NCBI GenBank assembly: GCA_017411835.1
Contig: JAFQPG010000002.1
Location: 124,001-188,000 of the forward strand
Direction of reading: 5' to 3'
DNA length: 64,000 nt
DNA from: Ruminococcus sp.
GTDB taxonomy: Bacteria > Bacillota > Clostridia > Oscillospirales > Acutalibacteraceae
The number at the start of each line of letters is the position of its first letter. Within the stretch, counting starts at the first letter, position 1. The translations under genes were made by a program, and so were the position numbers. Under the pieces are notes generated by a model. That model saw only the letters and a list, made by a program, of their open reading frames with translations. It did not search any database and was not told the DNA's origin. This document shows positions 1 through 64,000 of this stretch, in pieces.

Positions 1-2126
1 AGACCGTCAACCTCGATTAAAACATCGCGACGGGAAAGGTTTAATCTGCCCTTGTCGTCGATTTCGAGAACCTTAACTCTGATAACGTCGCCAACGTTTA
101 CAACATCAGTTACGTTTTCTGTACGCTTAACATCAAGCTGTGAAACGTGAACTAAGCCCTCTTTGCCCGGAGCAATTTCAACAAAAGCGCCGAAGTCCAT
201 AATGCGTGTAACCTTACCAAGGAAGATTGCACCCGGTTCCGGATCAATAGCGATTGTCTTAACGATTTCAAGAGCACGCTTACATTTATCAGCATCGATA
301 CCTGATACAAATACCTGACCGAACTCGCCGTCTTCTTCGATATCGATTTTAACTTCGCATTCAGCCTGAATTTCTTTGATAACCTTACCGCCTTTGCCGA
401 TAACCTCAGCAATCTTGTCAGCAGGAATAGTAGTTGTGAGCATCTTTGGAGCATATTTTGAAAGCTCAGCTCTAGGCTCTGCGATAGCCTTGAGCATAAT
501 ATCGTCAAGGATATAGTTTCTAGCTTTGTGAGTTTTCTCAAGTGCTTCTTTAACCATTTCAGGTAAAAGACCTGTGATTTTAAGGTCCATCTGGATAGCT
601 GTGATACCGTCGTGTGTACCGGCTACCTTGAAGTCCATATCGCCGAAGAAGTCTTCAAGACCCTGAATGTCGACCATAGTCATCCATCTGTCACCCTCTG
701 TGATAAGACCGCAGGAGATACCTGCTACAGGAGCTTTGATAGGAACACCGGCGTCCATTAAAGCGAGTGTAGAACCACATACAGAGCCCTGTGAAGTTGA
801 ACCGTTTGAAGATACAACCTCGGATACAAGTCTAATAGCGTATGGGAACTCTTCAACTGATGGAATAACAGGTACTAAAGCACGCTCTGCAAGAGCACCG
901 TGACCGATTTCACGACGGCCAGGACCACGTGATGGTCTTGTCTCACCAACAGAGTAGCTAGGGAAGTTGTAGTGGTGCATATATCTCTTTGTTTCTTCAT
1001 CGTCGATACCGTCGAGTAACTGTGCATCAGATACAGGACCTAATGTAGCGATTGTGAGAACCTGAGTCTGGCCACGTGTGAATAAACCTGAACCGTGAAC
1101 ACGAGGTAAAAGAGAAACCTCTGATGCGAGAGGTCTGATGTCGTCCATACCTCTGCCGTCTACACGCTTTTGCTCGTCAAGTAACCATCTTCTTACGATA
1201 GTTTTCTGTGTCTTATAAAGACACTCGTCGATTTTAGCCTCACACTCCGGATAAATCTCGTCAAAGTGCTCGTGCACCTTTTCGTAGATTGGCTTGAGTC
1301 TTTCATCTCTTACTGTCTTGTCGTCTGTGTCTAAAGCTACCTTGATTTCTTCCTCAGAAAAGCTCTTGATAGCCTCGAACATATCGTGGTCAGGTTCATT
1401 TGATGGGTAAGCAAACTTCTCCTTACCTATTTCAGCCTGAATGCCCTCGATGAATTTAATGATGTGCTGGTTAGCTTCGTGACCTGCCATAATAGCGTTG
1501 TACATTGTTTCATCATCAACGCAGTTAGCACCTGCTTCGATCATAGCGATACGCTCTGATGTAGAAGCAACTGTTGTAGCCATATCTGACTTTGCTCTTT
1601 GCTGTGCATTTGGGTTGATAACGATTTCGCCGTCAACAAGACCAACTGATACAGAAGAGATAGGGCCATTCCAAGGAATGTCAGAAATAGAAAGTGCGAT
1701 TGATGTACCAACCATAGCTGCGATTTCAGGCATACAGTCAGGGTCAACGCTCATTACAGTACAAACGATAGAAACATCGTTTCTCATATCCTTAGGGAAA
1801 AGTGGACGGATAGGTCTGTCGATAACGCGGGAAACAAGCACAGCCTTGTCAGAAGGTCTGCCCTCACGCTTTAAAAAGCTTCCCGGAATCTTACCAACAG
1901 AGTAGAGCTTCTCCTCGAAATCTACAGAAAGAGGGAAGAAGTCGATGCCGTCTCTTGGTTTAGCTGCAGCAGTAGCAGCAACGTGAACAACAGTCTCGCC
2001 GTAGCGGACTAAACATGCACCATTTGCAAGCTGAGTCATCTTACCTGTTTCTACAACAAGTGGTCTGCCCGCAAATTCAGTTTCGAAAACTCTGAACTTG
2101 TCAAAAGTCATCATTGAGTTTGCCAT
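1..2126 (-). CDS. pnp: Polyribonucleotide nucleotidyltransferase (PNPase), C-terminus cut by window edge
   Basis: 3'-to-5' phosphorolytic exoribonuclease of mRNA turnover, cytoplasmic, trimeric in known cases. The reading frame (about 708 codons visible) shows two RNase PH-type cores, the second with the phosphate-site motif SRGPGRREIGHGALAER, then a KH domain (VIGKGGKVIKEI) and an S1 domain (GKVTRIMDFGAFVEI). The family is usually 700-720 residues, so only a few C-terminal residues lie beyond base 1. The ATG at 2126 follows a strong AGGAGG (2134-2140). It lies 190 bases downstream of rpsO, the classical rpsO-pnp order. A long inverted repeat in the leader may serve autoregulation. Confidence 0.97.
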   Translation of the reverse strand, partial: MANSMMTFDKFRVFETEFAGRPLVVETGKMTQLANGACLVRYGETVVHVAATAAAKPRDGIDFFPLSVDFEEKLYSVGKIPGSFLKREGRPSDKAVLVSRVIDRPIRPLFPKDMRNDVSIVCTVMSVDPDCMPEIAAMVGTSIALSISDIPWNGPISSVSVGLVDGEIVINPNAQQRAKSDMATTVASTSERIAMIEAGANCVDDETMYNAIMAGHEANQHIIKFIEGIQAEIGKEKFAYPSNEPDHDMFEAIKSFSEEEIKVALDTDDKTVRDERLKPIYEKVHEHFDEIYPECEAKIDECLYKTQKTIVRRWLLDEQKRVDGRGMDDIRPLASEVSLLPRVHGSGLFTRGQTQVLTIATLGPVSDAQLLDGIDDEETKRYMHHYNFPSYSVGETRPSRGPGRREIGHGALAERALVPVIPSVEEFPYAIRLVSEVVSSNGSTSQGSVCGSTLALMDAGVPIKAPVAGISCGLITEGDRWMTMVDIQGLEDFFGDMDFKVAGTHDGITAIQMDLKITGLLPEMVKEALEKTHKARNYILDDIMLKAIAEPRAELSKYAPKMLTTTIPADKIAEVIGKGGKVIKEIQAECEVKIDIEEDGEFGQVFVSGIDADKCKRALEIVKTIAIDPEPGAIFLGKVTRIMDFGAFVEIAPGKEGLVHVSQLDVKRTENVTDVVNVGDVIRVKVLEIDDKGRLNLSRRDVLIEVDG

Positions 2127-2156
2127 AATAAAATCCTCCTATAAAAATATATTTAC

Positions 2157-2265
2157 ACAGGATTTTACACTGTATCGTTTAGCAATAAAACCAACAGACA
2201 AGCGCAAAAGCAATTTGCCAAAATCTGCTCGTTTTACCGCTAAATAACAAATGTAAAAATCCTGT
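2157..2265 (-). promoter_or_regulatory. Long-range stem in pnp leader
   Basis: The 13-base arm at 2157-2169 (ACAGGATTTTACA in plus orientation) is complementary to 2252-2265 apart from one bulged A, enclosing about 82 nt just upstream of the pnp ribosome binding site. In E. coli a pnp leader stem is cut by RNase III and then used by PNPase for autoregulation. Whether this stem does the same is inference. Confidence 0.45.
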
Positions 2266-2268
2266 AAA

Positions 2269-2305
2269 AAACGCAATATAGGGCAAACGAAAAAATCGTC
2301 TGCCC
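2269..2305 (-). terminator. Hairpin after rpsO (terminator or processing site)
   Basis: A 10-bp stem (2281-2290 with 2296-2305, one G-U pair, 5-nt loop) follows the rpsO stop. On the minus strand a T-run comes only after about 9 nt, so it may be a leaky terminator or an mRNA 3'-end stabiliser between rpsO and pnp. Confidence 0.5.
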
Positions 2306-2316
2306 TAAGGTGATGC

Positions 2317-2580
2317 TTACTTACGGATACCGAGTCTAGCAATGATAGAACGATATCTCTCGATGTCAACCTTGATGAGATAATCAAGGAGAGCACGTCT
2401 TTGACCGATCATTTTGAACAAGCCACGACGTGAGTGATGGTCCTTCTTGTGAACCTTGAGGTGCTCAGTGAGGTCGTTGATTCTCTTTGTTAAAAGAGCA
2501 ATCTGAACTTCCGGAGAACCTGTGTCGCCTTCGTGCATAGCGTATTCCTGCATGATAGCAATCTTTTCTTCTTTAAGCAT
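2317..2580 (-). CDS. rpsO: 30S ribosomal protein S15
   Basis: Primary 16S rRNA-binding protein of the small subunit platform. The 87 residues match S15 in length and carry the family signature region ([44 protein letters not shown]). The ATG at 2580 is chosen because AAGGTGG lies at normal spacing before it; a GTG at 2592 would overlap that ribosome binding site. It has its own promoter at 2682-2710 and an approximately 95-nt leader, and is followed by pnp. Confidence 0.97.
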
Positions 2581-2681
2581 GAGTCTTACCACCTTTTTAA
2601 TATATTTCCGGCGTCACAGAAAAGGGAAGGTGATGTCCGTAAAACGGCTTACTCCCAAAACCGAGAACGCGGCTAGAAGTT

Positions 2682-2710
2682 ATTTTATCACAAAAGAATA
2701 TAAAAGTAAA
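2682..2710 (-). promoter_or_regulatory. Promoter of rpsO
   Basis: Minus strand TTTACT - 17 bp - TAAAAT, preceded by TGTGA at the -10 end. The predicted transcript begins about 95 nt before rpsO with small GC-rich hairpins (for example CCGTTTTACGG near 2641), which would suit S15 autoregulation, though no known leader class was matched. Confidence 0.65.
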
Positions 2711-2741
2711 GTATTTATATCTATATATAATGTAAAAATAA

Positions 2742-3137
2742 TTAATTGCTCTTTGATGACATATTTGTGATTTTAGCTAAAATACGAGATTTTTCCTTGT
2801 CAGAAAGCAACCTGTAAGAAATTATAAGAGACTGCTCGTCTTTGGTTAAAGAGTATATAGGCTTTGGTAAAAAGCTACCGTCATCAATATCCTTAAGAGG
2901 AGCGTTGAGATTTGTGCTATCTTTTTCACTCGGGAGAAGCTCCATCGGGTCAATCCTGAAAATCTGCGCAAGTTTAATGATAGTTTCAAGATTAGGCTCT
3001 GTTCTGCCGATTTCGTAGCTACAGATGTTAGTACGAGTCATACCGATAGCATCAGCTATCTGCTCTTGTGTAAGACCGCAATTTTTTCTGCACATTCGAA
3101 TTTTATAAGCAGTTGTGTTTTTATCTACCTTTGCCAA
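2742..3137 (-). CDS. XRE-family transcriptional regulator
   Basis: A 131-residue protein with an N-terminal helix-turn-helix of the Cro/C1 type at about residues 10-66 (RMCRKNCGLTQEQIADAIGM, NICSYEIGRTEPNLETIIKLAQ). The C-terminal part (residues 70-131) is charged and unrecognised. The start is TTG at 3137, supported by GGAGG in the preceding bases; no ATG fits. It is transcribed away from tRNA-Thr, and its promoter spacer contains repeats of TGTGAC/GTCACA that could be its own operator. The target genes are unknown. Confidence 0.85.
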   Translation of the reverse strand: MAKVDKNTTAYKIRMCRKNCGLTQEQIADAIGMTRTNICSYEIGRTEPNLETIIKLAQIFRIDPMELLPSEKDSTNLNAPLKDIDDGSFLPKPIYSLTKDEQSLIISYRLLSDKEKSRILAKITNMSSKSN

Positions 3138-3174
3138 ATTTTGCTCCTCCTTTCAAAAGATTTTGACACAAAAA

Positions 3175-3203
3175 ATTATAATGTGAAAAAATGTCACTTT
3201 CAA
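3175..3203 (-). promoter_or_regulatory. Promoter of the XRE gene with candidate operator repeats
   Basis: Minus strand TTGAAA - 17 bp - TATAAT. The spacer and the bases upstream hold an interrupted inverted repeat, AAATGT (minus strand, near 3218) and ACATTT (near 3190), within repeated GTGAC/GTCAC words. This suggests autoregulation by the neighbouring helix-turn-helix protein. Confidence 0.6.
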
Positions 3204-3261
3204 ATAAACGTCACATTTTGTAACATAATAAAAGATAAAGCATCAAAACTCGTAAAAACTC

Positions 3262-3290
3262 TTGAAAATCACGTCTGCGTGGGATATAAT
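3262..3290 (+). promoter_or_regulatory. Promoter of tRNA-Thr
   Basis: TTGAAA - 17 bp - TATAAT, ending 14 bases before the mature 5' end of the tRNA. Confidence 0.8.
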
Positions 3291-3304
3291 CTAAGATATA
3301 TTTT

Positions 3305-3380
3305 GCTGGAGTAGCTCAGTCGGTAGAGCATCTGATTCGTAATCAGCAGGTCGCGTGTTCGATTCACGTCTTCAGCTCCA
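3305..3380 (+). tRNA. tRNA-Thr (anticodon CGT)
   Basis: A 76-nt cloverleaf with a 7-bp acceptor (GCTGGAG with CTTCAGC, one G-U), D stem GCTC/GAGC, anticodon loop TTCGTAA giving CGT, T arm GCGTG-TTCGATT-CACGT, and an encoded CCA. It reads ACG codons. The mature 5' end lies 14 bases after a clear promoter, and a terminator-like hairpin begins 8 bases after CCA. Confidence 0.95.
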
Positions 3381-3387
3381 AAAGACA

Positions 3388-3414
3388 GGGCACCTAAAAG
3401 GGGTGCTCTTTTTA
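3388..3414 (+). terminator. Terminator of tRNA-Thr, carrying a ribosome binding site in its 3' arm
   Basis: Stem 3388-3394 (GGGCACC) with 3402-3408 (GGTGCTC), followed by TTTTTT. The purine stretch AAAGGGG at 3397-3403 overlaps the 3' arm and would be the Shine-Dalgarno of the small reading frame starting at 3414. Confidence 0.75.
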
Positions 3415-3581
3415 TGTTTAAAGGAAAGCGACCTCTAGATTACAACAGGGACAAACATCTTCCAAAAACCGATGAGCGTATTTATAAGGACGCATCAAAA
3501 TTATTATGCACAGAATTTGCGTCTATACTTAATATTGATAGCAAAGAAATATTGTCTTTGATTTTAGATACAACTGATTAA
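3414..3581 (+). CDS. Small protein of unknown function (55 aa)
   Basis: An intact 55-codon frame begins MFKGKRPLDYNRDKHLPKTD and ends just before a perfect terminator. The protein is charged, has no signal peptide or membrane segment, and was not recognised. The support is the AAAGGGG at proper spacing and the terminator directly after the stop. It would be expressed only by read-through of the tRNA terminator or from a promoter not seen here. Confidence 0.5.
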   Translation: MFKGKRPLDYNRDKHLPKTDERIYKDASKLLCTEFASILNIDSKEILSLILDTTD

Positions 3582-3595
3582 TGCAAAAATAAAAC

Positions 3596-3625
3596 GGGTG
3601 TTTCTTTAAACACCCATTTTGTTTG
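3596..3625 (+). terminator. Intrinsic terminator
   Basis: A perfect 8-bp stem, GGGTGTTT (3596-3603) with AAACACCC (3608-3615), 4-nt loop, then ATTTTGTTTG. Confidence 0.85.
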
Positions 3626-3707
3626 TTAAAAGCACGCACAAACGTTCATATAATATTGATTTTAATTTCATATACTCAAATTGTCAAGAACAATTGTAGG
3701 TGAAATT

Positions 3708-3920
3708 ATGAAAGAGATATTAGCGACACGTTTAAAAGAGTGCAGAAAAGAAAAAGGCTACACACAGATGCAGGTATCGATTTACTGCGATATTACGGAA
3801 AGAGCGTATCAAAACTATGAGCTTATGACACGTGAGCCAAAGCTCGAGATACTTGTGCGTATTGCAGACCTCTTTGAAGTTTCACTTGATTACCTTACAG
3901 GCAGAACAAATGATAAATAA
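3708..3920 (+). CDS. Small XRE-family regulator (70 aa)
   Basis: Almost entirely one Cro/C1-type helix-turn-helix domain (LKECRKEKGYTQMQVSIYCD, RAYQNYELMTREPKLEILVR, ending SLDYLTGRTNDK). The ATG at 3708 follows TAGGTGA; an upstream TTG at 3681 has no ribosome binding site. It stands alone between two terminators and beside a related frameshifted copy. Single-domain regulators like this often control small adjacent operons or mobile-element genes, but no target is visible. Confidence 0.85.
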   Translation: MKEILATRLKECRKEKGYTQMQVSIYCDITERAYQNYELMTREPKLEILVRIADLFEVSLDYLTGRTNDK

Positions 3921-3930
3921 AAAATAAAAG

Positions 3931-3957
3931 ACGTTTGCATATAGCAGACGTTTTTTT
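3931..3957 (+). terminator. Intrinsic terminator
   Basis: Stem 3931-3938 (ACGTTTGC) with 3944-3951 (GCAGACGT, one T-G pair), then a run of T. It separates the two small XRE genes. Confidence 0.85.
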
Positions 3958-3988
3958 GTTTCTGATGTAGTACTAATGAGGGATAATT

Positions 3989-4182
3989 ATGTATTTTAAA
4001 AGGTTACGTGACCTTAGAGAAGACACGATATGAAACAGGCTGATGTAGCACAGCATCTGGGAATTGCTCAGACTGTTTATTCAAGATACGAGAGAGGATA
4101 CCAGACAATACCTGTTGAGCATCTACTCAAGCTTGCAGATTTGTATGGTGTGACAACGGACTATATTCTTGGTAAAGACTAA
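3989..4182 (+). pseudogene. XRE-family regulator broken by a one-base deletion
   Basis: An ATG at 3989 with a GAGGG ribosome binding site begins MYFKRLRDLRED and then hits TGA at 4031-4033. In the next frame the protein continues from ATG 4030 as MKQADVAQHLGIAQTVYSRY and ends at TAA 4182. Adding one base near 4026 would give RLRDLREDHDMKQADVA, a common opening of small XRE proteins, so a single-base deletion has split a 64-residue regulator. The downstream part could start at ATG 4030 but would lack the first helix. A sequencing or assembly error is an alternative. Confidence 0.8.
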
Positions 4183-4186
4183 AAAG

Positions 4187-4217
4187 AAAGGCACTTGCGT
4201 TTTTGCAAGTGCCTTTT
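4187..4217. terminator. Bidirectional terminator between XRE pseudogene and ychF
   Basis: A perfect 12-bp stem, AAAGGCACTTGC (4187-4198) with 4205-4216, 6-nt loop, with A- and T-rich flanks on both sides. It serves convergent genes. Confidence 0.9.
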
Positions 4218-4233
4218 AATATTATACTATTTA

Positions 4234-5328
4234 TTATACGTTAAATCTGAAAAGTACAACGTCGCCGTCTTTCATAACGTACTCTTTGCCTTCGCTTCGA
4301 ACCAAACCTTTTTCTTTAGCAGCAGCCATCGAGCCACATTCGATAAGGTCGTCAAAAGCGATAACCTCAGCGCGGATAAAGCCACGCTCAAAGTCAGAGT
4401 GGATTTTTCCTGCAGCACCCGGTGCTTTAGTACCGTTTTTGATAGTCCATGCTCTGACCTCAGGTTTGCCTGCAGTAAGGTAAGAGATAAGACCTAAAAG
4501 GGTGTAGCATTCATTAATAAGTCTGTCAAGACCGGACTGCTCAAGTCCCATATCAGAAAGGAAAAGTTCCTTTTCTTCAGCGTCCATTTCTATAATCTGT
4601 TCTTCAAGCTCTGCACAGATAGGAAGCACACCGGCGTTTTCAGTAGCGGCGAGCTCTCTGACCTTTTGCAGTCTTGCGTTGTTTTCAATACCTGCTTCAA
4701 AATCGCTTTCGCTCATATTAGCGGCGTAGATAACAGGTTTGTTTGTAAGTAGAGCAACTTCTGACAAAAGCTTTTTTTCGTCGTCGTCACATTCAACCGA
4801 GCGGGCGGTTTTGCCGTTATTTAAAGCATCTTCGACACGCTTGAAGAAATCAACCTCAGCTTGATATTTTTTATCAGCTTTTGTCATTTTCTGGGCTTTG
4901 TCTATTCTGCGCTGAATAATCTCAACGTCCGATAGGATAAGCTCAAGATTGATGGTGTCGATATCTCTGATTGGGTCAACACTGCCTTCAACGTGGATAA
5001 TGTCGTCGTTGTCAAAGCAACGAACAACGTGAACGATAGCATCACATTCTCTGATGTTAGACAAAAATTTATTACCCAAGCCTTCGCCCTTTGATGCGCC
5101 CTTTACAAGACCTGCGATGTCTACAAATTCGATTGTTGCAGGAGTGTATTTGTCAGGGTCGTACATATCTGCAAGCTTATCAAGACGCTTGTCAGGAACT
5201 GCAACCACGCCGACATTCGGCTCAATCGTGCAGAAAGGGTAGTTCGCGGACTGTGCGCCCGCGTTTGTGATAGCGTTAAAAAGAGTGCTTTTGCCGACAT
5301 TTGGCAAACCAACTATACCTAATTTCAT
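4234..5328 (-). CDS. ychF: Ribosome-binding ATPase/GTPase YchF (OLA1 family)
   Basis: An Obg-superfamily P-loop protein that prefers ATP in characterised members, associates with ribosomes and affects stress responses. The G1 motif GLPNVGKST is at residues 6-14, switch II DIAGLVKGAS follows, and the specificity motif reads NMSE instead of NKxD, as expected in this family. A coiled-coil insertion and a C-terminal TGS domain (near GYISYLTAGKPEVRAW-like sequence to the end) complete the 364 residues, close to the E. coli length. The ATG at 5328 follows GGAG; the upstream TTG would overlap that site. It is transcribed divergently from the HAD gene. Confidence 0.96.
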   Translation of the reverse strand: MKLGIVGLPNVGKSTLFNAITNAGAQSANYPFCTIEPNVGVVAVPDKRLDKLADMYDPDKYTPATIEFVDIAGLVKGASKGEGLGNKFLSNIRECDAIVHVVRCFDNDDIIHVEGSVDPIRDIDTINLELILSDVEIIQRRIDKAQKMTKADKKYQAEVDFFKRVEDALNNGKTARSVECDDDEKKLLSEVALLTNKPVIYAANMSESDFEAGIENNARLQKVRELAATENAGVLPICAELEEQIIEMDAEEKELFLSDMGLEQSGLDRLINECYTLLGLISYLTAGKPEVRAWTIKNGTKAPGAAGKIHSDFERGFIRAEVIAFDDLIECGSMAAAKEKGLVRSEGKEYVMKDGDVVLFRFNV

Positions 5329-5390
5329 TTTAATCTCCAATCTATGAGGTGTTGCTCAAAATGATTTTTTGTAGTAATATAACAAAAGAT

Positions 5391-5396
5391 AGTATA
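5391..5396 (-). promoter_or_regulatory. Extended -10 of ychF promoter
   Basis: Minus strand TGTTATACT. The -35 region (TTTATT, 17 bp upstream) is weak, so recognition would rest on the extended -10. Confidence 0.5.
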
Positions 5397-5451
5397 ACAT
5401 AAAAGTTTTACAAAATAAAGATATTTTTATTTTGTTTAAAAAGGTGAGAAA

Positions 5452-6102
5452 ATGAAGAAATATGATATTGCTTTGTTTGATTTGGACGGTACCATTTCCG
5501 CATCTGCACAGGGCATAAAATATTGCATACAGCAGACACTTGATAAAATGGGTAAGCCACATCCCGATTTATCCGACTACAGCAAATATATCGGGCCACC
5601 GCTTTTGCACACTTTTCAAAAGCTTTGCGGTTTGGATGAGGTAGAGGCTCAGCAGGCAGTAGAGATATATGTAAAGCTTTATGATGTTGACGGCTTAAAG
5701 CAAAACAAGCTTTTTGACGGTATAGAGGAAGTCCTTTCAGCCTGCAGAGAAAACGGTATAAGAATTGCGGTGTGTTCTTCAAAGCACGAAAAGATAGCTA
5801 CAAAGGTCGTTGAGCTTTTAGGCGTGTACGATTACTTTGATAAGATATGTGGTTCAACCATTGATGGAAGCAGAAAGAAAAAAGAGGAGCTTATTCCATA
5901 TTCTCTCGAAAAGCTCGGTGCAAACTCAAGACAGAAAGTTGTTATGATAGGTGACACAAGCTTTGATGCAATAGGTGCAAAAATTTGCGGCGTTGATTTT
6001 ATCGGTGTAACCTACGGCTACGGAAAAAAAGAGGATATGGAAAAGTGTGGGGCAAAGGTGTTTGCTGATACTCCACAAAATCTCCATAATTATTTGTTTT
6101 AA
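5452..6102 (+). CDS. HAD-family hydrolase, phosphoglycolate phosphatase-like
   Basis: A 216-residue HAD superfamily subclass IA phosphatase. The nucleophile motif FDLDGTI is at residues 8-14, motif II falls at AVCSSKHEK (about 104-112), and the acidic motif IV at VVMIGDTSFDAIGAK (about 164-178). A helical cap lies between motifs I and II. Substrate cannot be assigned from sequence; small phosphorylated metabolites are typical. The ATG follows AGGTGA. It may begin a run with the next two genes, 59 and 2 bases apart. Confidence 0.85.
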   Translation: MKKYDIALFDLDGTISASAQGIKYCIQQTLDKMGKPHPDLSDYSKYIGPPLLHTFQKLCGLDEVEAQQAVEIYVKLYDVDGLKQNKLFDGIEEVLSACRENGIRIAVCSSKHEKIATKVVELLGVYDYFDKICGSTIDGSRKKKEELIPYSLEKLGANSRQKVVMIGDTSFDAIGAKICGVDFIGVTYGYGKKEDMEKCGAKVFADTPQNLHNYLF

Positions 6103-6161
6103 TCATAGTGTTAAAAGCCTTTTCATATACATAGGACAATATGTATATATGAGGTGCTGTG

Positions 6162-6650
6162 ATGTTTGTCTTAACTTTAAAATCAAAGCTTAACAAAAAG
6201 ACTTTAAAAAAGCTTGTGGTCAGCGTTGTGTTGATTGTGTGTGCAGTTCTTACTGTTGTCGGTGCAGTAAATGTATATGACAAACCAAGCACCAAGGCTA
6301 ATTCAAGCAATGGTGAGTTTATCACAGCATTTGAAGAAGAAAACGCACAGGAATTTGTAAAGCAATTTGATAAAGCTGTTGCACAGCTTTTTAAGCATCA
6401 GACGATTTTTATCCCGACTGAATTTGATAATACATATATTGATTATAATAACTTACAAAAAGAGCAAGGGCTTAACCTTGAAAAGTATAAAGGAAAACAG
6501 TGTCAGCTTTACATATATAAGCTTAAGGGTTATACGATTGATTACGCAGATGCCTATATATCTTTAATAGTTTACAGAGATAGCGTAATCGCAGGTCATA
6601 TATCGACAGGAGTTTTAAATAGCAGGCTGTACACTTTCTACGGAGAATAA
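6162..6650 (+). CDS. Membrane-anchored small protein, DUF4830-like
   Basis: A 162-residue protein with one membrane segment at about residues 17-37 (LVVSVVLIVCAVLTVVGAV) and an extracytoplasmic C-terminal domain. The arrangement MFVLTLKSK, a transmembrane helix and a small beta-rich domain ending in YTFYGE resembles proteins annotated as DUF4830; that identity is from memory and not certain. Function is unknown. The ATG at 6162 has GAGGTG at 6151-6156; the GTG just before it is less well placed. The stop is 2 bases before the pseudouridine synthase gene, so the two are co-transcribed. Confidence 0.75.
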   Translation: MFVLTLKSKLNKKTLKKLVVSVVLIVCAVLTVVGAVNVYDKPSTKANSSNGEFITAFEEENAQEFVKQFDKAVAQLFKHQTIFIPTEFDNTYIDYNNLQKEQGLNLEKYKGKQCQLYIYKLKGYTIDYADAYISLIVYRDSVIAGHISTGVLNSRLYTFYGE

Positions 6651-6652
6651 AG

Positions 6653-7381
6653 ATGAAGAATCTTCAACGATTAGACAAAGTAATATCAACGCAGACAAGC
6701 TACTCGCGCAAAGAGATAAAAAGCCTTGCAAAGCAAGGAGATATTTGTGTAAACTCGGTAGTGTGCAAGCAAAGTGATGTAAAGATTGACCCCGATACTG
6801 ATGTGGTGACCGTCTGCTCAGAGAAAATAGAGTACAAGCAGTATGTATATTATATGCTTAACAAGCCTAAGGGCGTGCTTTCTGCAAGCAACGATAAATC
6901 TGCGCCGACTGTTATTGATTTAATTCCTGACAGCTTATACAGGAAAAATCTTTTTCCTGCTGGCAGATTGGATAAAGATACAACAGGTCTTCTGATTATT
7001 ACCGACGACGGCGATTATGCCCACAGGATGCTTGCTCCGAATAAAAAGGTATATAAGCATTATATTGCTACTCTTGAAAACGAGCTTACAGGACAAGAAA
7101 AGGAGCAGTTTGAAAACGGTATAGTTTTAAACGACGGCACCGTTTGTCAGAAAGCGTACTTTGAGAAAATTGGCTCTAATCGTGCACTGGTGAAAATTTG
7201 CGAAGGAAAATTTCATCAGGTAAAAAAGATGTTTTCGGCGTGCTCACATACGGTGGTTGAGCTTGAGAGGGTGCAGATTGGAGAACTTAAACTCGACCCT
7301 GCTTTAGAGTACGGTCAGGTCAGAGAACTGACAAAAGAGGAAAGAGAGGCTGTTTTTGATAGCAAAAATGACCAAATTTGA
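6653..7381 (+). CDS. RsuA/RluB-family rRNA pseudouridine synthase
   Basis: Converts a uridine in 16S or 23S rRNA to pseudouridine. The N-terminal S4 RNA-binding domain (RLDKVISTQTSYSRKEIKSL, residues 5-60) is followed by the catalytic core with the active-site loop AGRLDKDTTGLL (Asp at about residue 105) and MLNKPKGVLS. At 242 residues it fits the small-subunit enzyme RsuA (U516) better than the longer RluB group, but the target site is inferred. It starts 2 bases after the preceding stop. Confidence 0.9.
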   Translation: MKNLQRLDKVISTQTSYSRKEIKSLAKQGDICVNSVVCKQSDVKIDPDTDVVTVCSEKIEYKQYVYYMLNKPKGVLSASNDKSAPTVIDLIPDSLYRKNLFPAGRLDKDTTGLLIITDDGDYAHRMLAPNKKVYKHYIATLENELTGQEKEQFENGIVLNDGTVCQKAYFEKIGSNRALVKICEGKFHQVKKMFSACSHTVVELERVQIGELKLDPALEYGQVRELTKEEREAVFDSKNDQI

Positions 7382-7470
7382 CCTAATGTTTTTTACTTAT
7401 GGGTATATTATATAAAAATTACAGCAAATATTTAGTGAAAAAATAAGTGGTATTGTTTTAAGTTTTGTGC

Positions 7471-7476
7471 TACAAT
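7471..7476 (+). promoter_or_regulatory. Extended -10 upstream of the sugar-transport ATPase gene
   Basis: TGTGC-TACAAT at 7466-7476, 54 bases before the ATG; no good -35 is visible. Confidence 0.5.
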
Positions 7477-7529
7477 ACTATTTGATATAAGTAGTCGTGT
7501 AATTACGTACTATTATTGGAGGTTTTCAT

Positions 7530-8648
7530 ATGGCAAAAGTTTCTTTACAACACATTTACAAAATTTATGACGGCGGCGTTGTTGCTGTTACAGACTTTAA
7601 CCTTGAGATTGAAGATAAGGAATTTATTATTCTCGTAGGTCCATCAGGTTGTGGTAAGTCAACTACACTTCGTATGATCGCAGGTCTTGAGGACATTTCT
7701 AAGGGCGAACTTTACATTGGTGATATGCTTGCTAATGACGTTGCTCCTAAGGACAGAGATATCGCGATGGTATTCCAGAACTACGCTCTTTATCCACATA
7801 TGACTGTTTACGATAATATGGCATTTGGTCTTAAGCTCAGAAAGATGCCTAGAGAAGAAATCGCTAGAAGAGTTGGCGAGGCTGCTCGTATTCTCGGTAT
7901 TGAAGAATATCTCGACAGAAAGCCAAAGGCTTTATCAGGCGGTCAGAGACAGCGTGTAGCGCTTGGTCGTGCTATCGTTCGTGATCCTAAGGTATTCTTA
8001 CTTGACGAACCACTTTCAAACCTTGACGCAAAACTGCGTGCAAATATGAGAACTGAGATTTCTAAACTTTATCAGAGACTCGGTACAACATTTATCTACG
8101 TTACTCATGACCAGACAGAGGCTATGACAATGGGTACAAGAATCGTTGTTATGAAAGACGGCTTTATCCAGCAGGTTGATACACCACAGCATCTGTATGA
8201 TATGCCTTGCAACGAGTTCGTAGCAGGCTTTATCGGTTCACCTCAGATGAACTTTGTTGACGCTGTTTTAGTAAAACAGGGTGAGGACTTTGCTCTTAAG
8301 TTTGACGAGTACACAATCGTTCTACCTGAGTCAAAGAACAAGAATAACTGTCTTGCTCCTTACGTTGGCAAGGAAGTTAGACTTGGTATCCGTCCTGAGC
8401 ATGTTCACGACGAGGCTGAGTTTATTGAGAAGTGCGCAGGTGGCAACGGCGTTGTTAAAGCTAACGTTGACGTTACTGAGCTTATGGGTGCTGAAATCTA
8501 CTTATACGTTAACATCGGTGGTATTCCTATCACAGCTAGAGTTGAGCCACATTCAACAGCTAAGCCTGGCGATGTTATCGAGGTTGCATTCGACCTTGAA
8601 AAGATTCACATCTTCGATAAGGAAACTGAGTGCACAATTACTAACTAA
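7530..8648 (+). CDS. ABC transporter ATP-binding protein, MsmK/UgpC/MalK type
   Basis: Energises carbohydrate uptake from the cytoplasmic face of the membrane. Walker A GPSGCGKST (residues 37-45), signature LSGGQRQRV (about 135-143), Walker B VFLLDEPLSNLDA (about 153-165) and the switch His in THDQTEAM are all present, followed by a TOBE/OB regulatory domain typical of the 370-residue MalK group. No permease or binding-protein gene is adjacent. In Firmicutes such orphan ATPases (MsmK) are shared by several sugar transporters, which would fit an organism feeding on starch oligosaccharides; that is inference. A GGAGG precedes the ATG. Confidence 0.95.
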   Translation: MAKVSLQHIYKIYDGGVVAVTDFNLEIEDKEFIILVGPSGCGKSTTLRMIAGLEDISKGELYIGDMLANDVAPKDRDIAMVFQNYALYPHMTVYDNMAFGLKLRKMPREEIARRVGEAARILGIEEYLDRKPKALSGGQRQRVALGRAIVRDPKVFLLDEPLSNLDAKLRANMRTEISKLYQRLGTTFIYVTHDQTEAMTMGTRIVVMKDGFIQQVDTPQHLYDMPCNEFVAGFIGSPQMNFVDAVLVKQGEDFALKFDEYTIVLPESKNKNNCLAPYVGKEVRLGIRPEHVHDEAEFIEKCAGGNGVVKANVDVTELMGAEIYLYVNIGGIPITARVEPHSTAKPGDVIEVAFDLEKIHIFDKETECTITN

Positions 8649-8760
8649 TCTGTTATTTTTGCAGATTTGTTATGATGTCAAATTTGTAATTTAAGTATAT
8701 ATATTTTACAAATTTCGGTATCATATATTTGTAAATGTATTTAAGCTTTTTGTTTATTTT

Positions 8761-8802
8761 GCCCTTTGCAATTAGGATTTAGCTGATTGCAAAGGGCTTT
8801 TT
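8761..8802 (+). terminator. Intrinsic terminator of the sugar-transport ATPase gene
   Basis: A perfect 12-bp stem, GCCCTTTGCAAT (8761-8772) with 8786-8797, then TTTTT. Confidence 0.9.
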
Positions 8803-8923
8803 GCGTTTATTTGTGCATTGTGCCAAGTCTTTTGTGCAAATTACCATTGTGAAATATTTATGAATAATTTGTTCATTTTTTGTATATAAATATCACTCAA
8901 ACCACACAATTTTTAAAAAAAGG

Positions 8924-8952
8924 TTGATTTTTGCGGTCTTTTTGTGTAAAAT
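8924..8952 (+). promoter_or_regulatory. Promoter of the PucR-type regulator gene
   Basis: TTGATT - 17 bp - TAAAAT with TGTG before the -10; a roughly 70-nt leader follows. Confidence 0.7.
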
Positions 8953-9030
8953 GTATATGAAACTGTGGGTTTTTAAGAAAAACTTACTGTCGCTTTGGTA
9001 AATTGACTATTATTTTTTCGGAGGCATATC

Positions 9031-10116
9031 ATGTCTAACAGATTATTTCAAGGCATAATCCATCAGATGAAAGATGCTATCGACAGAACCATCGGTGTTG
9101 TTGATGAGACTTCTGTAGTAATCGCTTGCTCAGAGCTCGGCAGAATCGGTGAAGTAAACGAGAACATCAATTCAGAGACACTTTCAGCAACAGTTACTTT
9201 TGCGATTAACGGCCATACCTTCAAATCGTTTGGCTCAAGTTCAAGAGCAGAGTATGCGGTTTTTGTACAGGGTACAGACGAGGTTGCACAAAAATATGCT
9301 CAGCTTCTTGCTGTGTCACTTTCATCAATCAAGCAGTACTATGATGAAAAGTACGATAGAAGCAACTTTATTAAAAATGTAATACTCGACAACATTCTTC
9401 CGGGCGATATCTATCTCAAGGCAAGAGAGCTACGTTTTAACAGCGAAGTATCAAGAGTATGTATGATTATCAAGATTACATCAAAGACAGATATTTCTGC
9501 TTATGACATTGTTCAGAATCTCTTCCCTGATAAATCAAAAGACTTTGTTATTAATATCAACGAGACTGACATCACTCTCGTTAAGGAAATTAAACCTGGT
9601 ATCGAGGGCAAAGACCTTGAAAAACTTGCCAGCTCAATCGTTGATACTTTGGCTACAGAATTTTATACACATTGCGTTGTTGGCATTGGTACAACAGTTG
9701 TTGGCATCAAAGACCTTGCGCGCTCATTTAAAGAGGCTCAGGTTGCTCTTGAGGTTGGTAAGGTGTTCGATACAGAGCGCACTATCATCAGCTACGACAA
9801 CCTCGGTATTGCACGTCTTGTATACCAGCTGCCTACAACACTTTGCGATATGTTCTTAAAGGAAGTTTTCAAGCGCGGTTCTATCGAGAGCCTCGATCAG
9901 GAAACACTATTTACTATTCAAAAGTTCTTTGAGAACAACCTAAACGTTTCTGAAACATCAAGAAAGCTTTTTGTACATAGAAACACCCTGGTTTACAGAC
10001 TTGAAAAAATCAAGAAGATAACAGGACTTGATTTACGCGAGTTTGAGGATGCTATTGTATTTAAAGTAGCTTTGATGGTTAAGAAATACTTAACATCCAG
10101 CCCTACAAAGTTCTAA
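9031..10116 (+). CDS. PucR/CdaR-type transcriptional regulator
   Basis: A 361-residue cytoplasmic regulator. The C-terminal helix-turn-helix of the PucR type is clear (IQKFFENNLNVSETSRKLFV and HRNTLVYRLEKIKKITGLDL, residues about 300-345), preceded by a CdaR-like GGDEF-related central domain (about 125-250) and an N-terminal region of about 115 residues that may sense a ligand. The family controls catabolic genes such as sugar-diacid use, but the effector here cannot be read. It precedes ftsEX by 80 bases in the same direction; a link with division is possible only by position. The ATG has CGGAGG before it. Confidence 0.85.
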   Translation: MSNRLFQGIIHQMKDAIDRTIGVVDETSVVIACSELGRIGEVNENINSETLSATVTFAINGHTFKSFGSSSRAEYAVFVQGTDEVAQKYAQLLAVSLSSIKQYYDEKYDRSNFIKNVILDNILPGDIYLKARELRFNSEVSRVCMIIKITSKTDISAYDIVQNLFPDKSKDFVININETDITLVKEIKPGIEGKDLEKLASSIVDTLATEFYTHCVVGIGTTVVGIKDLARSFKEAQVALEVGKVFDTERTIISYDNLGIARLVYQLPTTLCDMFLKEVFKRGSIESLDQETLFTIQKFFENNLNVSETSRKLFVHRNTLVYRLEKIKKITGLDLREFEDAIVFKVALMVKKYLTSSPTKF

Positions 10117-10122
10117 TACATA

Positions 10123-10155
10123 GAGGTCGACCTGTGCAGTGATGTTGATTGCACA
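10123..10155 (+). repeat. Small inverted repeats before ftsE
   Basis: The palindrome AGGTCGACCT (10123-10132) is followed by TGTGCA (10133-10138) and TGCACA (10150-10155), which can form a hairpin. No T-run follows, so it is not a typical terminator. Confidence 0.35.
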
Positions 10156-10197
10156 TGTATAAACCTACACACAAGAGGTTATTTAAGGACGGTTAAT

Positions 10198-10884
10198 ATG
10201 ATTGAATTTCGTAATGTTTTTAAAACATATCCAAATGGTACACACGCGTTAAACGGTGTCAACCTTTCTGTAGATAAGGGTGAGTTTGTTTTCATCGTTG
10301 GCGCATCGGGTGCCGGTAAAAGTACATTTTTGAAGCTTATTATGCACGAGGAAACACCTACTACAGGTGCTATCATCGTTAATAATATGCATCTTGAAAA
10401 TTTAAAAAGAAGAAGAGTACCGTATCTAAGACGTACAATGGGTATCGTGTTCCAGGATTTCCGCCTTATCGGTAAAATGACTGTTTACGATAATGTTGCG
10501 TTTGCGATGCGTTGTATTGGTAAAAAAGGAAAAACTATCAAGAAGAGAGTTCCGTATATTCTCGAGCTGGTTGGCTTAAAGGACAAAGCACATAACAAGC
10601 CGTCCGAGCTTTCGGGTGGTGAGCAGCAGCGTGTAGCTTTAGCTCGTGCTCTTGTTAACAACCCTGCTATGATTATCGCAGACGAGCCTACCGGTAATAT
10701 TGACCCAGAGCTGTCATACGAGATTATCGAGCTTCTTTCCGAAATTAACAAAAGAGGTACTACAGTGCTTGTTGTTACTCACGAGCACGAGCTTGTAGAA
10801 AGCTTTAACAAGCGCGTAGTAAGAATTGAAGGCGGTTGTATCGTCAGCGACACTAAAGACGACGACACAATGGTTGCCATTTAA
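10198..10884 (+). CDS. ftsE: Cell division ATP-binding protein FtsE
   Basis: ATPase of the FtsEX complex, which at the division septum or sidewall drives conformational activation of a murein hydrolase. Walker [10 protein letters not shown] (residues 36-44), signature LSGGEQQR (about 139-146), Walker [13 protein letters not shown] and the switch VVTHEHELV are present. Its 228 residues match the family. ftsX begins 18 bases later and the cognate coiled-coil M23 peptidase follows, forming a complete activator-hydrolase module. Confidence 0.96.
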
Positions 10885-10902
10885 TCGGAAAGGAATAAAG
10901 CG

Positions 10903-11814
10903 ATGAATTTTAGTAGTTTTGGCTATCTCATAAAAGAGGGCTTTAAAAATGTCTGGTCAAACAGAATTATGAGCCTTGCATCAGTCGGCGTACTGATATC
11001 CTGTCTTATTCTTACCGGTTCTGCCATTATGCTCAGCATCAACGTTTCAACAGTCGTTGAGTCTGTTGGTGAATCTAACGTTACTACTGTATATTTAGAA
11101 GACGATGTTTCTGAGCTTGAGGCGGTATATATCGGTAAATCTCTGACAAAAATAGACAACGTAACATCTGCTGATTTTTATGATAAGGACGAGGCTATCC
11201 TTGCATACAAGGATGTTTTGGGGGAAGAAGTTTTTGTTAATATGACAGAAGACAACAACCCGTTGCCACACGCTTATCATATTGTAATGGCTGATTTGTC
11301 ACTTTATGATCAGACGGTAGAAGAAATACTTAAAGTAGAGGGCGTCAACTCTGTATCATCACGAAGTGATGTTGCAGAAAAGCTGACAAGCCTCAATACA
11401 CTTGTTACTACGATGAGCTTCTGGATTATTTTAGCGCTTGCGATTATCTCGTTGTTCATCATCTCAAATACTATCCGTATGACTATGTTCTCACATCGAT
11501 TTGAAATCAGTATTATGAAATCTGTCGGTGCGACAAACTCATTTGTAAGAATACCTTTCGTAATCGAGGGTATTATTATCGGACTTGTGTCTGCGGGCTT
11601 GTCTATCGGTGCGTTGACATTGCTTTATGATGCGGTTATTAAAGCAATCAAGAGCATTCTCCCACTTGATGTATATGTTCCATTTGAAGGTCCTGTTATG
11701 TGGACAGTTATCATTGCATTTGTTTGTGCCGGTGTTTTAGTCGGTGCGTTGGGTAGCTTGCTTTCAATACGCAAATATCTTAAAAAAGAGGGTAACGAAA
11801 TACTCGGTTGGTAA
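10903..11814 (+). CDS. ftsX: Cell division permease-like protein FtsX
   Basis: Integral membrane partner of FtsE. One N-terminal transmembrane segment (about residues 22-45), an extracellular domain (about 46-165) and three C-terminal segments (about 170-195, 220-245, 268-290) give the four-helix FtsX topology; 303 residues is typical. The extracellular loop would contact the secreted coiled-coil hydrolase encoded next. GGAAAGG precedes the ATG. Confidence 0.95.
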   Translation: MNFSSFGYLIKEGFKNVWSNRIMSLASVGVLISCLILTGSAIMLSINVSTVVESVGESNVTTVYLEDDVSELEAVYIGKSLTKIDNVTSADFYDKDEAILAYKDVLGEEVFVNMTEDNNPLPHAYHIVMADLSLYDQTVEEILKVEGVNSVSSRSDVAEKLTSLNTLVTTMSFWIILALAIISLFIISNTIRMTMFSHRFEISIMKSVGATNSFVRIPFVIEGIIIGLVSAGLSIGALTLLYDAVIKAIKSILPLDVYVPFEGPVMWTVIIAFVCAGVLVGALGSLLSIRKYLKKEGNEILGW

Positions 11815-11859
11815 TTATTTGAACTTACATTTTCCGACCCATTTGTAAAGGAGAAAAGT

Positions 11860-13098
11860 ATGATTAAAAGAATACTATCATGTATCGTGTGCCTTTGTAT
11901 GTTAGCAGGATGTATCCTGTCAGTAACTGCAACAAACATTGATGAAATTAAACAGCAACAGGAAGCACTCGAACAGCAGAGTGCTGAGTATGAGGCAATT
12001 CTTAATGAAAAGAATGCTGAAGTTGATAAACAGCAAGAGCAGGTTGATGCTATTGTTGGTAAAGTAGAAACTGTTACTAAGGAAATTCAGCTAAGCCATC
12101 AGAAGATTGCTATTCTTGATGAGCAGATACAGGAAAAGCAGGACCAGATAGACGAGAAAAACGCTGAAATCGAAGAGAATATGGATATTCTTCGTCAGCG
12201 TATCAAGACTATCTATCTTGCCGGTGAGGTTTCATCTCTTGAAATCATTATGGGTGCTAAGGACTTTTCAGATTTTCTTGATAAGGTTCAGCTTGTAAAA
12301 AGCGTATCTGCACACGACGAAGAACTCATTAACAATATTCAGGCTCAGCTTGATTTGATTAGTGAGGAAAAAGAAGCGTTAGAGCTTGATAAGGTTGACT
12401 TAGAAGAAGAAAAGGGAAATCTTGAAGAAAAGCAGGAAGAGCTCAACGAGCTTTTAAAAGAAAATCAGGAAACTCTTGCTACTCTTCAAGAGGAAAGCGA
12501 CGATATTTTACATCAGCTTACAATGACTGAAGAACAGCTCGGCCAGCTTGATTCTGAGCTTCAGGAATACTACAGAGAGCTTCAACAGCAACAGATTCAG
12601 CAACAACAGCAACAGCAGAATAATAACTCCGGTGCACCATCTGCACCGTCAAGACCAAGCGTTACACCACCATCAGATGGTAGCTACGTATGGCCTTGTC
12701 CGGGCTTTTATATGCTCACATCACAGTTTGAGGAGTGGCGTGGATATTACAACCATGGTGCTATCGATATTGCCGGTGGCGGTATCATGGGTGCAACAGT
12801 TGTTGCGGCAGATAGCGGTACTGTAGTTGCTACTTGCACAAGCTGTGCACATAACTGGGGTAAATATTACTCCTGTGGTTGTGGCGGTGGCTACGGTAAC
12901 TACGTATGGATTAACCATGGCAACGGCAAAGAAACTGTTTATGCTCACCTTACTTCTGTAGCTGTATCAACAGGTACAAAAGTATCTGCAGGTCAGTACC
13001 TCGGCACAGTTGGTTCTACAGGACATTCAACAGGTGCACACTTACATTTTGAGACTCGATACAACGGCGTTAAGTACGACCCGATGAGCGAGTACTAA
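11860..13098 (+). CDS. Secreted murein hydrolase, coiled coil plus M23 peptidase (EnvC/PcsB-like partner of FtsEX)
   Basis: Signal peptide at residues 1-24, a long heptad-rich coiled coil at about 26-235 with a break, a glutamine/asparagine then proline-rich linker (about 236-272), and a C-terminal M23 (LytM) domain. The zinc ligands are visible as HGAIDIAGG (H and D) and HLHFE, so unlike E. coli EnvC the peptidase looks catalytically complete. The M23 domain has an insert with several Cys and Gly residues (CTSCAHNWGKYYSCGCGGGY) common in clostridial members. Position straight after ftsX suggests FtsEX-controlled peptidoglycan cleavage outside the cell. Confidence 0.93.
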   Translation: MIKRILSCIVCLCMLAGCILSVTATNIDEIKQQQEALEQQSAEYEAILNEKNAEVDKQQEQVDAIVGKVETVTKEIQLSHQKIAILDEQIQEKQDQIDEKNAEIEENMDILRQRIKTIYLAGEVSSLEIIMGAKDFSDFLDKVQLVKSVSAHDEELINNIQAQLDLISEEKEALELDKVDLEEEKGNLEEKQEELNELLKENQETLATLQEESDDILHQLTMTEEQLGQLDSELQEYYRELQQQQIQQQQQQQNNNSGAPSAPSRPSVTPPSDGSYVWPCPGFYMLTSQFEEWRGYYNHGAIDIAGGGIMGATVVAADSGTVVATCTSCAHNWGKYYSCGCGGGYGNYVWINHGNGKETVYAHLTSVAVSTGTKVSAGQYLGTVGSTGHSTGAHLHFETRYNGVKYDPMSEY

Positions 13099-13119
13099 AA
13101 TTAAATACTAAACAAAAGT

Positions 13120-13155
13120 CCCCTTGCATATACTTAACTAAGTTTATGCAGGGGG
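13120..13155 (+). terminator. Long hairpin after the M23 gene, with the next gene's ribosome binding site in its 3' arm
   Basis: A 16-pair stem (13120-13135 with 13140-13155, one T-T mismatch, one G-U, 4-nt loop). The 3' arm ends GGGGG, which is the Shine-Dalgarno of the gene starting at 13162. The T-run after it is weak (TATTTTAT). It could be a leaky terminator, a translational switch, or both. Confidence 0.65.
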
Positions 13156-13161
13156 TATTTT

Positions 13162-13995
13162 ATGCTTACAGCCTTACATATAGAAAACAGGAAATATAAC
13201 AACGCACTATCCCGAATTTTAGGATATATCGTAGGAAATAGTCTGAAAACAGAAATAAAAAGCATTAATAAACACCAGATAAAGTTTATCAAATATACCT
13301 GTAAAAACAATAAAATAAACTGGCAAAAAATCGACAAAGTAGTTTTGGCGCAGAGAAACAGACTTTTGTGTAGCGAAACTTTAGAGCTTCCGAAAAAGTA
13401 TGGCTATAAGAGATTTGAAGACGACGAGTATAAGCACAGGCTGTGCACAAATATGGCGGTAAGTCTTTTGTGTAGCATCAAAAATGCAGATTTTAAGGTA
13501 GGTCTAGTGGATAAAGAAGCAATTCATACCCAACTTGTAAAGTATCTGCTTAAATATATTGATAACCTAACGGTGGTAACGGATAAGGTTGATGATTACT
13601 TATTGGTTGCTGAAACAGAGCTTTTGGAAACAGGGGTTCCGATAAGACTCACAAAAAGCGAAAAGGCGGTACACGACTGCGATTTTATTATTGCTCCCGA
13701 TGGGATGAATTTTTCTATCGGCTTAAAGGAAAGTGCGCTTGTGCTTTCCTGCAAGAAGCCATCTGCTGATTTAGAATGTACGGTTGTCTATGATTATACG
13801 GTAGATTTAGGAGAGGCTATAGAGGGTCTGTGTCCGCACTGGCTTGATAAAACATATTTTGCGTCTGCACTTTATACTCAACTGCGTATATACCAGCTTG
13901 GGTCACTAGTGCCCTCGCTGTGCGTTTGCAATAAAGGTGTCCATACTATTTTATCACTAAAGGCAATACTAGAAAAACAAAATGATAAAACTTGA
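13162..13995 (+). CDS. Conserved-looking protein of unknown function (277 aa)
   Basis: Not recognised. The protein is soluble, without signal peptide or membrane helix. The C-terminal half alternates hydrophobic strands and helices (TVVTDKVDDYLLVAETELL, CDFIIAPDGM, SALVLSCKKP), as in a Rossmann-like fold, and ends with a conserved-looking stretch GLCPHWLDKTYFASALYTQ. The N-terminal third is basic. Its ATG lies 7 bases after GGGGG, inside a long hairpin that could hide the start site. It sits between the FtsEX hydrolase and greA; its stop overlaps the greA -35 box. It may act in regulation or wall biology, but sequence alone does not say. Confidence 0.75.
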   Translation: MLTALHIENRKYNNALSRILGYIVGNSLKTEIKSINKHQIKFIKYTCKNNKINWQKIDKVVLAQRNRLLCSETLELPKKYGYKRFEDDEYKHRLCTNMAVSLLCSIKNADFKVGLVDKEAIHTQLVKYLLKYIDNLTVVTDKVDDYLLVAETELLETGVPIRLTKSEKAVHDCDFIIAPDGMNFSIGLKESALVLSCKKPSADLECTVVYDYTVDLGEAIEGLCPHWLDKTYFASALYTQLRIYQLGSLVPSLCVCNKGVHTILSLKAILEKQNDKT

Positions 13996-14019
13996 CATAA
14001 TGTTGATAAATGCTATAAT
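13992..14019 (+). promoter_or_regulatory. Promoter of greA
   Basis: TTGACA - 16 bp - TATAAT with an extended TGC before the -10. The -35 overlaps the stop codon of the preceding gene. Confidence 0.85.
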
Positions 14020-14074
14020 ACTACTTATGCGCAGACTATTATTACCTATTTATAAATGAAAGGACATATATATT

Positions 14075-14548
14075 ATGGCTAAACCGGTTATGCTTACAGC
14101 TGATGGTTTGAAACAGCTGGAAGAAGAACTTGATTTCTTAAAAGGCGAAAAACGAAAAGAAATTGCAGAAAAAATTAAAGTAGCTCGTTCATACGGCGAC
14201 TTGTCAGAAAACAGCGAGTATGACGATGCTAAAAACGAGCAGGCTATGCTTGAAGCAAGAATCGTTACTATCGAGGCTACTCTTAAAAATGCTGTTATTA
14301 TTGATGAAAGCGAAATCAATAACGAGCAGATTCATATTGGCTCAAAAGTTAAGGTCGAAAATCTTAAGATGGGTAAAACATTTGAGTATAAAATTGTTGG
14401 CTCAAATGAGTCTAACCCTAGAGAAGGTAAAATTTCCGACGAATCACCAATCGGTGTTGCATTACTCTCTAAAAAAGTCGGCGATGTTATCGAGGTAGAA
14501 GCTCCTGCGGGAGTTATCGCACTAAAGGTGCTTGAGATTTCAAAATAA
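14075..14548 (+). CDS. greA: Transcription elongation factor GreA
   Basis: Rescues backtracked RNA polymerase by stimulating transcript cleavage through the secondary channel. An N-terminal coiled coil carries the acidic tip region ([20 protein letters not shown], residues 31-50), with a C-terminal FKBP-like domain ([20 protein letters not shown]). Its 157 residues are standard. It has its own promoter and terminator, with lysS downstream, an order frequent in Clostridia. Confidence 0.96.
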
Positions 14549-14556
14549 GATTTTTC

Positions 14557-14584
14557 GGGCGACTTAACACAGTCGCCCTTTTTT
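14557..14584 (+). terminator. Intrinsic terminator of greA
   Basis: A perfect 8-bp stem, GGGCGACT (14557-14564) with AGTCGCCC (14571-14578), then TTTTTT. lysS starts only 25 bases later, so partial read-through is likely. Confidence 0.88.
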
Positions 14585-14608
14585 AGGTTTATTGAAAGAG
14601 GGATTTTT

Positions 14609-16108
14609 ATGGCAGAGAATCAGAACAAGAATCAGAATCAGGAAAATCTATCAGAGATTTTACAAATCAGACGCGACAAGCTTACTGCATTGCAGGAAGC
14701 AGGACAAGACCCGTTTTTGGTGACAACATCGGACAGAGACATTATGTCTAACGATATTATCGAGCGTTTTGAAGAGCTTGAGAATAAGGACGTTTGTGTT
14801 GCCGGTCGTATTATGTCTAAACGCGGTAAGGGCAAGGTTATGTTTATGGACCTGCACGACCGTGGTGGTAAAATCCAGATTTTTGCTAAATTCGACGATT
14901 TGGGCGAGGAGGTTTACAAGGGACTTAAGAAGTGGGATATCGGCGACATTATGGAGGTTAAAGGCTTTGTCTTTAAAACTCAGATGGGCGAAATCAGTAT
15001 CCACGCAACTGCTGTAAAGCTTTTGTCAAAATCGCTATTACCACTGCCTGAAAAATACCATGGCTTAAAGGATACCGACCTGCGTTACCGTCAGCGTTAT
15101 GTTGACCTTATTGTTAACCCTGAGGTTAAGAATACATTTATCAAGCGTAGTGCGATTATAAAGTCAATTCGAGAGTATCTCGACAACAATGGCTACATTG
15201 AGGTTGAAACTCCTATTCTTAATACTATCCCTGGCGGTGCTTCAGCTCGTCCATTTACTACTCACCATAATACATTAAACCTTGATATGTATATGCGTAT
15301 CGCGACAGAGCTTTACTTAAAGCGTCTTATCGTTGGCGGTATGGAGAGAGTGTACGAAATCGGTAGAAACTTCAGAAACGAGGGTATGGACGTAAGACAT
15401 AACCCTGAGTTTACCTGTATCGAGTTTTACGAAGCATATACAGACCTTTACGGTATGATGGATAGAACAGAACAGCTTATCAATAAGGCTTGTGTAGCCG
15501 TAAACGGCACAGAAGAAATCGAGTATCAGGGCGACAAAATCAGCCTTAAGCTTCCATTTAAGCGTGTTACTATGATTGACGCAGTTAAAGAGTACACAGG
15601 TATAGATTTTAACGAGTTCTATTGCGATACAGAAAAAGCAAAAGAGGTAGCAAAAGAGCTCCACCTTGAAGTAAAGTCCACAGACACATGGGGCAACATC
15701 TTAAACTCTGCATTTGAAGAGTATGTTGAGGACAAGCTCATTCAGCCTACATTTGTATGTGACTATCCTGTTGAGGTTTCTCCTCTTACAAAGCGTAAGC
15801 AGGACAAGCCTGAACTTGTTGAGCGTTTTGAACTTTTCTGTAAAATCGGCGAGCTTGCAAATGCTTACACAGAGCTCAACGACCCTATTGACCAGAAAAA
15901 GCGTTTTGAGCATCAGCTTATGCTTAGAGAAGCAGGCGACGACGAGGCTAATATGATGGACGATGATTTTGTTACATCTCTTGAATACGGTATGCCACCA
16001 ACAGGCGGTGTGGGTATCGGTATCGACAGACTCGTAATGTTGCTTACTGATTCCGCTTCTATCCGCGACGTTATCCTCTTCCCGACAATGAAGCCGATTG
16101 AAAAATAA
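14609..16108 (+). CDS. lysS: Lysyl-tRNA synthetase, class II
   Basis: Charges tRNA-Lys. An N-terminal OB-fold anticodon-binding domain (about residues 58-150, [19 protein letters not shown]) precedes the class II core: motif 2 [15 protein letters not shown] and motif 3 [15 protein letters not shown]. The 499 residues agree with bacterial LysRS. A GAGGG ribosome binding site precedes the ATG. Confidence 0.97.
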
Positions 16109-16114
16109 TTTTTC

Positions 16115-16145
16115 GCCCCCGATACTAAATCGGGGGCTTTTGTTT
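16115..16145 (+). terminator. Intrinsic terminator of lysS
   Basis: A perfect 9-bp stem, GCCCCCGAT (16115-16123) with ATCGGGGGC (16129-16137), 5-nt loop, T-rich tail. Confidence 0.92.
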
Positions 16146-16172
16146 GACAACAAACCTTAATAAATATATAAT
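16144..16172 (+). promoter_or_regulatory. Consensus promoter of the lipoprotein gene
   Basis: TTGACA - 17 bp - TATAAT, identical to the vegetative consensus in both boxes, starting in the tail of the lysS terminator. Strong constitutive expression is expected. Confidence 0.9.
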
Positions 16173-16214
16173 ATCTGCATAAAGAAAATTTGCTTGCCCA
16201 AAAGGAGAAACGAT

Positions 16215-16727
16215 ATGAAAAAGTCGATAATCGCTTTTATTTTAGTTATATGTATGGTGTTTGTATTTGCCGGCTGTAAGGACGCTAAGGCTACACCGGA
16301 TCAGGTTAAAACTGAAGAAACTGTAGTGGAGACTGCTCAGACAAGCATTACGCTCACTTTTAACGCTTTTACATATAACGGTGTCGAAAATCATTTTACT
16401 TTAGAGTACGATGATGGCAACAGCCCTAGGGAAATGAGGTTCAACAATATTACTTTTACAGCACAACGCGACGAAAAGGCTGAAGACGTGATGAATAATG
16501 CAGGATATTCAGACTTAAAGATTTTAGAAACACACGACGAGTTTTTAGGTTGGATGGAGTACAAAATGGTTATCGCTCAGGACGATACGGTAACTTACGA
16601 AAAGCTGTCTGACACCCTTTACAAGACAAAAGAAATTATGGGAAAAACTATGCCTGAATATAGCGTTGCATATGTAGCGAAATGGAAAAACCTTAGCGAC
16701 GATTATTATCAAGCATACGGATATTGA
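16215..16727 (+). CDS. Putative lipoprotein of unknown function (170 aa)
   Basis: A lipoprotein signal peptide ends in the lipobox FAGC (Cys at residue 20), so the protein should be anchored on the outer face of the membrane. The remainder is a beta-rich domain (ITLTFNAFTYNGVENHFTLE) with an aromatic C-terminus (SDDYYQAYGY); no family was recognised. The ATG at 16215 follows AAAGGAG; the alternative start upstream would put charges before the signal sequence. It has a consensus promoter and its own terminator, thus a single-gene unit. Confidence 0.8.
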   Translation: MKKSIIAFILVICMVFVFAGCKDAKATPDQVKTEETVVETAQTSITLTFNAFTYNGVENHFTLEYDDGNSPREMRFNNITFTAQRDEKAEDVMNNAGYSDLKILETHDEFLGWMEYKMVIAQDDTVTYEKLSDTLYKTKEIMGKTMPEYSVAYVAKWKNLSDDYYQAYGY

Positions 16728-16732
16728 TTTTA

Positions 16733-16762
16733 AAAGGCTACCTTAAATGGTAGCCTTTTTTT
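16733..16762 (+). terminator. Intrinsic terminator
   Basis: A perfect 10-bp stem, AAAGGCTACC (16733-16742) with 16749-16758, followed by T residues. Confidence 0.9.
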
Positions 16763-16785
16763 AACCTTTGTTACAACATTGAAAA

Positions 16786-16814
16786 TTGAATCACATAAAA
16801 ATAGCTGATACAAT
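16786..16814 (+). promoter_or_regulatory. Promoter of the anchored acidic protein gene
   Basis: TTGAAT - 17 bp - TACAAT, 37 bases before the ATG. Confidence 0.75.
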
Positions 16815-16850
16815 TATCCTGTAGTAATATAAAAGGAGAGGTATAAAACT

Positions 16851-17975
16851 ATGAAAAAATTATTAGTTATTGTTTTAGCATTGTGCCTTGTAATGATGTC
16901 TATGGTACCTGCTTTTGCAGCAGATGCTCAGGTAGCTGTTGTTGCGACTGTTGACGAGGTTACTCCACAGTCAAACGCAGAGAAATTTTATGATGCAATT
17001 AAGGATATTGAGGCAGCTTATGCAGGTAGCGATATAAAGGCTCTTGAAGATGCTCTCGAAAATCTTTCAGTTCTTACAGAAAATATGGGCGGTCTTACTG
17101 ACAAAGATTACGAAGAACTTAAAGTGCTTATGGGCGTTAGCGATGATGAAGAGGTAGTAGATATTATTCTCACAGTTATTTTTGACGCTGCTTCAGTTTT
17201 AGGCGTGAAAGAAATGAGAGATGAGTTTGTAAATGATCCTTCATATACAACAGCATTTGACTTTGTTGAGGTTTATGACAGCATTTACAACGACCCTGAA
17301 TATGTTGATGAAGACCTCAGAGCTGCTGTAAAAAGATTGCTTCCTGACATTGACGAGGTTTATGCTGATGCGTTAACACAGCTGCCATCAGATAAGGTAA
17401 TGAACCTTTACTACGCTTATGATGAAGTTGCTTTTGCTTGGGATTTAGAAGAGCTTGAGCCTGCAACTAAAAAGCTTTACGAAGCACTTATTGCGGCTGA
17501 AGACTTGACAGACGAAGAGAAAGAGCAGTTGGGCGAATTACTCTATATGCCTTACGAAGATGCTTATCAAGAGATTTTCTTTATGTATGTAAATGCTAAC
17601 GTTGTTTTAGAAACAGCCGATGTTTACGATGCATTTGTTGCAGATAAAAACAAAGAGAATGCACAGGCTCTTGTTGACAAGTACGAAGCTATCTTTATGG
17701 ACGAGAGCTATGAAGACGAATACCTCAGAAGTATGATTTACGATTATATTTTTGATATCGACGAAGTTTACGAAGAAGCTTTAGATGTGCTCAAGTCACA
17801 GCCACAGAAGCCACAAGAGGGTGGCGAATCTAAAAAGGACGAAGAAAAGTCTACACAGGCTAACACCGCTGCTGTGAAAACAGGCGATTTCGTACCAATG
17901 TATCTCTACTCTTTTGCACTTTTATCTTTAGTAGCAGTTTGCTCATTTGTCTGCTTTAGAAAAAGAGTTAAATAA
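16851..17975 (+). CDS. Secreted, C-terminally membrane-anchored acidic helical protein
   Basis: A 374-residue protein with a signal peptide (residues 1-23, cut after AFA), a very acidic, largely helical body, a lysine/glutamate/glutamine linker (about 318-345), and a C-terminus of the order VKTGDF, hydrophobic helix (MYLYSFALLSLVAVCSFVCF) and basic tail RKRVK. This layout is that of a sortase substrate, with KTGD in place of LPxTG, a variant often seen in gut Clostridia; cleavage by sortase is inferred. The body shows two similar stretches ending FDIDEVYEEAL / LPDIDEVYADAL, suggesting an internal repeat. Function unknown. Confidence 0.8.
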   Translation: MKKLLVIVLALCLVMMSMVPAFAADAQVAVVATVDEVTPQSNAEKFYDAIKDIEAAYAGSDIKALEDALENLSVLTENMGGLTDKDYEELKVLMGVSDDEEVVDIILTVIFDAASVLGVKEMRDEFVNDPSYTTAFDFVEVYDSIYNDPEYVDEDLRAAVKRLLPDIDEVYADALTQLPSDKVMNLYYAYDEVAFAWDLEELEPATKKLYEALIAAEDLTDEEKEQLGELLYMPYEDAYQEIFFMYVNANVVLETADVYDAFVADKNKENAQALVDKYEAIFMDESYEDEYLRSMIYDYIFDIDEVYEEALDVLKSQPQKPQEGGESKKDEEKSTQANTAAVKTGDFVPMYLYSFALLSLVAVCSFVCFRKRVK

Positions 17976-17999
17976 TAAAGATTAACTATATTGCTTAAA

Positions 18000-18030
18000 A
18001 CTCCGAAAGTTTTTCTTTCGGAGTTTTTTT
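18000..18030 (+). terminator. Intrinsic terminator
   Basis: A perfect 10-bp stem, ACTCCGAAAG (18000-18009) with CTTTCGGAGT (18015-18024), then a run of T. Confidence 0.93.
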
Positions 18031-18038
18031 ATTTGCAA

Positions 18039-18108
18039 AAGTGTAAAGTATGCTTGACATTTTAAAAAGAATGATATATACTACAAGTGTAAAGCAAACT
18101 TTACACTT
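18039..18108 (+). promoter_or_regulatory. Promoter flanked by three copies of an operator half-site
   Basis: TTGACA (18054-18059) - 17 bp - TATACT (18077-18082). The word AAGTGTAAAG occurs just upstream of the -35 (18039-18048) and again downstream of the -10 as a perfect inverted repeat, AAGTGTAAAG-CAAA-CTTTACACTT (18085-18108), covering the expected transcription start. The XRE protein encoded 19 bases later is the obvious candidate to bind it. Confidence 0.8.
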
Positions 18109-18126
18109 TTTCTTAGGAGGTATAGT

Positions 18127-18324
18127 ATGAAAAATCGGGTAGAAGAACTAAGAAAAGCAAACGGCATAACGCAGACCCAGCTTGCAAAAGACCTTTGCGT
18201 CTCGCGTCAGACGATTTTTTCATTGGAAACAGGACGATACGACCCGTCGATTACTTTAGCACATAAGGTCGCAAAATTTTTCAATACAACAATAGAAGAA
18301 GTTTTTATATTCGAGGAGGAATAA
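18127..18324 (+). CDS. Small XRE-family regulator (65 aa)
   Basis: Essentially a single helix-turn-helix domain of the YozG/Cro type (ELRKANGITQTQLAKDLCV, SRQTIFSLETGRYDPSITLA, ending FFNTTIEEVFIFEEE). It is followed after 2 bases by a four-helix membrane protein. This pairing is widespread in Firmicutes, where the regulator represses its own operon. The flanking AAGTGTAAAG repeats support autoregulation. AGGAGG lies before the ATG. Confidence 0.9.
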   Translation: MKNRVEELRKANGITQTQLAKDLCVSRQTIFSLETGRYDPSITLAHKVAKFFNTTIEEVFIFEEE

Positions 18325-18326
18325 AT

Positions 18327-18728
18327 ATGAAATACAGCAGAAGAATAATTATCAGCATTGCTGTTTTAATAGTTGGTATAGCGTTGTTTGTGTGTAGCTA
18401 TGCAGGCTTGATTGACAGTTTCTGGAGTGGATTTGGTGTTGGGTTTGTTATTGTTGGAGCATTACAGGTAGTAAGACAGATAAAGTACCGCTCTAATGAA
18501 GAGTATAAAGAAAAGGTTGATGTTGCTCTAAGTGATGAAAGAAACAGATTTATCGCAAATAAAGCGTGGGCGTGGGCAGGATATCTTTTTGTTTTTGCGG
18601 GAGCAATCGCTTGCGTAGTGTTTAAGATACTTGGTTACGAGGAACTAATGATGTTTAGCTCCTTTTCAATATGCTTTATCGTTATCGTATATTACATTTC
18701 GTATGCTATACTCAAACGCAAATACTAA
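18327..18728 (+). CDS. Four-helix membrane protein paired with XRE regulator
   Basis: 133 residues with predicted membrane helices at about 7-26, 32-48, 86-105 and 110-128, and a central charged loop, YRSNEEYKEKVDVALSDERN, that is presumably cytoplasmic. It resembles the partners of YozG-like regulators (DUF2178-like), but no biochemical role is known to me. Co-transcribed with the regulator, from which it is separated by 2 bases. GAGGAGG at the end of the regulator gene is its ribosome binding site. Confidence 0.75.
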   Translation: MKYSRRIIISIAVLIVGIALFVCSYAGLIDSFWSGFGVGFVIVGALQVVRQIKYRSNEEYKEKVDVALSDERNRFIANKAWAWAGYLFVFAGAIACVVFKILGYEELMMFSSFSICFIVIVYYISYAILKRKY

Positions 18729-18784
18729 TTGAGTATATATGACAATTTCGGTAACAGTAATGGTATAATTATTTTTGGTGATTT

Positions 18785-19720
18785 ATGTTGATTTTGATTT
18801 CAATACTATTTGTGATAGCAGCGTTTCTGTTAGCTGTTTTTTACGTTTACTACGTTGCGTTTTATTCGCGCAAAAAAGGACAAGACGACATTTATAATAT
18901 ACCGCTTGGTGAGCAGTACGACGTGCACAAAGAAGAGATGCTCTCGCTTATCAGACAGCTAGAAAAGCTAGAGTGCGAGGACGTCTACACGACATCGTTT
19001 GATGGACTAAAGCTTCACGGTAGATACTATCACGTAAAGGATGGAGCACCGCTTAACATCGGCTTTCATGGGTACAGGGCTACCGCTCTGCGTGATTTTT
19101 GCGTTGGTGCAAACGAAACTATAAAAAGAGGGCATAACCTACTGCTTATTGACCAACGAGGCCAGGGGAAAAGCGAGGGCCACACCATCACGATGGGCGT
19201 TAAAGAGCATCGCGACGTAAAAAGCTGGGTCGATTTTTCTGTAGACCGCTTTGGCAAAGATATTAAAATTATTTTATACGGAGTGTCTATGGGCGCGGCA
19301 TCTGTAATTATGGCGACTTCACTGAATTTGCCGTCAAATGTAAAAGGGGTTATCGCCGATTGTCCGTACAGCGCGCCTAAAGATATTATCTTAAATGTTG
19401 CGAAAAAGGATATGGGCATTAGCGAAAAGCTCGCCTATCCGTTTGTGTGGCTTGGCGCACGAATATTCGGGGACTTTGATATAAACGCTATAAATTGCAA
19501 AACTGCGGTTAAAAAATCAAAGGTTCCTGTGATTATTCTGCATGGAGAAGACGACCGCTATGTGCCGTATCAGATGAGCGAGGAGATACAAAAAGCAAAT
19601 GAAACTAAAGTTGTGAGATATACCTTTCCTAATGCCGGTCATGGTATCAGCTTCTTTTCAGACAAAGACCGATATCGCAAGCTTACAGAGGAGTTTTTTA
19701 AAGAATGCTGTGAAGACTAA
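18785..19720 (+). CDS. Alpha/beta hydrolase with N-terminal membrane anchor
   Basis: 311 residues. An N-terminal hydrophobic helix (residues 3-27) precedes an alpha/beta hydrolase fold with nucleophile elbow YGVSMGAAS (Ser at about 171), acid in ILHGEDDRYVPY and His in NAGHGISF, so the catalytic triad is intact. The sequence LLIDQRGQGKSEGHTI is typical of the YqkD/BAAT-like group. The substrate is unknown; esters or acyl groups at the membrane are likely. GGTGA precedes the ATG, and a terminator follows. Confidence 0.85.
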   Translation: MLILISILFVIAAFLLAVFYVYYVAFYSRKKGQDDIYNIPLGEQYDVHKEEMLSLIRQLEKLECEDVYTTSFDGLKLHGRYYHVKDGAPLNIGFHGYRATALRDFCVGANETIKRGHNLLLIDQRGQGKSEGHTITMGVKEHRDVKSWVDFSVDRFGKDIKIILYGVSMGAASVIMATSLNLPSNVKGVIADCPYSAPKDIILNVAKKDMGISEKLAYPFVWLGARIFGDFDINAINCKTAVKKSKVPVIILHGEDDRYVPYQMSEEIQKANETKVVRYTFPNAGHGISFFSDKDRYRKLTEEFFKECCED

Positions 19721-19726
19721 ATATAT

Positions 19727-19762
19727 AAAGACAGTAGTTGTTTATACTACTGTCTTTTTTAC
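19727..19762 (+). terminator. Intrinsic terminator of the hydrolase gene
   Basis: A perfect 12-bp stem, AAAGACAGTAGT (19727-19738) with 19746-19757, then TTTTT. Confidence 0.92.
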
Positions 19763-19877
19763 ATATAAACAAAGATTTGTTTTGTAGGTTTTGCACAGTG
19801 CGTTGTAAAATTTGCACAAAGCCACAGTCTTAGAATTATTCAATGGGGCGAACTTTTTTACTGTGACCTCATTTTTA

Positions 19878-19906
19878 TTGTATATTTTGTCCATTTGTAA
19901 TATAAT
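19878..19906 (+). promoter_or_regulatory. Promoter of the EF-G-like gene
   Basis: TTGTAT - 17 bp - TATAAT; an approximately 80-nt leader without evident structure follows. Confidence 0.7.
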
Positions 19907-19990
19907 TAAATGGTGTTCACAGATGGAATTGTTGAAAATGACCGAAAATGTCGAATCAGCTTTTCCGATAAGAAAGGAGTTGTTTTCATT

Positions 19991-22066
19991 ATGAAACAAT
20001 ATGACGCAAAACACATTTTAAATATTGCTATGGCGGGTCACTCGGGCGCAGGTAAAACTTCTGTTGCTGAGGCTATGCTGTATCTTGCTAAGGCTTCTGA
20101 GAGACTCGGTAAGATTTCTGACGGCAATACCATGCTCGACTACGATGCTGAAGAAATAAAGAGAAAGGTTTCCGTACTGACAGCAATCGCACCAATAGAA
20201 TGGAAGAATATGAAGATTAACCTCATCGATACTCCAGGTCTTTTCGACTTTGAGGGTGGTATTTGCGAGGGCTTCCGCGCTGCTGAAACTGCTATGATCG
20301 TTGTATCTGCAAAGGACGGCATCAATGTTGGTACAGAAAAAGCTGTTAAGGCTGCAAATAAAGCAGGATTAACAAAGATTTTCTTCGTAAACGGTGTATG
20401 CGACGAGGATGCTCGTTTCTATAGAGTACTTGAAGATTTAAAGGCTACTTTCGGTCCGTCTGTTTGCCCTGTTATCGTACCTCATATTGAAAACGGTCAG
20501 GCTAATACATATATCAATCTTTTTGAATATAAGGCTTATACATACGACAAGGCTGCAAATAGCACTCCATCTGATATTTTACCTGAGATGGGCGACAGAC
20601 TTGAGGGCTTAAGAGAAGCTATCAAGGAAGCAGTTGCTGAAACATCTGAGGAGCTTATGGATAAGTTCTTCGAGGGCGAAGAGTTTACACCAGAAGAGAT
20701 TATCCTCGGTGTATCACAGGGTGTAAAGGACGGCTCTATCTGTCCTGTATTCTGCGGTGATGCTCATTCTACATTCGGTATTGAGCAGTTTATGAACTCA
20801 CTTGCTTGGCTTGCTCCTAATGCTGCTGATAAGGGCGCTGAAACTGCTGTTGATGTTAACGGCGACCCTGTTGAAATCACAGTTAATGAAGCAGGTGCTA
20901 CAGCCGCTGTAGTATTCAAAACTGTTGCTGACCCATTTGTTGGTAAGCTTTCATATTTCAAGGTTGTATCCGGTAAGGTTTCTACTGAAACCCCACTTGT
21001 TAATATGCGTACAGGTAAGGAAGAGCGTATCACTAAGGTTCTTACAGTTAAAGGTAAGAAGCAGGAAGACGCTTCCTACATCGGTGCCGGCGATATCGGT
21101 GCTATCCCTAAACTTCAGTCAACAGTAACAGGCGACACACTTTGTGCTCCAACTCGCAGAGTTATTTTAGATGGCGTTTCATATCCTGCACCATCTTTCT
21201 CAATGGCTATGTATCCAAAGAAGAAGGGCGAAGAAGACAAGGTTGCTCAGGGTCTGGTTCGACTTGCAGAAGAAGACCCGACTATCAAATTTGTCAACAA
21301 CTCTGAAACAAAGGAAATGGTTGTTTCAGGTATGGGCGAACAGCACCTTGACGTTGTTGTATCAAAATTAAAGAATAAATTCAACGTAGAAGTTGAACTC
21401 AAACAGCCTAAGGTTGCTTATAGAGAGACTATCCGTTCAACATCTGATGTTCAGGGACGTCACAAGAAGCAGTCCGGCGGTTCAGGTCAGTTCGGTGATG
21501 TTTGGATTAAGTTCGAGCCTTGCGATTGCGAATCACTCGAGTTTGAAATTCAGGTTGTCGGCGGTTCTGTTCCTAAGCAGTTCTACCCTGCAGTTGAAAA
21601 GGGACTTAGAGATTCTATCAAGAAGGGCCCACTCGCAGGCTATCCTGTAGTTGGCGTTAAGGCTATCCTTCACGATGGTTCTTCTCACCCTGTTGACTCT
21701 AACGAAATGGCGTTCAAGATGGCAGCTCAGATTGCGTTCAAGAACGGTATCCCACAGGCTAGACCTACTTTGCTCGAGCCTATCGGTGCCCTTAAGGCTT
21801 ATGTTCCTGATGCTAACATGGGCGATATTATGGGCGAGGTTAACAAGCGTAGAGGTAGAGTGCTCGGTATGAACGTAGGCGAAGACGGTATGCAGATTGT
21901 TGAGGCTGAAGTTCCTATGGCTGAGATGGCTGACTTCTCCGTTTATATGCGTCAGGTAACACAGGGCAGAGGCTCTTTCTCATTTGAGTTCGAGCGTTAC
22001 GAAGATGCTCCTGCTCAGGTATCAGCTAAGGTTATCGAAGAAGCAAAAGCAAATATGGAAGACTAA
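19991..22066 (+). CDS. EF-G-like translational GTPase with altered G motifs
   Basis: 691 residues with the five-domain architecture of elongation factor G. The P-loop reads GHSGAGKT (residues 16-23), as in the EF-G-like paralogue group rather than canonical EF-G. Switch II reads DTPGLFDFEGG, lacking the catalytic His of DTPGH, and the guanine-specificity NKxD is replaced by NGVCDED. Domains II-V are well conserved (SGMGEQHLDVV, ARPTLLEPI, MRQVTQGRGSF). It may be a ribosome-associated factor with slow or altered hydrolysis. The ATG at 19991 follows AAAGGAG; the longer upstream reading has no support. It stands alone, not in a str operon. Confidence 0.9.
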   Translation: MKQYDAKHILNIAMAGHSGAGKTSVAEAMLYLAKASERLGKISDGNTMLDYDAEEIKRKVSVLTAIAPIEWKNMKINLIDTPGLFDFEGGICEGFRAAETAMIVVSAKDGINVGTEKAVKAANKAGLTKIFFVNGVCDEDARFYRVLEDLKATFGPSVCPVIVPHIENGQANTYINLFEYKAYTYDKAANSTPSDILPEMGDRLEGLREAIKEAVAETSEELMDKFFEGEEFTPEEIILGVSQGVKDGSICPVFCGDAHSTFGIEQFMNSLAWLAPNAADKGAETAVDVNGDPVEITVNEAGATAAVVFKTVADPFVGKLSYFKVVSGKVSTETPLVNMRTGKEERITKVLTVKGKKQEDASYIGAGDIGAIPKLQSTVTGDTLCAPTRRVILDGVSYPAPSFSMAMYPKKKGEEDKVAQGLVRLAEEDPTIKFVNNSETKEMVVSGMGEQHLDVVVSKLKNKFNVEVELKQPKVAYRETIRSTSDVQGRHKKQSGGSGQFGDVWIKFEPCDCESLEFEIQVVGGSVPKQFYPAVEKGLRDSIKKGPLAGYPVVGVKAILHDGSSHPVDSNEMAFKMAAQIAFKNGIPQARPTLLEPIGALKAYVPDANMGDIMGEVNKRRGRVLGMNVGEDGMQIVEAEVPMAEMADFSVYMRQVTQGRGSFSFEFERYEDAPAQVSAKVIEEAKANMED

Positions 22067-22099
22067 TTAAGCATTTAGTTTCTAAGACCAATAAAAATC

Positions 22100-22128
22100 A
22101 AGGCACCCGAGTTTTCGGGTGCCTTATT
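22100..22128 (+). terminator. Intrinsic terminator of the EF-G-like gene
   Basis: A perfect 11-bp stem (22100-22110 with 22115-22125), 4-nt loop, then ATTTG. Confidence 0.85.
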
Positions 22129-22132
22129 TGCG

Positions 22133-22166
22133 TAAAAAATTCCCGCACACTAAAAGGTGTGCGGGA
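22133..22166 (-). terminator. Intrinsic terminator of pgk-tpiA-gpmI
   Basis: Stem CCCGCACAC (22142-22150) with GTGTGCGGG (22157-22165). On the minus strand it is followed by ATTTTTT. Confidence 0.92.
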
Positions 22167-22179
22167 TAACTTTTTGTTA

Positions 22180-23694
22180 TTAAACGATAAGTGATTTGCC
22201 TGTCATTTCATCTGGCTGAGGAAGCTCTAAAATCTCGAGCATTGTTGGGGCAATGTCTGCAAGACAGCCACCCTCACGCAGTTTGCAGTCCTTACCAACT
22301 ACAACGAAAGGAACAGGGTTAGTAGTATGAGCAGTAAACGGTGAGCCGTCTACATCATACATTTTGTCAGCGTTGCCGTGGTCAGCAGTAATGAGCGAAA
22401 TACCGCCCATTTCCGTGATTGCATCTGTAACAGCCTTAACCCCTTTGTCAACAGCTTCAACCGCAGCTCTTGCCGCATCAAACACGCCTGTGTGACCAAC
22501 CATATCGCAGTTAGCAAAGTTTAAGATGATAACATCGTACTTGCCACTCTTTATAGCATCAACGCATTTGTCAGTAACTTCGTAAGCGCTCATTTCAGGC
22601 TGGAGGTCGTAAGTCGCAACCTTTGGAGAAGCAACTAAAATTCTGTCCTCGCCATCGTACTGCTTTTCAACGCCGCCGTTGAAGAAGAAGGTTACGTGTG
22701 CATACTTTTCTGTTTCTGCAATTCTAAGCTGTGTTTTGCCCATTTTTGAGAGATATTCGCCTAAAGTATTTGTAAGGCTCTGTGGCTTGAATGCAATCTC
22801 TACATTTGGCATAGTAGCGTCGTACTGTGTCATACAAACATAAGTGAGTGGAAATCTGCCAAATCTTCTTTCAAAGCCATTAAATTCATCGTCAACAAAA
22901 GCACGGGTGATTTCTCTTGCTCTGTCAGGACGGAAGTTGAAAAATACAACAGAGTCGTTTTCAGAAATCCTCTTTGTATCAGCGATAACTGTAGGAACAA
23001 CAAACTCGTCGGTAACATCGTTTGCGTAAGAATCAACAACAGCCTGTACAGGGTCAGCACACTGCACGCCCTCACCGTAAACCATAGCAGCGTATGCTTT
23101 TTCAACACGTTCGAAGCGGTTATCTCTGTCCATAGCGTAGTATCTGCCCATAACTGAAGCAATCTTACCAACGCCGATTTCTTCCATCTTTGCTACACAA
23201 TGAGCGACGAAGTCTTTACCGCTTGAAGGAGGCACGTCACGACCGTCTAAGAAAGCGTGAACGTAAACTTGTGTGAGTCCTTTTTTCTTAGCCATCTCTA
23301 AGATGCCGTAAAGGTGGGAGTTGTGTGAATGCACACCACCGTCGGATAAAAGACCGAAAAGGTGGAGAGAAGAGTTGTTGTTAAGCGCGTTATCCATAGC
23401 GAGGTTAAGCGCTTCGTTAGAAAAGAAATCACCGTCAGCAATAGACTTTGTGATTCTGGTTAACTCCTGATATACGATGCGGCCCGCGCCCATATTTGTG
23501 TGGCCAACCTCAGAGTTTCCCATCTGACCATCAGGCAGACCAACGTCCATACCGGACGCACCAATCTGTGTGATAGGGTTAGAAGAAAAAATCTTGTCGA
23601 TTGCAGGAGTATCTGCAGCGGCGATAGCGTTACCGTCAACAGGAGCAACACCAAAGCCATCCATAATAATTAAAGCAAGTGGTTTTTTTGCCAT
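22180..23694 (-). CDS. gpmI: 2,3-bisphosphoglycerate-independent phosphoglycerate mutase
   Basis: Interconverts 3- and 2-phosphoglycerate in glycolysis using two manganese ions. The metal ligands are seen at MDGFG near the start and the phosphoserine loop [17 protein letters not shown] (Ser at about 62), with downstream ligand motifs [12 protein letters not shown] and [11 protein letters not shown]. Its 504 residues match the family. Last gene of the pgk-tpiA-gpmI operon, 23 bases after tpiA. AGAGGA precedes the ATG. Confidence 0.97.
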
Positions 23695-23717
23695 TATAAA
23701 AATCCTCTCGAAAAAAA

Positions 23718-24485
23718 TTATTTGCTTGCAGCCTCAACGATAGCAGCAAATTTTTCAGCAACAAGCGAAGCACCGCCGATAAGACCGCCGTCAACGTTCT
23801 CTTTTGAAAGAAGTTCCTGCGCATTTGCATCGTTCATTGAACCGCCGTACTGGATAGTAACGCCCTGTGCGCAGTTTTCGCAGTAAAGGTCAGCAAGTAC
23901 GTTACGAATAATTGCGCAAACTTCTTCAGCCTGATCTGCTGTAGCTGTAAGACCTGTGCCAATAGCCCATACAGGCTCGTAAGCGATAACGATGTTTTTA
24001 AGCTCATCTGCTGTAACGCCCTGTAAAGCTACCTTTGTCTGGAGTGAAACTGTTTCTGCTGTTATGCCTTGCTCACGCTCTTCTAAAAGCTCACCAACAC
24101 AAAGGATAACGGTAAGACCTGCGTTAAGTGCAGCGCGTACACGCTTGTTAACAGTTACGTCTGTTTCGCCGAAGTACTGTCTACGCTCTGAGTGACCGAT
24201 GATAACATACTCTATACCCATAGCTTTGAGCATATTAGCAGAAATCTCGCCGGTAAAAGCGCCTGACTCTGCCCAATGGCAGTTTTCAGCACCGATTTTT
24301 ACATTTGTGCCTGCTGTAGCGTCTAAAGCAGTCTGTAAATCAACAAAAGGAACGCAAGCGATAACATCGCAGTCTGCATCTTTAACGAGTGGTGTAATCT
24401 GAGAAAGAAGCTCTTTAGCTTCTGCTGGAGTTTTATTCATTTTCCAGTTGCCGGCAATGATAGCCTTTCTAACATTTTTATTCAT
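23718..24485 (-). CDS. tpiA: Triosephosphate isomerase
   Basis: Interconverts dihydroxyacetone phosphate and glyceraldehyde 3-phosphate. Catalytic residues are visible in GNWKMN (Lys), IGHSERR (His) and [11 protein letters not shown] (Glu); the phosphate loop is YGGSMN. 255 residues. The ATG at 24485 is preferred because GAGGTAA precedes it at proper spacing. Second gene of the glycolytic operon. Confidence 0.97.
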
Positions 24486-24560
24486 AGTTATTACCTCTTT
24501 TATCAAAGTTATTTTTAAATTTAAGGGCGGAACAAAGTCCCGCCCTATTGGATATCTTAA

Positions 24561-25769
24561 TTATTTATCGCCGATAGCTGCGATACCCGGTAATACTTTA
24601 CCCTCAAGATACTCAAGAGAAGCACCGCCACCAGTAGAGATGTGGCTCATCTTGTCAGCAAAACCGAGGTTGATAACAGCAGCAGCAGAGTCACCGCCAC
24701 CGATGATTGTTGTAGCGTCTGTTTCAGCAAGAGCCTTAGCAACAGAGATTGTACCGTTAGCAAAGCACTCATTCTCTGATACGCCCATAGGACCGTTCCA
24801 TACAACAGTCTTAGCGTTTCTTACAGCGTCAGCATAAAGCTGTGCTGTCTTAGGACCGATGTCAAGACCCATAATGTCTGCAGGAATTTCGCCTGTAGCG
24901 TAAACAGATGTTTCAACAGGTGCATCGATTGGGTCAGGGAAGTTCTTTGTGCAAACAGCGTCTACAGGAAGTAAGAGCTCTTTGCCTAAAGACTTAGCCT
25001 TTTCAATCATTTCAAGACAGTAGTCGAGCTTTGTATCGTCAACAAGTGAAGTACCAACTTCCTTGCCTAAAGCCTTTGCAAATGTGTATGACATACCACC
25101 ACCGATGATGAGTGTGTCGCACTTGTCAAGGAGGTTAGAGATAACGTTTAATTTATCAGCAACCTTAGCACCGCCTAAAATAGCAACGAAAGGACGAACA
25201 GGGTTTTCAACAGCGTTGCCGAGATAGTCGATTTCTTTCTGCATAAGGTAGCCTACAGCAGTTTCTTTAATGTGCTCTGTAACACCAACAGTAGAGCAGT
25301 GTGCTCTGTGTGATGAACCGAAAGCATCCATTACGAAAACATCAGCTAAAGATGCAAGCTCACTCTTGAATGGCTCAAGATTCTTAGTTTCTTCTTTTCT
25401 GAAACGTGTGTTCTGAAGAAGAACAACATCGCCGTCTTTCATAGCAGCAACTGCAGCCTTAGCGTTCTCGCCTACAACCTCGTCGTCATTAGCAAAAACA
25501 ACCTCTTTGCCTAAAAGCTCAGAAAGTCTTACAGCAACAGGAGCTAAAGAGAATTTCTCTTCAGGGCCGTTCTTTGGCTTACCGAGATGCGAGCAAAGGA
25601 TGAGCTTACCGCCATCTGCTAAAATCTTTTTGATTGTGTCAAGAGCTGCTGTGATTCTGTTGTCATTTGTGATAACGCCGTCTTTTAAAGGCACGTTAAA
25701 GTCACAACGGCAAAGAACTTTTTTGCCAGCAAAGTTGATGTCGTCAACTGTGTACTTGTTGAGTTTCAT
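24561..25769 (-). CDS. pgk: Phosphoglycerate kinase
   Basis: Transfers phosphate from 1,3-bisphosphoglycerate to ADP. N-terminal substrate site [11 protein letters not shown] (residues about 21-31), hinge and nucleotide motifs NGPMGVSE and GGGDSAAAV. 402 residues, typical. The ATG at 25769 follows AAGGAAG; a longer upstream reading has no ribosome binding site. First gene of the operon; glyceraldehyde-3-phosphate dehydrogenase and enolase are not adjacent. Confidence 0.97.
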
Positions 25770-25836
25770 AATGATTACTTCCTTTCGAAAATGTATTGTA
25801 AATTTGTGTAAAATAATGCCAAATTCCCACATGTTA

Positions 25837-25866
25837 ATTATATAACAATATAAGCAGTATTTTCAA
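25837..25866 (-). promoter_or_regulatory. Promoter of the pgk operon
   Basis: Minus strand TTGAAA - 18 bp - TATAAT. An overlapping alternative is TTGACT - 17 bp - TATTGT about 5-10 bases further upstream. Confidence 0.7.
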
Positions 25867-25955
25867 TAGTCAAAAACACTAATATTTTGCCCATATTTTC
25901 ATACAATTATATCACAATAAATGCGTTATATTTTTTGATAGAAATTTACGCTTTG

Positions 25956-26453
25956 TTACCACGTATGGTTGTGCAGCTGTCCCTGCTCTAAAAGTGAGGG
26001 ATAGTCCCATTGCCTGAGCACTTCATAGGTCGCAATAGCAACAGCGTTTGAAAGGTTTAGTGAACGTGCTTCTTCTATCATCGGAATACGCACACAGCTT
26101 TCGCGATTATTAAGCAGTAAATTTTCGTCCAAGCCTTTTGTTTCTTTGCCAAATACAAGATACGCACCATCTTCGTATTTTACGTCTGAATGTCTGTATA
26201 GTGCTTTTGTTGTGAAAAAGTAGTATTTAGCGCCTTTTGTTTTTTCAAAAAACTCTTCTTGATTTTCGTAGTATGTGATGTCAAGATACTGCCAGTAGTC
26301 AAGTCCCGCACGCTTTAGATGCTTGTCGTTTATTTCAAAACCAAAAGGTTTTACAAGATGAAGTCGTGCTCCGGTCGCGGCACAGGTACGGGAAATGTTG
26401 CCTGTATTTTGCGGGATTTCAGGCTCTATGAGTACAATGTTGAGTTCTGCCAA
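25956..26453 (-). CDS. trmL: tRNA (cytidine(34)-2'-O)-methyltransferase
   Basis: SPOUT-class enzyme that methylates the wobble ribose of some tRNAs. The opening LNIVLIEPEIPQNTGNISRT and the knot motifs LVFGKETKGLDE and RIPMIEEARSLNLSNAVAIA identify the TrmL group; 165 residues is usual. The start is TTG at 26453, supported by AGAGGTGA. It is divergent from the small gene at 26528. Confidence 0.94.
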   Translation of the reverse strand: MAELNIVLIEPEIPQNTGNISRTCAATGARLHLVKPFGFEINDKHLKRAGLDYWQYLDITYYENQEEFFEKTKGAKYYFFTTKALYRHSDVKYEDGAYLVFGKETKGLDENLLLNNRESCVRIPMIEEARSLNLSNAVAIATYEVLRQWDYPSLLEQGQLHNHTW

Positions 26454-26472
26454 AAGTTATCACCTCTATTCT

Positions 26473-26501
26473 ATTTTAAAGTGGAGATACTCTTATTGCA
26501 A
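26473..26501 (-). promoter_or_regulatory. Promoter of trmL
   Basis: Minus strand TTGCAA - 17 bp - TAAAAT, about 20 bases before the TTG start codon. Confidence 0.7.
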
Positions 26502-26527
26502 GTCTTTTTTAAAAAGGAGTGAAAACT

Positions 26528-26713
26528 ATGGCAAAAGGCAATTTTATGGGAGTTATGAAAGGCGTAGCCTTTGGTATGGCGTCGGGAATGGTCGCAGGCT
26601 ATGTCGGCAAAAAAATGATGGACGAGGGCAAGCATGGTATGAGAAAGAAAGCACATCGTGCAATAGATACTATGGAAAACATTGCATCAACCGCAAGATA
26701 TATTTTCAGATAA
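26528..26713 (+). CDS. Small glycine/methionine-rich protein (61 aa)
   Basis: A short protein with a weakly hydrophobic glycine-rich segment (VMKGVAFGMASGMVAGYVG, residues 8-26) and a basic amphipathic C-terminus (GMRKKAHRAIDTMENIASTA). It is reminiscent of YtxH-like small envelope proteins but was not recognised. AAAGGAG precedes the ATG at 26528. The stop codon abuts the left arm of what looks like its own terminator, which has been split by the hairpin array described below. Confidence 0.7.
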   Translation: MAKGNFMGVMKGVAFGMASGMVAGYVGKKMMDEGKHGMRKKAHRAIDTMENIASTARYIFR

Positions 26714-26731
26714 AAAAAGCACCGTAGTTTT

Positions 26732-27093
26732 AGCGTGATACTCTTAACGGAGTATCACGCAACTCTATTCGCCTGACGGCGAGTTATATTGCTTCGCAGT
26801 GATATTATGCTACGCATAGTGATATTGTCCTGCGGACAGTTTATGGCGAATAGAATATCACGAAACCGATGGTTTTCATATCACTTTCGCAAAGCGAAAA
26901 TATCACGCTGACTTTAGTCAGCATATCACTTATCAGACAAAAAGAAGGAGAAGACTCGTTATGATACGAATCTTCTCTTTTCTGTTGTTAATGGGTTTGG
27001 GCTACTGCCCAAGTGCTTTTGTACTTACAAATGCGATGCTGGTTCTTAGCTGAATTTAAAAGAATTCTATTTTCTCCGATAAGAACAACGCAC
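26732..27093. mobile_element. Non-coding hairpin-array element (MITE/REP-like), about 362 bases
   Basis: No open reading frame. It begins with a perfect 11-bp hairpin (26733-26760). Short hairpins follow (loop-closed by TGC/GCA, ATGC/GCAT, GTCC/GGAC, then GAAACC/GGTTTTC, TTTCGC/GCGAAA, GCTGACT/AGTCAGC), separated by the spacer GTGATATT on the left side and its complement AATATCAC on the right, around the centre pair CTATTCGCC (26765-26773) and GGCGAATAG (26845-26853). Nested spacers could therefore pair, giving one many-armed structure up to about 26935. A second part (26948-27086) has three more hairpins. Flanking TTTT and placement in a terminator loop suggest mobility. Similar GTGATAT-hairpin repeats are, to my recollection, common in gut Clostridia; the mobilising enzyme is unknown. 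Confidence 0.65.
26948..27086. repeat. Second group of hairpins in the element
   Basis: GAGAAGACTCGT (26948-26959) pairs with 26966-26977 (one mismatch); TTGGGC-TACT-GCCCAA (26997-27012); GTTCTTA (27042-27048) with TAAGAAC (27080-27086), enclosing GAATT (27052-27056) and AATTC (27063-27067). There is no T-run after any of these. It could be a separate small structured RNA. Confidence 0.5.
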
Positions 27094-27171
27094 TTTTCTA
27101 CGGTGCTTTTTTAAATATAAGGCATCATTTTTGCCAGAACAAATGCATTTTGTCACGATATTCAAATCTTG

Positions 27172-27200
27172 TTGACAATACCTGATAGCGGTGGTAAAAT
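27172..27200 (+). promoter_or_regulatory. Promoter of the LRR-dockerin gene
   Basis: TTGACA - 17 bp - TAAAAT. It is followed at once by the inverted repeat GTCTAC-AAATG-GTAGAC (27207-27223), placed at the expected transcription start, which could be an operator or a 5' stabilising hairpin. Confidence 0.8.
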
Positions 27201-27241
27201 ATAATTGTCTACAAATGGTAGACAGACAGGAGGTTTTTTAG

Positions 27242-28756
27242 ATGAAAAGAAATCTTTGCATATTACTTTGTATTATTATGATATTTGGTGTTGCATCGAT
27301 TGCGAGCACATCAGCGGTTGTTATCAATCCCGCATATAACGCTACATACGATGAGGCTTCCCTAAATGAAGCGATACCGGGCAACCCGACAGCCAAAGGA
27401 AAATGTGGTGAAAATGCATACTGGGGCTATTATGCAGATACAAAAACTCTTGTTATTAACGGTGAAGGTGCAACCTCTTTGGGTGCGTGGGCAGTAGAGC
27501 CTATGTATAATAAATATCCTTTTGAAAAAGCAGTTGTTTCAGAGGGTATTACCATTTTGGACGGAAATACATTTTCGGGATGCAGTTATGTGAAAGAGAT
27601 TTTGCTACCAGACAGTTTAGTATCAATTCGTGATTATGTTTTCTTTGGTTGCACAGCTTTAAAAAGTATTACAATTCCAAAGAATGTAGAGATTATCGGG
27701 ATAGGTTTGTTTATGAATTGTCCTGCGTTGGAGCAGATTACGGTTGACGTACAGAATAAGACTTTTGACAGCAGAGATAACTGTAATGCTATTGTAAAAA
27801 CAGAGCCTAATATCTTACACGCCGGATGTAGAACAACAAAAATACCGACTAGCGTTGAGATTATCGGCGGTGGTGCATTTTTAGGATGTGTAGGTATAGT
27901 TGATGTAGCTATTCCTAATAACATTACCGAGATATATGGCAGAGCCTTTGAAGATTGCAAAGACCTTGAAACTGTAACTATGACATCTTCTGTAGAAAAA
28001 ATAGGTTTAAACGCATTTACTAATTGTGCTAAGTTAAAAAGCATAACTTTATCTGATAAGCTTAAATCTATTGATATGTTGTTCTACGGATGTGAGAGTC
28101 TTAAGAGTATTACTATACCTGACAGTGTAATTAATATATCTCAAAGTTCATTTAACGGATGCAAAAGCTTAAGCAAGGTCGATTTTGGTAACGGTGTTGA
28201 AGTTATAGGTCCAATGGCATTTAGCGGTTGCACAAGCCTAAAGACAGTAAATATTCCTTCATCCGTCAAAAACATTATGCCTCACGCTTTTGCTGACTGC
28301 ACCGCAATAGAAAGCATCACAGTCAATAACCCTGAGTGCGAGATAGGGGATAAGGAAAAAACTTTTCCTGAAAAAGCTACAATCTACGGCTATGAAAACT
28401 CAACAGCACAGGTTTATGCAAAAAAATATAACAGAAAATTTGTTGGTTCTTTGGGTGAGTATCAGCCAACAATACCGAACAAACCTGCGACTCCGGACCA
28501 GCCGGCTACTCCGGATCAACCAACGACACCTAATGAGCCATCTTTACCTATTGGCGATGTTGATATGGACAAAGAGGTAAGCATTTTGGATGCAACTGCG
28601 ATACAGCTACATATTGCACAGAGAGTTCTACTTTCAGAAAATGCTCTCGCTTTAGCAGATGCAGATATTGATGGCGAAGTTACTGTTTTAGATGCTACAG
28701 AAATTCAGTTGTTTGTAGCAAAAAAGATATCGTCAATACCTAGAGCTGGTAGATGA
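27242..28756 (+). CDS. Secreted leucine-rich-repeat (BspA/LRR_5) protein with C-terminal dockerin
   Basis: 504 residues. The signal peptide (1-25) is followed by a short domain (about 40-95), then about ten LRR_5/BspA-type repeats (about 95-380; recurring pattern C.SLKSITIPDSV..I). A proline/threonine linker with PATPDQ repeats (about 418-436) leads to a type I dockerin (437-500) with two duplicated segments, GDVDMDKEVSILDATAIQLH and DADIDGEVTVLDATEIQLFV. The dockerin implies docking to a cohesin scaffold outside the cell; the LRR region may bind host, mucin or protein ligands. No catalytic domain is visible. It shares its terminator with luxS. Confidence 0.92.
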   Translation: MKRNLCILLCIIMIFGVASIASTSAVVINPAYNATYDEASLNEAIPGNPTAKGKCGENAYWGYYADTKTLVINGEGATSLGAWAVEPMYNKYPFEKAVVSEGITILDGNTFSGCSYVKEILLPDSLVSIRDYVFFGCTALKSITIPKNVEIIGIGLFMNCPALEQITVDVQNKTFDSRDNCNAIVKTEPNILHAGCRTTKIPTSVEIIGGGAFLGCVGIVDVAIPNNITEIYGRAFEDCKDLETVTMTSSVEKIGLNAFTNCAKLKSITLSDKLKSIDMLFYGCESLKSITIPDSVINISQSSFNGCKSLSKVDFGNGVEVIGPMAFSGCTSLKTVNIPSSVKNIMPHAFADCTAIESITVNNPECEIGDKEKTFPEKATIYGYENSTAQVYAKKYNRKFVGSLGEYQPTIPNKPATPDQPATPDQPTTPNEPSLPIGDVDMDKEVSILDATAIQLHIAQRVLLSENALALADADIDGEVTVLDATEIQLFVAKKISSIPRAGR

Positions 28757-28760
28757 AATT

Positions 28761-28797
28761 AAAAAAAAGCACCGTAGTTTTTCTACGGTGCTTTTTT
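28761..28797. terminator. Bidirectional terminator between LRR-dockerin gene and luxS
   Basis: A perfect 9-bp stem, GCACCGTAG (28769-28777), loop TTTTT, CTACGGTGC (28783-28791), with eight A before and six T after. Its arms are identical to the separated arms at 26712 and 27098. Confidence 0.95.
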
Positions 28798-28798
28798 A

Positions 28799-29263
28799 TT
28801 AATCAATGTAATCGTAATTTAGTTTTTCTACTGACCATCCCTTGATATCGTCGTAGTACTTTGTAAGTGCTTTGTGTGCAGAGTCTACGTTGTGGGCGAG
28901 GTAGTTTCCACATTCAACTCTTGAGTTTCCCGGAATATCGCCCTTATGGTCGCGACATTTTTGAACAATATCTTTAATCAGATTTAGAGATGTTTCGTGG
29001 GACAAGCCTCTTGTTAAAAAGTAAAAGCCTGTCATACAGCCCATAGGTCCAAAGTAAATAACATTATCGGTATATTCGCTGTTTCTTGCGTATGTTGCAA
29101 AAAGATGCTCGATAGTGTGCATTGCGTAAGGGTCTAAAAATGGAGGAGTGTTAGGCTTAATAAAGCGCAAATCATAGGTGACGATATCGTCGTCGATTCG
29201 TGAAATATAAACGCCCACATTCAGTTTATCGTGGTCAACAGTAAAGCTTGCTATTTTTTTCAT
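28799..29263 (-). CDS. luxS: S-ribosylhomocysteine lyase
   Basis: Cleaves S-ribosylhomocysteine to homocysteine and the autoinducer-2 precursor DPD, as part of methyl-cycle recycling. The metal-binding HTIEHLFAT (residues about 49-57) and the catalytic-region Cys in GPMGCMTGFYF are present, with Cys in RVECGNY as the third ligand. 154 residues. It lies 10 bases after the GH25 gene, apparently in one operon, an unusual partner. GAGGTG precedes the ATG. Confidence 0.97.
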   Translation of the reverse strand: MKKIASFTVDHDKLNVGVYISRIDDDIVTYDLRFIKPNTPPFLDPYAMHTIEHLFATYARNSEYTDNVIYFGPMGCMTGFYFLTRGLSHETSLNLIKDIVQKCRDHKGDIPGNSRVECGNYLAHNVDSAHKALTKYYDDIKGWSVEKLNYDYID

Positions 29264-29273
29264 TTTACACCTC

Positions 29274-30230
29274 TTAGTAGTTTTTCATACAGATGTTCAT
29301 ATCAACATTGCCCTGTATTCCGTCGAGCTTACCTTCTATGTTATACTGCCACATTGTAAAGTGGTAGTACATAGACGGATGGTTTTCGTAATCGGCAATC
29401 CAGAATTCATAGTCTTTTAAACGCTCAAGGTCGTACTTATAGTACATAAGGTGAGTGTTTGTGTAGATAATAGGGTTGTAGTCTGCTTCTTTAATTACGT
29501 CACAAAAAGCGATTGCGGCATCAGTCAGTTGCTCGCCGGTTACCGTATCGGTACGTGCTGTGTCGCCTTCGATAAGCTCCCAGTCAAACGCGACAGGATA
29601 GTCAAATTTCATACCTCTTATATTGTCGAGTACAAATTCCGCTTCCTTTATAGCTTCCTGTGCATTTTTAGCCTGTGAGAAGAAATAACCGCCGATTTTA
29701 AGTCCTGCATCTCTAGCGTATTTATAGTACTGGTGAAAGTTTGTATCCATATACATCTTTCCTTCTTCGGAGTAGTATCTTCCACCGATTCGAAGTATAA
29801 CAAATGAGATGCCCTGCTCTTTTAACTTTTCAAAATCGACAACACCTTGGTATTCAGACAGGTCAACTCCTAACACCGATGCGACTTCATTGTCAATATA
29901 GTAGGTCATTTTACCATTTTCGTCAGTGATAAAATTCTCATTTATATATGTGTTCTTTGCAAAGCCCTCAACAGCCTCAATCTCGATAGTGCCAAGCGAA
30001 GGGTCGTTTACAGTGATGTATTCGTCTTCCTTTACAAGCTGTATTTCGTGTTCAACAAATGGTATTTCAGCTTCATTATTGTCAGCATTTTTACTTGCTA
30101 CAATAATAGTAATAACCATAACAACTGCTACAAGAAGTACTGACGCTAAGATAATCAGCAGTTTTACACGATTTTCGTTTTTATCTTTTGGTTCGCTTGC
30201 GTGTTTATCTGCGTTATTGAATATCGACAT
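29274..30230 (-). CDS. Membrane-anchored GH25 muramidase (lysozyme)
   Basis: Cleaves the beta-1,4 bond between N-acetylmuramic acid and N-acetylglucosamine. A cytoplasmic N-terminus of about 22 residues, one membrane helix (about 23-45) and a stalk precede the GH25 barrel (about 118-318) with GVDLSEYQGVVDF, FVILRIGGRYY, the catalytic-region DWELIEGD and FWIADYENHP. 318 residues. The enzyme should act on peptidoglycan from the outer face of the membrane. AAGGAGA precedes the ATG; luxS follows. Confidence 0.92.
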   Translation of the reverse strand: MSIFNNADKHASEPKDKNENRVKLLIILASVLLVAVVMVITIIVASKNADNNEAEIPFVEHEIQLVKEDEYITVNDPSLGTIEIEAVEGFAKNTYINENFITDENGKMTYYIDNEVASVLGVDLSEYQGVVDFEKLKEQGISFVILRIGGRYYSEEGKMYMDTNFHQYYKYARDAGLKIGGYFFSQAKNAQEAIKEAEFVLDNIRGMKFDYPVAFDWELIEGDTARTDTVTGEQLTDAAIAFCDVIKEADYNPIIYTNTHLMYYKYDLERLKDYEFWIADYENHPSMYYHFTMWQYNIEGKLDGIQGNVDMNICMKNY

Positions 30231-30261
30231 AGTGCTCTCCTTTTCAGCATTTTATGATATG

Positions 30262-30290
30262 AGAATACCATAAAACCGCATTAAAGTAAA
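30262..30290 (-). promoter_or_regulatory. Promoter of the GH25-luxS operon
   Basis: Minus strand TTTACT - 17 bp - TATTCT with TGG before the -10 (extended). Confidence 0.6.
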
Positions 30291-30318
30291 CAAATTTAAC
30301 AGTATGTTTACTTTTGCC

Positions 30319-30347
30319 TTGAAAATATATCGACTTTCTTTTATAAT
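30319..30347 (+). promoter_or_regulatory. Promoter of the small gene at 30375
   Basis: TTGAAA - 17 bp - TATAAT, 28 bases before the GTG start codon. Confidence 0.8.
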
Positions 30348-30374
30348 GTAGAAAAAGCTGAAAGGGGATAAGCC

Positions 30375-30617
30375 GTGGAAGTTATCGGATACAAGAAGAA
30401 AACTAAATCTGAACTTCTAAAAGCTGTAGATAAGTGCCAGTCTATAAGTCAGCTTTGTGCGCTTGTCCAGCACGAGGGTATTGTAATAAGAATGCAGTGC
30501 CATACGCTTGCTTCAAACCTGCCTGTAAAACAGCTTTCTACAGGAGAGAGCATAAAAAAATCTCCGCTTGATAACCTCAAAGACAGAGTGAAAAACTCAA
30601 TACATCAAACAAGATAA
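30375..30617 (+). CDS. Small basic protein of unknown function (80 aa)
   Basis: A soluble, mostly helical protein beginning MEVIGYKKKTKSELLKAVDK, with no signal peptide. Start codon GTG with AAAGGGGATAA before it. It has a good promoter and a terminator of its own, which supports it as a real monocistronic gene. Not recognised. Confidence 0.7.
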   Translation: MEVIGYKKKTKSELLKAVDKCQSISQLCALVQHEGIVIRMQCHTLASNLPVKQLSTGESIKKSPLDNLKDRVKNSIHQTR

Positions 30618-30636
30618 TAAAATATACGAAAGTTTT

Positions 30637-30667
30637 AAAGTACAGGCGACTGTACTTTTATTTTTTT
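30637..30667 (+). terminator. Intrinsic terminator
   Basis: A perfect 9-bp stem, AAAGTACAG (30637-30645) GCGA CTGTACTTT (30650-30658), then TATTTTTTT. Confidence 0.93.
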
Positions 30668-30689
30668 GTATATTTTTACTAGTTTTTTC

Positions 30690-30718
30690 TTGATATATGG
30701 TGCTTGTGGTGTTAGAAT
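30690..30718 (+). promoter_or_regulatory. Promoter of the phosphoesterase-dockerin gene
   Basis: TTGATA - 17 bp - TAGAAT with TGT before the -10. A TATAAT immediately downstream (30719-30724) is an alternative -10. Confidence 0.6.
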
Positions 30719-30755
30719 TATAATGTAAAAATATTAACGGCTTGAGGAGGTTAAT

Positions 30756-33700
30756 ATGAAAAAGATTTTATCTATTATTTTAGCATTAATACTGGTTTTA
30801 AGTGTGATGCCTTTTTCGGTATTTTCCGAAGAAGTCAGCAGTCTTTCCTACGAGTTTACAGGTGTAAACAAGGATGACCCTGGTTACGCTGAGGGTACAA
30901 TCACTTTTAACGCGGCTTCTACAGCTACCTACTACCTATACTGGGGTGACGATGAAAAAGCACTCGAGCAGTATTTTGAAATTACCTCATTTACTGCCGA
31001 AAAAGGCTCATCTGTCACATATAAATTTCCTGCGCAAGTAGCTATTCCTGCTGATGCAGAATGTATTTTTGTATCAAAGGCGAGCGACTGTGCTTATGCA
31101 AAAGTATCAGAAAACATCGCTAAGTTTGATATTCCTGACAGTAAAAAGCTTTATGATTCTTCATCAGAGCGTCAGTACAGATACGCAGCGCTTTCTGATA
31201 TCCATATTGATATGCAGCACGGTACATCTGCAGGCTTTTACACAAACTCTACAGCTCACTGGGCACAGACACTCGACGTCTGCGTAGATAGAGAAGTTGA
31301 CTTTATTATTTCATCAGGTGACCAGGTTACTAACGCTTATGGTGCAACACTTGAATGGCTGACATATCAGCAGATTCTTGCAGACTCTGATTATGTTAAC
31401 CCTATTTATGAGTCCGATGGTAACCACGAGCCACGAGGTGCGGCTAACAGCAACTGCGATGTAGCTTGTTCAAACGAAGAGTATTCTATCGCTACCGGTC
31501 TTGATGCTGATTCAAGCTCAATCGTAGAGGGTAAGGACTACTACGAAGTAACCGAGCCTAACACAGGCGACCACTTTATCTTTATGAGTGAGGTTAACGC
31601 TCATCCTGGCGAGAACGACAACTTCTCAAAAGAACAGCTCGACTGGTTAGAGGGCTTACTCAATAAATACAAGGGCGACGGCAAAAAGATTTTCCTTATT
31701 CAGCACGCACTTTTACAGGGCTACGGTGCAGGTGACGATATTTACGATCCTGGCTATCAGGGCGGTATCAGAATGGCTCACGCTGAAACAGGCGAGCAGT
31801 TCCCTAACAACCAGAGATTTAAACAGATTCTCGAATCAAACAAAGAGATTATCTGGTATTCAGGTCACACCCATTTAGACTTAAGAGAAAATCAGAACTA
31901 CAGCAGTGAGAATGGTGCATCTTGCCATATGGTGCATATTCCATCTGCTTGTAATACAACAGCTTACGAAAAAGACGAAAACGGTGTTAAATACTTAGAT
32001 ACATCAACAGACTACACCTTCTACGATGATACAACACAGGGCTATTTCGTAGATGTTTTTGAAGATGCAACTATCATTTATGGTACAAACCTCCACTACA
32101 ACAAGGTTTATCCGGCATATACATATTTAATCGAAGAGGGCGAACCTGTAGAGCGACCTACAGAAGAGCCGATACCTCATCCTACAAAGCCTGTTCCTAC
32201 TCAGCCTATCATTGAAAACGGTAAAGTAGTTTACTGCGTAAACTCCGCTAACTGGGCAGAGGTTTATGTTCACTCTTGGAGTGATACAGCGGCTACTACA
32301 ACATGGCCGGGATACCCGATGACAAAAACAGGCGAAACTGTAAATGGCTTTGATATTTATAAAGCAGAGCTTGAACCGTCATATACAGGAGTCATTTTCA
32401 ATAATAATGACAATGGCTCACAAACAGGAGACCTCACAGTTATGGAAAACCAGTACTACGACATCAAATCCGGTGCGTGGTACGCTTCTCCTAATGATAT
32501 ACCACAGACCTCTGCACTTGCTACAGACCGTTATCTCGTAGGTTCATTTAACGGCTGGAGTACTGTTGCTGATGAGTTTAAACTCAAAAATGAGGGCGAT
32601 TCTACAGGCTATGTTACAATGAACCTTGCTGCTAATACAACCTACGAATTCAAGGTTGTAAGAGAGGGCAAATGGACAAGTAACACAACACCTATTACAG
32701 GCGATGTAGAAGAGCTCGTGTTCTCTTCTTCAACAAGCGCAAATGCGAAGATTACTACAACTGTAGCAGGCGACTATGTGTTCTCGTTTGGTATTAACAG
32801 CTCAAGGCTCGGTGTAACCTACCCTGACCCAACACAGCCTACAGAGCCAACACAGCCAACTGAACCGACAGAGCCAACTGACCCAACACAGCCTACAGAG
32901 CCAACACAGCCAACTGAACCGACAGAGCCAACTGACCCAACACAGCCAACTCAAACAGAGCCTACAGCTCCTACAGAGAAGCCGATAGTTTATGGTGACG
33001 TAGACTTAAACGGCAAGGTTGAGGTGCTTGATGCTACTCTTATCCAGAAAGCTATTGCCAGTATGATTACATTGACTGATGAGCAGATTAGAAACGGATT
33101 AGTATCAGGAAATGACACGCTCACAGTTTTAGATGCAACATATATCCAAAAGAAGCTGGCAAGTATTATTGATAAATTCCCTATTGAAGAAAACAGCAAG
33201 GATGTTGCAAAAACATCTGCAGACGGTACAAGCGACGAGCTCTTTACAAAGGCTACTGAATACTTAAAGGCATACTTCCAGTACGCTTCTTATAACGACT
33301 ATCAGGCATTAAAGAAAGTTGTTTATAAGTACAAGGATACTGATACAACAGCTCTGTCAGCAGATGCACAGGCTGAAATCACAGACGCTATAAGCACATT
33401 TGATGCGTTAAGAGAAAAGGTTCACCAGCAGACTGTTTACTATACCGACACAAACGCAAACGGAAACATCAGAGCTTACTATTTCAATAAGGCATCCAAC
33501 ACAGCGGTTGAAGCTTGGCCGGGACAGATAGGCTCATATATCCAGACAAACTCTTATGGTCAGAATATCTACGCGATTACGCTGAACTTCTCTAAATTCG
33601 ACACCGTCGTATTCAGTAGTGACGGCAACAACAAAACTGCTGATATTACCCTTGACGGCTGTTCAGGTAAGCTTTATTATCCAACAGCTCAGAATGCTGA

Positions 33701-34082
33701 GGGTGCATGGGATGTAGAGCAAACTACATTCAAACAGATGTGGTACAGTACAGTAAAGGAAGATGAGGTCGGCGGTGATGTCGCAGAAGATGTTACCATT
33801 TACTTTACCGATGCGCTTTCATGGGGCACTGTAAAATGCTACTACTGGCACGGCAGTAAAAACAACTCATGGCCGGGTCAGGATATGACTTATGTAAGAA
33901 ACAACTCTATGGGTCAGCCTATTTATAAATTGACTGTTCCTGCAGGAGCTTCTGTTGTATTTAATAACGGCTCCGGCACACAGACGGTTGATGTTGTCGG
34001 TGCTACAGGCGGTACAGGCTACTACGCAACCACCTTGTCAGGAAACAAGTACCTTGTAGAAACCTACTCCTACGGCGAATAA
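30756..34082 (+). CDS. Secreted metallophosphoesterase with starch-binding modules and dockerin
   Basis: 1108 residues. Signal peptide (1-24); an N-terminal beta domain (about 27-130); a calcineurin-type phosphoesterase (about 140-460) with the metal motifs SDIHID (Asp148, His150), SGDQ (Asp189), GNHE (Asn223, His224) and GHTHLD (His371, His373). A CBM26-like module (about 490-575, with WPGYPM and VIFNNN) and a second glucan-binding-like module (about 590-690, YLVGSFNGWS) follow. Then come a Thr-Glu-Pro linker (690-742), a dockerin (746-810), a helical spacer, and two more CBM26-like modules (about 892-985 and 1012-1108), each with WPGQ and a VVF(N/S) strand. The enzyme should act outside the cell on a phosphorylated substrate associated with starch; starch phosphate monoesters are an attractive guess. 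Confidence 0.88.
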   Translation: MKKILSIILALILVLSVMPFSVFSEEVSSLSYEFTGVNKDDPGYAEGTITFNAASTATYYLYWGDDEKALEQYFEITSFTAEKGSSVTYKFPAQVAIPADAECIFVSKASDCAYAKVSENIAKFDIPDSKKLYDSSSERQYRYAALSDIHIDMQHGTSAGFYTNSTAHWAQTLDVCVDREVDFIISSGDQVTNAYGATLEWLTYQQILADSDYVNPIYESDGNHEPRGAANSNCDVACSNEEYSIATGLDADSSSIVEGKDYYEVTEPNTGDHFIFMSEVNAHPGENDNFSKEQLDWLEGLLNKYKGDGKKIFLIQHALLQGYGAGDDIYDPGYQGGIRMAHAETGEQFPNNQRFKQILESNKEIIWYSGHTHLDLRENQNYSSENGASCHMVHIPSACNTTAYEKDENGVKYLDTSTDYTFYDDTTQGYFVDVFEDATIIYGTNLHYNKVYPAYTYLIEEGEPVERPTEEPIPHPTKPVPTQPIIENGKVVYCVNSANWAEVYVHSWSDTAATTTWPGYPMTKTGETVNGFDIYKAELEPSYTGVIFNNNDNGSQTGDLTVMENQYYDIKSGAWYASPNDIPQTSALATDRYLVGSFNGWSTVADEFKLKNEGDSTGYVTMNLAANTTYEFKVVREGKWTSNTTPITGDVEELVFSSSTSANAKITTTVAGDYVFSFGINSSRLGVTYPDPTQPTEPTQPTEPTEPTDPTQPTEPTQPTEPTEPTDPTQPTQTEPTAPTEKPIVYGDVDLNGKVEVLDATLIQKAIASMITLTDEQIRNGLVSGNDTLTVLDATYIQKKLASIIDKFPIEENSKDVAKTSADGTSDELFTKATEYLKAYFQYASYNDYQALKKVVYKYKDTDTTALSADAQAEITDAISTFDALREKVHQQTVYYTDTNANGNIRAYYFNKASNTAVEAWPGQIGSYIQTNSYGQNIYAITLNFSKFDTVVFSSDGNNKTADITLDGCSGKLYYPTAQNAEGAWDVEQTTFKQMWYSTVKEDEVGGDVAEDVTIYFTDALSWGTVKCYYWHGSKNNSWPGQDMTYVRNNSMGQPIYKLTVPAGASVVFNNGSGTQTVDVVGATGGTGYYATTLSGNKYLVETYSYGE
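32825..32943 (+). repeat. 54-bp tandem repeat encoding a Thr-Glu-Pro linker
   Basis: Two exact 54-base units (32825-32878, 32879-32932) and a partial third encode repeats of PTQPTEPTQPTEPTEPTD. Such linkers are flexible spacers between modules of dockerin proteins and are prone to length change by recombination. Confidence 0.9.
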
Positions 34083-34095
34083 TTCAATATACTAC

Positions 34096-34131
34096 AAAAG
34101 CCACCCGCTATTTTGCAGGTGGCTTTTTTTA
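34096..34131. terminator. Terminator between phosphoesterase-dockerin gene and the deacetylase gene
   Basis: Stem AAAAGCCACC (34096-34105) with GGTGGCTTTT (34118-34127), T-run on the plus strand. The stop codon of the convergent gene begins inside the T-run. Confidence 0.88.
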
Positions 34132-34893
34132 TTTAAGTATCATTTTTCCATCGACATCGGTGTAGTACTCACCTTTTGGAATAATCTGCGATATAGGGAC
34201 AATCTCGTAGCCTTGGGCTTTTATCGCTTCTATTATGAGAGGTAGGGCTTCGGGTGTGTTTTTTGCTCCGTTGTGCAAAAGGATAATTGACCCCGGACAG
34301 AGCTTTTGCTCGATTTTATTCACCATTTCCTGTGGGCTAGGGTCTAACCAGTCAAGAGAATCGATGTTCCATTGAACACAGTACATATTTTTATTATTGC
34401 ACTCTTGTACGACTGAGTTGTCGTATTCGCCGTAAGGAGGTCTAAAAAGGGTGACCTTCTTTCCTGTAAGAGCGGTGATTTTTTCGTTGCAGTCTTCAAA
34501 CTCTTTTGTAAGCTGAGAGCTTTCAATCTGCGTCATATGGGCGTGGGTGTCTGAATGGTTGCCGATATCGTGCCCACGCTTGTCAATTTCTTTTACGGAG
34601 GAAGGGAATTTTTCTACCCAGTCACCGACTAAAAAGAAGGTTGTTTTTACCTTATGCTCATCTAAGATATCGAGCAAGGTGTTTGTCTGTTCGTTGCCCC
34701 ACGCGGCATCAAAAGAAATCGAGCAGACCTTTTTATCGGTGTCTACATAGTAAATAGGTATCAGCCTTTGAGTGGTTGCGGTTTCTATAACCTGCGTTGC
34801 AGACGAGGTCGCAACAATTAAAGTTATCGCGCCGATAAGCACGCAGGCAAATATATTTAGTAATCCCTTTTTAGTGATAGTAATTATTTTCAT
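34129..34893 (-). CDS. Polysaccharide deacetylase, PdaB-like
   Basis: NodB-homology carbohydrate esterase (CE4) with an N-terminal membrane anchor (about residues 10-32). The metal and base motifs are present: SFDAAWGNE (second Asp replaced by Ala as in sporulation PdaB proteins), HSDTHAH, RPPYGEYD and ILLHNGA. 254 residues. PdaB acts in spore cortex or wall maturation in bacilli, so a sporulation role is plausible. The ATG is 5 bases after the 3' arm of the cysS terminator, whose AGGGGG must act as the ribosome binding site. Confidence 0.9.
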   Translation of the reverse strand: MKIITITKKGLLNIFACVLIGAITLIVATSSATQVIETATTQRLIPIYYVDTDKKVCSISFDAAWGNEQTNTLLDILDEHKVKTTFFLVGDWVEKFPSSVKEIDKRGHDIGNHSDTHAHMTQIESSQLTKEFEDCNEKITALTGKKVTLFRPPYGEYDNSVVQECNNKNMYCVQWNIDSLDWLDPSPQEMVNKIEQKLCPGSIILLHNGAKNTPEALPLIIEAIKAQGYEIVPISQIIPKGEYYTDVDGKMILK

Positions 34894-34894
34894 A

Positions 34895-34928
34895 AAAAGC
34901 CCCCTGTAAAGCCTATGCTTACAGGGGG
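34895..34928 (-). terminator. Terminator after cysS, containing the deacetylase ribosome binding site
   Basis: Stem CCCCCTGTAA (34900-34909, plus orientation) with TTACAGGGGG (34919-34928); on the minus strand a run of five T follows, immediately before the ATG of the next gene. Read-through would be needed for the deacetylase unless it has another promoter. Confidence 0.85.
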
Positions 34929-34954
34929 TTTAAAATTACACATCTTTTAAAAAT

Positions 34955-36373
34955 TTACTGCTGAATTTCCCAAGTGATGCCGTCTTTAGAGTCTTTAACG
35001 ACAACGTGCATTGCGTTTAGCTCGTCTCTGATAGCGTCTGCAGTAGCCCAGTCTTTGTTCGCTCTGGCTTCCTGTCTTTTTGCAATCAGCTCTTCGATTT
35101 TTTCAGTATCAACGCCTAAGCTTTTCTGTTCGTTTTCAGCTCTTAATTTATCAGCAGCAGCGATTAAATCAAGGCTTAATACCTTGTCGAAATCTTCAAT
35201 CAGGTAAAGCTTTGTTTTATCGTTTGTTTTAGCTTTAAGTACATCATAAAGGCTTGTAAGACCTAAAGAGGTATTTAAGTCGTTGTCCATATTCTCTTTG
35301 AATTTAGCGATATACTCGTTTGCAACGTTAGTGTCAACCTCGCCGTCGTTTTTAAGGTTTGCAATACGGGAGACTAGTTTGTTGTATGCAGTAACAGTAT
35401 TGTCTAAAATATCAAAGTCAAACATAAGTGGCTTTCTGTAGTGCGATTGCAAGCAGAACATTCTGTAAGCAAGTGGATTGTAGCCCTTTTCTTCGAGCAA
35501 TGAAACGGTTAAGAATTCACCCTTTGATTTGCTCATTTTACCGCGTCTGTCAAGCAAGTGGAGCACGTGGAACCAGTGCTTGCACCACTGATGGCCGAGG
35601 TACGCTTCACTTTGCGCAATCTCGTTTGTGTGGTGTGGAAAAGCGTTGTCGACACCACCGCAGTGGATGTCGCAGTACTCGCCTAAATGCTTTATGCTGA
35701 TTGAGCTACATTCGATATGCCAGCCCGGATATCCCAAGCCCCAAGGTGACTCCCATTTGAGCTCCTGTGAGTCAAACTTAGATTTAGTAAACCACAAAAC
35801 AAAGTCGGTTTTGTTACGTTTTGCAAGGTCTTCTTCAACGTCCTCACGTACGCCGACCTCGAGATCTTCTTCCTTCTGATTGCCGAATACGTAGTATTTG
35901 TCAAGCTTTGATGTATCAAAGTAAACATTTCCACCTGAAATATATGCATACTCCTTTTCAAGCAAAACAGAGACCATTTCGATAAATTCTTCGATACAAT
36001 TTGTTGCTGGCTCGACTACATCAGGAGTTTTAATGTTCAGCTTTTTGCAGTCTTCAAAGAAAGCGTCTGTGTAAAACTGAGCAATTTCTAAAACAGTTTT
36101 CTTTTCACGCTTAGCACCCTTGAGCATTTTATCTTCGCCTGTGTCTGCATCAGATGACAGATGGCCAACGTCTGTGATGTTCATAACACGTGTAACATCG
36201 TAGCCTGAATATCTCAAGTACTTTTCAAGCACATCTTCCATAATATATGTGCGAAGATTGCCGATGTGAGCGTAGTGATATACGGTAGGACCGCAGGTGT
36301 ACATTCTAACGCGGTTTGACTCGAAAGGAATAAATTCCTGCTTTTCATTTCCTAAGGTGTTATACAGTATCAT
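34955..36373 (-). CDS. cysS: Cysteinyl-tRNA synthetase
   Basis: Class I synthetase charging tRNA-Cys. MYTCGPTVYHYAHIGNLRT carries the first zinc Cys and the HIGN signature; the second signature is KMSKSKGEF. Zinc-site residues appear in HIECSSISIKHLG. 472 residues from the ATG at 36373, which has GGAGG upstream and matches the typical start MILYNTL; the longer upstream reading lies within cysE. It overlaps the end of cysE by 14 bases and shares its T-box control. Confidence 0.97.
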   Translation of the reverse strand: MILYNTLGNEKQEFIPFESNRVRMYTCGPTVYHYAHIGNLRTYIMEDVLEKYLRYSGYDVTRVMNITDVGHLSSDADTGEDKMLKGAKREKKTVLEIAQFYTDAFFEDCKKLNIKTPDVVEPATNCIEEFIEMVSVLLEKEYAYISGGNVYFDTSKLDKYYVFGNQKEEDLEVGVREDVEEDLAKRNKTDFVLWFTKSKFDSQELKWESPWGLGYPGWHIECSSISIKHLGEYCDIHCGGVDNAFPHHTNEIAQSEAYLGHQWCKHWFHVLHLLDRRGKMSKSKGEFLTVSLLEEKGYNPLAYRMFCLQSHYRKPLMFDFDILDNTVTAYNKLVSRIANLKNDGEVDTNVANEYIAKFKENMDNDLNTSLGLTSLYDVLKAKTNDKTKLYLIEDFDKVLSLDLIAAADKLRAENEQKSLGVDTEKIEELIAKRQEARANKDWATADAIRDELNAMHVVVKDSKDGITWEIQQ

Positions 36374-36998
36374 TTTTAGCCTCCAGTTGTCTTTTAAGGT
36401 CATCAATTTGTATTTGCATTTTGCACAGCTCCTGTGCGACAGGGTCAGAGTAGTGAATCTGGTCGAGGTAGTCGAGTCGCTCACCGTTAATTTTTACGAT
36501 GCGGGCAGGTACACCGACAGCGGTCGCATTGTCCGGAACTTCAGTAAGTACTACAGCACCCGCGGCAATTCGCGCGTTGTCACCAACTCTGAAAGGACCG
36601 AGCACCTTTGCACCTGAGCCGACTAAAACATTGTTCCCAAGTGTAGGATGACGTTTGCCATGCTCTTTGCCTGTACCGCCGAGGGTGACATTTTGGTAAA
36701 GCGTGCAGTTGTCGCCGATAATGGTAGTTTCGCCGATTACAACGCCCATACCATGGTCAATAAAAAGACCCTTGCCGATGGTAGCGCCCGGGTGAATTTC
36801 AACGCCAGTTTTATGTCTTGCACGCTGAGAAATGTAGCGTGCAATAAATTTCATATTATGATTGTAAAACCAGTGGGCGCGTCGATACATCCTGACTGCC
36901 TTATAGCCGGAATACAAAAAGAAAACTTCCCATCTGCTCCTTGCGGCAGGATCGCGCTCCATAACGGAATTGAGGTCCGCTATCAAAGTTTTGAACAT
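36360..36998 (-). CDS. cysE: Serine O-acetyltransferase
   Basis: Makes O-acetylserine from serine and acetyl-CoA, the first step of cysteine synthesis. The left-handed beta-helix hexapeptide region is clear (IHPGATIGKGLFIDHGMGVVI to GVPARIVKING), with the catalytic DH pair in FIDHGMG. 212 residues, the short clostridial/bacillary type. It opens the cysE-cysS operon behind a cysteine T-box, so supply and use of cysteine are controlled together. Confidence 0.96.
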   Translation of the reverse strand: MFKTLIADLNSVMERDPAARSRWEVFFLYSGYKAVRMYRRAHWFYNHNMKFIARYISQRARHKTGVEIHPGATIGKGLFIDHGMGVVIGETTIIGDNCTLYQNVTLGGTGKEHGKRHPTLGNNVLVGSGAKVLGPFRVGDNARIAAGAVVLTEVPDNATAVGVPARIVKINGERLDYLDQIHYSDPVAQELCKMQIQIDDLKRQLEAKNDTV

Positions 36999-37018
36999 AA
37001 AAATCTCCTAATCTTTAT

Positions 37019-37250
37019 AAATTAAAATGCGCCATCCCGCAAGGGACGACGCAGTCGTGGTTCCACCCAAATTCAGCCGAAAAATTCAGCCCTTTGTGTC
37101 TTATAACGGTGACTACCGTACAGGGATACTTAAGTTCCCCCTGTAAGCTCACAGGTGCATTTCACAAAAAATATCCAAAGGGAATTTCAGCGTACATCCC
37201 TCTCTCTGGTGGAATCTTTTAAGCTACTTCTCCTGCTCAAAGCATTTTTA
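37019..37250 (-). promoter_or_regulatory. T-box riboswitch, cysteine-specific, controlling cysE-cysS
   Basis: Read on the minus strand, the leader has the stem I purine motif GAGAGAGGGATG, a specifier region GTGAAA-TGC-ACC (Cys codon TGC at 37159-37157), the conserved T-box GGGTGGAACCACG (37068-37056), and a terminator stem (37043-37052 with 37029-37038, GCAA loop) followed by ATTTTAATTT. Uncharged tRNA-Cys should stabilise the antiterminator and switch the operon on. The alternative pairing itself was not computed. Confidence 0.95.
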
Positions 37251-37260
37251 TATCACTAGT

Positions 37261-37289
37261 ATTATATACATTAATTTTAAAAATTGCAA
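37261..37289 (-). promoter_or_regulatory. Promoter of the T-box/cysE-cysS transcript
   Basis: Minus strand TTGCAA - 17 bp - TATAAT, directly before the T-box leader and close to the pgsA stop codon. Confidence 0.8.
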
Positions 37290-37295
37290 TAGATT

Positions 37296-37889
37296 TTACA
37301 TTTGTGAGATAGCATCTTTATTATCAAGCACATATTTAAGACCTGAAATAATTGCAAACACAGTCGAAATCCAAAGTGCAATTTCGCTGACTACGTAGAA
37401 AGCACCGGATAAAGCGCTGTATATAGCAGAGGTCTGCGGGTCTGTAAATAAGCAAACGATTTCCAGCACAAACTGGAACACAAACACGGCAACAATAGCA
37501 ATAATCTGCGAAACAGTTTTAACCTTGCCCCAGATATTTGCGGCTACTACCTTACCTTGTGACGCGGCAGTAAGTCTAACTGAAGTGACCACAAACTCTC
37601 TGAATAACACGATAATAATAAGAACAGGGTCGCACAACCCCAAAGCTAAAAAGCAGATAAGTGCAGAGATAACGAGTATCTTATCAGCAATCGGGTCTGC
37701 AAATTTTCCGAAATTTGTTATGAGATTTCTCTCACGTGCGATTTTGCCGTCGAAGTAGTCAGTAAGCGATGCCGCACCGAACAAAAGTCCGGACACAAAA
37801 AAGTGAAAAGGAAATTCAATCAGCATAGCTGCGACCATAAACGGCACTATTAAAATTCTAAGGATAGTCAGTTTATTAGGTAAATTCAT
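37296..37889 (-). CDS. pgsA: CDP-diacylglycerol--glycerol-3-phosphate 3-phosphatidyltransferase
   Basis: Integral membrane enzyme making phosphatidylglycerophosphate. The CDP-alcohol phosphotransferase signature is complete: TDYFDGKIARERNLITNFGK followed by FADPIADK. 197 residues with about five hydrophobic helices. The start codon is 1 base after the rimO stop; GGAGAT lies inside the end of rimO. The rimO-pgsA pair is common in Clostridia. Confidence 0.95.
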   Translation of the reverse strand: MNLPNKLTILRILIVPFMVAAMLIEFPFHFFVSGLLFGAASLTDYFDGKIARERNLITNFGKFADPIADKILVISALICFLALGLCDPVLIIIVLFREFVVTSVRLTAASQGKVVAANIWGKVKTVSQIIAIVAVFVFQFVLEIVCLFTDPQTSAIYSALSGAFYVVSEIALWISTVFAIISGLKYVLDNKDAISQM

Positions 37890-37890
37890 T

Positions 37891-39222
37891 TTATATCTCC
37901 ATTTCGCCGATTAAATCGCAGTCAAGATAGTCGGTAATCTTAACCTTGACGATATCACCGACTGAGGGTTTTACATCAGTAATTGTAAAGAACACACAAG
38001 GGTCAACCTCAGGTGCATCAAAAACAGAGCGACCAAAGTAACATTCTGCGTAGCGGTCGTATCCGTCTACAAGTACATCAAGTGTTTTGCCGATGTGCTT
38101 TTGGCACAGGTTTTCCATAATGATAGCCTGCTGTTCATTGATAATCTGCGCTCTGTGCTCTTTTACATCTGCATCGAGCTGATTTGAAAACTGTGCCGCT
38201 TTGGTGTCTTCTTCTTGCGAGTAAGCAAAGCAACCGAGTCGCTCAAATTTCATATCATTTACAAACTGCGACAGCTCTTCAAATTGCTCTTTTGTTTCTC
38301 CGGGGAAACCTGCAATTAAAGTCGTACGCAAGGTTATGTCAGGAATTTCCTTACGCAGTTTATTAATAAGTGCGGTAAGGCTTTCCTTGTTGCCTTTGCG
38401 GTTCATATTTTTGAGCACTTCGCCGTTGCAGTGCTGAAGAGGCAGGTCAATATATTTAACGATTTTTTCTTCTGTTTTGATAGTTTCTATCAGCTCGTCA
38501 GTAATTCTGTCAGGATAGCAGTAAAGAAGTCTTACCCAAGAAAGCCCCTCGATTTTGCAAAGCTCTTTTAGAAGAGTAGGGAGCATAAGCTTAGAGTAGA
38601 TATCCTCGCCGTAGCGTGTGGTATCCTGCGCTATAACATTAAGCTCTTTAACACCGTTATTTACAAGTCGCTGTGCTTCTTCTAAAATACTTTCCATTTT
38701 GCGACTGCGAAAACGTCCACGGATAAGTGGAATAGCGCAGTAGGTGCAACAGTTATCGCATCCGTCAGCTACACGCAGATAAGCAAAATGAGGCATAGTA
38801 GACTGCACTCTTGTGCCGTCTAATGGCATAAGCTCTTTATCAGGAAAGCTTTCCACAACCTCGCCGTTTAAAGCATTTGAAATAGCGTCACATATATCGC
38901 CGTTTGCACCTAAGCCGATAACGACATCAGCTTCGGGTATAAGCTCACGCACCTGTGTAGCGTAACGCTGAGCAAGACAGCCAGTGACTACAATTTTTTT
39001 GATTTTACCTTCTTCTTTGAGTTTACACAGCTCTAAAATTTCGTTGATGCTTTCCTGTTTAGCGGACTCGATAAAGCCACAGGTGTTGATGACAGCTACA
39101 TCAGCCATAGCGGCGTCTTCGATAAGTTTATAGCCGCCTTTTGCAACCTTGCTCATCATCATTTCGCAGTCAACTCTGTTTTTAGCACAACCCAAAGATA
39201 CAAAACCAACAGTGTTAGACAT
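37891..39222 (-). CDS. rimO: Ribosomal protein S12 methylthiotransferase RimO
   Basis: Radical SAM enzyme adding a methylthio group to an Asp of ribosomal protein S12. The N-terminal UPF0004 domain (VGFVSLGCAKNRVDCEMM, Cys ligands of the second cluster), the radical SAM motif CDNCCTYC (CxxxCxxC) and a C-terminal TRAM domain are seen. 443 residues from the ATG at 39222 with GGAGAT upstream. It follows recX by 30 bases. Confidence 0.95.
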   Translation of the reverse strand: MSNTVGFVSLGCAKNRVDCEMMMSKVAKGGYKLIEDAAMADVAVINTCGFIESAKQESINEILELCKLKEEGKIKKIVVTGCLAQRYATQVRELIPEADVVIGLGANGDICDAISNALNGEVVESFPDKELMPLDGTRVQSTMPHFAYLRVADGCDNCCTYCAIPLIRGRFRSRKMESILEEAQRLVNNGVKELNVIAQDTTRYGEDIYSKLMLPTLLKELCKIEGLSWVRLLYCYPDRITDELIETIKTEEKIVKYIDLPLQHCNGEVLKNMNRKGNKESLTALINKLRKEIPDITLRTTLIAGFPGETKEQFEELSQFVNDMKFERLGCFAYSQEEDTKAAQFSNQLDADVKEHRAQIINEQQAIIMENLCQKHIGKTLDVLVDGYDRYAECYFGRSVFDAPEVDPCVFFTITDVKPSVGDIVKVKITDYLDCDLIGEMEI

Positions 39223-39252
39223 TTTTATCTCCAATTTAAAAGTATTTGCATA

Positions 39253-39870
39253 TTACTCGCCGTCGTCCAAATCGGTAAACTGGTGCATAGCGCTTTTGAT
39301 ATCGCCGTAGCTATAGCCCAGTCGCATTAAGCCGTTTACACATCTGCGACGACCTTTTTCGTCAAAAAGATTTTTCGCGTATTTTTTATCTATGATTATT
39401 CTGATATTTTCGTCGATATCGCAGTCAAGCTTTTCAACCACCTCACGCGCTAAGTCGCGGTTAATTCCTTTTTCAGTAAGCTTTCGAACAGCCCCGACAG
39501 GGGAGAGATGCTTAATAAAAAGAAGGTCGTGAGCGTAGCGTTTAGCGTACTTTTCGTCGTTGACAAGACCTAATTCTTCTAACCTTTCGACAGCTTTTAA
39601 AGCAGCTTCTTTACTGCTGTCTTTAGCGACCTTTTCGATAAGCTCGCCTCTTGCGTAGTCGCGGTATGAGATAAGCCACATCGCCTTATCTTTTGCTCTT
39701 TTGGTGTCAGAGTTTTTAGTAAGTTCGTGTAGCTTTTCGTCGGTTATTTCATTACCTACGTCGATTCTCATCGAAAGCAGTACCTCGGTGTCAACCTTAA
39801 AGGCAAATTCGCCGTCGATGTAAAGCGCAGACAGCCCTTTGCGTTTAGGTTCAATAGCAGTAATAGTCAT
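39253..39870 (-). CDS. recX: Regulatory protein RecX
   Basis: Modulates RecA filaments. 205 residues, arginine/lysine-rich, built of three-helix repeats (RDYARGELIEKVAKD, AVERLEELGLVNDEKYAKRYAHDL, RRRCVNGLMRLGYSYGDIKSAM). Its ATG overlaps the recA stop codon (TAATG), so it is translationally coupled to recA. Confidence 0.93.
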   Translation of the reverse strand: MTITAIEPKRKGLSALYIDGEFAFKVDTEVLLSMRIDVGNEITDEKLHELTKNSDTKRAKDKAMWLISYRDYARGELIEKVAKDSSKEAALKAVERLEELGLVNDEKYAKRYAHDLLFIKHLSPVGAVRKLTEKGINRDLAREVVEKLDCDIDENIRIIIDKKYAKNLFDEKGRRRCVNGLMRLGYSYGDIKSAMHQFTDLDDGE

Positions 39871-40970
39871 TAGTCTTCAACTAAAATATCAATGTTTGAT
39901 TTAGAAGCCTTTGCAGGTGCTTTTTCTGTAGTCTTTGGAGCAACAACAGGAGTAGCTTTTGCAGGCTTTTTAACCCTAGTGCTCAGCTTGTCGATATTTT
40001 GCCACAAAAGTGTTTCAATTTCATTTCTGAGCTCGTCGTTATTTTCAAGCAGTTCTTTAACATTGTCGCGACCCTGACCGAGTCTTGTTTCTCCGAAATT
40101 GAACCAAGCACCGGATTTCTGCACGACATCAGCTTTAACAGCAAGGTCGATAAGCTCGCCTGTACGGGAGATACCCTTGCCGTACATAATATCAAATTCA
40201 GCCTCTTTAAAAGGAGGAGCGATTTTGTTCTTAACAACCTTAGCACGGGTACGTGAACCAATCATTTCGCCGTTTTGCTTTAAGGTTTCAATTCTACGGA
40301 TATCAATTCGAACAGAGCTGTAGAATTTGAGCGCTCTACCACCCGGAGTAACTTCAGGGTTACCGTATACAACGCCGACTTTTTCTCTTAACTGGTTGAT
40401 GAAGATAGCAACGCAGTTTGATTTTGAAATAGCGCCCGCGAGCTTTCTTAAAGCCTGGGACATAAGTCTTGCCTGCAAGCCTACGTGTGAGTCGCCCATT
40501 TCGCCCTCGATTTCAGCCTTAGGAACAAGTGCCGCAACAGAGTCGATAACGATAACATCGATAGCTCCGGAGCGGATAAGAGCCTCAGCAATTTCGAGTG
40601 CATCTTCACCTGTATCAGGCTGAGAAACAAGCAGTGAGTCAACGTCAACGCCGAGTGCTTGCGCGTATACAGGGTCAAGTGCGTGCTCAACGTCGATAAA
40701 CGCAACATTACCGCCGTCTTTTTGACCCTCAGCGATACAATGAAGTGAAAGTGTAGTTTTACCTGAAGATTCAGGTCCATAGATTTCGATAATTCTGCCA
40801 CGTGGCAAACCGCCGATACCAAGCGCGATATCAAGCGACAAAGAGCCGGTAGATACGTGACCTACATTAAGTGCAGAGTCCTGACCAAGACGCATAACAG
40901 CGCCTTTACCAAACTGTTTTTCAATCTGACCGAGTGCGGTCTCTAAAGCTTTATTCTTATCAATAGCCAT
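39870..40970 (-). CDS. recA: Recombinase RecA
   Basis: Strand exchange and SOS co-protease. Walker [10 protein letters not shown] (residues about 65-73), the MAW-type region [20 protein letters not shown], loop 2 and a C-terminal Ala/Lys/Pro-rich tail are visible. 366 residues. AAAAGGAG precedes the ATG. The promoter has an imperfect LexA-type box just upstream of the -35. Confidence 0.98.
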
Positions 40971-41014
40971 AGTTTAATCTCCTTTTGGGCAGTCGCCCTA
41001 TATAATACTGTAAC

Positions 41015-41063
41015 ATTATACCACAGAAATCCATAGATTTCAACAATTTTCGAAAATATGTTC
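41015..41063 (-). promoter_or_regulatory. recA promoter with imperfect LexA box
   Basis: Minus strand TTGAAA (41043-41038) - 17 bp - TATAAT (41020-41015). Just upstream lies GAACATATTTTC (41063-41052), which differs from the Gram-positive LexA box GAAC-N4-GTTC at one base. SOS control of recA is well known; the match here is imperfect. Confidence 0.6.
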
Positions 41064-41080
41064 TAATTGTAATTTTTAGG

Positions 41081-41929
41081 TTACGAATTGTAAATAGCTG
41101 TCATAGCACGCGTTGTTAAAGACAAATCAAGATAGCCCTGCACATCAGAAAAACCGCTATTTTCGAGGAGTTTTTTGATGTACTCAAACTGGTTTTCACC
41201 TATTTCAAAAGCGATGTGCCCACCTTTTTTGAGCTTTTTACTCCAATGATTAATTATCCCGCGATAAAAGTCGTAGCCGTCTTTTCCGCCGTCGAGCGCC
41301 ATTTTCGGTTCATATTGAACTTCTTTTTGCAAAGTATCAATTTCGCTTGTGATAATGTAAGGCGGGTTAGATGCAATCAAATCTAAGCTGTTGTCGTCAA
41401 AGAAGTCTGTGCAGTCGTACAAATCTGCGTGTATTGCTTTAACATCAGCATGATTATCTTCGCAGTTTTTTATAAGACAGCCGTATGCAGTTTCACTTTT
41501 TTCGACTGCAAATACGGTGCTGTCTGCAAATTGCTTTTTAAGGGTAACGGCAATAATGCCCGAGCCCGAGCACAAATCAACAATTTTGCTGTCAGGCTTT
41601 TTTTCTAACAGCTTTGTGCACGCGTTTACAAGCACCTGGGTGTCATCTCTAGGAATAAGCACGCCATCGCATACAGTATATTTTTCGCCCATAAAAAACC
41701 AGTAGCCTAAGATATACTGAATCGGCTCGCCCGATATTCGTCTGTTCGCAAGCTCGTTTAGCGTGCAAAAAGCTTTCTCGTTTATTTGTTTATCACCATA
41801 TACGGTGATGTCTTTACGGCTAAATGACAGCACGTGCTCAAACAGATATATAGTATCAAAGGCGGGGTCATCAACGCCCGCCTCATTAAGTCTTTGTTTA
41901 ATATTATTAAATGCTTCTTTTATAGTCAT
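41081..41929 (-). CDS. prmC: Peptide chain release factor N5-glutamine methyltransferase
   Basis: SAM-dependent methylation of the GGQ glutamine of release factors. SAM-binding motif KIVDLCSGSGIIAVTL and catalytic SNPPYI are present; 282 residues. The N-terminal helical bundle is normal. No clear ribosome binding site lies before the ATG (TCAATTATTATG), and the gene begins 9 bases after the yqhQ stop, so it may rely on translational coupling. Confidence 0.93.
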   Translation of the reverse strand: MTIKEAFNNIKQRLNEAGVDDPAFDTIYLFEHVLSFSRKDITVYGDKQINEKAFCTLNELANRRISGEPIQYILGYWFFMGEKYTVCDGVLIPRDDTQVLVNACTKLLEKKPDSKIVDLCSGSGIIAVTLKKQFADSTVFAVEKSETAYGCLIKNCEDNHADVKAIHADLYDCTDFFDDNSLDLIASNPPYIITSEIDTLQKEVQYEPKMALDGGKDGYDFYRGIINHWSKKLKKGGHIAFEIGENQFEYIKKLLENSGFSDVQGYLDLSLTTRAMTAIYNS

Positions 41930-41938
41930 AATAATTGA

Positions 41939-42913
41939 TTATTTAGTGATGATATCAGAACCGTCGTCAGGTATAACAGCAGTCATAGCTTTGATTGCAA
42001 CCTCAATCATTTTATCGTCCGGCTCTTGTGTTGTAATACGCTGTGCCCATAAACCCGGTGTAGCAATAAAACGAGTGAACTTGTTGTCGTATTTACCGCA
42101 CAGCTTAATGATTTCATAGCTAAAGCCAATCATCAAAGGTAAAAGTAAAAGCTTGAAAACAGGTCTAAGTATGCTGATACCAAACGGAGCGGCAGGGATA
42201 AACAGACCGAGAATGATGCCGGTTAATAAAGCGATAACCAAAAAGCTTGTACCACATCTTGGGTGAAATCTCTTTTGCTTTTTAACATTCTCTACATTAA
42301 GCTCTAAGCCTGCTTCGTAGCAGAAAATAGTTTTATGCTCAGCGCCATGATACATAAATACGCGCTTCATTTCTTCCATTCTGGAGCATAAAACCACATA
42401 GCCTAAAAATAAAGCGATTTTTAAAATACCTTCAAAGATAGATTTAAAAATAACGATTTCTTTAATAGCAGGGAAAATAAGGGCGAGCAAATCATAGAGC
42501 AAGGAAGGTAAAAAGAAGAACAGTCCCACCGCGAGCAACACGCCAAGTACGGTTGCAAAAACCATAATAACCTTCATCAAGTTATCACCGAGTTTTTCGG
42601 TAAGCCATTTTTCAAATTTTGATGGCTCTTCTTCTTCGATTTCGCCTGCTTCAAGTGCTTTGTCGGCAGAAATAGAGAGGGCTTTATAGCTCAATCTCAT
42701 TGAGTCAACGATGCCTGTGATACCTCTGATAATAGGCAATCTGAAGAACTTACTCTTTGAAGCAAGGGTGTTCATACGAAGATCTTCTGTGTGTATTTCA
42801 TTTTCGCCGGTGCGCACAGCAACTGTAGTGCGCTTAGGACCGCGCATCATAATGCCCTCAATAAGTGCGCTTCCACCGATAGATGTTATTTTGCATGGGT
42901 TAGAATTTGACAT
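41939..42913 (-). CDS. YqhQ-like membrane protein (DUF1385)
   Basis: 324 residues opening with IGGSALIEGIMMRGPKRTTV, the hallmark of DUF1385, with about four to five membrane helices (about 108-140, 150-180, 215-245, 250-275) and the conserved MYHGAEHKTIFCYEAG. Predicted metal-dependent membrane enzyme in some analyses; function not established. Its AGAGGAA lies inside the end of the histidine kinase gene, 3 bases away, so it belongs to that operon. yqhQ next to prmC is common in Clostridia. Confidence 0.9.
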   Translation of the reverse strand: MSNSNPCKITSIGGSALIEGIMMRGPKRTTVAVRTGENEIHTEDLRMNTLASKSKFFRLPIIRGITGIVDSMRLSYKALSISADKALEAGEIEEEEPSKFEKWLTEKLGDNLMKVIMVFATVLGVLLAVGLFFFLPSLLYDLLALIFPAIKEIVIFKSIFEGILKIALFLGYVVLCSRMEEMKRVFMYHGAEHKTIFCYEAGLELNVENVKKQKRFHPRCGTSFLVIALLTGIILGLFIPAAPFGISILRPVFKLLLLPLMIGFSYEIIKLCGKYDNKFTRFIATPGLWAQRITTQEPDDKMIEVAIKAMTAVIPDDGSDIITK

Positions 42914-42916
42914 AGT

Positions 42917-44383
42917 TTATTCCTCTATAGTATCTGGAAATTGAGCAGGAACAGAAGGTTCTACTTCCTCGTTTTGATTTTTATATATTGGAATACCGAT
43001 AGTAACAGTAGTACCAACATCGATGCTTGAGTCAATGTCGAGATGACCATTGTGGAGTTTGATAATCTCGTCAGCAACTGCAAGTCCGATACCCGAACCA
43101 TTGACTTTCTGGTTGGCTTTGTAGAATTTATCTTTGATTTTAGGGATATCCTCAGCGGCGATACCGCAACCATTGTCGGCAACGATAATCTTAATCATAT
43201 CCTCTTTAAAGTCCTGATAAACCTGTACGCCTACCATACCGCCTTCAGGAGTGTATTTGAGTGCGTTATCGAGTACATTAATAAACACCTGTTTAAGTCT
43301 GTTTCTGTCACCGAAAACTGGAGGCATAATTTCGGGTTCATCATACAGCAGGTGTTTACCCTCGGATAAAGCACGTTCTTTGAACATATATACTGCTTCG
43401 TCAACCTCAGCAAGTATGTCGATTTTTTCCATTTGCATAGTAAGACGACCACTCTGTAATTTAGAGAAGTCCAAAAGCTCTTCTACGATACCTGTAAGAC
43501 GCGAGCTTTCATTTACGATAACAGACATACCTTTTTCAAGAGTGATTCTGTCAGGCACGCCGTACTGCATCGTTTCAGCCCAGCCTTTAATCGCAGTAAG
43601 TGGGGTACGCAGTTCGTGAGATACACGCGAAATGAAGTCGTTTTTGAGTTTTTCTGATGCGTCGAGCTCTTTAGCCATATCGTTAATGGAGTCGCACAAA
43701 TCACCGATTTCATCGTCGTACATTTTAGTAAGCTTTGCGTCAAAGTCGCCCTGCGCAATACGCTTGGCAGTTTCGCTCATTTCCCTTACAGGCTTAACGA
43801 TAGAGCGTATAAAATATGTACCTGAGAACGCCATACATCCGATAATGATAATGCCGATAACTGTCGCAATCAGCGATGCGATAAAGGTGTATAGGTTGGC
43901 TTTTCTCAAAGATACGACATAGCGGATAGCACCGACGGATGTACCGTTGGAGTTCGAGATAATGTGCGTAGTAGCCATAACCTTCTCGCCCGAGCTTAGT
44001 TTTCCTGTCCACTGTGCAAAGCCTGACTCTTCTTCAAGAGCATTTTCGTAATCAGGCATAGCAATGCCCTCATCAGGCTCAAAGCCGGTTGAGGTTACAG
44101 TAACTCTGCCGTTTGCGTTGATAACCATCAGCTCCATATTTTCTTTGTAGAGAAAATCTTCTACGTATTTAGCAGAGATGTTATGAAACTCTGCTGTGTT
44201 TGAGCATTTGTATCCCGGAAAAACTGCTGACAACTCACTGTTGCGGTTGAGGAGTGCCTGCTCGACTGATGAGTAGCACAGGGATTGTATCGAAACGCTC
44301 AAGCATATAATGAGCAAAGTGATGACGGCAACAATCACACCAAAGGTGTTGATTATCCATCGTTTTGTTATACCCTTGAACAT
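42917..44383 (-). CDS. Sensor histidine kinase
   Basis: 488 residues: membrane helix at about 12-32, an extracellular sensor domain (about 33-160), second helix (about 165-188), HAMP (about 190-242), HisKA with phospho-acceptor ISRVSHELRTPLTAIKGW, and a HATPase domain with N box (DNALKYTPEGG), G1 (VADNGCGI) and G2 (GSGIGLAVADEI). It phosphorylates the OmpR-type regulator encoded just upstream. Signal unknown. A GGAGGG site precedes the ATG. Confidence 0.93.
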   Translation of the reverse strand: MFKGITKRWIINTFGVIVAVITLLIICLSVSIQSLCYSSVEQALLNRNSELSAVFPGYKCSNTAEFHNISAKYVEDFLYKENMELMVINANGRVTVTSTGFEPDEGIAMPDYENALEEESGFAQWTGKLSSGEKVMATTHIISNSNGTSVGAIRYVVSLRKANLYTFIASLIATVIGIIIIGCMAFSGTYFIRSIVKPVREMSETAKRIAQGDFDAKLTKMYDDEIGDLCDSINDMAKELDASEKLKNDFISRVSHELRTPLTAIKGWAETMQYGVPDRITLEKGMSVIVNESSRLTGIVEELLDFSKLQSGRLTMQMEKIDILAEVDEAVYMFKERALSEGKHLLYDEPEIMPPVFGDRNRLKQVFINVLDNALKYTPEGGMVGVQVYQDFKEDMIKIIVADNGCGIAAEDIPKIKDKFYKANQKVNGSGIGLAVADEIIKLHNGHLDIDSSIDVGTTVTIGIPIYKNQNEEVEPSVPAQFPDTIEE

Positions 44384-44450
44384 TCCATCCCTCCTCTGTT
44401 AAAGTGTGTCAAAATGCAAATAGGTATAAAGCAATTAATTTATATATTTA

Positions 44451-45152
44451 TCAGGTGTCCCATTTGTAGCCTAAGCCCCATACAGTAACAATGTACTTAG
44501 GGTTAGATGGCTCGTCTTCAACCTTCATTCTAAGTCTTCTGATATTTACGTCAACAATTTTTTCTTCGCCGACATAAGCTTCGCCCCATACGTGGTTTAA
44601 GATGTCTGTTCTGTCTAAAGCAACACCAGGGTTAGAGAAGAAGTATTCCATAATCTGGAATTCAACCTGTGTAAGCTCGATCATCTTACCGTTTTTCATA
44701 AGAGCACGGTTTCTAAGGTTAAGGGTGAAGATACCTGATTTGAGTTCTTCTTTAAAGTTGTTTTCAGCTCTCTGCTCTGCAAGCGCAACACGGCGATAAA
44801 GAGCATCTACTCTAGCTGTGAGTTCACTTGGTGAGAATGGCTTTGTAATGTAGTCGTCAGCACCAAGCATAAGACCGGTAACCTTGTCCATTTCCTGAGT
44901 TCTTGCGGAAAGCATAATAATACCGATACCGCTGTTTTTGTTGCGCAATTCCTTGCACACCTGTAAACCGTCGATACCCGGCATCATAATGTCGAGGATA
45001 GCAACGTCGAAATCACCGCCGTTTTCCTCATACTTTTGTAGAGCCATCTCTCCACAGTCGGCTTCTACAACTTCGTAGCCTGCACGTCTAAGGTTAATAA
45101 CCACGAAATCGCGGATAGCAGCCTCATCTTCGCAAACAAGAATTTTTTTCAT
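44451..45152 (-). CDS. OmpR/PhoB-family response regulator
   Basis: 233 residues: receiver domain with acidic pocket (CEDE), phospho-Asp in AILDIMMPGIDG (about residue 54) and Lys in YITKPFSP, then a winged-helix DNA-binding domain (LTQVEFQIMEYFFSNPGVAL to KYIVTVWGLGYKWD). The ATG at 45152 has GGAGG before it; an upstream in-frame ATG overlaps that site. The operon order is lipoprotein, regulator, kinase, yqhQ, prmC. Confidence 0.94.
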   Translation of the reverse strand: MKKILVCEDEAAIRDFVVINLRRAGYEVVEADCGEMALQKYEENGGDFDVAILDIMMPGIDGLQVCKELRNKNSGIGIIMLSARTQEMDKVTGLMLGADDYITKPFSPSELTARVDALYRRVALAEQRAENNFKEELKSGIFTLNLRNRALMKNGKMIELTQVEFQIMEYFFSNPGVALDRTDILNHVWGEAYVGEEKIVDVNIRRLRMKVEDEPSNPKYIVTVWGLGYKWDT

Positions 45153-45172
45153 AACTAAAACCTCCATTTTTG

Positions 45173-46486
45173 TTATTGATTAACGAGCCTGAAAAGTGAA
45201 CTTATTTCATCGCCCGTAATAGATAAATAATGGTCGGCAGTGCCGATAGAGTACGCATAGACTGTAGAGCCTGCGCGTAAAAATTCGATGTATTCTGTAT
45301 TGTCTTTTTGAAATTTAGCTTCTGAATAAGCTTTGATGGTGAGCAGCTCATCGGTTTTTGTGAGTACACCATCGACATAAGAACACGCATATACTTTAAG
45401 CTCACGACTTTGAGCGTCATATCTGGCGGTAACTGACTCGCTCCATTTGTTTGGCATAGTCAGAAGATATCCGTCAGCAAAGCACGCGATAGCGCTTTTT
45501 TCAGTAACTAAGCCGTATGTATCGGTTTCAAGATTAGACCAGTTAATGCGTCTTGCTACTGTGTCAATATCTTCGTCTGAATTATACATCATCAAAGAGC
45601 ATATCGGGATATCGATGAGCTCATCGTTGTTAAAGTCTAAAGAGCAAATCTGTGTTGTTCTTCTTGTTTCTGAATAGCCCGAGAAGGAGTACAACGGATT
45701 TAAAAGAGAAGGGCGGGAAGCATCGAACAGAACAACCTGTGTTGTATAGTCGCCTATGCTTGTAATACCGTCTAAAATCGCTCCGTAGGTGCCGTAGGAA
45801 ATCTGACCGTAAATAGCGGATGCAAGCTGTGTTATGTCGGAATCAAGCTCAGTTGAGCCAATTTCGGTAAGACTGCCGTCGTTATATACCATAAGCTTAG
45901 CCTGAGCCGCTAAATCACCCGAGTACAAAGAAAGCAACAAAATGTCTTCACGCTTGTCAGAGGTGAAGTCGCCTGTAACAAGGCTGGAGTACTTGCATGA
46001 GATGTCAAGCTGTGTGATTTGCTTTGAGTAGCTATATATGCTCAAAGTGTTTTGTGACGACATACTAAGGCTGTAGCCGATGAGTATTTCGTGAGTGCCG
46101 TCGCCGTCGAGGTCGGCAAAGTCTATTCTGTCTACATCAGTAGCTTCGATTAAAATATCGTCGATTACGCTGTATTCCTTGTCGGTGTATTCAACGAACA
46201 AAGCGTGAATGTGATCACCGCTTTTGTCAGTATAAAAAGCAACGGCTTCTTCGTCCTCGTCCTTGTCGAAGTTATGCATAATTATCGAGCTACGCTTAGA
46301 CCCGTTTTTAGGGTACATAAGTGTATATTCGCCCGAAGTTTGTTTGTCAATAAGCTTTTGAATTTCAGCCTTACTGCCGGTAGCTTTAGGGGGAGACATA
46401 ATTTGAGAACCATCAAGACTTAAAGCAGAGCAACCAGAAATCAATAAAACAAGAACCATCGCCAATGCTAAAAAAAGTTTCTTCAC
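45173..46486 (-). CDS. Lipoprotein with FG-GAP/VCBS-like repeats, encoded before a two-component system
   Basis: 437 residues. Lipobox LISGC (Cys at about 19) predicts surface anchoring. The body has calcium-loop-like repeats, such as FADLDGDGTHEILIGYS and SLDFNNDELIDIPICS, that suggest a beta-propeller of the FG-GAP/VCBS type. Start codon GTG with GGAGGG. Only 20 bases separate it from the response regulator, so it is probably an accessory sensor or a main target of this system. Confidence 0.8.
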   Translation of the reverse strand: MKKLFLALAMVLVLLISGCSALSLDGSQIMSPPKATGSKAEIQKLIDKQTSGEYTLMYPKNGSKRSSIIMHNFDKDEDEEAVAFYTDKSGDHIHALFVEYTDKEYSVIDDILIEATDVDRIDFADLDGDGTHEILIGYSLSMSSQNTLSIYSYSKQITQLDISCKYSSLVTGDFTSDKREDILLLSLYSGDLAAQAKLMVYNDGSLTEIGSTELDSDITQLASAIYGQISYGTYGAILDGITSIGDYTTQVVLFDASRPSLLNPLYSFSGYSETRRTTQICSLDFNNDELIDIPICSLMMYNSDEDIDTVARRINWSNLETDTYGLVTEKSAIACFADGYLLTMPNKWSESVTARYDAQSRELKVYACSYVDGVLTKTDELLTIKAYSEAKFQKDNTEYIEFLRAGSTVYAYSIGTADHYLSITGDEISSLFRLVNQ

Positions 46487-46513
46487 TATGCATCCCTCCT
46501 TATCTGAAAAGTC

Positions 46514-47170
46514 TTACACCATTAACGCTTTAAGGTGTTTGATTTTTATTCCCTCATTAGAAAACATAGTTTCGTGTTCAGTAACAATGTTGTCTTTGAC
46601 GTCGCTGTTGTGCAAATCGTAGGTTTTGTAGAATATTTCAAAGCCACTCTCTTTGAAATACTCTAAGCTTTCTTCAAACAGCTCGTCGTTATCTGTTTTA
46701 AAATGTATCTGCGCACCATCATTTAGAAAGGTGCGGTATTTTGAAAGCTTTGTTGTGTGGGTGAGTCTGCGCTTTTTGTGCTTTTCTCTTGGCCACGGGT
46801 TGCAGAAGTTGATATACATCTGCTTTATGTTGTCCTCTTTAGAAACAAGCTGTTCAATATTCTCAACATTAAAAGCGACTAAAGCAATGTTTTTTACTTG
46901 TTTTTTATTCTCATCAAAAAGCTTTTCGATATTTCTTCTGCCTACGCCGAGCATATCGCTTTTAATATCCACGGCGATGAAATTTTTATCGGGATTTTGC
47001 AACGCCTTTTGTGCAACAAAACTGCATTTGCCACAACCGACCTCAAGCTCGATATCGTTATCGTTATTAAAGAACTCTTTCCATTTACCGAAGTAAGATT
47101 TCGGCTCTTTAATAAAATAGCGACAGGCATCAAGCTCGGGCTGTGCCCATTTCTTTTTTCTTATTCTCAT
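46514..47170 (-). CDS. trmB: tRNA (guanine-N7-)-methyltransferase
   Basis: Methylates G46 of tRNA. SAM motif LEVGCGKCSFVAQKAL and the family signature INFCNPWPREKHKKRRLT are clear; 218 residues. The ribosome binding site is weak (AAAGGC, far from the ATG). It lies 27 bases upstream of the lipoprotein gene and probably leads that operon. Confidence 0.94.
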   Translation of the reverse strand: MRIRKKKWAQPELDACRYFIKEPKSYFGKWKEFFNNDNDIELEVGCGKCSFVAQKALQNPDKNFIAVDIKSDMLGVGRRNIEKLFDENKKQVKNIALVAFNVENIEQLVSKEDNIKQMYINFCNPWPREKHKKRRLTHTTKLSKYRTFLNDGAQIHFKTDNDELFEESLEYFKESGFEIFYKTYDLHNSDVKDNIVTEHETMFSNEGIKIKHLKALMV

Positions 47171-47256
47171 AGCTTAATCTGTTTGCCTTTTCTGTGATGC
47201 TCATTTTGTGGTTTAAAAAATCACACATCACCACATATAGTTATTTACATTACAAT

Positions 47257-47285
47257 ATTATAACAAACTAATGTATCATTTGCAA
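47257..47285 (-). promoter_or_regulatory. Promoter of trmB
   Basis: Minus strand TTGCAA - 17 bp - TATAAT, with a leader of about 80 nt. Confidence 0.75.
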
Positions 47286-47370
47286 TCGTTTTTTTACATA
47301 TATAATACAATTTTTTTAGCAATTATTAAAAAAGAATGACTTTATATTTCAAAAAAGACAAAATGGGCAT

Positions 47371-47412
47371 AAAAAAGCGGAAAAACAGCCAAAATTGAAA
47401 CCGTTTTTCCGC
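47371..47412 (-). terminator. Intrinsic terminator of the DUF1858-trmK-nif3 operon
   Basis: A perfect 10-bp stem, GCGGAAAAAC (47377-47386) with GTTTTTCCGC (47403-47412), followed on the minus strand by TTTTTT. Confidence 0.9.
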
Positions 47413-47432
47413 TTAATCTGTAATTGTAAAAT

Positions 47433-48185
47433 TTAGATAAAATTAACTACATCGGTAAGCGCTTTTGATTTTACAAAGCTTACCTCAGAAAAATTATCGT
47501 TAAGAGTAGCAACAAGAGGGGAAACAACAACATCTTCGGTGTTGAAATGTCCTGCTTCAACACAGCAGAAATTATGCTCATTTGCATAAAGAAAATGATG
47601 GTGTTTAATCTCGCCTGTTACTATTGCGTCAAAGTTATATTTTTTGTCAAGCTCTATCGAGTCACTTCCGCCACCCGAGCACACCGCAACAGTTTTGATA
47701 TCGTGACCGTTTGTGTAGCGTACGCCGTTGCAATTTAGGCAGTCTTTGACATATTGAGCAAACTGCTTATCGGTCAAGGTTTGTTTTAATGAACCGATAC
47801 ATAAAAAGTCGTCAGGATAAAGCGACAAATCATCTAAACCAAGTGCTTGTGCAAGCCTTATATTAACGCCGACATTTTGCGCAACATCAAGATTAGTGTG
47901 CAGACAAAGCGCACAAATATCTGCTTTAATAAGGCTATAAACAATGTGGTCAGAGTCGATTTCAGATAATGGGCTGAAAATCACCGGATGGTGGCTGATA
48001 ATAAGCTCACAACCGAGTGCTTTTGCCTCTTTCACAACCGCTTTTGTAATATCAAGAGCAACTAAAACTTTTTTAACCTCTCTGTTTAAATCGCCGACTA
48101 AAAGACCGCTGTTATCCCAGCTCGCCTGAGTATCAAGTGGTGCGATTTTTTCAGTAAATTCCAGTATGTTTTTAACGAGTGTCAT
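47433..48185 (-). CDS. Nif3-like dinuclear metal centre protein
   Basis: 250 residues of the NIF3/YqfO family, a hexameric protein with a two-metal site; ligands are seen in ISHHPVIFSPL and GEIKHHHFLYA. Biochemical role is unsettled (GTP cyclohydrolase I type 2-like annotations exist). The ATG at 48185 overlaps the trmK stop (ATGA), the usual trmK-nif3 coupling in Firmicutes. Confidence 0.93.
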   Translation of the reverse strand: MTLVKNILEFTEKIAPLDTQASWDNSGLLVGDLNREVKKVLVALDITKAVVKEAKALGCELIISHHPVIFSPLSEIDSDHIVYSLIKADICALCLHTNLDVAQNVGVNIRLAQALGLDDLSLYPDDFLCIGSLKQTLTDKQFAQYVKDCLNCNGVRYTNGHDIKTVAVCSGGGSDSIELDKKYNFDAIVTGEIKHHHFLYANEHNFCCVEAGHFNTEDVVVSPLVATLNDNFSEVSFVKSKALTDVVNFI

Positions 48186-48838
48186 ACCTTGCACTCTCCT
48201 TTTATTTTTTCAATAATCGGTAGTAAGGCTTTGTCCGAAATACTGCGTTTTTCAAGATGTGAAACAATGTGCTCGAGATACGCTTTTGAACTTGCGTCTT
48301 TTTTGTCAAGCTTTCCTGTAAAATAAAAACTCTCGTCTACGCAAACGCTTTTACCCGTATATTGCACAAGCATAACGGTGTAGTGCTTATTATCGGATAC
48401 ACACGCCTTTTGCTTAATAATTTCAAAGCCGTTTTCATACAGGTATCGGATAAGCACCTCACATTTTGTCATCGGCTGCAAAATGTAGTGCTTACCTTGA
48501 GTTTTTGCCCAGCTACAGTCATCAAGTATTTTTGCAATAAGCTCGCCGCCCATACCCGCTATAACAATATCGTCGGCTTCGTTTTCCTTTACGTTTTTCA
48601 GTCCGTCACAAAGGCGTAAAGTAATTTTTTTAGAAAGATTGTATTTTTCCACATCTGCTTTTCCGCTGTTTAGCGGACCTTCGTTAATATCGCACGCTAA
48701 CGCTTTTTTAACAATGGCGTTTGAGACAAGCCAGATTGGCAGATATGCGTGGTCTGTGCCGATGTCAGCAAGAGTGGTATCACGCCTTACAAAATCAGCA
48801 CAGAGTCTGAGTCGGTTATCAAGTGTAAACAGACGCAT
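48182..48838 (-). CDS. trmK: tRNA (adenine(22)-N1)-methyltransferase
   Basis: SAM-dependent enzyme with ADIGTDHAYLPIWLV and VIAGMGGELIAKIL, typical of TrmK/YqfN. 218 residues. Its ATG shares a base with the stop codon of the preceding DUF1858 gene (TAATG), and its stop overlaps the start of the nif3-like gene. Confidence 0.93.
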   Translation of the reverse strand: MRLFTLDNRLRLCADFVRRDTTLADIGTDHAYLPIWLVSNAIVKKALACDINEGPLNSGKADVEKYNLSKKITLRLCDGLKNVKENEADDIVIAGMGGELIAKILDDCSWAKTQGKHYILQPMTKCEVLIRYLYENGFEIIKQKACVSDNKHYTVMLVQYTGKSVCVDESFYFTGKLDKKDASSKAYLEHIVSHLEKRSISDKALLPIIEKIKGECKV

Positions 48839-49038
48839 TAAGCACCGATAGCTTCGTTGATTTTATTAATAAGAGCATCGACATCAGCGCCATGAAGTTG
48901 ACAAGCCTGCTCTATACTCTCTCCTCTTGCAGAAGGGCAACCTAAGCAGTGCATACCCATTTCAAAAAAGAAAGGTGCAACCTGTGGATATTTGTCAAGT
49001 ACATCGCCGATAATATCGTTTTTAGTAACTGTGTTCAT
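48838..49038 (-). CDS. DUF1858 protein with CxxC motif
   Basis: A 66-residue protein of the DUF1858 family: IIGDVLDKYPQVAPFFFEMG followed by HCLGCPSARGESIEQAC. The two close Cys residues suggest a redox or metal role; the domain is often found beside hybrid-cluster or redox proteins, but no reaction is established. The ATG at 49038 follows GGAGG; the TTG upstream overlaps it. First gene of the trmK-nif3 operon. Confidence 0.92.
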   Translation of the reverse strand: MNTVTKNDIIGDVLDKYPQVAPFFFEMGMHCLGCPSARGESIEQACQLHGADVDALINKINEAIGA

Positions 49039-49082
49039 AAAAGTAACCTCCAAAAATTATTGTATAATTCAACTGTGTTTTT

Positions 49083-49111
49083 AATATACCACATAAAAGC
49101 TCAAAAAACAA
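49083..49111 (-). promoter_or_regulatory. Promoter of the DUF1858-trmK-nif3 operon
   Basis: Minus strand TTGTTT - 17 bp - TATATT. Confidence 0.6.
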
Positions 49112-49126
49112 CAAGTCAAGTTAAAA

Positions 49127-49154
49127 TGCAAAAGGCGCCCGAAAATCGAGCGCC
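49127..49154 (-). terminator. Intrinsic terminator of the zinc-ribbon gene
   Basis: A 9-bp GC-rich stem, GGCGCCCGA (49134-49142) with TCGAGCGCC (49146-49154, one G-U), followed on the minus strand by TTTTGCATTTT. Confidence 0.88.
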
Positions 49155-49189
49155 CGGAGAAAAATGATATTCTATATTATATCTAAAGC

Positions 49190-49468
49190 TTATTCTGCTT
49201 CTTTTCTCTTTGCAAAACAATCGCTGCAGTAGTAGTCTTTACCCTCCATTGGCTTGAATGGGATAGTAGCTTCGCCGCCGCACTGTGCGCATACTGTAGT
49301 GTGCATCTCGCGTGCTGATTTAACAGCATTTTTGCGAGCAACTCTGCAAGCCTTGCAACGCTGTGGTTCGTTTACGAAACCTTTTTCTGCATAGAATTCC
49401 TGTTCGCCTGCTGTGAATACAAATTCAGCACCACAATCTTTGCAAACCAGAGTCTTGTCTTCGTACAT
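49190..49468 (-). CDS. Zinc-ribbon protein, four CxxC pairs
   Basis: 92 residues with CKDCGAEF, RCKACR, CAQCGGEA and CSDC, giving two zinc sites: an N-terminal probable zinc-ribbon (residues 8-45) and a C-terminal one (59-86). This is a frequent small protein of Clostridia, sometimes annotated as probable zinc-ribbon or CxxC-x17-CxxC protein. Role unknown; nucleic-acid binding or zinc storage are possible. GAGGTT precedes the ATG. Confidence 0.88.
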   Translation of the reverse strand: MYEDKTLVCKDCGAEFVFTAGEQEFYAEKGFVNEPQRCKACRVARKNAVKSAREMHTTVCAQCGGEATIPFKPMEGKDYYCSDCFAKRKEAE

Positions 49469-49499
49469 AGTGTAACCTCACTTAGAAAAATATTTTATC

Positions 49500-49538
49500 A
49501 TCCCGTGACGGAGTTGCACCGCCATAAACTCTCGGGAT
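49500..49538 (-). repeat. Two-tier inverted repeat between sigma factor and zinc-ribbon genes
   Basis: ATCCCG (49500-49505) pairs with CGGGAT (49533-49538), and inside it GAGTT (49511-49515) with AACTC (49527-49531). There is no T-run. It lies in the leader of the zinc-ribbon gene and could be a structured RNA or weak terminator; no riboswitch class was matched. Confidence 0.4.
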
Positions 49539-49541
49539 ATA

Positions 49542-50135
49542 TTACGGGGATAGTTTTTTACGGATACGGTATAAAGCGTTGTCGACTGCCTTTTCGCTTA
49601 TTAAAAGAGCGGTAGCAGACTGCTTGTACGAGTATCCCGAAAGGTAAAGTTTGAGTACCTTTTTTTCAAGGTCGGACAGCACGCTGTCAAGCCTAGAGAA
49701 AACCGATTTTATGTATTCCTTACTTTCAAAAAGTTCCTGTATAGACAGCGCATTGATGTCTTCAATTTGAGAAACATTTTCATCAATCGGTACGATGCTC
49801 GAAGTAGGAACTTGTCCGCGTTTATTTTCGTGTCTGTTTATGGAACGAAAACGATTTTCAACGCAAAGCATAGCGTAATTTTTAAACGACATTGAGCGTT
49901 CTTCGTCAAAGGTTTTGCATGCAGAAAGCAGACCGATAAGTCCCTCCTGCATAAAGTCTGATAGCTCGTAGCCTTCTGCACAGTAGCGGTATTTTGAAGC
50001 GATGCTCGAGATAAGGTTTAGGTACCTTGCACACAGCGCTTCAAAAGCGACATCAGCGTTTTCGCTGTCTTTTTTAATATAGGCTACTAAGGTTGCATCA
50101 TCACAGTTATCAAAGGAATATGAGAAATACTGCAA
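49542..50135 (-). CDS. RNA polymerase sigma factor, sigma-70 family (SigH-like)
   Basis: 197 residues. Region 2 is clear (LISSIASKYRY, YELSDFMQEGLIGLLSACKTF, SFKNYAMLCVENRFRSINR), and region 4 ends the protein (LSDLEKKVLKLYLSGYSYKQ, KAVDNALYRIRKKL). No region 1 or full region 3, as in SigH and related alternative factors; a sporulation or competence role is possible. The start codon is TTG at 50135 after AGGTGG. A promoter lies upstream. Confidence 0.9.
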   Translation of the reverse strand: MQYFSYSFDNCDDATLVAYIKKDSENADVAFEALCARYLNLISSIASKYRYCAEGYELSDFMQEGLIGLLSACKTFDEERSMSFKNYAMLCVENRFRSINRHENKRGQVPTSSIVPIDENVSQIEDINALSIQELFESKEYIKSVFSRLDSVLSDLEKKVLKLYLSGYSYKQSATALLISEKAVDNALYRIRKKLSP

Positions 50136-50169
50136 AAGATGTCCACCTCGCCCACTTATAATTATACTT

Positions 50170-50198
50170 ATAATACATTAAATATGGTGAAAAGTCAA
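50170..50198 (-). promoter_or_regulatory. Promoter of the sigma factor gene
   Basis: Minus strand TTGACT - 17 bp - TATTAT, about 35 bases before the start codon. Confidence 0.75.
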
Positions 50199-50308
50199 CG
50201 AAATATTTATTTTTCTTATCAAAAAAGCAAAATATGATAATAAATATTGTGCAAAATATACAATAAAAGGTCGTTTTATTTTACTTTAAGTCGAATAGCA
50301 CCGTATGG

Positions 50309-50314
50309 TATAAT
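50309..50314 (+). promoter_or_regulatory. Extended -10 of the comM/yifB promoter
   Basis: TATGG-TATAAT, with a weak -35 about 18 bp upstream (TTTAAG). Confidence 0.5.
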
Positions 50315-50360
50315 AAAAAAGATATATTTTCCATAGGTTTTTATGTAGGAGGGAAAAGCT

Positions 50361-51887
50361 TTGGTAGTGAAATGCAACAGTCTTGGACTGTTTGGAATAG
50401 ATAGTTTTTTGGTTGAGGTCGAAGCAGATGTTTCTAAGGGGATACCTGCTTTTGATATAGTTGGATTGCCCGATGCATCGGTAAAGGAAAGTAAAGACAG
50501 GGTGCGTTCAGCGTTGAAAAATTGTGGTTTTACTTTCCCGACAGTCAGAATCACTATTAACCTTGCACCTGCTGACATAAAAAAGGAGGGCCCTGTGTAT
50601 GACCTTCCGATTTTGGTTTCACTACTCAAGGCTACAAATCAGATAAGTAAAAATTTAGACGATTGTGCATTTGTCGGTGAGCTTTCTCTTTCAGGAGAAG
50701 TCAGAAAAGTAAACGGCGTATTGCCGATGGCAATAAAAGCGGCAAAGGCGGGTATTAAGAAGCTTTTTGTACCTTATGACAATGCTATAGAAGGCGCTGT
50801 AGTAAAGGGTATAGAGATTTATCCCGTGAAGACCGTTTTCGATTTGGTTGACCACTTAAAAGGCATTAAGGAAATTGAACCTACTATCTATGATTATGAT
50901 GGCGTAAATGATATCTCGCAGACGCTTGATTTTTGTCAGGTAAAGGGACAGTACGAAGCAAAGCGTGCACTTGAAATCGCGGCTGCGGGCGGTCATAATG
51001 TACTGCTTATTGGCCCTCCGGGTTCCGGCAAAAGTATGCTTGCAAAGCGTATGGGCACTATACTGCCACAGATGACCTTTGACGAAATGATAGAGACAAC
51101 AAAAATTCACTCCGTAGCAGGTCTTTTACCTGAAAATTCAGGACTTATCAGCAACCGTCCGTTTCGTTCTCCACATCATTCTATTTCAGCAGTCGGTTTA
51201 TCAGGTGGCGGGGCTGTTCCTAAGCCGGGCGAGATTTCGCTGTGCCATAATGGTGTGCTGTTTTTGGACGAGTTACCTGAGTTTTCACGTAGTGCACTTG
51301 AAGCGTTGCGCCAACCGGTAGAGGACTCCACCGTTACAATCAGCAGAGCAATGGGTAGGCTGACTTATCCATGCTCGTTTACGCTTATTGCCGCGATGAA
51401 CCCTTGTCCATGCGGTTTTTATAATCACCCTGTAAGAGAATGCACCTGTACCGAGGATTCGGTACGAAGATATTTAGGCAGGATTTCAGGGCCTTTGCTT
51501 GATAGAATTGATATTCACGTTGAAGTCCCTCCTGTAGATTACGACGACCTCACGACAAAATCTCAGGAAGAAAAATCAGAGGATATCCGCAAGCGTGTAA
51601 ATGCCGCCAGAGCTATTCAGACAAAGCGTTATGAAGGTACTTCAATTAATTGCAATGCAAATTTAGACGCATCATTATTTGAAAAGGTTTGCGTAATTGA
51701 CGACAGGGCAAATGTGCTTTTAAAATCTGCCTTTGACCGCTTAGGATTGACAGCAAGAGCGTATGACAGAATACTAAAGGTTTCGCGTACAATCGCTGAC
51801 CTTGATAATAGCGAAGTAATAAAAGCAAGCCACATCACAGAAGCAATACAATTTCGCTCGCTTGACCGCAAGTACTGGGGCAGATAA
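50361..51887 (+). CDS. comM: YifB/ComM-family magnesium chelatase-like AAA+ ATPase
   Basis: 508 residues. N-terminal ChlI-type domain (VEVEADVSKGIPAFDIVGLP), then an AAA+ module with Walker A GPPGSGKSML, Walker B LFLDELPEF and arginine-rich SRAMGRLTYP, and a C-terminal domain with NPCPCGF and zinc-like Cys residues. ComM in Haemophilus is a branch-migration helicase for natural transformation; in Clostridia the function is less sure. Start codon TTG at 50361, chosen because AGGAGGG lies 7 bases before it and the family opens this way. Confidence 0.93.
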   Translation: MVVKCNSLGLFGIDSFLVEVEADVSKGIPAFDIVGLPDASVKESKDRVRSALKNCGFTFPTVRITINLAPADIKKEGPVYDLPILVSLLKATNQISKNLDDCAFVGELSLSGEVRKVNGVLPMAIKAAKAGIKKLFVPYDNAIEGAVVKGIEIYPVKTVFDLVDHLKGIKEIEPTIYDYDGVNDISQTLDFCQVKGQYEAKRALEIAAAGGHNVLLIGPPGSGKSMLAKRMGTILPQMTFDEMIETTKIHSVAGLLPENSGLISNRPFRSPHHSISAVGLSGGGAVPKPGEISLCHNGVLFLDELPEFSRSALEALRQPVEDSTVTISRAMGRLTYPCSFTLIAAMNPCPCGFYNHPVRECTCTEDSVRRYLGRISGPLLDRIDIHVEVPPVDYDDLTTKSQEEKSEDIRKRVNAARAIQTKRYEGTSINCNANLDASLFEKVCVIDDRANVLLKSAFDRLGLTARAYDRILKVSRTIADLDNSEVIKASHITEAIQFRSLDRKYWGR

Positions 51888-52031
51888 TACGACGATTAAT
51901 TATTCTTATTTCGAATTATTTACAAAATAATTACAGAGAGGAATAATATTTATAGAAATTTATATCAAGTACAAAGGTCATTTACATACAACTTGACCAA
52001 AATTTATTACAAAAGCTAAATTAAGTTGACT

Positions 52032-52060
52032 TTGATAAAGCTTTGTATTATCTTTATAAT
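52032..52060 (+). promoter_or_regulatory. Promoter of murA
   Basis: TTGATA - 17 bp - TATAAT, starting about 140 nt upstream of murA. Confidence 0.75.
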
Positions 52061-52125
52061 CGGACGATGGTATGGTATGCTTTGCAGTAATATGCAAAAA
52101 ATACATACTTTACTTCTATTATTTT

Positions 52126-52157
52126 TCAGTCAAATATTTTTATTTTGACTGATTTTT
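52126..52157 (+). terminator. Terminator-like hairpin in murA leader (putative attenuator)
   Basis: A perfect 9-bp stem, TCAGTCAAA (52126-52134) with TTTGACTGA (52144-52152), then TTTTT. It lies between the murA promoter and the murA start codon, so it is more likely an attenuator than the end of the comM transcript. Confidence 0.65.
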
Positions 52158-52206
52158 ATAACGATTAGGCATATACCATATATACATTATAGGAAGTGTG
52201 CAGATT

Positions 52207-53502
52207 TTGGAAAAATTTGTTGTTAATGGTGGCAACAAGCTCTTCGGCGAAGTGACTGTCAGCGGCGCTAAAAACGCGGCTGTTGCGATTATCCCTGCAG
52301 TTATTTTATGTGATGAGCCTTGCCGTATAGAAAATATACCGAATATTAGTGACGTAACCCTTATTGCAACTATTTTGCAGGAGCTTGGCGCAGTAGTTAA
52401 GCGTGTTGATAAATCAACACTCGATATTGATCCTCGCCCTATAAATACTTATGTTGCAACTAACGATTCAGTTAGAGGTATGCGTGCGTCTTACTATTTA
52501 CTTGGTGCGTTGCTTGGACGATTCCACAACGCTAAGGTTGCTTTGCCTGGCGGATGTAATTTCGGCGTCAGACCAATCGACCAGCACTTAAAGGGCTTTG
52601 CTCTTATGGGTGCGAAAAATGAGCTTATAAACGGTGCAATTATCGAGTCTACTTCAGACCGTCCGTTGCACGGTGCAAGAATATATTTTGATACTGTATC
52701 TGTCGGTTCAACAATGAACATCATCTTGGCTGCTGTTAAGGCTGAGGGACAGACCATTATTGAGAATGCCGCTAAAGAGCCACACATCGTTGATTTAGCA
52801 AACTTCTTAAACTCTATGGGCGCTAACATTCGTGGTGCCGGTACAGACGTTATCAAAATTCGTGGTGTTGAGTATCTTAAGGGTATCACATATTCTATTA
52901 TCCCTGACCAGATTGAAGCAGGCACATATATGGCTGCGGCTGCTGCGACCAGAGGCAAGATTACCGTAAGAAATATTACACCTAAGCATCTCGACAGTAT
53001 TTCTTCAAAGCTTAGAGAAATGGGCGTTGAGGTTGAAGAGTACGACGAAGCAGTTGTAGTAGATGCGACAGCTCGTCCGCTCAACCGCGTAAATATCAAA
53101 ACTATGCCACACCCAGGTTTTCCGACCGACTGCCAGCCACAGTTTGCAGCACTTCTTGCTTCTGTTAACGGCACATCTATCATTAACGAGAGCGTATGGG
53201 ATAACCGTTATCAGTATATCGCAGAGCTTGTCAGAATGGGTGCGAAGATTTCCGTTGAGGGCAGACTCGCTATTATTGAGGGTGGCACATTGCTTACAGG
53301 TGCTCCGGTAAAAGCTACCGACCTGCGTGCAGGTGCTGCGATGATTATTGCGGCGCTTGTTGCTGAGGGCACAACCTACATTTCAAGTATCAGCTATATC
53401 GAGCGTGGTTATGAGGATGTAATTATGAAGTTTCAGTCACTTGGTGCTGACATCAAAAAGATTTACATTCCTGACAACGACGAGGTAGCAACAACAGCAT
53501 AA
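52207..53502 (+). CDS. murA: UDP-N-acetylglucosamine 1-carboxyvinyltransferase
   Basis: First committed step of peptidoglycan synthesis; transfers enolpyruvate from PEP. Opening MEKFVVNGGNKLFGEVTVSG and the fosfomycin-target Cys in ALPGGCNFGVRPIDQHL are present, with GFPTDCQPQFAALLA further on. 431 residues. The start codon is TTG at 52207: AGGAAG at 52191 is correctly spaced for it, whereas the GTG at 52198 would lie on top of that site. The leader suggests transcriptional attenuation. Confidence 0.96.
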   Translation: MEKFVVNGGNKLFGEVTVSGAKNAAVAIIPAVILCDEPCRIENIPNISDVTLIATILQELGAVVKRVDKSTLDIDPRPINTYVATNDSVRGMRASYYLLGALLGRFHNAKVALPGGCNFGVRPIDQHLKGFALMGAKNELINGAIIESTSDRPLHGARIYFDTVSVGSTMNIILAAVKAEGQTIIENAAKEPHIVDLANFLNSMGANIRGAGTDVIKIRGVEYLKGITYSIIPDQIEAGTYMAAAAATRGKITVRNITPKHLDSISSKLREMGVEVEEYDEAVVVDATARPLNRVNIKTMPHPGFPTDCQPQFAALLASVNGTSIINESVWDNRYQYIAELVRMGAKISVEGRLAIIEGGTLLTGAPVKATDLRAGAAMIIAALVAEGTTYISSISYIERGYEDVIMKFQSLGADIKKIYIPDNDEVATTA

Positions 53503-53510
53503 ACATTATA

Positions 53511-53533
53511 AAGGGTACATTCAGTACCCTTTT
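53511..53533 (+). terminator. Intrinsic terminator of murA
   Basis: Stem AAGGGTAC (53511-53518) with GTACCCTT (53524-53531), 5-nt loop, short T-run. Moderate strength; read-through into the MBL gene 20 bases later is possible. Confidence 0.75.
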
Positions 53534-53552
53534 GTTATTATTAGAGGTTTTT

Positions 53553-54341
53553 ATGGCAAAAATTGTTCCGCTTTTTTCTTCAAGTCAAGGCAACAGCTAC
53601 TACATCAGTGGTAACAACGAGGCGATACTCGTTGATGCAGGCAGAAACTGCAAACAACTGGAGCTTGCACTTTTATCAAATGAAATAGATACAAAAACGA
53701 TTAAAGCTATTTTTGTTACTCACGAGCACACTGACCATTGTTCAGCACTTAGAGTTTTTGCAAAGCGCTATGATTTGCCGATTTATGCAACAAAGGGCAC
53801 GCTTGACGCACTTGTTAATGCTGACAGGGTAGATGCAAACGCAAAGCTTTTTGCAATAAACGACGAAATTGTGCTTGGTGATATGCTGATTAAAAGGGTA
53901 AATACTTCTCACGATGCTAAAGAGCCTTGCGGATATTCTATTACTACTGCAGATAACCGCAGATGTGCTGTAGTTACAGACACAGGCTTTTTAACAAACG
54001 AGGCTTTAACCGCTTTGAAAAGCTGTAATTTAGCAGTTATTGAGTCAAACCACGACATCGAAATGCTCAAAAACGGACCTTATCCGTATATATTAAAACA
54101 GCGTGTTTTGTCGATGACAGGCCACTTGTCAAATGTCGATTGTGCAAAGGTGCTCCCGTCTATGATAGAAAGCGGAGTAACACGACTTTTGCTTGCACAT
54201 TTAAGTCAGGAAAACAATACAAAAAGATTAGCAGTTGATACGTCGGTTGCGGTTTTGTCTGCAAGTGGTATGAAGCGTGACAGCGACTATACCATTGATA
54301 CTGCACCGGTAGAAACTAACGGCAAGGCTATCGTATTTTAA
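53553..54341 (+). CDS. Metallo-beta-lactamase-fold hydrolase, YycJ/WalJ-like
   Basis: 262 residues with the metal motif THEHTDHCS (about residues 56-64), upstream strand PLFSSSQGNSYYISG typical of the YycJ/WalJ group, and further ligands in VVTDTGFLT and LAHLSQENN. WalJ is linked to DNA repair or division control in streptococci and is usually beside walRK, which is absent here. The ATG at 53553 follows AGAGG. rlmH follows 12 bases later, echoing the common walJ-rlmH neighbourhood of Firmicutes. Confidence 0.9.
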   Translation: MAKIVPLFSSSQGNSYYISGNNEAILVDAGRNCKQLELALLSNEIDTKTIKAIFVTHEHTDHCSALRVFAKRYDLPIYATKGTLDALVNADRVDANAKLFAINDEIVLGDMLIKRVNTSHDAKEPCGYSITTADNRRCAVVTDTGFLTNEALTALKSCNLAVIESNHDIEMLKNGPYPYILKQRVLSMTGHLSNVDCAKVLPSMIESGVTRLLLAHLSQENNTKRLAVDTSVAVLSASGMKRDSDYTIDTAPVETNGKAIVF

Positions 54342-54353
54342 GGGCGTGAATAT

Positions 54354-54833
54354 ATGCTGAATGTAAATATAATCTGTGTCGGCTCTTTAAAAGAAAAGTT
54401 TTTTGCAGATGCTGTAAACGAGTATAAAAAAAGACTTTCTCGATACTGCAAGTTTTCTATCGTTGAGCTAAACGAAGAGAAAACTATGGACCAGCAGACG
54501 CAGGCGCAAATCGACAAAACTTTATCAAAAGAGGGCGAGAGAATTCTTAGTAAAATTAATAAGTCAGACTTCGTGATTGCTATGTGTATTGAGGGCAAAA
54601 TGTTAAGCTCTGAGGACTTGTCCCAAAAGCTTTCTGATATTTCTATGAGCAGCGGTACTGTAGATTTTATAATCGGAGGCTCGTGGGGGTTAAGTGAAGA
54701 TGTAAAAAGTCGTGCTGACTTTAAGCTTTCTGTCAGCAAAATGACGTTTCCGCACCAGCTTTTCAGAGTGATGCTGTGCGAGCAGATTTATAGAGCATTT
54801 TCTATATCGGCAAACGCAAAATATCATAAATAA
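54354..54833 (+). CDS. rlmH: 23S rRNA (pseudouridine(1915)-N3)-methyltransferase
   Basis: SPOUT enzyme acting on helix 69 of the assembled ribosome. Signature regions IICVGSLKEKFFADAVNEY, IIGGSWGLSEDV and MTFPHQLFRVMLCEQIYRA are clear. 159 residues. The ribosome binding site (AAGGGCG) overlaps the end of the upstream gene region, suggesting co-expression. Confidence 0.96.
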   Translation: MLNVNIICVGSLKEKFFADAVNEYKKRLSRYCKFSIVELNEEKTMDQQTQAQIDKTLSKEGERILSKINKSDFVIAMCIEGKMLSSEDLSQKLSDISMSSGTVDFIIGGSWGLSEDVKSRADFKLSVSKMTFPHQLFRVMLCEQIYRAFSISANAKYHK

Positions 54834-54863
54834 ACTAAGGTTAAAATAAAAAAGGAGGTTATT

Positions 54864-56558
54864 ATGGCACTTGACGGAATTATGCTCAGTCTGATAAAAG
54901 ACGAGCTTTTAAAAGAACTAAAAGATTCACACGTAAACCAGATACATCAGCCGTCAAAAGACGAAATCGTGCTTAACCTCCGCACAAAAACAGGCTCAAA
55001 AAAGCTGTTTTTAAGCTGTAGAGCAGACTGTGCAAGAGTGCATCTGACCCAGTTTCCACCCGAAAATCCGAGCACTCCGCCGATGCTTTGTATGCTTTTT
55101 AGAAAGCGCTTGTGCGGCGCAAGATTACTTGATATCAGACAGCCTGACTTTGAGCGTATATTGTTTTTTGATTTCGAAGCGACTAATGAAATCGGCGACC
55201 GCGAAAAGCTGACACTTTGTATCGAGATTATGGGCAGATACTCAAACATCATTTTGCTTGACCAAAATATGCTTGTAGTTGATGCAGTAAAGCGTGTTGA
55301 CGTAACTATGACACGCGAGCGCGTTATTCTTCCTAAAATCGAGTATTTTTTACCGCCACAGCAGGATAAAATGAATATTATGGCAGATAAAGTAAGCGAT
55401 ATTGTATCAGCGATAGAAACGCTTGACAAACCGCTTGATAAATCCATTTTATCGGTTGTGCAGGGTACTTCTCCGATAATATGTCGAGAGCTTTCCCATA
55501 GAGTTTTTAGCGGTAGCACGCTTCAAAGCGAGCTTGAAAAATTTGCAGATAATCTAAAAAACGGTGATAGCACTAAAACCCTTGTCTTTAAGGAAGATAA
55601 TACCCCGCTTGATATCGCTTTTATGGATATTACGCAGTATGGAGATGCCGTAAGAAAAGAGCATTTTGAGAGCTTTTCTTCTCTTTTAGACGCGTTTTAT
55701 TCTAAGCGTGATATGGCGGTGAGAATGAAGTCTCGCAGTCAGGATTTACACAGATTAGTCTTTAATGTCATAGAACGCTTGTCAAAGAAAATCAATATCC
55801 AAAAACAGGAATTGCAGAAATGTGCAGACAGAGAACAGCTTAGAATTAAAGGCGATTTACTTCAGGCAAATCTGTATAAAATTAAAAAAGGCGCGATGTT
55901 TGTAGAGGTCGAAAACTTTTATGAAGAAAATTCACCTGTAATACGAATTGTTCTCGACCCTAGTATTACACCGGCTCAAAACGCACAGAAGTTTTATAAG
56001 GCATATGCTAAAGCGAAAACTGCCGAACAGATGCTCAGTATTCAGATAGAAAAAGCACACAGCGAGCTTGCTTATATGCTGTCGGTACAGGACTTTTTAA
56101 ATCGTGCTCAAAGCGATAAGGACTTGTCCCAGATACGACTTGAGCTTATAGAGCAGGGCTATATAAAGGAGCATAAAAATTCAAAGCAAAAAGCACCGAA
56201 GGCTTTGCCACCGCTTGAGTTTGAAACATCGGACGGCTTTAGAGTTTTAGTTGGTAGAAACAACAAGCAAAACGACCAACTCACCCTAAAAACCGCGTCA
56301 AAATCTGATTACTGGTTCCATACAAAAAACATACCGGGCTCGCACACAATAGTGCTTACAAACGGTAAAGAAATAACAGATACTGCGATTTTAGAGGCTG
56401 CTCAACTTTGTGCATATCACAGCAAAGCTAAAGATTCTGCGCAAGTACCGGTTGATTACACGACGGTCAAAAATGTAAGTAAGCCGGCATCAGCAAAGCC
56501 GGGCAAGGTGATTTACGTAAACTACAACACAGTTTATGTTACACCAAAGCTTATATAA
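54864..56558 (+). CDS. RqcH-type NFACT protein (ribosome quality control)
   Basis: 564 residues with NFACT-N (MALDGIMLSLIKDELLKELK), a long coiled-coil middle (about 285-430) and the NFACT-R domain (DGFRVLVGRNNKQNDQLTLK, SDYWFHTKNIPGSHTIV). Bacterial RqcH binds obstructed 50S subunits and adds alanine tails; older annotations call it a fibronectin-binding protein. An AAAGGAGG site precedes the ATG. Confidence 0.95.
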   Translation: MALDGIMLSLIKDELLKELKDSHVNQIHQPSKDEIVLNLRTKTGSKKLFLSCRADCARVHLTQFPPENPSTPPMLCMLFRKRLCGARLLDIRQPDFERILFFDFEATNEIGDREKLTLCIEIMGRYSNIILLDQNMLVVDAVKRVDVTMTRERVILPKIEYFLPPQQDKMNIMADKVSDIVSAIETLDKPLDKSILSVVQGTSPIICRELSHRVFSGSTLQSELEKFADNLKNGDSTKTLVFKEDNTPLDIAFMDITQYGDAVRKEHFESFSSLLDAFYSKRDMAVRMKSRSQDLHRLVFNVIERLSKKINIQKQELQKCADREQLRIKGDLLQANLYKIKKGAMFVEVENFYEENSPVIRIVLDPSITPAQNAQKFYKAYAKAKTAEQMLSIQIEKAHSELAYMLSVQDFLNRAQSDKDLSQIRLELIEQGYIKEHKNSKQKAPKALPPLEFETSDGFRVLVGRNNKQNDQLTLKTASKSDYWFHTKNIPGSHTIVLTNGKEITDTAILEAAQLCAYHSKAKDSAQVPVDYTTVKNVSKPASAKPGKVIYVNYNTVYVTPKLI

Positions 56559-56563
56559 AAAAT

Positions 56564-56597
56564 AAAAGGCATAGGAGTTTATCCTATGCCTTTATTT
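56564..56597. terminator. Bidirectional terminator between rqcH and mutS2
   Basis: A 12-bp stem (56564-56576 with 56582-56593), with A-rich left and T-rich right flanks, serving the two convergent genes. Confidence 0.9.
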
Positions 56598-58945
56598 TAT
56601 TTAAGCTCTACGATTGTAACGCCTGCTTCGCCCTCGCCAAAGTTGCCGAGTCTGAATTTTTTGACTGCCTTGTGAGTTTTTAAATGGCGGTGAATTTCAG
56701 CTCGTAGCACACCCGTTCCTTTGCCGTGAATAATGGTGAGGTTGTGGGTGTTTGTAAGTATTGCTGTGTCGATTGCCTGATCTACTGCGATGATTGCCTC
56801 TATAGCAGTCTGTCCGCGCAAATCGATTTCGGTTTCTGCACGCGCAGAAATATTTTTAGTTACCTTGCGTTCAGGTCTTTTAGGGATAGTGACCTTTTCA
56901 TCTTTTAAAAGTCTGATGTTTGACAGAGGGACTCTTGTTTTGATGATACCTGCCTGAACTAAAACCTGACCTTTGTCAGGAAGCTCAAGCACCTCGGCTT
57001 TTTTATCTATATCATAAATGAGCACCTTATCGCCGATTCTTAATTCACGCGGAAGCTTATATTCGCTGTTCTTTGTTGTCTTAATCGGGTCGGCGGTGTC
57101 TTCAAGCTCTCGCATACTTTTCTTTAAGTTTGTGCGTTCTTGCAAAGAAAGGTTATTTGCTTTCTTTGCTTTTTCAAGCTCGTCGATAAGCGCGTATGCC
57201 TGCGCCTTTGTCTTTGATAAAAGGAGGGAAGCTTCACGCTTTGCTTTATCTATTTCACGCTGAGCTGTTTCTTTTGCACGCTGAGCTTCTTTCTTTGCTT
57301 TTTCACGCTCTGCTTTTGCAATTTCCAGCTCTTTTTTGCTTTCCTCTAAAACAGAGTCGAGCGATTGTCTGCGCTCCTCTAAGGTTTCGACAACATCTTC
57401 AAACTGTCTGCTTTCAGAAGATACAAGCTCCTTTGCTCTGTCTACGACGTCATCTTCCATACCTAGGCGTTTTGATATGGCAAAAGCGTTACTTTTGCCG
57501 GGAACGCCGATTAAAAGCTTGTATGTAGGACGAAGAGTTTTTACGTCAAATTCGCAACAGCCGTTTTCAACCTTATCGGTTTTTAAAGCATATTCCTTAA
57601 GCTCTGCATAGTGAGTAGTACTTGCAATTTTAGCTCCCTTAGAGCGAAGCTTTTCAAGTATTGCTACCGCAAGTGCCGCACCCTCAACAGGGTCAGTACC
57701 CGCTCCGAGCTCGTCAATGAGCGCAAGGGTTGAGCGGTTAGCAAGCTTTAATATACCGATGATATTTGTCATATGCGCAGAGAAGGTGGAGAGCGACTGT
57801 TCAATGCTCTGCTCGTCGCCGATATCTACGAGCACGCGTCTAAATGTCGACAGCTCGCTGTTGTCAGAGCATGGTACCATCAAGCCACACATCGCCATAA
57901 GAGTAAGCAGACCGATTGTTTTAAGCGATACCGTTTTACCACCCGTGTTTGGACCTGTAATAACTAAAGTGTCAAATTCTTTGCCGAGTGTGATATCAGT
58001 AGGTATTACATCTTTATCAGGAATAAGCGGGTGGCGTGCCTGCTTTAAGTCGATGATACCTTTGTCGTTCATTTTAGGCTTTGTTGCCTTCATTTTGTAC
58101 GCAAGCTGTGCCTTAGCAAAAATAATGTTGAGTTCAACCGTAAATTTATAGCTTTCGATAATTTCGTCAGCGTGTGTACCGCACGAAGCAGAAAGCTCGT
58201 ACAGTATGCGCTCTATTTCCGCTTGCTCTTTTGATTCGAGCACTCTGATATCGTTATTTGCCTGCACAACGCCCATAGGCTCAATAAATACCGTTGAGCC
58301 TGATGCTGATGTGTCGTGAACAAGACCGGCTACATTTCCTCGGCATTCTGCTTTTACAGGCACAACATATCTGCCGTCACGCTGGGTGACTATAGCATCC
58401 TGCAAGTATTTTTGGTAGGTTGAGCTATGTATGATTTTGTCGAGCACTTCTCTGGCTTTTGACTGCGCAACTCTGATTTTACGCCTGATGTCGTAAAGGG
58501 TAGGAGAGGCGTTATCGGACAGCTCCTCTTCACCTATAATGCAGGTGTTGATTTTCTCCTCTAAAAACTTGTTTGAAGAAAGCGACTCGAAATGATTGTC
58601 AAGAGAAGTTTCTACTGATGCCGACTTATTACGCCATTCCTTTATCAAGCGTATAACGCGCAAGCCTTGAGCGATTCGTAAAAGCTCAAGAGTAGTAAGA
58701 CATCCGCCTGCTTGTGCACGTCTGAGCGCATTTGTGATATTTGTGATGCCGCCAAAGGATGGTGCACCAAATCTGCCGATGAGCATATGTGCGTCATAGG
58801 TTTGTTTAAGCAGCTCGTCCACCTCGAAAAGTCCCCACGCAGGCTCAATTTTAAGCGCCTCTTCATAAGCATCAGGGATAGAGGTTTCATTTGCGAGCAT
58901 CTGTAGTATTTTATTTAGTTCAAGTGCTTTAAAATGTCTGTTCAT
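56597..58945 (-). CDS. mutS2: Endonuclease MutS2
   Basis: 782 residues. MutS core and lever (about 1-320), ATPase with Walker A GPNTGGKTVSLK and LALIDELGAGTDPVEGAAL, a long charged coiled coil (about 515-615), a KOW-like region, and a C-terminal Smr nuclease domain (IDLRGQTAIEAI, HGKGTGVLR). In Bacillus it suppresses recombination and rescues collided ribosomes. The ATG at 58945 comes 1 base after the recO stop; GAGTGA is a weak ribosome binding site. A GTG at 58954 is the alternative. Confidence 0.96.
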   Translation of the reverse strand: MNRHFKALELNKILQMLANETSIPDAYEEALKIEPAWGLFEVDELLKQTYDAHMLIGRFGAPSFGGITNITNALRRAQAGGCLTTLELLRIAQGLRVIRLIKEWRNKSASVETSLDNHFESLSSNKFLEEKINTCIIGEEELSDNASPTLYDIRRKIRVAQSKAREVLDKIIHSSTYQKYLQDAIVTQRDGRYVVPVKAECRGNVAGLVHDTSASGSTVFIEPMGVVQANNDIRVLESKEQAEIERILYELSASCGTHADEIIESYKFTVELNIIFAKAQLAYKMKATKPKMNDKGIIDLKQARHPLIPDKDVIPTDITLGKEFDTLVITGPNTGGKTVSLKTIGLLTLMAMCGLMVPCSDNSELSTFRRVLVDIGDEQSIEQSLSTFSAHMTNIIGILKLANRSTLALIDELGAGTDPVEGAALAVAILEKLRSKGAKIASTTHYAELKEYALKTDKVENGCCEFDVKTLRPTYKLLIGVPGKSNAFAISKRLGMEDDVVDRAKELVSSESRQFEDVVETLEERRQSLDSVLEESKKELEIAKAEREKAKKEAQRAKETAQREIDKAKREASLLLSKTKAQAYALIDELEKAKKANNLSLQERTNLKKSMRELEDTADPIKTTKNSEYKLPRELRIGDKVLIYDIDKKAEVLELPDKGQVLVQAGIIKTRVPLSNIRLLKDEKVTIPKRPERKVTKNISARAETEIDLRGQTAIEAIIAVDQAIDTAILTNTHNLTIIHGKGTGVLRAEIHRHLKTHKAVKKFRLGNFGEGEAGVTIVELK

Positions 58946-58946
58946 A

Positions 58947-59693
58947 TTATTCACTCATCATTTTAAAAAATTGTAGTGTAAAGAAGTCTTTTTCTGTTAT
59001 ACAGCTTAAGTAGCTTTCGGATATAGTATTCAATAGTTTAAGTGAGTCTTCACTCAAAGAAAATGAAAACAGCTTTTCAAAATCTGCGTAAAAGGTGTGC
59101 CTCAAGGCGGTTATTACGCTTATTGGAGAAGCTATACCGTAAGCGCCGTTTTTTTGAGCGCAAGTGCTACAAAACAGCTTGCCTGTCTTTGGAATAAAAA
59201 GCATCTGCTCTGACTCGTATTTTCCGCAGTCAGCACACATAACAAGGTCCGGCATATATCCGCAAAGTCCGATAAGCCTCATTTCTACACACGCTTTTAT
59301 AAGTAGCGGGTCTTTTTTGTCGTTACACAAAAGATGAAGTGCATTTAATATAAGTCGCAGATATTCTGTTGCCTCCTGCTCCTTTGGGCAAAGGTGCAGG
59401 CATAACTCGCAAAAGTACTGCGCAAGGCTCATATTACGCACGTCGTTTCTAAGTTTTATGAACATCTCGATGCTTTGTGCTTCGTCGATTGAATATGTAC
59501 CCTTGTTTTCAAAAACAGAAAGCTCAGAATAACACAAAAGCCCGGTGGATGCACACTTCGGGCTTTTGATATTTTTAGCGCGTCTGACAAACGCACGAAT
59601 AATGCCTAAAGAGTCAGTAAGTACGGTGACAAGCTTATCCTGTTCACCTAAACTCTGCTCCTTGATTATCAGTCCGTTTGTCTTGAATTTCAT
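58947..59693 (-). CDS. recO: DNA repair protein RecO
   Basis: 248 residues: N-terminal OB fold (TNGLIIKEQSLGEQDKLVTV), helical middle, and a zinc finger of four Cys (MCADCGKYESEQ and FCSTC). It helps load RecA with RecR/RecF. The ATG has TTGGAGG upstream. It overlaps the small yqzL-like gene in another frame by 50 bases. Confidence 0.95.
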   Translation of the reverse strand: MKFKTNGLIIKEQSLGEQDKLVTVLTDSLGIIRAFVRRAKNIKSPKCASTGLLCYSELSVFENKGTYSIDEAQSIEMFIKLRNDVRNMSLAQYFCELCLHLCPKEQEATEYLRLILNALHLLCNDKKDPLLIKACVEMRLIGLCGYMPDLVMCADCGKYESEQMLFIPKTGKLFCSTCAQKNGAYGIASPISVITALRHTFYADFEKLFSFSLSEDSLKLLNTISESYLSCITEKDFFTLQFFKMMSE

Positions 59694-59808
59694 CTTTTTC
59701 CTCCAAGGTGTTTATGTCCTTTTTAGCGTTCTGGATAGATTTGTACTGCAAATAGTCAAGCACGCTACCACTCATTAAAAAGGAATTCCACGCATCTGTT
59801 TCGTTCAT
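59644..59808 (-). CDS. YqzL-like small protein overlapping recO
   Basis: A 54-residue frame starting at ATG 59808 (MNETDAWNSFLMSGSVLDYL) with AAAGG upstream. The pattern W..F...G.v.dYL.YK matches YqzL, a small protein encoded between era and recO in many Firmicutes, exactly the position here. It is longer than usual because the C-terminus runs 50 bases into recO in another frame. Function unknown. Confidence 0.7.
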   Translation of the reverse strand: MNETDAWNSFLMSGSVLDYLQYKSIQNAKKDINTLEEKDEIQDKRTDNQGAEFR

Positions 59809-59834
59809 ACATATCTGCCTTTCAAGTGAACTTG

Positions 59835-59860
59835 GGTATAACCCCTAAGGGTATTATACC
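59835..59860. repeat. Inverted repeat between era and the yqzL-like gene
   Basis: GGTATAA (59835-59841) pairs with TTATACC (59854-59860), and CCC/GGG pairs inside. No T-run follows on the minus strand, so it may be an mRNA processing or stabilising element within the operon. Confidence 0.4.
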
Positions 59861-59917
59861 TTTTCAAAAAGGGAGATATAGTGGGAAATATGTAGAAGCC
59901 AAAAATTGTCTTTTGGC

Positions 59918-60829
59918 TTAGTTGAAATCGTTTTGATTAAAGCCGAAATTGTTAAGGAGAGCCTCGCGGTTTCTCCAGTCCTCTTTAACCTTTACCCATG
60001 TCTGGAGATTTACCTTGCAGTCAAAGAATTTCTCCATATCCTGTCTTGCGTAGGTGCTGATTTTTTTGAGCATTGAGCCACCCTTGCCGATAATAATGCC
60101 CTTGTGTGTTGCACGCTCGCAGTAGATAGTTGCATCAATGTCTAAAATACCCGAGTCCTCTCGTTGCTTCATACGCTCGATTACGACTGCTGTGCCGTGA
60201 GGTATTTCTTTGTCGCATAAACGCAGGATTTTTTCTCTTATCATTTCAGCAGCCAGCACCTTTTCAGGCTGGTCGGTGAGTGCGTCCTCCTCAAAGAAAT
60301 GTCCGCCTTCAGTACAAAGCTTTTTAAGCTCGTCTAAAAGCTCGTCTACGCCCTTGCCGTCAACCGCACAAACAGGAACTACTGCTTCAAAATTATATAG
60401 ACTTGAGTATGAAAGTATAAGCTCAAGCAACTGCTCCTTGTCCTTGAGCATATCGATTTTGTTGATAGCAAGTACAACAGGAGTTTCAGTCTTTTTGAAT
60501 TTTTCAATCAGCATAAGCTCGGTTTTACCGACTTCCTTGTCAGCCTCAACAACCAGCACACACGCATCAACGCCCATAACGGACTCGTTGATTGAACGCA
60601 CCATATACTGACCCAAGGTAGTTTTAGGTTTGTGCATACCCGGTGTGTCAATAAATACAAGCTGATATTCGCCTTTTGTCAGTATTCCCATAATACGTGT
60701 ACGGGTAGTTTGTGGCTTGCTGGAAACGATTGCAATTTTTTGATTGAGCATACGGTTTAATAGCGAGCTCTTGCCGACATTTGGTCGACCTGTAAGTGCT
60801 ATAAAAGCAGATTTATCTTTTTTGTTCAT
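59918..60829 (-). CDS. era: GTPase Era
   Basis: Assembly GTPase for the 30S subunit. G motifs TGRPNVGKSSLLN, DTPGMHKP and NKID are followed by a C-terminal KH domain (HKGIIIGKGGSMLKKIS). 303 residues. Its ATG overlaps the dgkA stop by 4 bases (ATGA). Confidence 0.97.
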   Translation of the reverse strand: MNKKDKSAFIALTGRPNVGKSSLLNRMLNQKIAIVSSKPQTTRTRIMGILTKGEYQLVFIDTPGMHKPKTTLGQYMVRSINESVMGVDACVLVVEADKEVGKTELMLIEKFKKTETPVVLAINKIDMLKDKEQLLELILSYSSLYNFEAVVPVCAVDGKGVDELLDELKKLCTEGGHFFEEDALTDQPEKVLAAEMIREKILRLCDKEIPHGTAVVIERMKQREDSGILDIDATIYCERATHKGIIIGKGGSMLKKISTYARQDMEKFFDCKVNLQTWVKVKEDWRNREALLNNFGFNQNDFN

Positions 60830-61380
60830 ATTTCTTCCTTTGTACTTTTGTTAGATTTGTCGCTAAAATACTTTTTTACATTTTCAAAGTACTCTTTGTA
60901 TTTTGAAGGCTTAAGTGCAACAAAAAGAGCTGAAACTAGCAGGCTTAAAATGAGCACAATAAAGGCAAAGAAGCTGTCTTCAAAGAAGTAGAAAAGCATA
61001 TATCTGAATACGTCAACTCTGAAAAGCGTGATAAATGCAACGCAAACAGCGGCGATAGCGCTGACCAAAACTGCGGCTGCGGCAACGTCTTTTACAAAGC
61101 CGATATTTTTAGAGTATTCGCTCGTTACTGTGTCGCACAAACGCTCGAGTGCGGTGTTTACAATTTCTGTAATAAATACTGCAGAAATTGTAAGCACAAG
61201 CAACGCCCATTGGGCAGTAGACAGGTTGTAAAACTTTAGTGAAAACGCAACAACATATATTGTCACCACGAGATGAAAACGCATATGTGCTTCGCTGTTA
61301 AAAGCTGAGAGTAAACCACTGATAGCATATTTAAAGCTATGCACCTGCTTTAAAAATTTTTCTTTTACTTTTTCTTTCAT
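60826..61380 (-). CDS. dgkA: Diacylglycerol/undecaprenol kinase family protein
   Basis: Membrane kinase with FKYAISGLLSAFNSEAHMRFH and the catalytic-region ITEIVNTALERLCD, three helices in the core (to about residue 120). Gram-positive members phosphorylate undecaprenol. At 184 residues it is longer than usual: an additional C-terminal part has one more hydrophobic helix (about 137-158) and a basic tail (SKYKEYFENVKKYFSDKSNK). Sits between ybeY and era, as in many Firmicutes. Confidence 0.93.
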   Translation of the reverse strand: MKEKVKEKFLKQVHSFKYAISGLLSAFNSEAHMRFHLVVTIYVVAFSLKFYNLSTAQWALLVLTISAVFITEIVNTALERLCDTVTSEYSKNIGFVKDVAAAAVLVSAIAAVCVAFITLFRVDVFRYMLFYFFEDSFFAFIVLILSLLVSALFVALKPSKYKEYFENVKKYFSDKSNKSTKEEI

Positions 61381-61389
61381 AATTACACC

Positions 61390-61893
61390 TTAATCTTCAG
61401 CAACATAGCTTTTAGTAACTTCAAGTCCGAGCATTTCCATAACGAACTCTTCTTTTTCTCTCATATGTACCTTTTCAAGCGGTTCCATATGGTCGTAGCC
61501 TAAAAGATGGAGCACGCTGTGCGCGGTGAGATAACCAACCTCACGCTGTAGAGAATGACCGAAAAGCTCTGACTGTTCGAGCGCTTTTTCCATTGAGATA
61601 ACAACATCGCCTAAAATCTGAGCGCCTGTTGTCGGGTCGGTGTCGTATTTGCCGTCGCTTCCCATAGGGAAAGAAAGCACGTCAGTTTCAATCGGCTTTT
61701 CGCGGTATTGGGTGTTTAACTCTTTAATCTGTTCATTATCGACAAAGGTTACGCTGATTTCAGCAGCACCCTCAAATTTTTCCATTTTAAGCACAGCAGT
61801 ACAGCAACGTCTGACAAGCATTCTCAGTCCTGTCGGAATCTGTACTTTTTTCTGTGAGTTTGTAATTACTACCCTTACCTTATCCTTTGTCAT
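61390..61893 (-). CDS. ybeY: Endoribonuclease YbeY (rRNA maturation)
   Basis: Zinc-dependent RNase for 16S rRNA 3'-end maturation and quality control. The His triad is present as HSVLHLLGYDH. 167 residues. The gene overlaps phoH by 14 bases; AGGAGG inside phoH precedes the ATG. Confidence 0.96.
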   Translation of the reverse strand: MTKDKVRVVITNSQKKVQIPTGLRMLVRRCCTAVLKMEKFEGAAEISVTFVDNEQIKELNTQYREKPIETDVLSFPMGSDGKYDTDPTTGAQILGDVVISMEKALEQSELFGHSLQREVGYLTAHSVLHLLGYDHMEPLEKVHMREKEEFVMEMLGLEVTKSYVAED

Positions 61894-62851
61894 ATCTTCT
61901 TTTTGCCTCCTCGTTTTTTTCGTACGCCTTGATGATATCCTGTACTAATTTGTGGCGTACTACGTCTTTTTCAGAAAAAGTGACATGCTTGATGTCCTTT
62001 ATATTTTTCAGTATTCTTACGGCTTCCTTAAGACCGCTTCTGACTCCGTTTGGCAAATCAATCTGGGTTATGTCACCGGTGATGACCATTTTTGAGCCAT
62101 TGCCGAGTCTTGTTAAAAACATCTTCATCTGCTCGCTCGTGGTGTTTTGTGCTTCGTCTAAAATGATAAACGAATCGTCGAGCGTTCTTCCGCGCATATA
62201 TGCAAGCGGAGCAACCTCGATGTTGCCACGTTCAAGATATTTTTGGTACGTTTCAGCCCCGAGCATATCAAATAACGCGTCATAAAGTGGACGCAAATAC
62301 GGGTCAACCTTGCTTTGTAAATCGCCCGGTAAAAAGCCTAAACGCTCGCCTGCTTCTACCGCAGGACGGGTTAAGATGATGCGGTTGATTTCTTTAGCTC
62401 TAAAAGCGGTGACTGCCATCGCAACAGCCAAGTATGTTTTACCGGTACCTGCAGGGCCGACACCGATAGTGATGGTGTTGTCTTTGATTGCACCGCAGTA
62501 CTGCTTTTGTCCTAAGGTTTTCGGCTTAATCGGCTTACCCTTTGCGGTGATGCAGATGCAGTCAGATGCAAGCTGTTCGATTTTTTCTTCGCTACCATCG
62601 TTTATCAGCGAGATGCAGTATCTGACGTTTTGCTCGGATAGCTGTTCGCCACGACTCAAAAGTGACAAAAGTCCGTCGATAGCCTTAGACGCTTTCATCA
62701 CGTTTTCAGGTTCACCGCTTATTTTAAGCTCGCTGTCACGAGCCGTCACTCTGACAGAAAATTCTGTTTCAATAAGCTTGATATTTTCGTCAAAGCTCCC
62801 GAAAAGCGCAACAGCGTGTTCCATACGGTCGATGTTTATAATTTGTTCCAT
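61880..62851 (-). CDS. phoH: PhoH-like ATPase
   Basis: 323 residues: N-terminal KH-like region (about 1-95) and a P-loop ATPase with Walker A GPAGTGKTYLAV and Walker B FIILDEAQNT. Probably an RNA helicase or RNase partner in rRNA processing together with YbeY; that link is inferred from conserved neighbourhood. First gene of the phoH-ybeY-dgkA-era-yqzL-recO-mutS2 operon. The yqfC-yqfD genes usually found upstream are missing here. CAGGAGA precedes the ATG. Confidence 0.95.
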   Translation of the reverse strand: MEQIINIDRMEHAVALFGSFDENIKLIETEFSVRVTARDSELKISGEPENVMKASKAIDGLLSLLSRGEQLSEQNVRYCISLINDGSEEKIEQLASDCICITAKGKPIKPKTLGQKQYCGAIKDNTITIGVGPAGTGKTYLAVAMAVTAFRAKEINRIILTRPAVEAGERLGFLPGDLQSKVDPYLRPLYDALFDMLGAETYQKYLERGNIEVAPLAYMRGRTLDDSFIILDEAQNTTSEQMKMFLTRLGNGSKMVITGDITQIDLPNGVRSGLKEAVRILKNIKDIKHVTFSEKDVVRHKLVQDIIKAYEKNEEAKRRYDKG

Positions 62852-62892
62852 ATAATTCTCCTGTAATCAATGCACAAACTTATACAGAATTT

Positions 62893-62921
62893 AGTATAAC
62901 ACAAACAATTTCTAAAATCAA
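62893..62921 (-). promoter_or_regulatory. Promoter of the phoH operon
   Basis: Minus strand TTGATT - 17 bp - TATACT. Confidence 0.75.
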
Positions 62922-62983
62922 AGAAAATATAACATTATATATAGAAAAATTAATGTGAGATTATTTTGCCTGTTAATCTTTTG

Positions 62984-63012
62984 TTGAAAAGCAACTTTTG
63001 ATGGTGTATGAT
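62984..63012 (+). promoter_or_regulatory. Promoter of the YkuE-like gene
   Basis: TTGAAA - 17 bp - TATGAT, about 30 bases before the ATG; divergent from the phoH promoter. Confidence 0.7.
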
Positions 63013-63043
63013 TAAGAAAAACAAAGTTTGAAGAAGTGTTTAA

Positions 63044-63904
63044 ATGAGCTTAAAAAATAAAAAAAGAACGATTGTGATTTTTGCTTTGGCTATCATATTG
63101 ATTGCGTTGACAGCTTGGGCGGTTTGGGCAAATACAGCTTTGGTGCTTAATACATTCACAATAAGTAGCGACCGCTTGCCAAAAGCATTTGATGGCTTTA
63201 AAATTGCGCAGGTGTCTGATTTACACAACGCCCAAATAGGTAAGGATAATAAAAAGCTTATCAGCACACTTGAGTCTGCAAAGCCTGATATTATTGCTAT
63301 AACAGGCGATATTATTGATTCTCGCAATACCGATACTCAAGTAACGCTTGATTTTGTAAAGAAGGCGGTGGAAATTGCTCCTTGCTACTATGTAACGGGT
63401 AACCACGAATCGCGAATTGAAGAATATGAAAGCTTTAAGACCGAAATGGAAAATTTAGGCGTTGAGGTTTTAGAGGACGAAAAAATCAAGCTTGAGCAAT
63501 CGAGTTCATACATTTCGCTGATAGGCGTAAATGACCCGAGCTTTACAACGGCTTATTTGTTTGGCGATTCTGTGACGGTTATGGCTCAAAAGCTTTCTGC
63601 TCTTACAGATGAAGACAGCTACACTGTTTTGCTTTCGCATAGACCTGAGCTGTTTGAATGTTATTCTAAAGCGAAAGTGGATTTAGTTTTGAGCGGACAC
63701 GCTCATGGAGGTCAGGTTGTACTGCCTTTTGATATCGGTCTGGTCGCACCAAACCAAGGCTTTTTCCCTAAATACGATTTTGGACTGTTTACACAAGAGA
63801 GCACAAATATGATAGTCAGTCGTGGCATAGGCAACAGCATTATTCCAATTCGTATAAACAACAGACCCGAAGTTGTTTTAGTACAGCTAGAGTCAAAGCA
63901 GTAA
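63044..63904 (+). CDS. Membrane-anchored metallophosphoesterase, YkuE/YaeI-like
   Basis: 286 residues. An N-terminal membrane helix (about 9-29) leads to a calcineurin-type phosphoesterase with VSDLHNAQIG, ITGDIIDSR, VTGNHESR, LLSHRPELF and SGHAHGGQ, so all metal ligands are present. Related proteins hydrolyse UDP-diacylglucosamine or other phosphoesters at the membrane; the substrate here is unknown. It has its own promoter and terminator. Confidence 0.92.
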   Translation: MSLKNKKRTIVIFALAIILIALTAWAVWANTALVLNTFTISSDRLPKAFDGFKIAQVSDLHNAQIGKDNKKLISTLESAKPDIIAITGDIIDSRNTDTQVTLDFVKKAVEIAPCYYVTGNHESRIEEYESFKTEMENLGVEVLEDEKIKLEQSSSYISLIGVNDPSFTTAYLFGDSVTVMAQKLSALTDEDSYTVLLSHRPELFECYSKAKVDLVLSGHAHGGQVVLPFDIGLVAPNQGFFPKYDFGLFTQESTNMIVSRGIGNSIIPIRINNRPEVVLVQLESKQ

Positions 63905-63913
63905 TTTGTAGCA

Positions 63914-63945
63914 AGCTCCTCGTTTTTGTAGCGGGGAGCTTTTTA
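63914..63945 (+). terminator. Intrinsic terminator
   Basis: A 9-bp stem, AGCTCCTCG (63914-63922) with CGGGGAGCT (63932-63940, one G-T), then TTTTATTT. Confidence 0.9.
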
Positions 63946-63972
63946 TTTAGTGTAGATTTTTACTTAATTTGC

Positions 63973-64000
63973 TTGACAAGTAGCCACTACTTTGATATAA
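63973..64000 (+). promoter_or_regulatory. Promoter at the window end with palindrome in its spacer
   Basis: TTGACA - 17 bp - TATAA, cut by the window edge. Between the boxes lies AAGTAG-CCA-CTACTT (63978-63992), a perfect inverted repeat placed as a repressor site would be. The gene it drives is outside the window. Confidence 0.7.

Follow-up and report, generated by a model that had tools for sequence, protein, structure and literature searches.

A dockerin-bearing metallophosphoesterase with starch-binding modules from Ruminococcus sp.: a candidate extracellular starch phosphatase

An open reading frame (ORF) of 1108 codons, located at 30756..34082 on the + strand of the window (the whole 64,000-nucleotide stretch of Ruminococcus sp. 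DNA analysed here), predicts a single polypeptide that combines a calcineurin-type metallophosphoesterase (MPE) with three CBM26 modules, an X25/CBM48-like module and a type I dockerin. The product is proposed to be a starch-tethered extracellular phosphoesterase, most likely taking off starch phosphate monoesters, a proposal that is given an even chance. The enzyme probably acts on a substrate that is bound at starch, and action on starch phosphate monoesters specifically is finely balanced. The list of parts is right, and the substrate is a good and testable inference rather than a result. The starch-phosphatase interpretation came from a sequence-only reading. The starch-binding modules, dockerin-borne GH13 enzymes, at least one cohesin and a family-wide coupling to glucan modules speak for it, whereas the fold is neutral between monoesterases and diesterases, the dockerin is degenerate in part, and dockerins in this genome occur with many kinds of partner.

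The gene (1108 aa; ORF list and Pfam) and all features described below are on the + strand. The order of domains is signal, N-terminal beta domain, MPE, CBM26, X25-like module, Pro-Thr-Glu linker, dockerin, helical domain, CBM26 and CBM26. Residues 1-25 (30756..30830) resemble a signal peptide, suggesting that the protein is apparently secreted, and residues 690-742 (32823..32981) form the linker; both were assigned by eye from the sequence. The earlier claim of a single secreted-looking chain with MPE, glucan modules and dockerin is borne out by the ORF and Pfam. The closest solved proteins by sequence in the PDB are Amy16 (1.6e-17), Amy10 (8.7e-16) and Amy4 (6.6e-12) of R. bromii, with matches that run through the linker, dockerin and CBM26, and searches of the whole protein against NCBIfam gave weak rows under the cut-off only.

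A consensus scan, the only source for these three features, placed terminator-like hairpins upstream (30637..30658) and 3′ of the gene (34105..34122), with 6 in the region against 2.9 expected, and a promoter-like site, TTGATA-17-TAGAAT with TG ahead of the second hexamer, at 30690..30718, with 7 such sites against 8.8 expected. The upstream hairpin suggests transcription of the gene as a separate unit. It is flanked by genes for a GH25 protein and LuxS at one end and by a gene for a polysaccharide deacetylase at the other. As all of these are antiparallel to the MPE gene they suggest no partner, and support for the function from an operon or neighbours was rejected.

The MPE domain covers approximately residues 138-460 (31167..32135), with the Pfam match to calcineurin-like phosphoesterases at residues 142-373. 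Its profile score is over the cut-off for PF00149, and all five metal motifs that define PF00149 enzymes (DxH, GD, GNH[DE], H and GHxH) are intact, as had been claimed from the letters. An N-terminal beta-strand domain at residues 26-135 (30831..31160), defined from the AlphaFold model (model strands 4-82) and alignments A1 and A5, is conserved together with the MPE in both alignments. The MPE domain matched no NCBIfam family at E 0.01, and it is a family without an NCBIfam name, new here. The metal-binding residues are conserved across 72 family members in the alignment, which argues against a non-catalytic fold with a structural or binding role on a protein that is simply a starch adhesin. 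Such adhesins have a parallel in the R. bromii starch-binding dockerin proteins that lack GH13, e.g. Sas20 (PMC9112005, available portion), but here this explanation is highly improbable.

Structure prediction had been suggested as a check, and it returned an MPE fold. Fold comparison matched the glycerophosphodiesterase GpdQ, the dimetal phosphatase 2nxf, purple acid phosphatases, Rv0805, Lmo2642 and SMPDL3A/acid sphingomyelinase, which are alike in fold and differ in sequence, with 12-18% identity in the fold alignments among the 50 matches listed. The fold ties equally with monoesterases and diesterases, and hence does not separate the two. The hallmark of purple acid phosphatases is an iron-ligand tyrosine in the GDxxY motif. 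Their tyrosine is missing here, the site reading GDQVT, with Tyr in 0 of the 27 rows of A1, and membership of that family was rejected. Also rejected was a DSP-type glucan phosphatase such as SEX4 or laforin, with no DSP Pfam match at E up to 1 and a catalytic domain that is PF00149. Membership of the acid sphingomyelinase and Mre11 families was weighed and not adopted, the fold list covering the families among the matches listed.

Because the fold ties with both kinds of esterase, the lysophospholipid and phosphate-scavenging readings stand beside the preferred one. Lysophosphatidylcholine occurs in maize granules (PMC8288039, available portion), and a lysophospholipid phosphodiesterase would cleave the head group in amylose helices or granule channels and so open amylose-lipid complexes to amylase. 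This activity is distinctly unlikely, given that Mre11 is the better match by sequence (3.9e-6) and monoesterases are equal by fold, that nothing in the protein was recognised as lipid-binding, that the esterase family is a broad one, and that the two C5 genes are on opposite strands, separated by another ORF.

The three CBM26 modules, at residues 492-564 (32229..32447), 894-967 (33435..33656) and 1015-1080 (33798..33995), were each found by Pfam, the genome search and local profiles, as had been predicted. Together the three stretches score 108.8 bits for PF16738 against a cut-off of 28.1, and their aromatic and WPG positions agree with most CBM26 in the GH13 enzymes of the same genome. The fourth module, containing GSFNGWS (residues 587-692; 32514..32831), is X25/CBM48-like by a weak Pfam match and by a model of moderate quality (pLDDT 66.9), which supports the view that it is of a starch-binding kind. 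The model matches X25-2 of R. bromii Sca5, SusF, pullulanase and SusE, and a Foldseek search with it gave no match at E 0.001 or below. A sequence profile of this module found nothing significant in the PDB (best E 0.19), and among ten rows were SusF (0.42), glucoamylase (0.43) and AMPK-beta (∼1). The model also matches the CBM20 domain (2z0b) of human glycerophosphodiester phosphodiesterase 5, which likewise carries an alpha-glucan-type module on a phosphoesterase; the catalytic domain there belongs to a different family, and the protein is intracellular. The CBM26 and X25-like modules would be expected to hold the protein on starch. A conserved helical domain with a SYxxYxxLK-like motif, at approximately residues 815-890 (33198..33425), was defined by local profiles and has no significant match among PDB sequences (best E 0.27, to translation factors).

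The dockerin at residues 746-804 (32991..33167) was recovered by Pfam, the genome search and local profiles. It scores 19.1 bits for PF00404, under the cut-off, in the direct Pfam scan (746-801) and 25.7 bits, over the cut-off, in the genome search. The assignment to type I is probable, with calcium loop 1 canonical and loop 2 degenerate. Loop 2 is also degenerate in relatives L112 and L118 and canonical in L115, L116 and the own-genome paralogue. The dockerin could plug the enzyme into an amylase scaffold, the predicted binding being weakened by the degenerate second loop. The genome (1.72 Mb, 20 contigs, 99% complete) contains 43 dockerin matches at E up to 1, of which 37 are flagged over the cut-off, together with 45 CBM26 and 19 GH13 matches, some of them probably doubled at contig ends. 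Six ORFs combine GH13, CBM26 and dockerin. A cohesin at C1:84818-85765 scores 26.1 bits against a cut-off of 24.1, with Pfam in agreement. A second match at C14:36249-36581 is over the cut-off in the genome search only, and a Pfam scan of the ORF at C14:35808-37628 did not see a cohesin at E 0.01. An amylosome setting, with at least one cohesin and dockerin-borne GH13 enzymes, is thus present at genome level, and the search for cohesins and amylase-dockerins that had been recommended was successful.

Twenty ORFs from the dockerin list that lack GH13 were scanned for partner domains. The partners include starch modules alone, esterase, MPE, CotH kinase, papain-type peptidase and LRR domains, as well as beta-lactamase-like, transglutaminase, lectin and peptidoglycan-hydrolase-like domains, and in one of the 20 no family was matched. 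With partners so varied, the dockerin alone does not imply a starch role and is no proof of one, and the argument for that role rests on the CBM26 modules. The peptidoglycan-hydrolase-like, CotH kinase and protease proteins of this set indicate a complex that is not for starch only, and a secreted CotH kinase could yield extracellular phosphoproteins. These features would suit an enzyme that works at the surface of the starch-attached cell on polymers from bacteria or the host (teichoic acid, or phosphates on glycoproteins or proteins), in adhesion or maturation of the complex. However, such a role leaves three CBM26 and an X25-like module on one chain unexplained, as well as the swap to PUD (CBM41) in other lineages, and is very unlikely. 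As a control within the genome, both members of the near family have CBM26, whereas CBM26 is in frame for 0 of the 6 other PF00149 matches. A third dockerin-MPE in this genome, on C18, is no close relative of the near family (best BLASTP E 0.05).

A starch phosphatase is ranked first because the C6/C3 monoester is the best-known covalent starch ester and exo-acting enzymes should benefit once it is gone; phosphate scavenging and cleavage of lysophospholipid diesters come next, close together. In native starch, covalent decoration is mainly by phosphate esters. Around 0.5% of glucose residues are phosphorylated in potato starch, and phosphate esters are discussed among the obstacles that hydrolases meet in potato-type starch (PMC8288039, a review, available portion). 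Some glucan hydrolases can be obstructed by phosphate groups (PMC5779698, available portion). In the mechanism that we propose, the N-terminus would direct secretion of the MPE protein, the three CBM26 and the X25/CBM48-like module would anchor it on starch, and the dockerin, its predicted binding weakened by the degenerate loop 2, may dock it in the amylase scaffold. The two-metal MPE site, for which the ligands are present in the sequence, would then hydrolyse phosphate esters on the granule. The likeliest natural substrate would be the C6/C3 phosphate monoester placed on amylopectin by plant dikinases, and its removal would clear the chain for amylases of the same complex with phosphate as a by-product.

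The starch phosphatase proposed here would be a convergent counterpart of SEX4/LSF2 of plants and laforin of animals, with another catalytic fold and an extracellular location. SEX4, LSF2 and laforin work inside cells, and SEX4 and laforin carry CBM48/CBM20. The likeness lies in the proposed job, removal of phosphate monoesters from alpha-glucan, and in a catalytic domain fused to alpha-glucan-binding modules. Those three are dual-specificity phosphatases (PMC13011383, available portion), whereas the protein described here has a two-metal MPE, is apparently secreted and carries CBM26/X25 modules and a dockerin, its activity being predicted. The linker, dockerin, CBM26 and X25 are the kinds of parts found in R. 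bromii Amy4, Amy10, Amy16, Sas20 and Sca5. The dockerin sits between CBM26 modules, as it does in Amy16 (PMC5814915, available portion), but Amy4, Amy10 and Amy16 are GH13 enzymes and the protein here is an MPE. The R. bromii amylosome has 27 dockerin proteins (PMC9112005, available portion). In the available portions of the amylosome accounts (PMC5814915, PMC9112005) no phosphatase is named among these, and 'phosph' is absent from the main text of PMC9112005 in the available portion. The open-access literature found (titles and abstract openings, among the matches listed) contained no report of a bacterial starch phosphatase or dockerin-borne MPE, and gut-bacterial handling of starch phosphate esters is not addressed in the open-access literature found.

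Among 123 genomes of the genus with a completeness of at least 85, 75 carry the MPE family at an E value of 1e-40 or lower, each with between one and three matches; in an even draw of the class it was detected in 4 of 391 genomes, own genome included (E up to 1e-30). Full-length orthologues (74-77%) are present in four more genomes among 100 drawn from the genus, and in a fifth the full-length orthologue is split over two contig pieces. The number of CBM26 matches per genus genome is higher with the family (median 21, n = 75) than without it (median 16, n = 48; Mann-Whitney p 3e-5), a comparison that ignores kinship, includes CBM26 on the MPE itself and scored the best 43 candidates in some genomes. 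A scan of named genomes with MPE alignment A1, whose 27 rows were gathered by full-length-protein search and are biased accordingly, gave 218 relatives. The best 80 of the 218 were used, from Ruminococcus, Lachnospiraceae, Oscillospiraceae and others, many of them from roe deer, goat, sheep, cattle or rabbit gut. Leaving out one locus whose frame is broken and two truncated by the ends of contigs, 77 of these and the window gave 78 ORFs, a set biased in being the top of the similarity ranking to this MPE.

Pfam at E 0.01 found CBM26 in 53 of the 78 (17 of 37 and 36 of 41 in two sets), dockerin in 15 and 15, PUD in 6 and 1, and AMPK1_CBM in 1 and 2. Local profiles found CBM26 in 56, PUD in 7 others, dockerin in 31, the helical domain in 66 and X25 in 8. 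CBM26 or PUD is therefore carried by 63 of the 78 near members, and a recognised glucan module is absent in 15. When grouped at 70% identity (72 rows), 21 of 28 clusters have CBM26, 2 have PUD (one mixed with bare members) and 5 have neither. By comparison, other frames of at least 300 codons in the same loci have CBM26 in 3 of 213 and PUD in 0 of 213, or 3 of 74 and 0 of 74 when restricted by a crude rule to secreted-looking frames; by the same rule minus its membrane filter, 74 of the 78 family members count as secreted. Coupling to glucan modules characterises the near family and not just this gene. This family-wide link is new evidence, and it speaks against a chance fusion and for a substrate located on or in alpha-glucan. 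The same counts (63/78 against 3/213, or 3/74), the own-genome MPE matches (six others, without CBM26 in frame) and the scarcity of the family outside the genus (4/391) weigh against general phosphate scavenging, in which a phosphatase or phytase-like enzyme merely parked on starch would use nucleotides, phytate or sugar phosphates. That alternative is unlikely. What counts most against a strict role in starch is the existence of eleven members made up solely of MPE and helical domain. Around 8 members without glucan modules, no recurring starch or phosphate partner was seen in the neighbours (46 of 55 ORFs scanned).

We tentatively suggest, with somewhat less than even confidence, that the family constitutes a new class of alpha-glucan phosphatase. 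This would be a secreted MPE family of gut Clostridia with starch binding of the CBM26/X25/CBM41 type, often in amylosomes, that dephosphorylates granules from outside, perhaps with some paralogues specialised for C6 and others for C3 esters, and, in the literature found, the first that is not a DSP and the first from bacteria. A family of starch-bound phosphoesterases in amylosome-type bacteria makes gut handling of starch phosphate directly testable, and could supply starch-modification enzymes and markers for gut bacteria that use phosphorylated starch.

In a quick tree of the 72 rows, the state of CBM26, PUD or none needs 6 changes and that of the dockerin 8, and the tree gives no oldest state. 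The PUD members fall in one Lachnospiraceae/Oscillospiraceae group, shared with members whose chain stops behind the helical domain, and the remainder of the tree is made up of CBM26 members except for L125, L141, L144 and L149. CBM26 and PUD are therefore on different branches, indicating that one MPE family has been joined to two distinct families of alpha-glucan module.

A helical domain of approximately 70 residues, HEL, with a SYxxYxxLK-like motif, is encoded at 33198..33425 in the window, and was found in 66 of the 78 intact members of the metallophosphoesterase (MPE) family. It is frequently located ahead of a CBM26 or PUD, or else by itself at the C-terminus, and is also present at the C-termini of the relatives in loci L127, L129, L130 and L134. 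No significant relative of HEL was detected in a sequence search against solved structures. In Sas20, an R. bromii amylosome protein, maltotriose is reported to be held with a CBM26-like sandwich on one side and a helix bundle on the other (PMC9112005). The arrangement in Sas20 suggests that HEL may play a similar role.

The CBM26 and X25-like modules of the MPE protein recur as a pair in other proteins of the genus, with up to 60% identity in genus-search matches that span approximately residues 463-746, e.g. at 51633-52391 of contig C1 in the source genome (G000), and this pair is a predicted shuffled starch-binding cassette. In-frame stop codons fall within the matched stretch of family copies in loci L107, L108 and L186, and of matches in the genus genomes G033, G050, G055, G060, G082, G092, G494, G495, G498 and G505. 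The stop-containing family copies are pseudogenes or assembly errors.

G000 carries a second family member on contig C5 (149251-152028; L213:4252-7032), composed of an MPE, a dockerin with better calcium loops than that of the window's MPE protein, and one CBM26. Approximately 2.7 kb away is a gene for a PF00756 esterase with a dockerin and CBM26 (C5:154733-156169; L213:9731-11170), a further non-glycosidase bearing a starch module, which perhaps acts on acyl esters or starch lipids. On C18, an ORF for a dockerin followed by an MPE of a different subfamily (30085-31989; L211:5086-6990) is adjoined by the gene for a CBM26-GH13 amylase and by an ORF that combines CBM26 with a dockerin. A 1611-residue GH13 protein with CBM26 and fibronectin domains (C14:40532-45364; L208:7533-12365) matches the purple acid phosphatase N-terminal domain in two separate places, and its gene adjoins one for a GH13-dockerin-CBM26 protein. 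The top-scoring PF00149 match in G000 (55.7 bits) is a small separate MPE in the window (63044..63904, + strand), in a frame without starch modules.

Approximately 2 kb upstream of the window's MPE gene, 27242..28756 (+ strand) encodes a leucine-rich-repeat protein of the BspA type that carries a dockerin at its C-terminus. Dockerin ORFs also lie upstream of the MPE in L112, L113, L116 and L118 at similar spacing.
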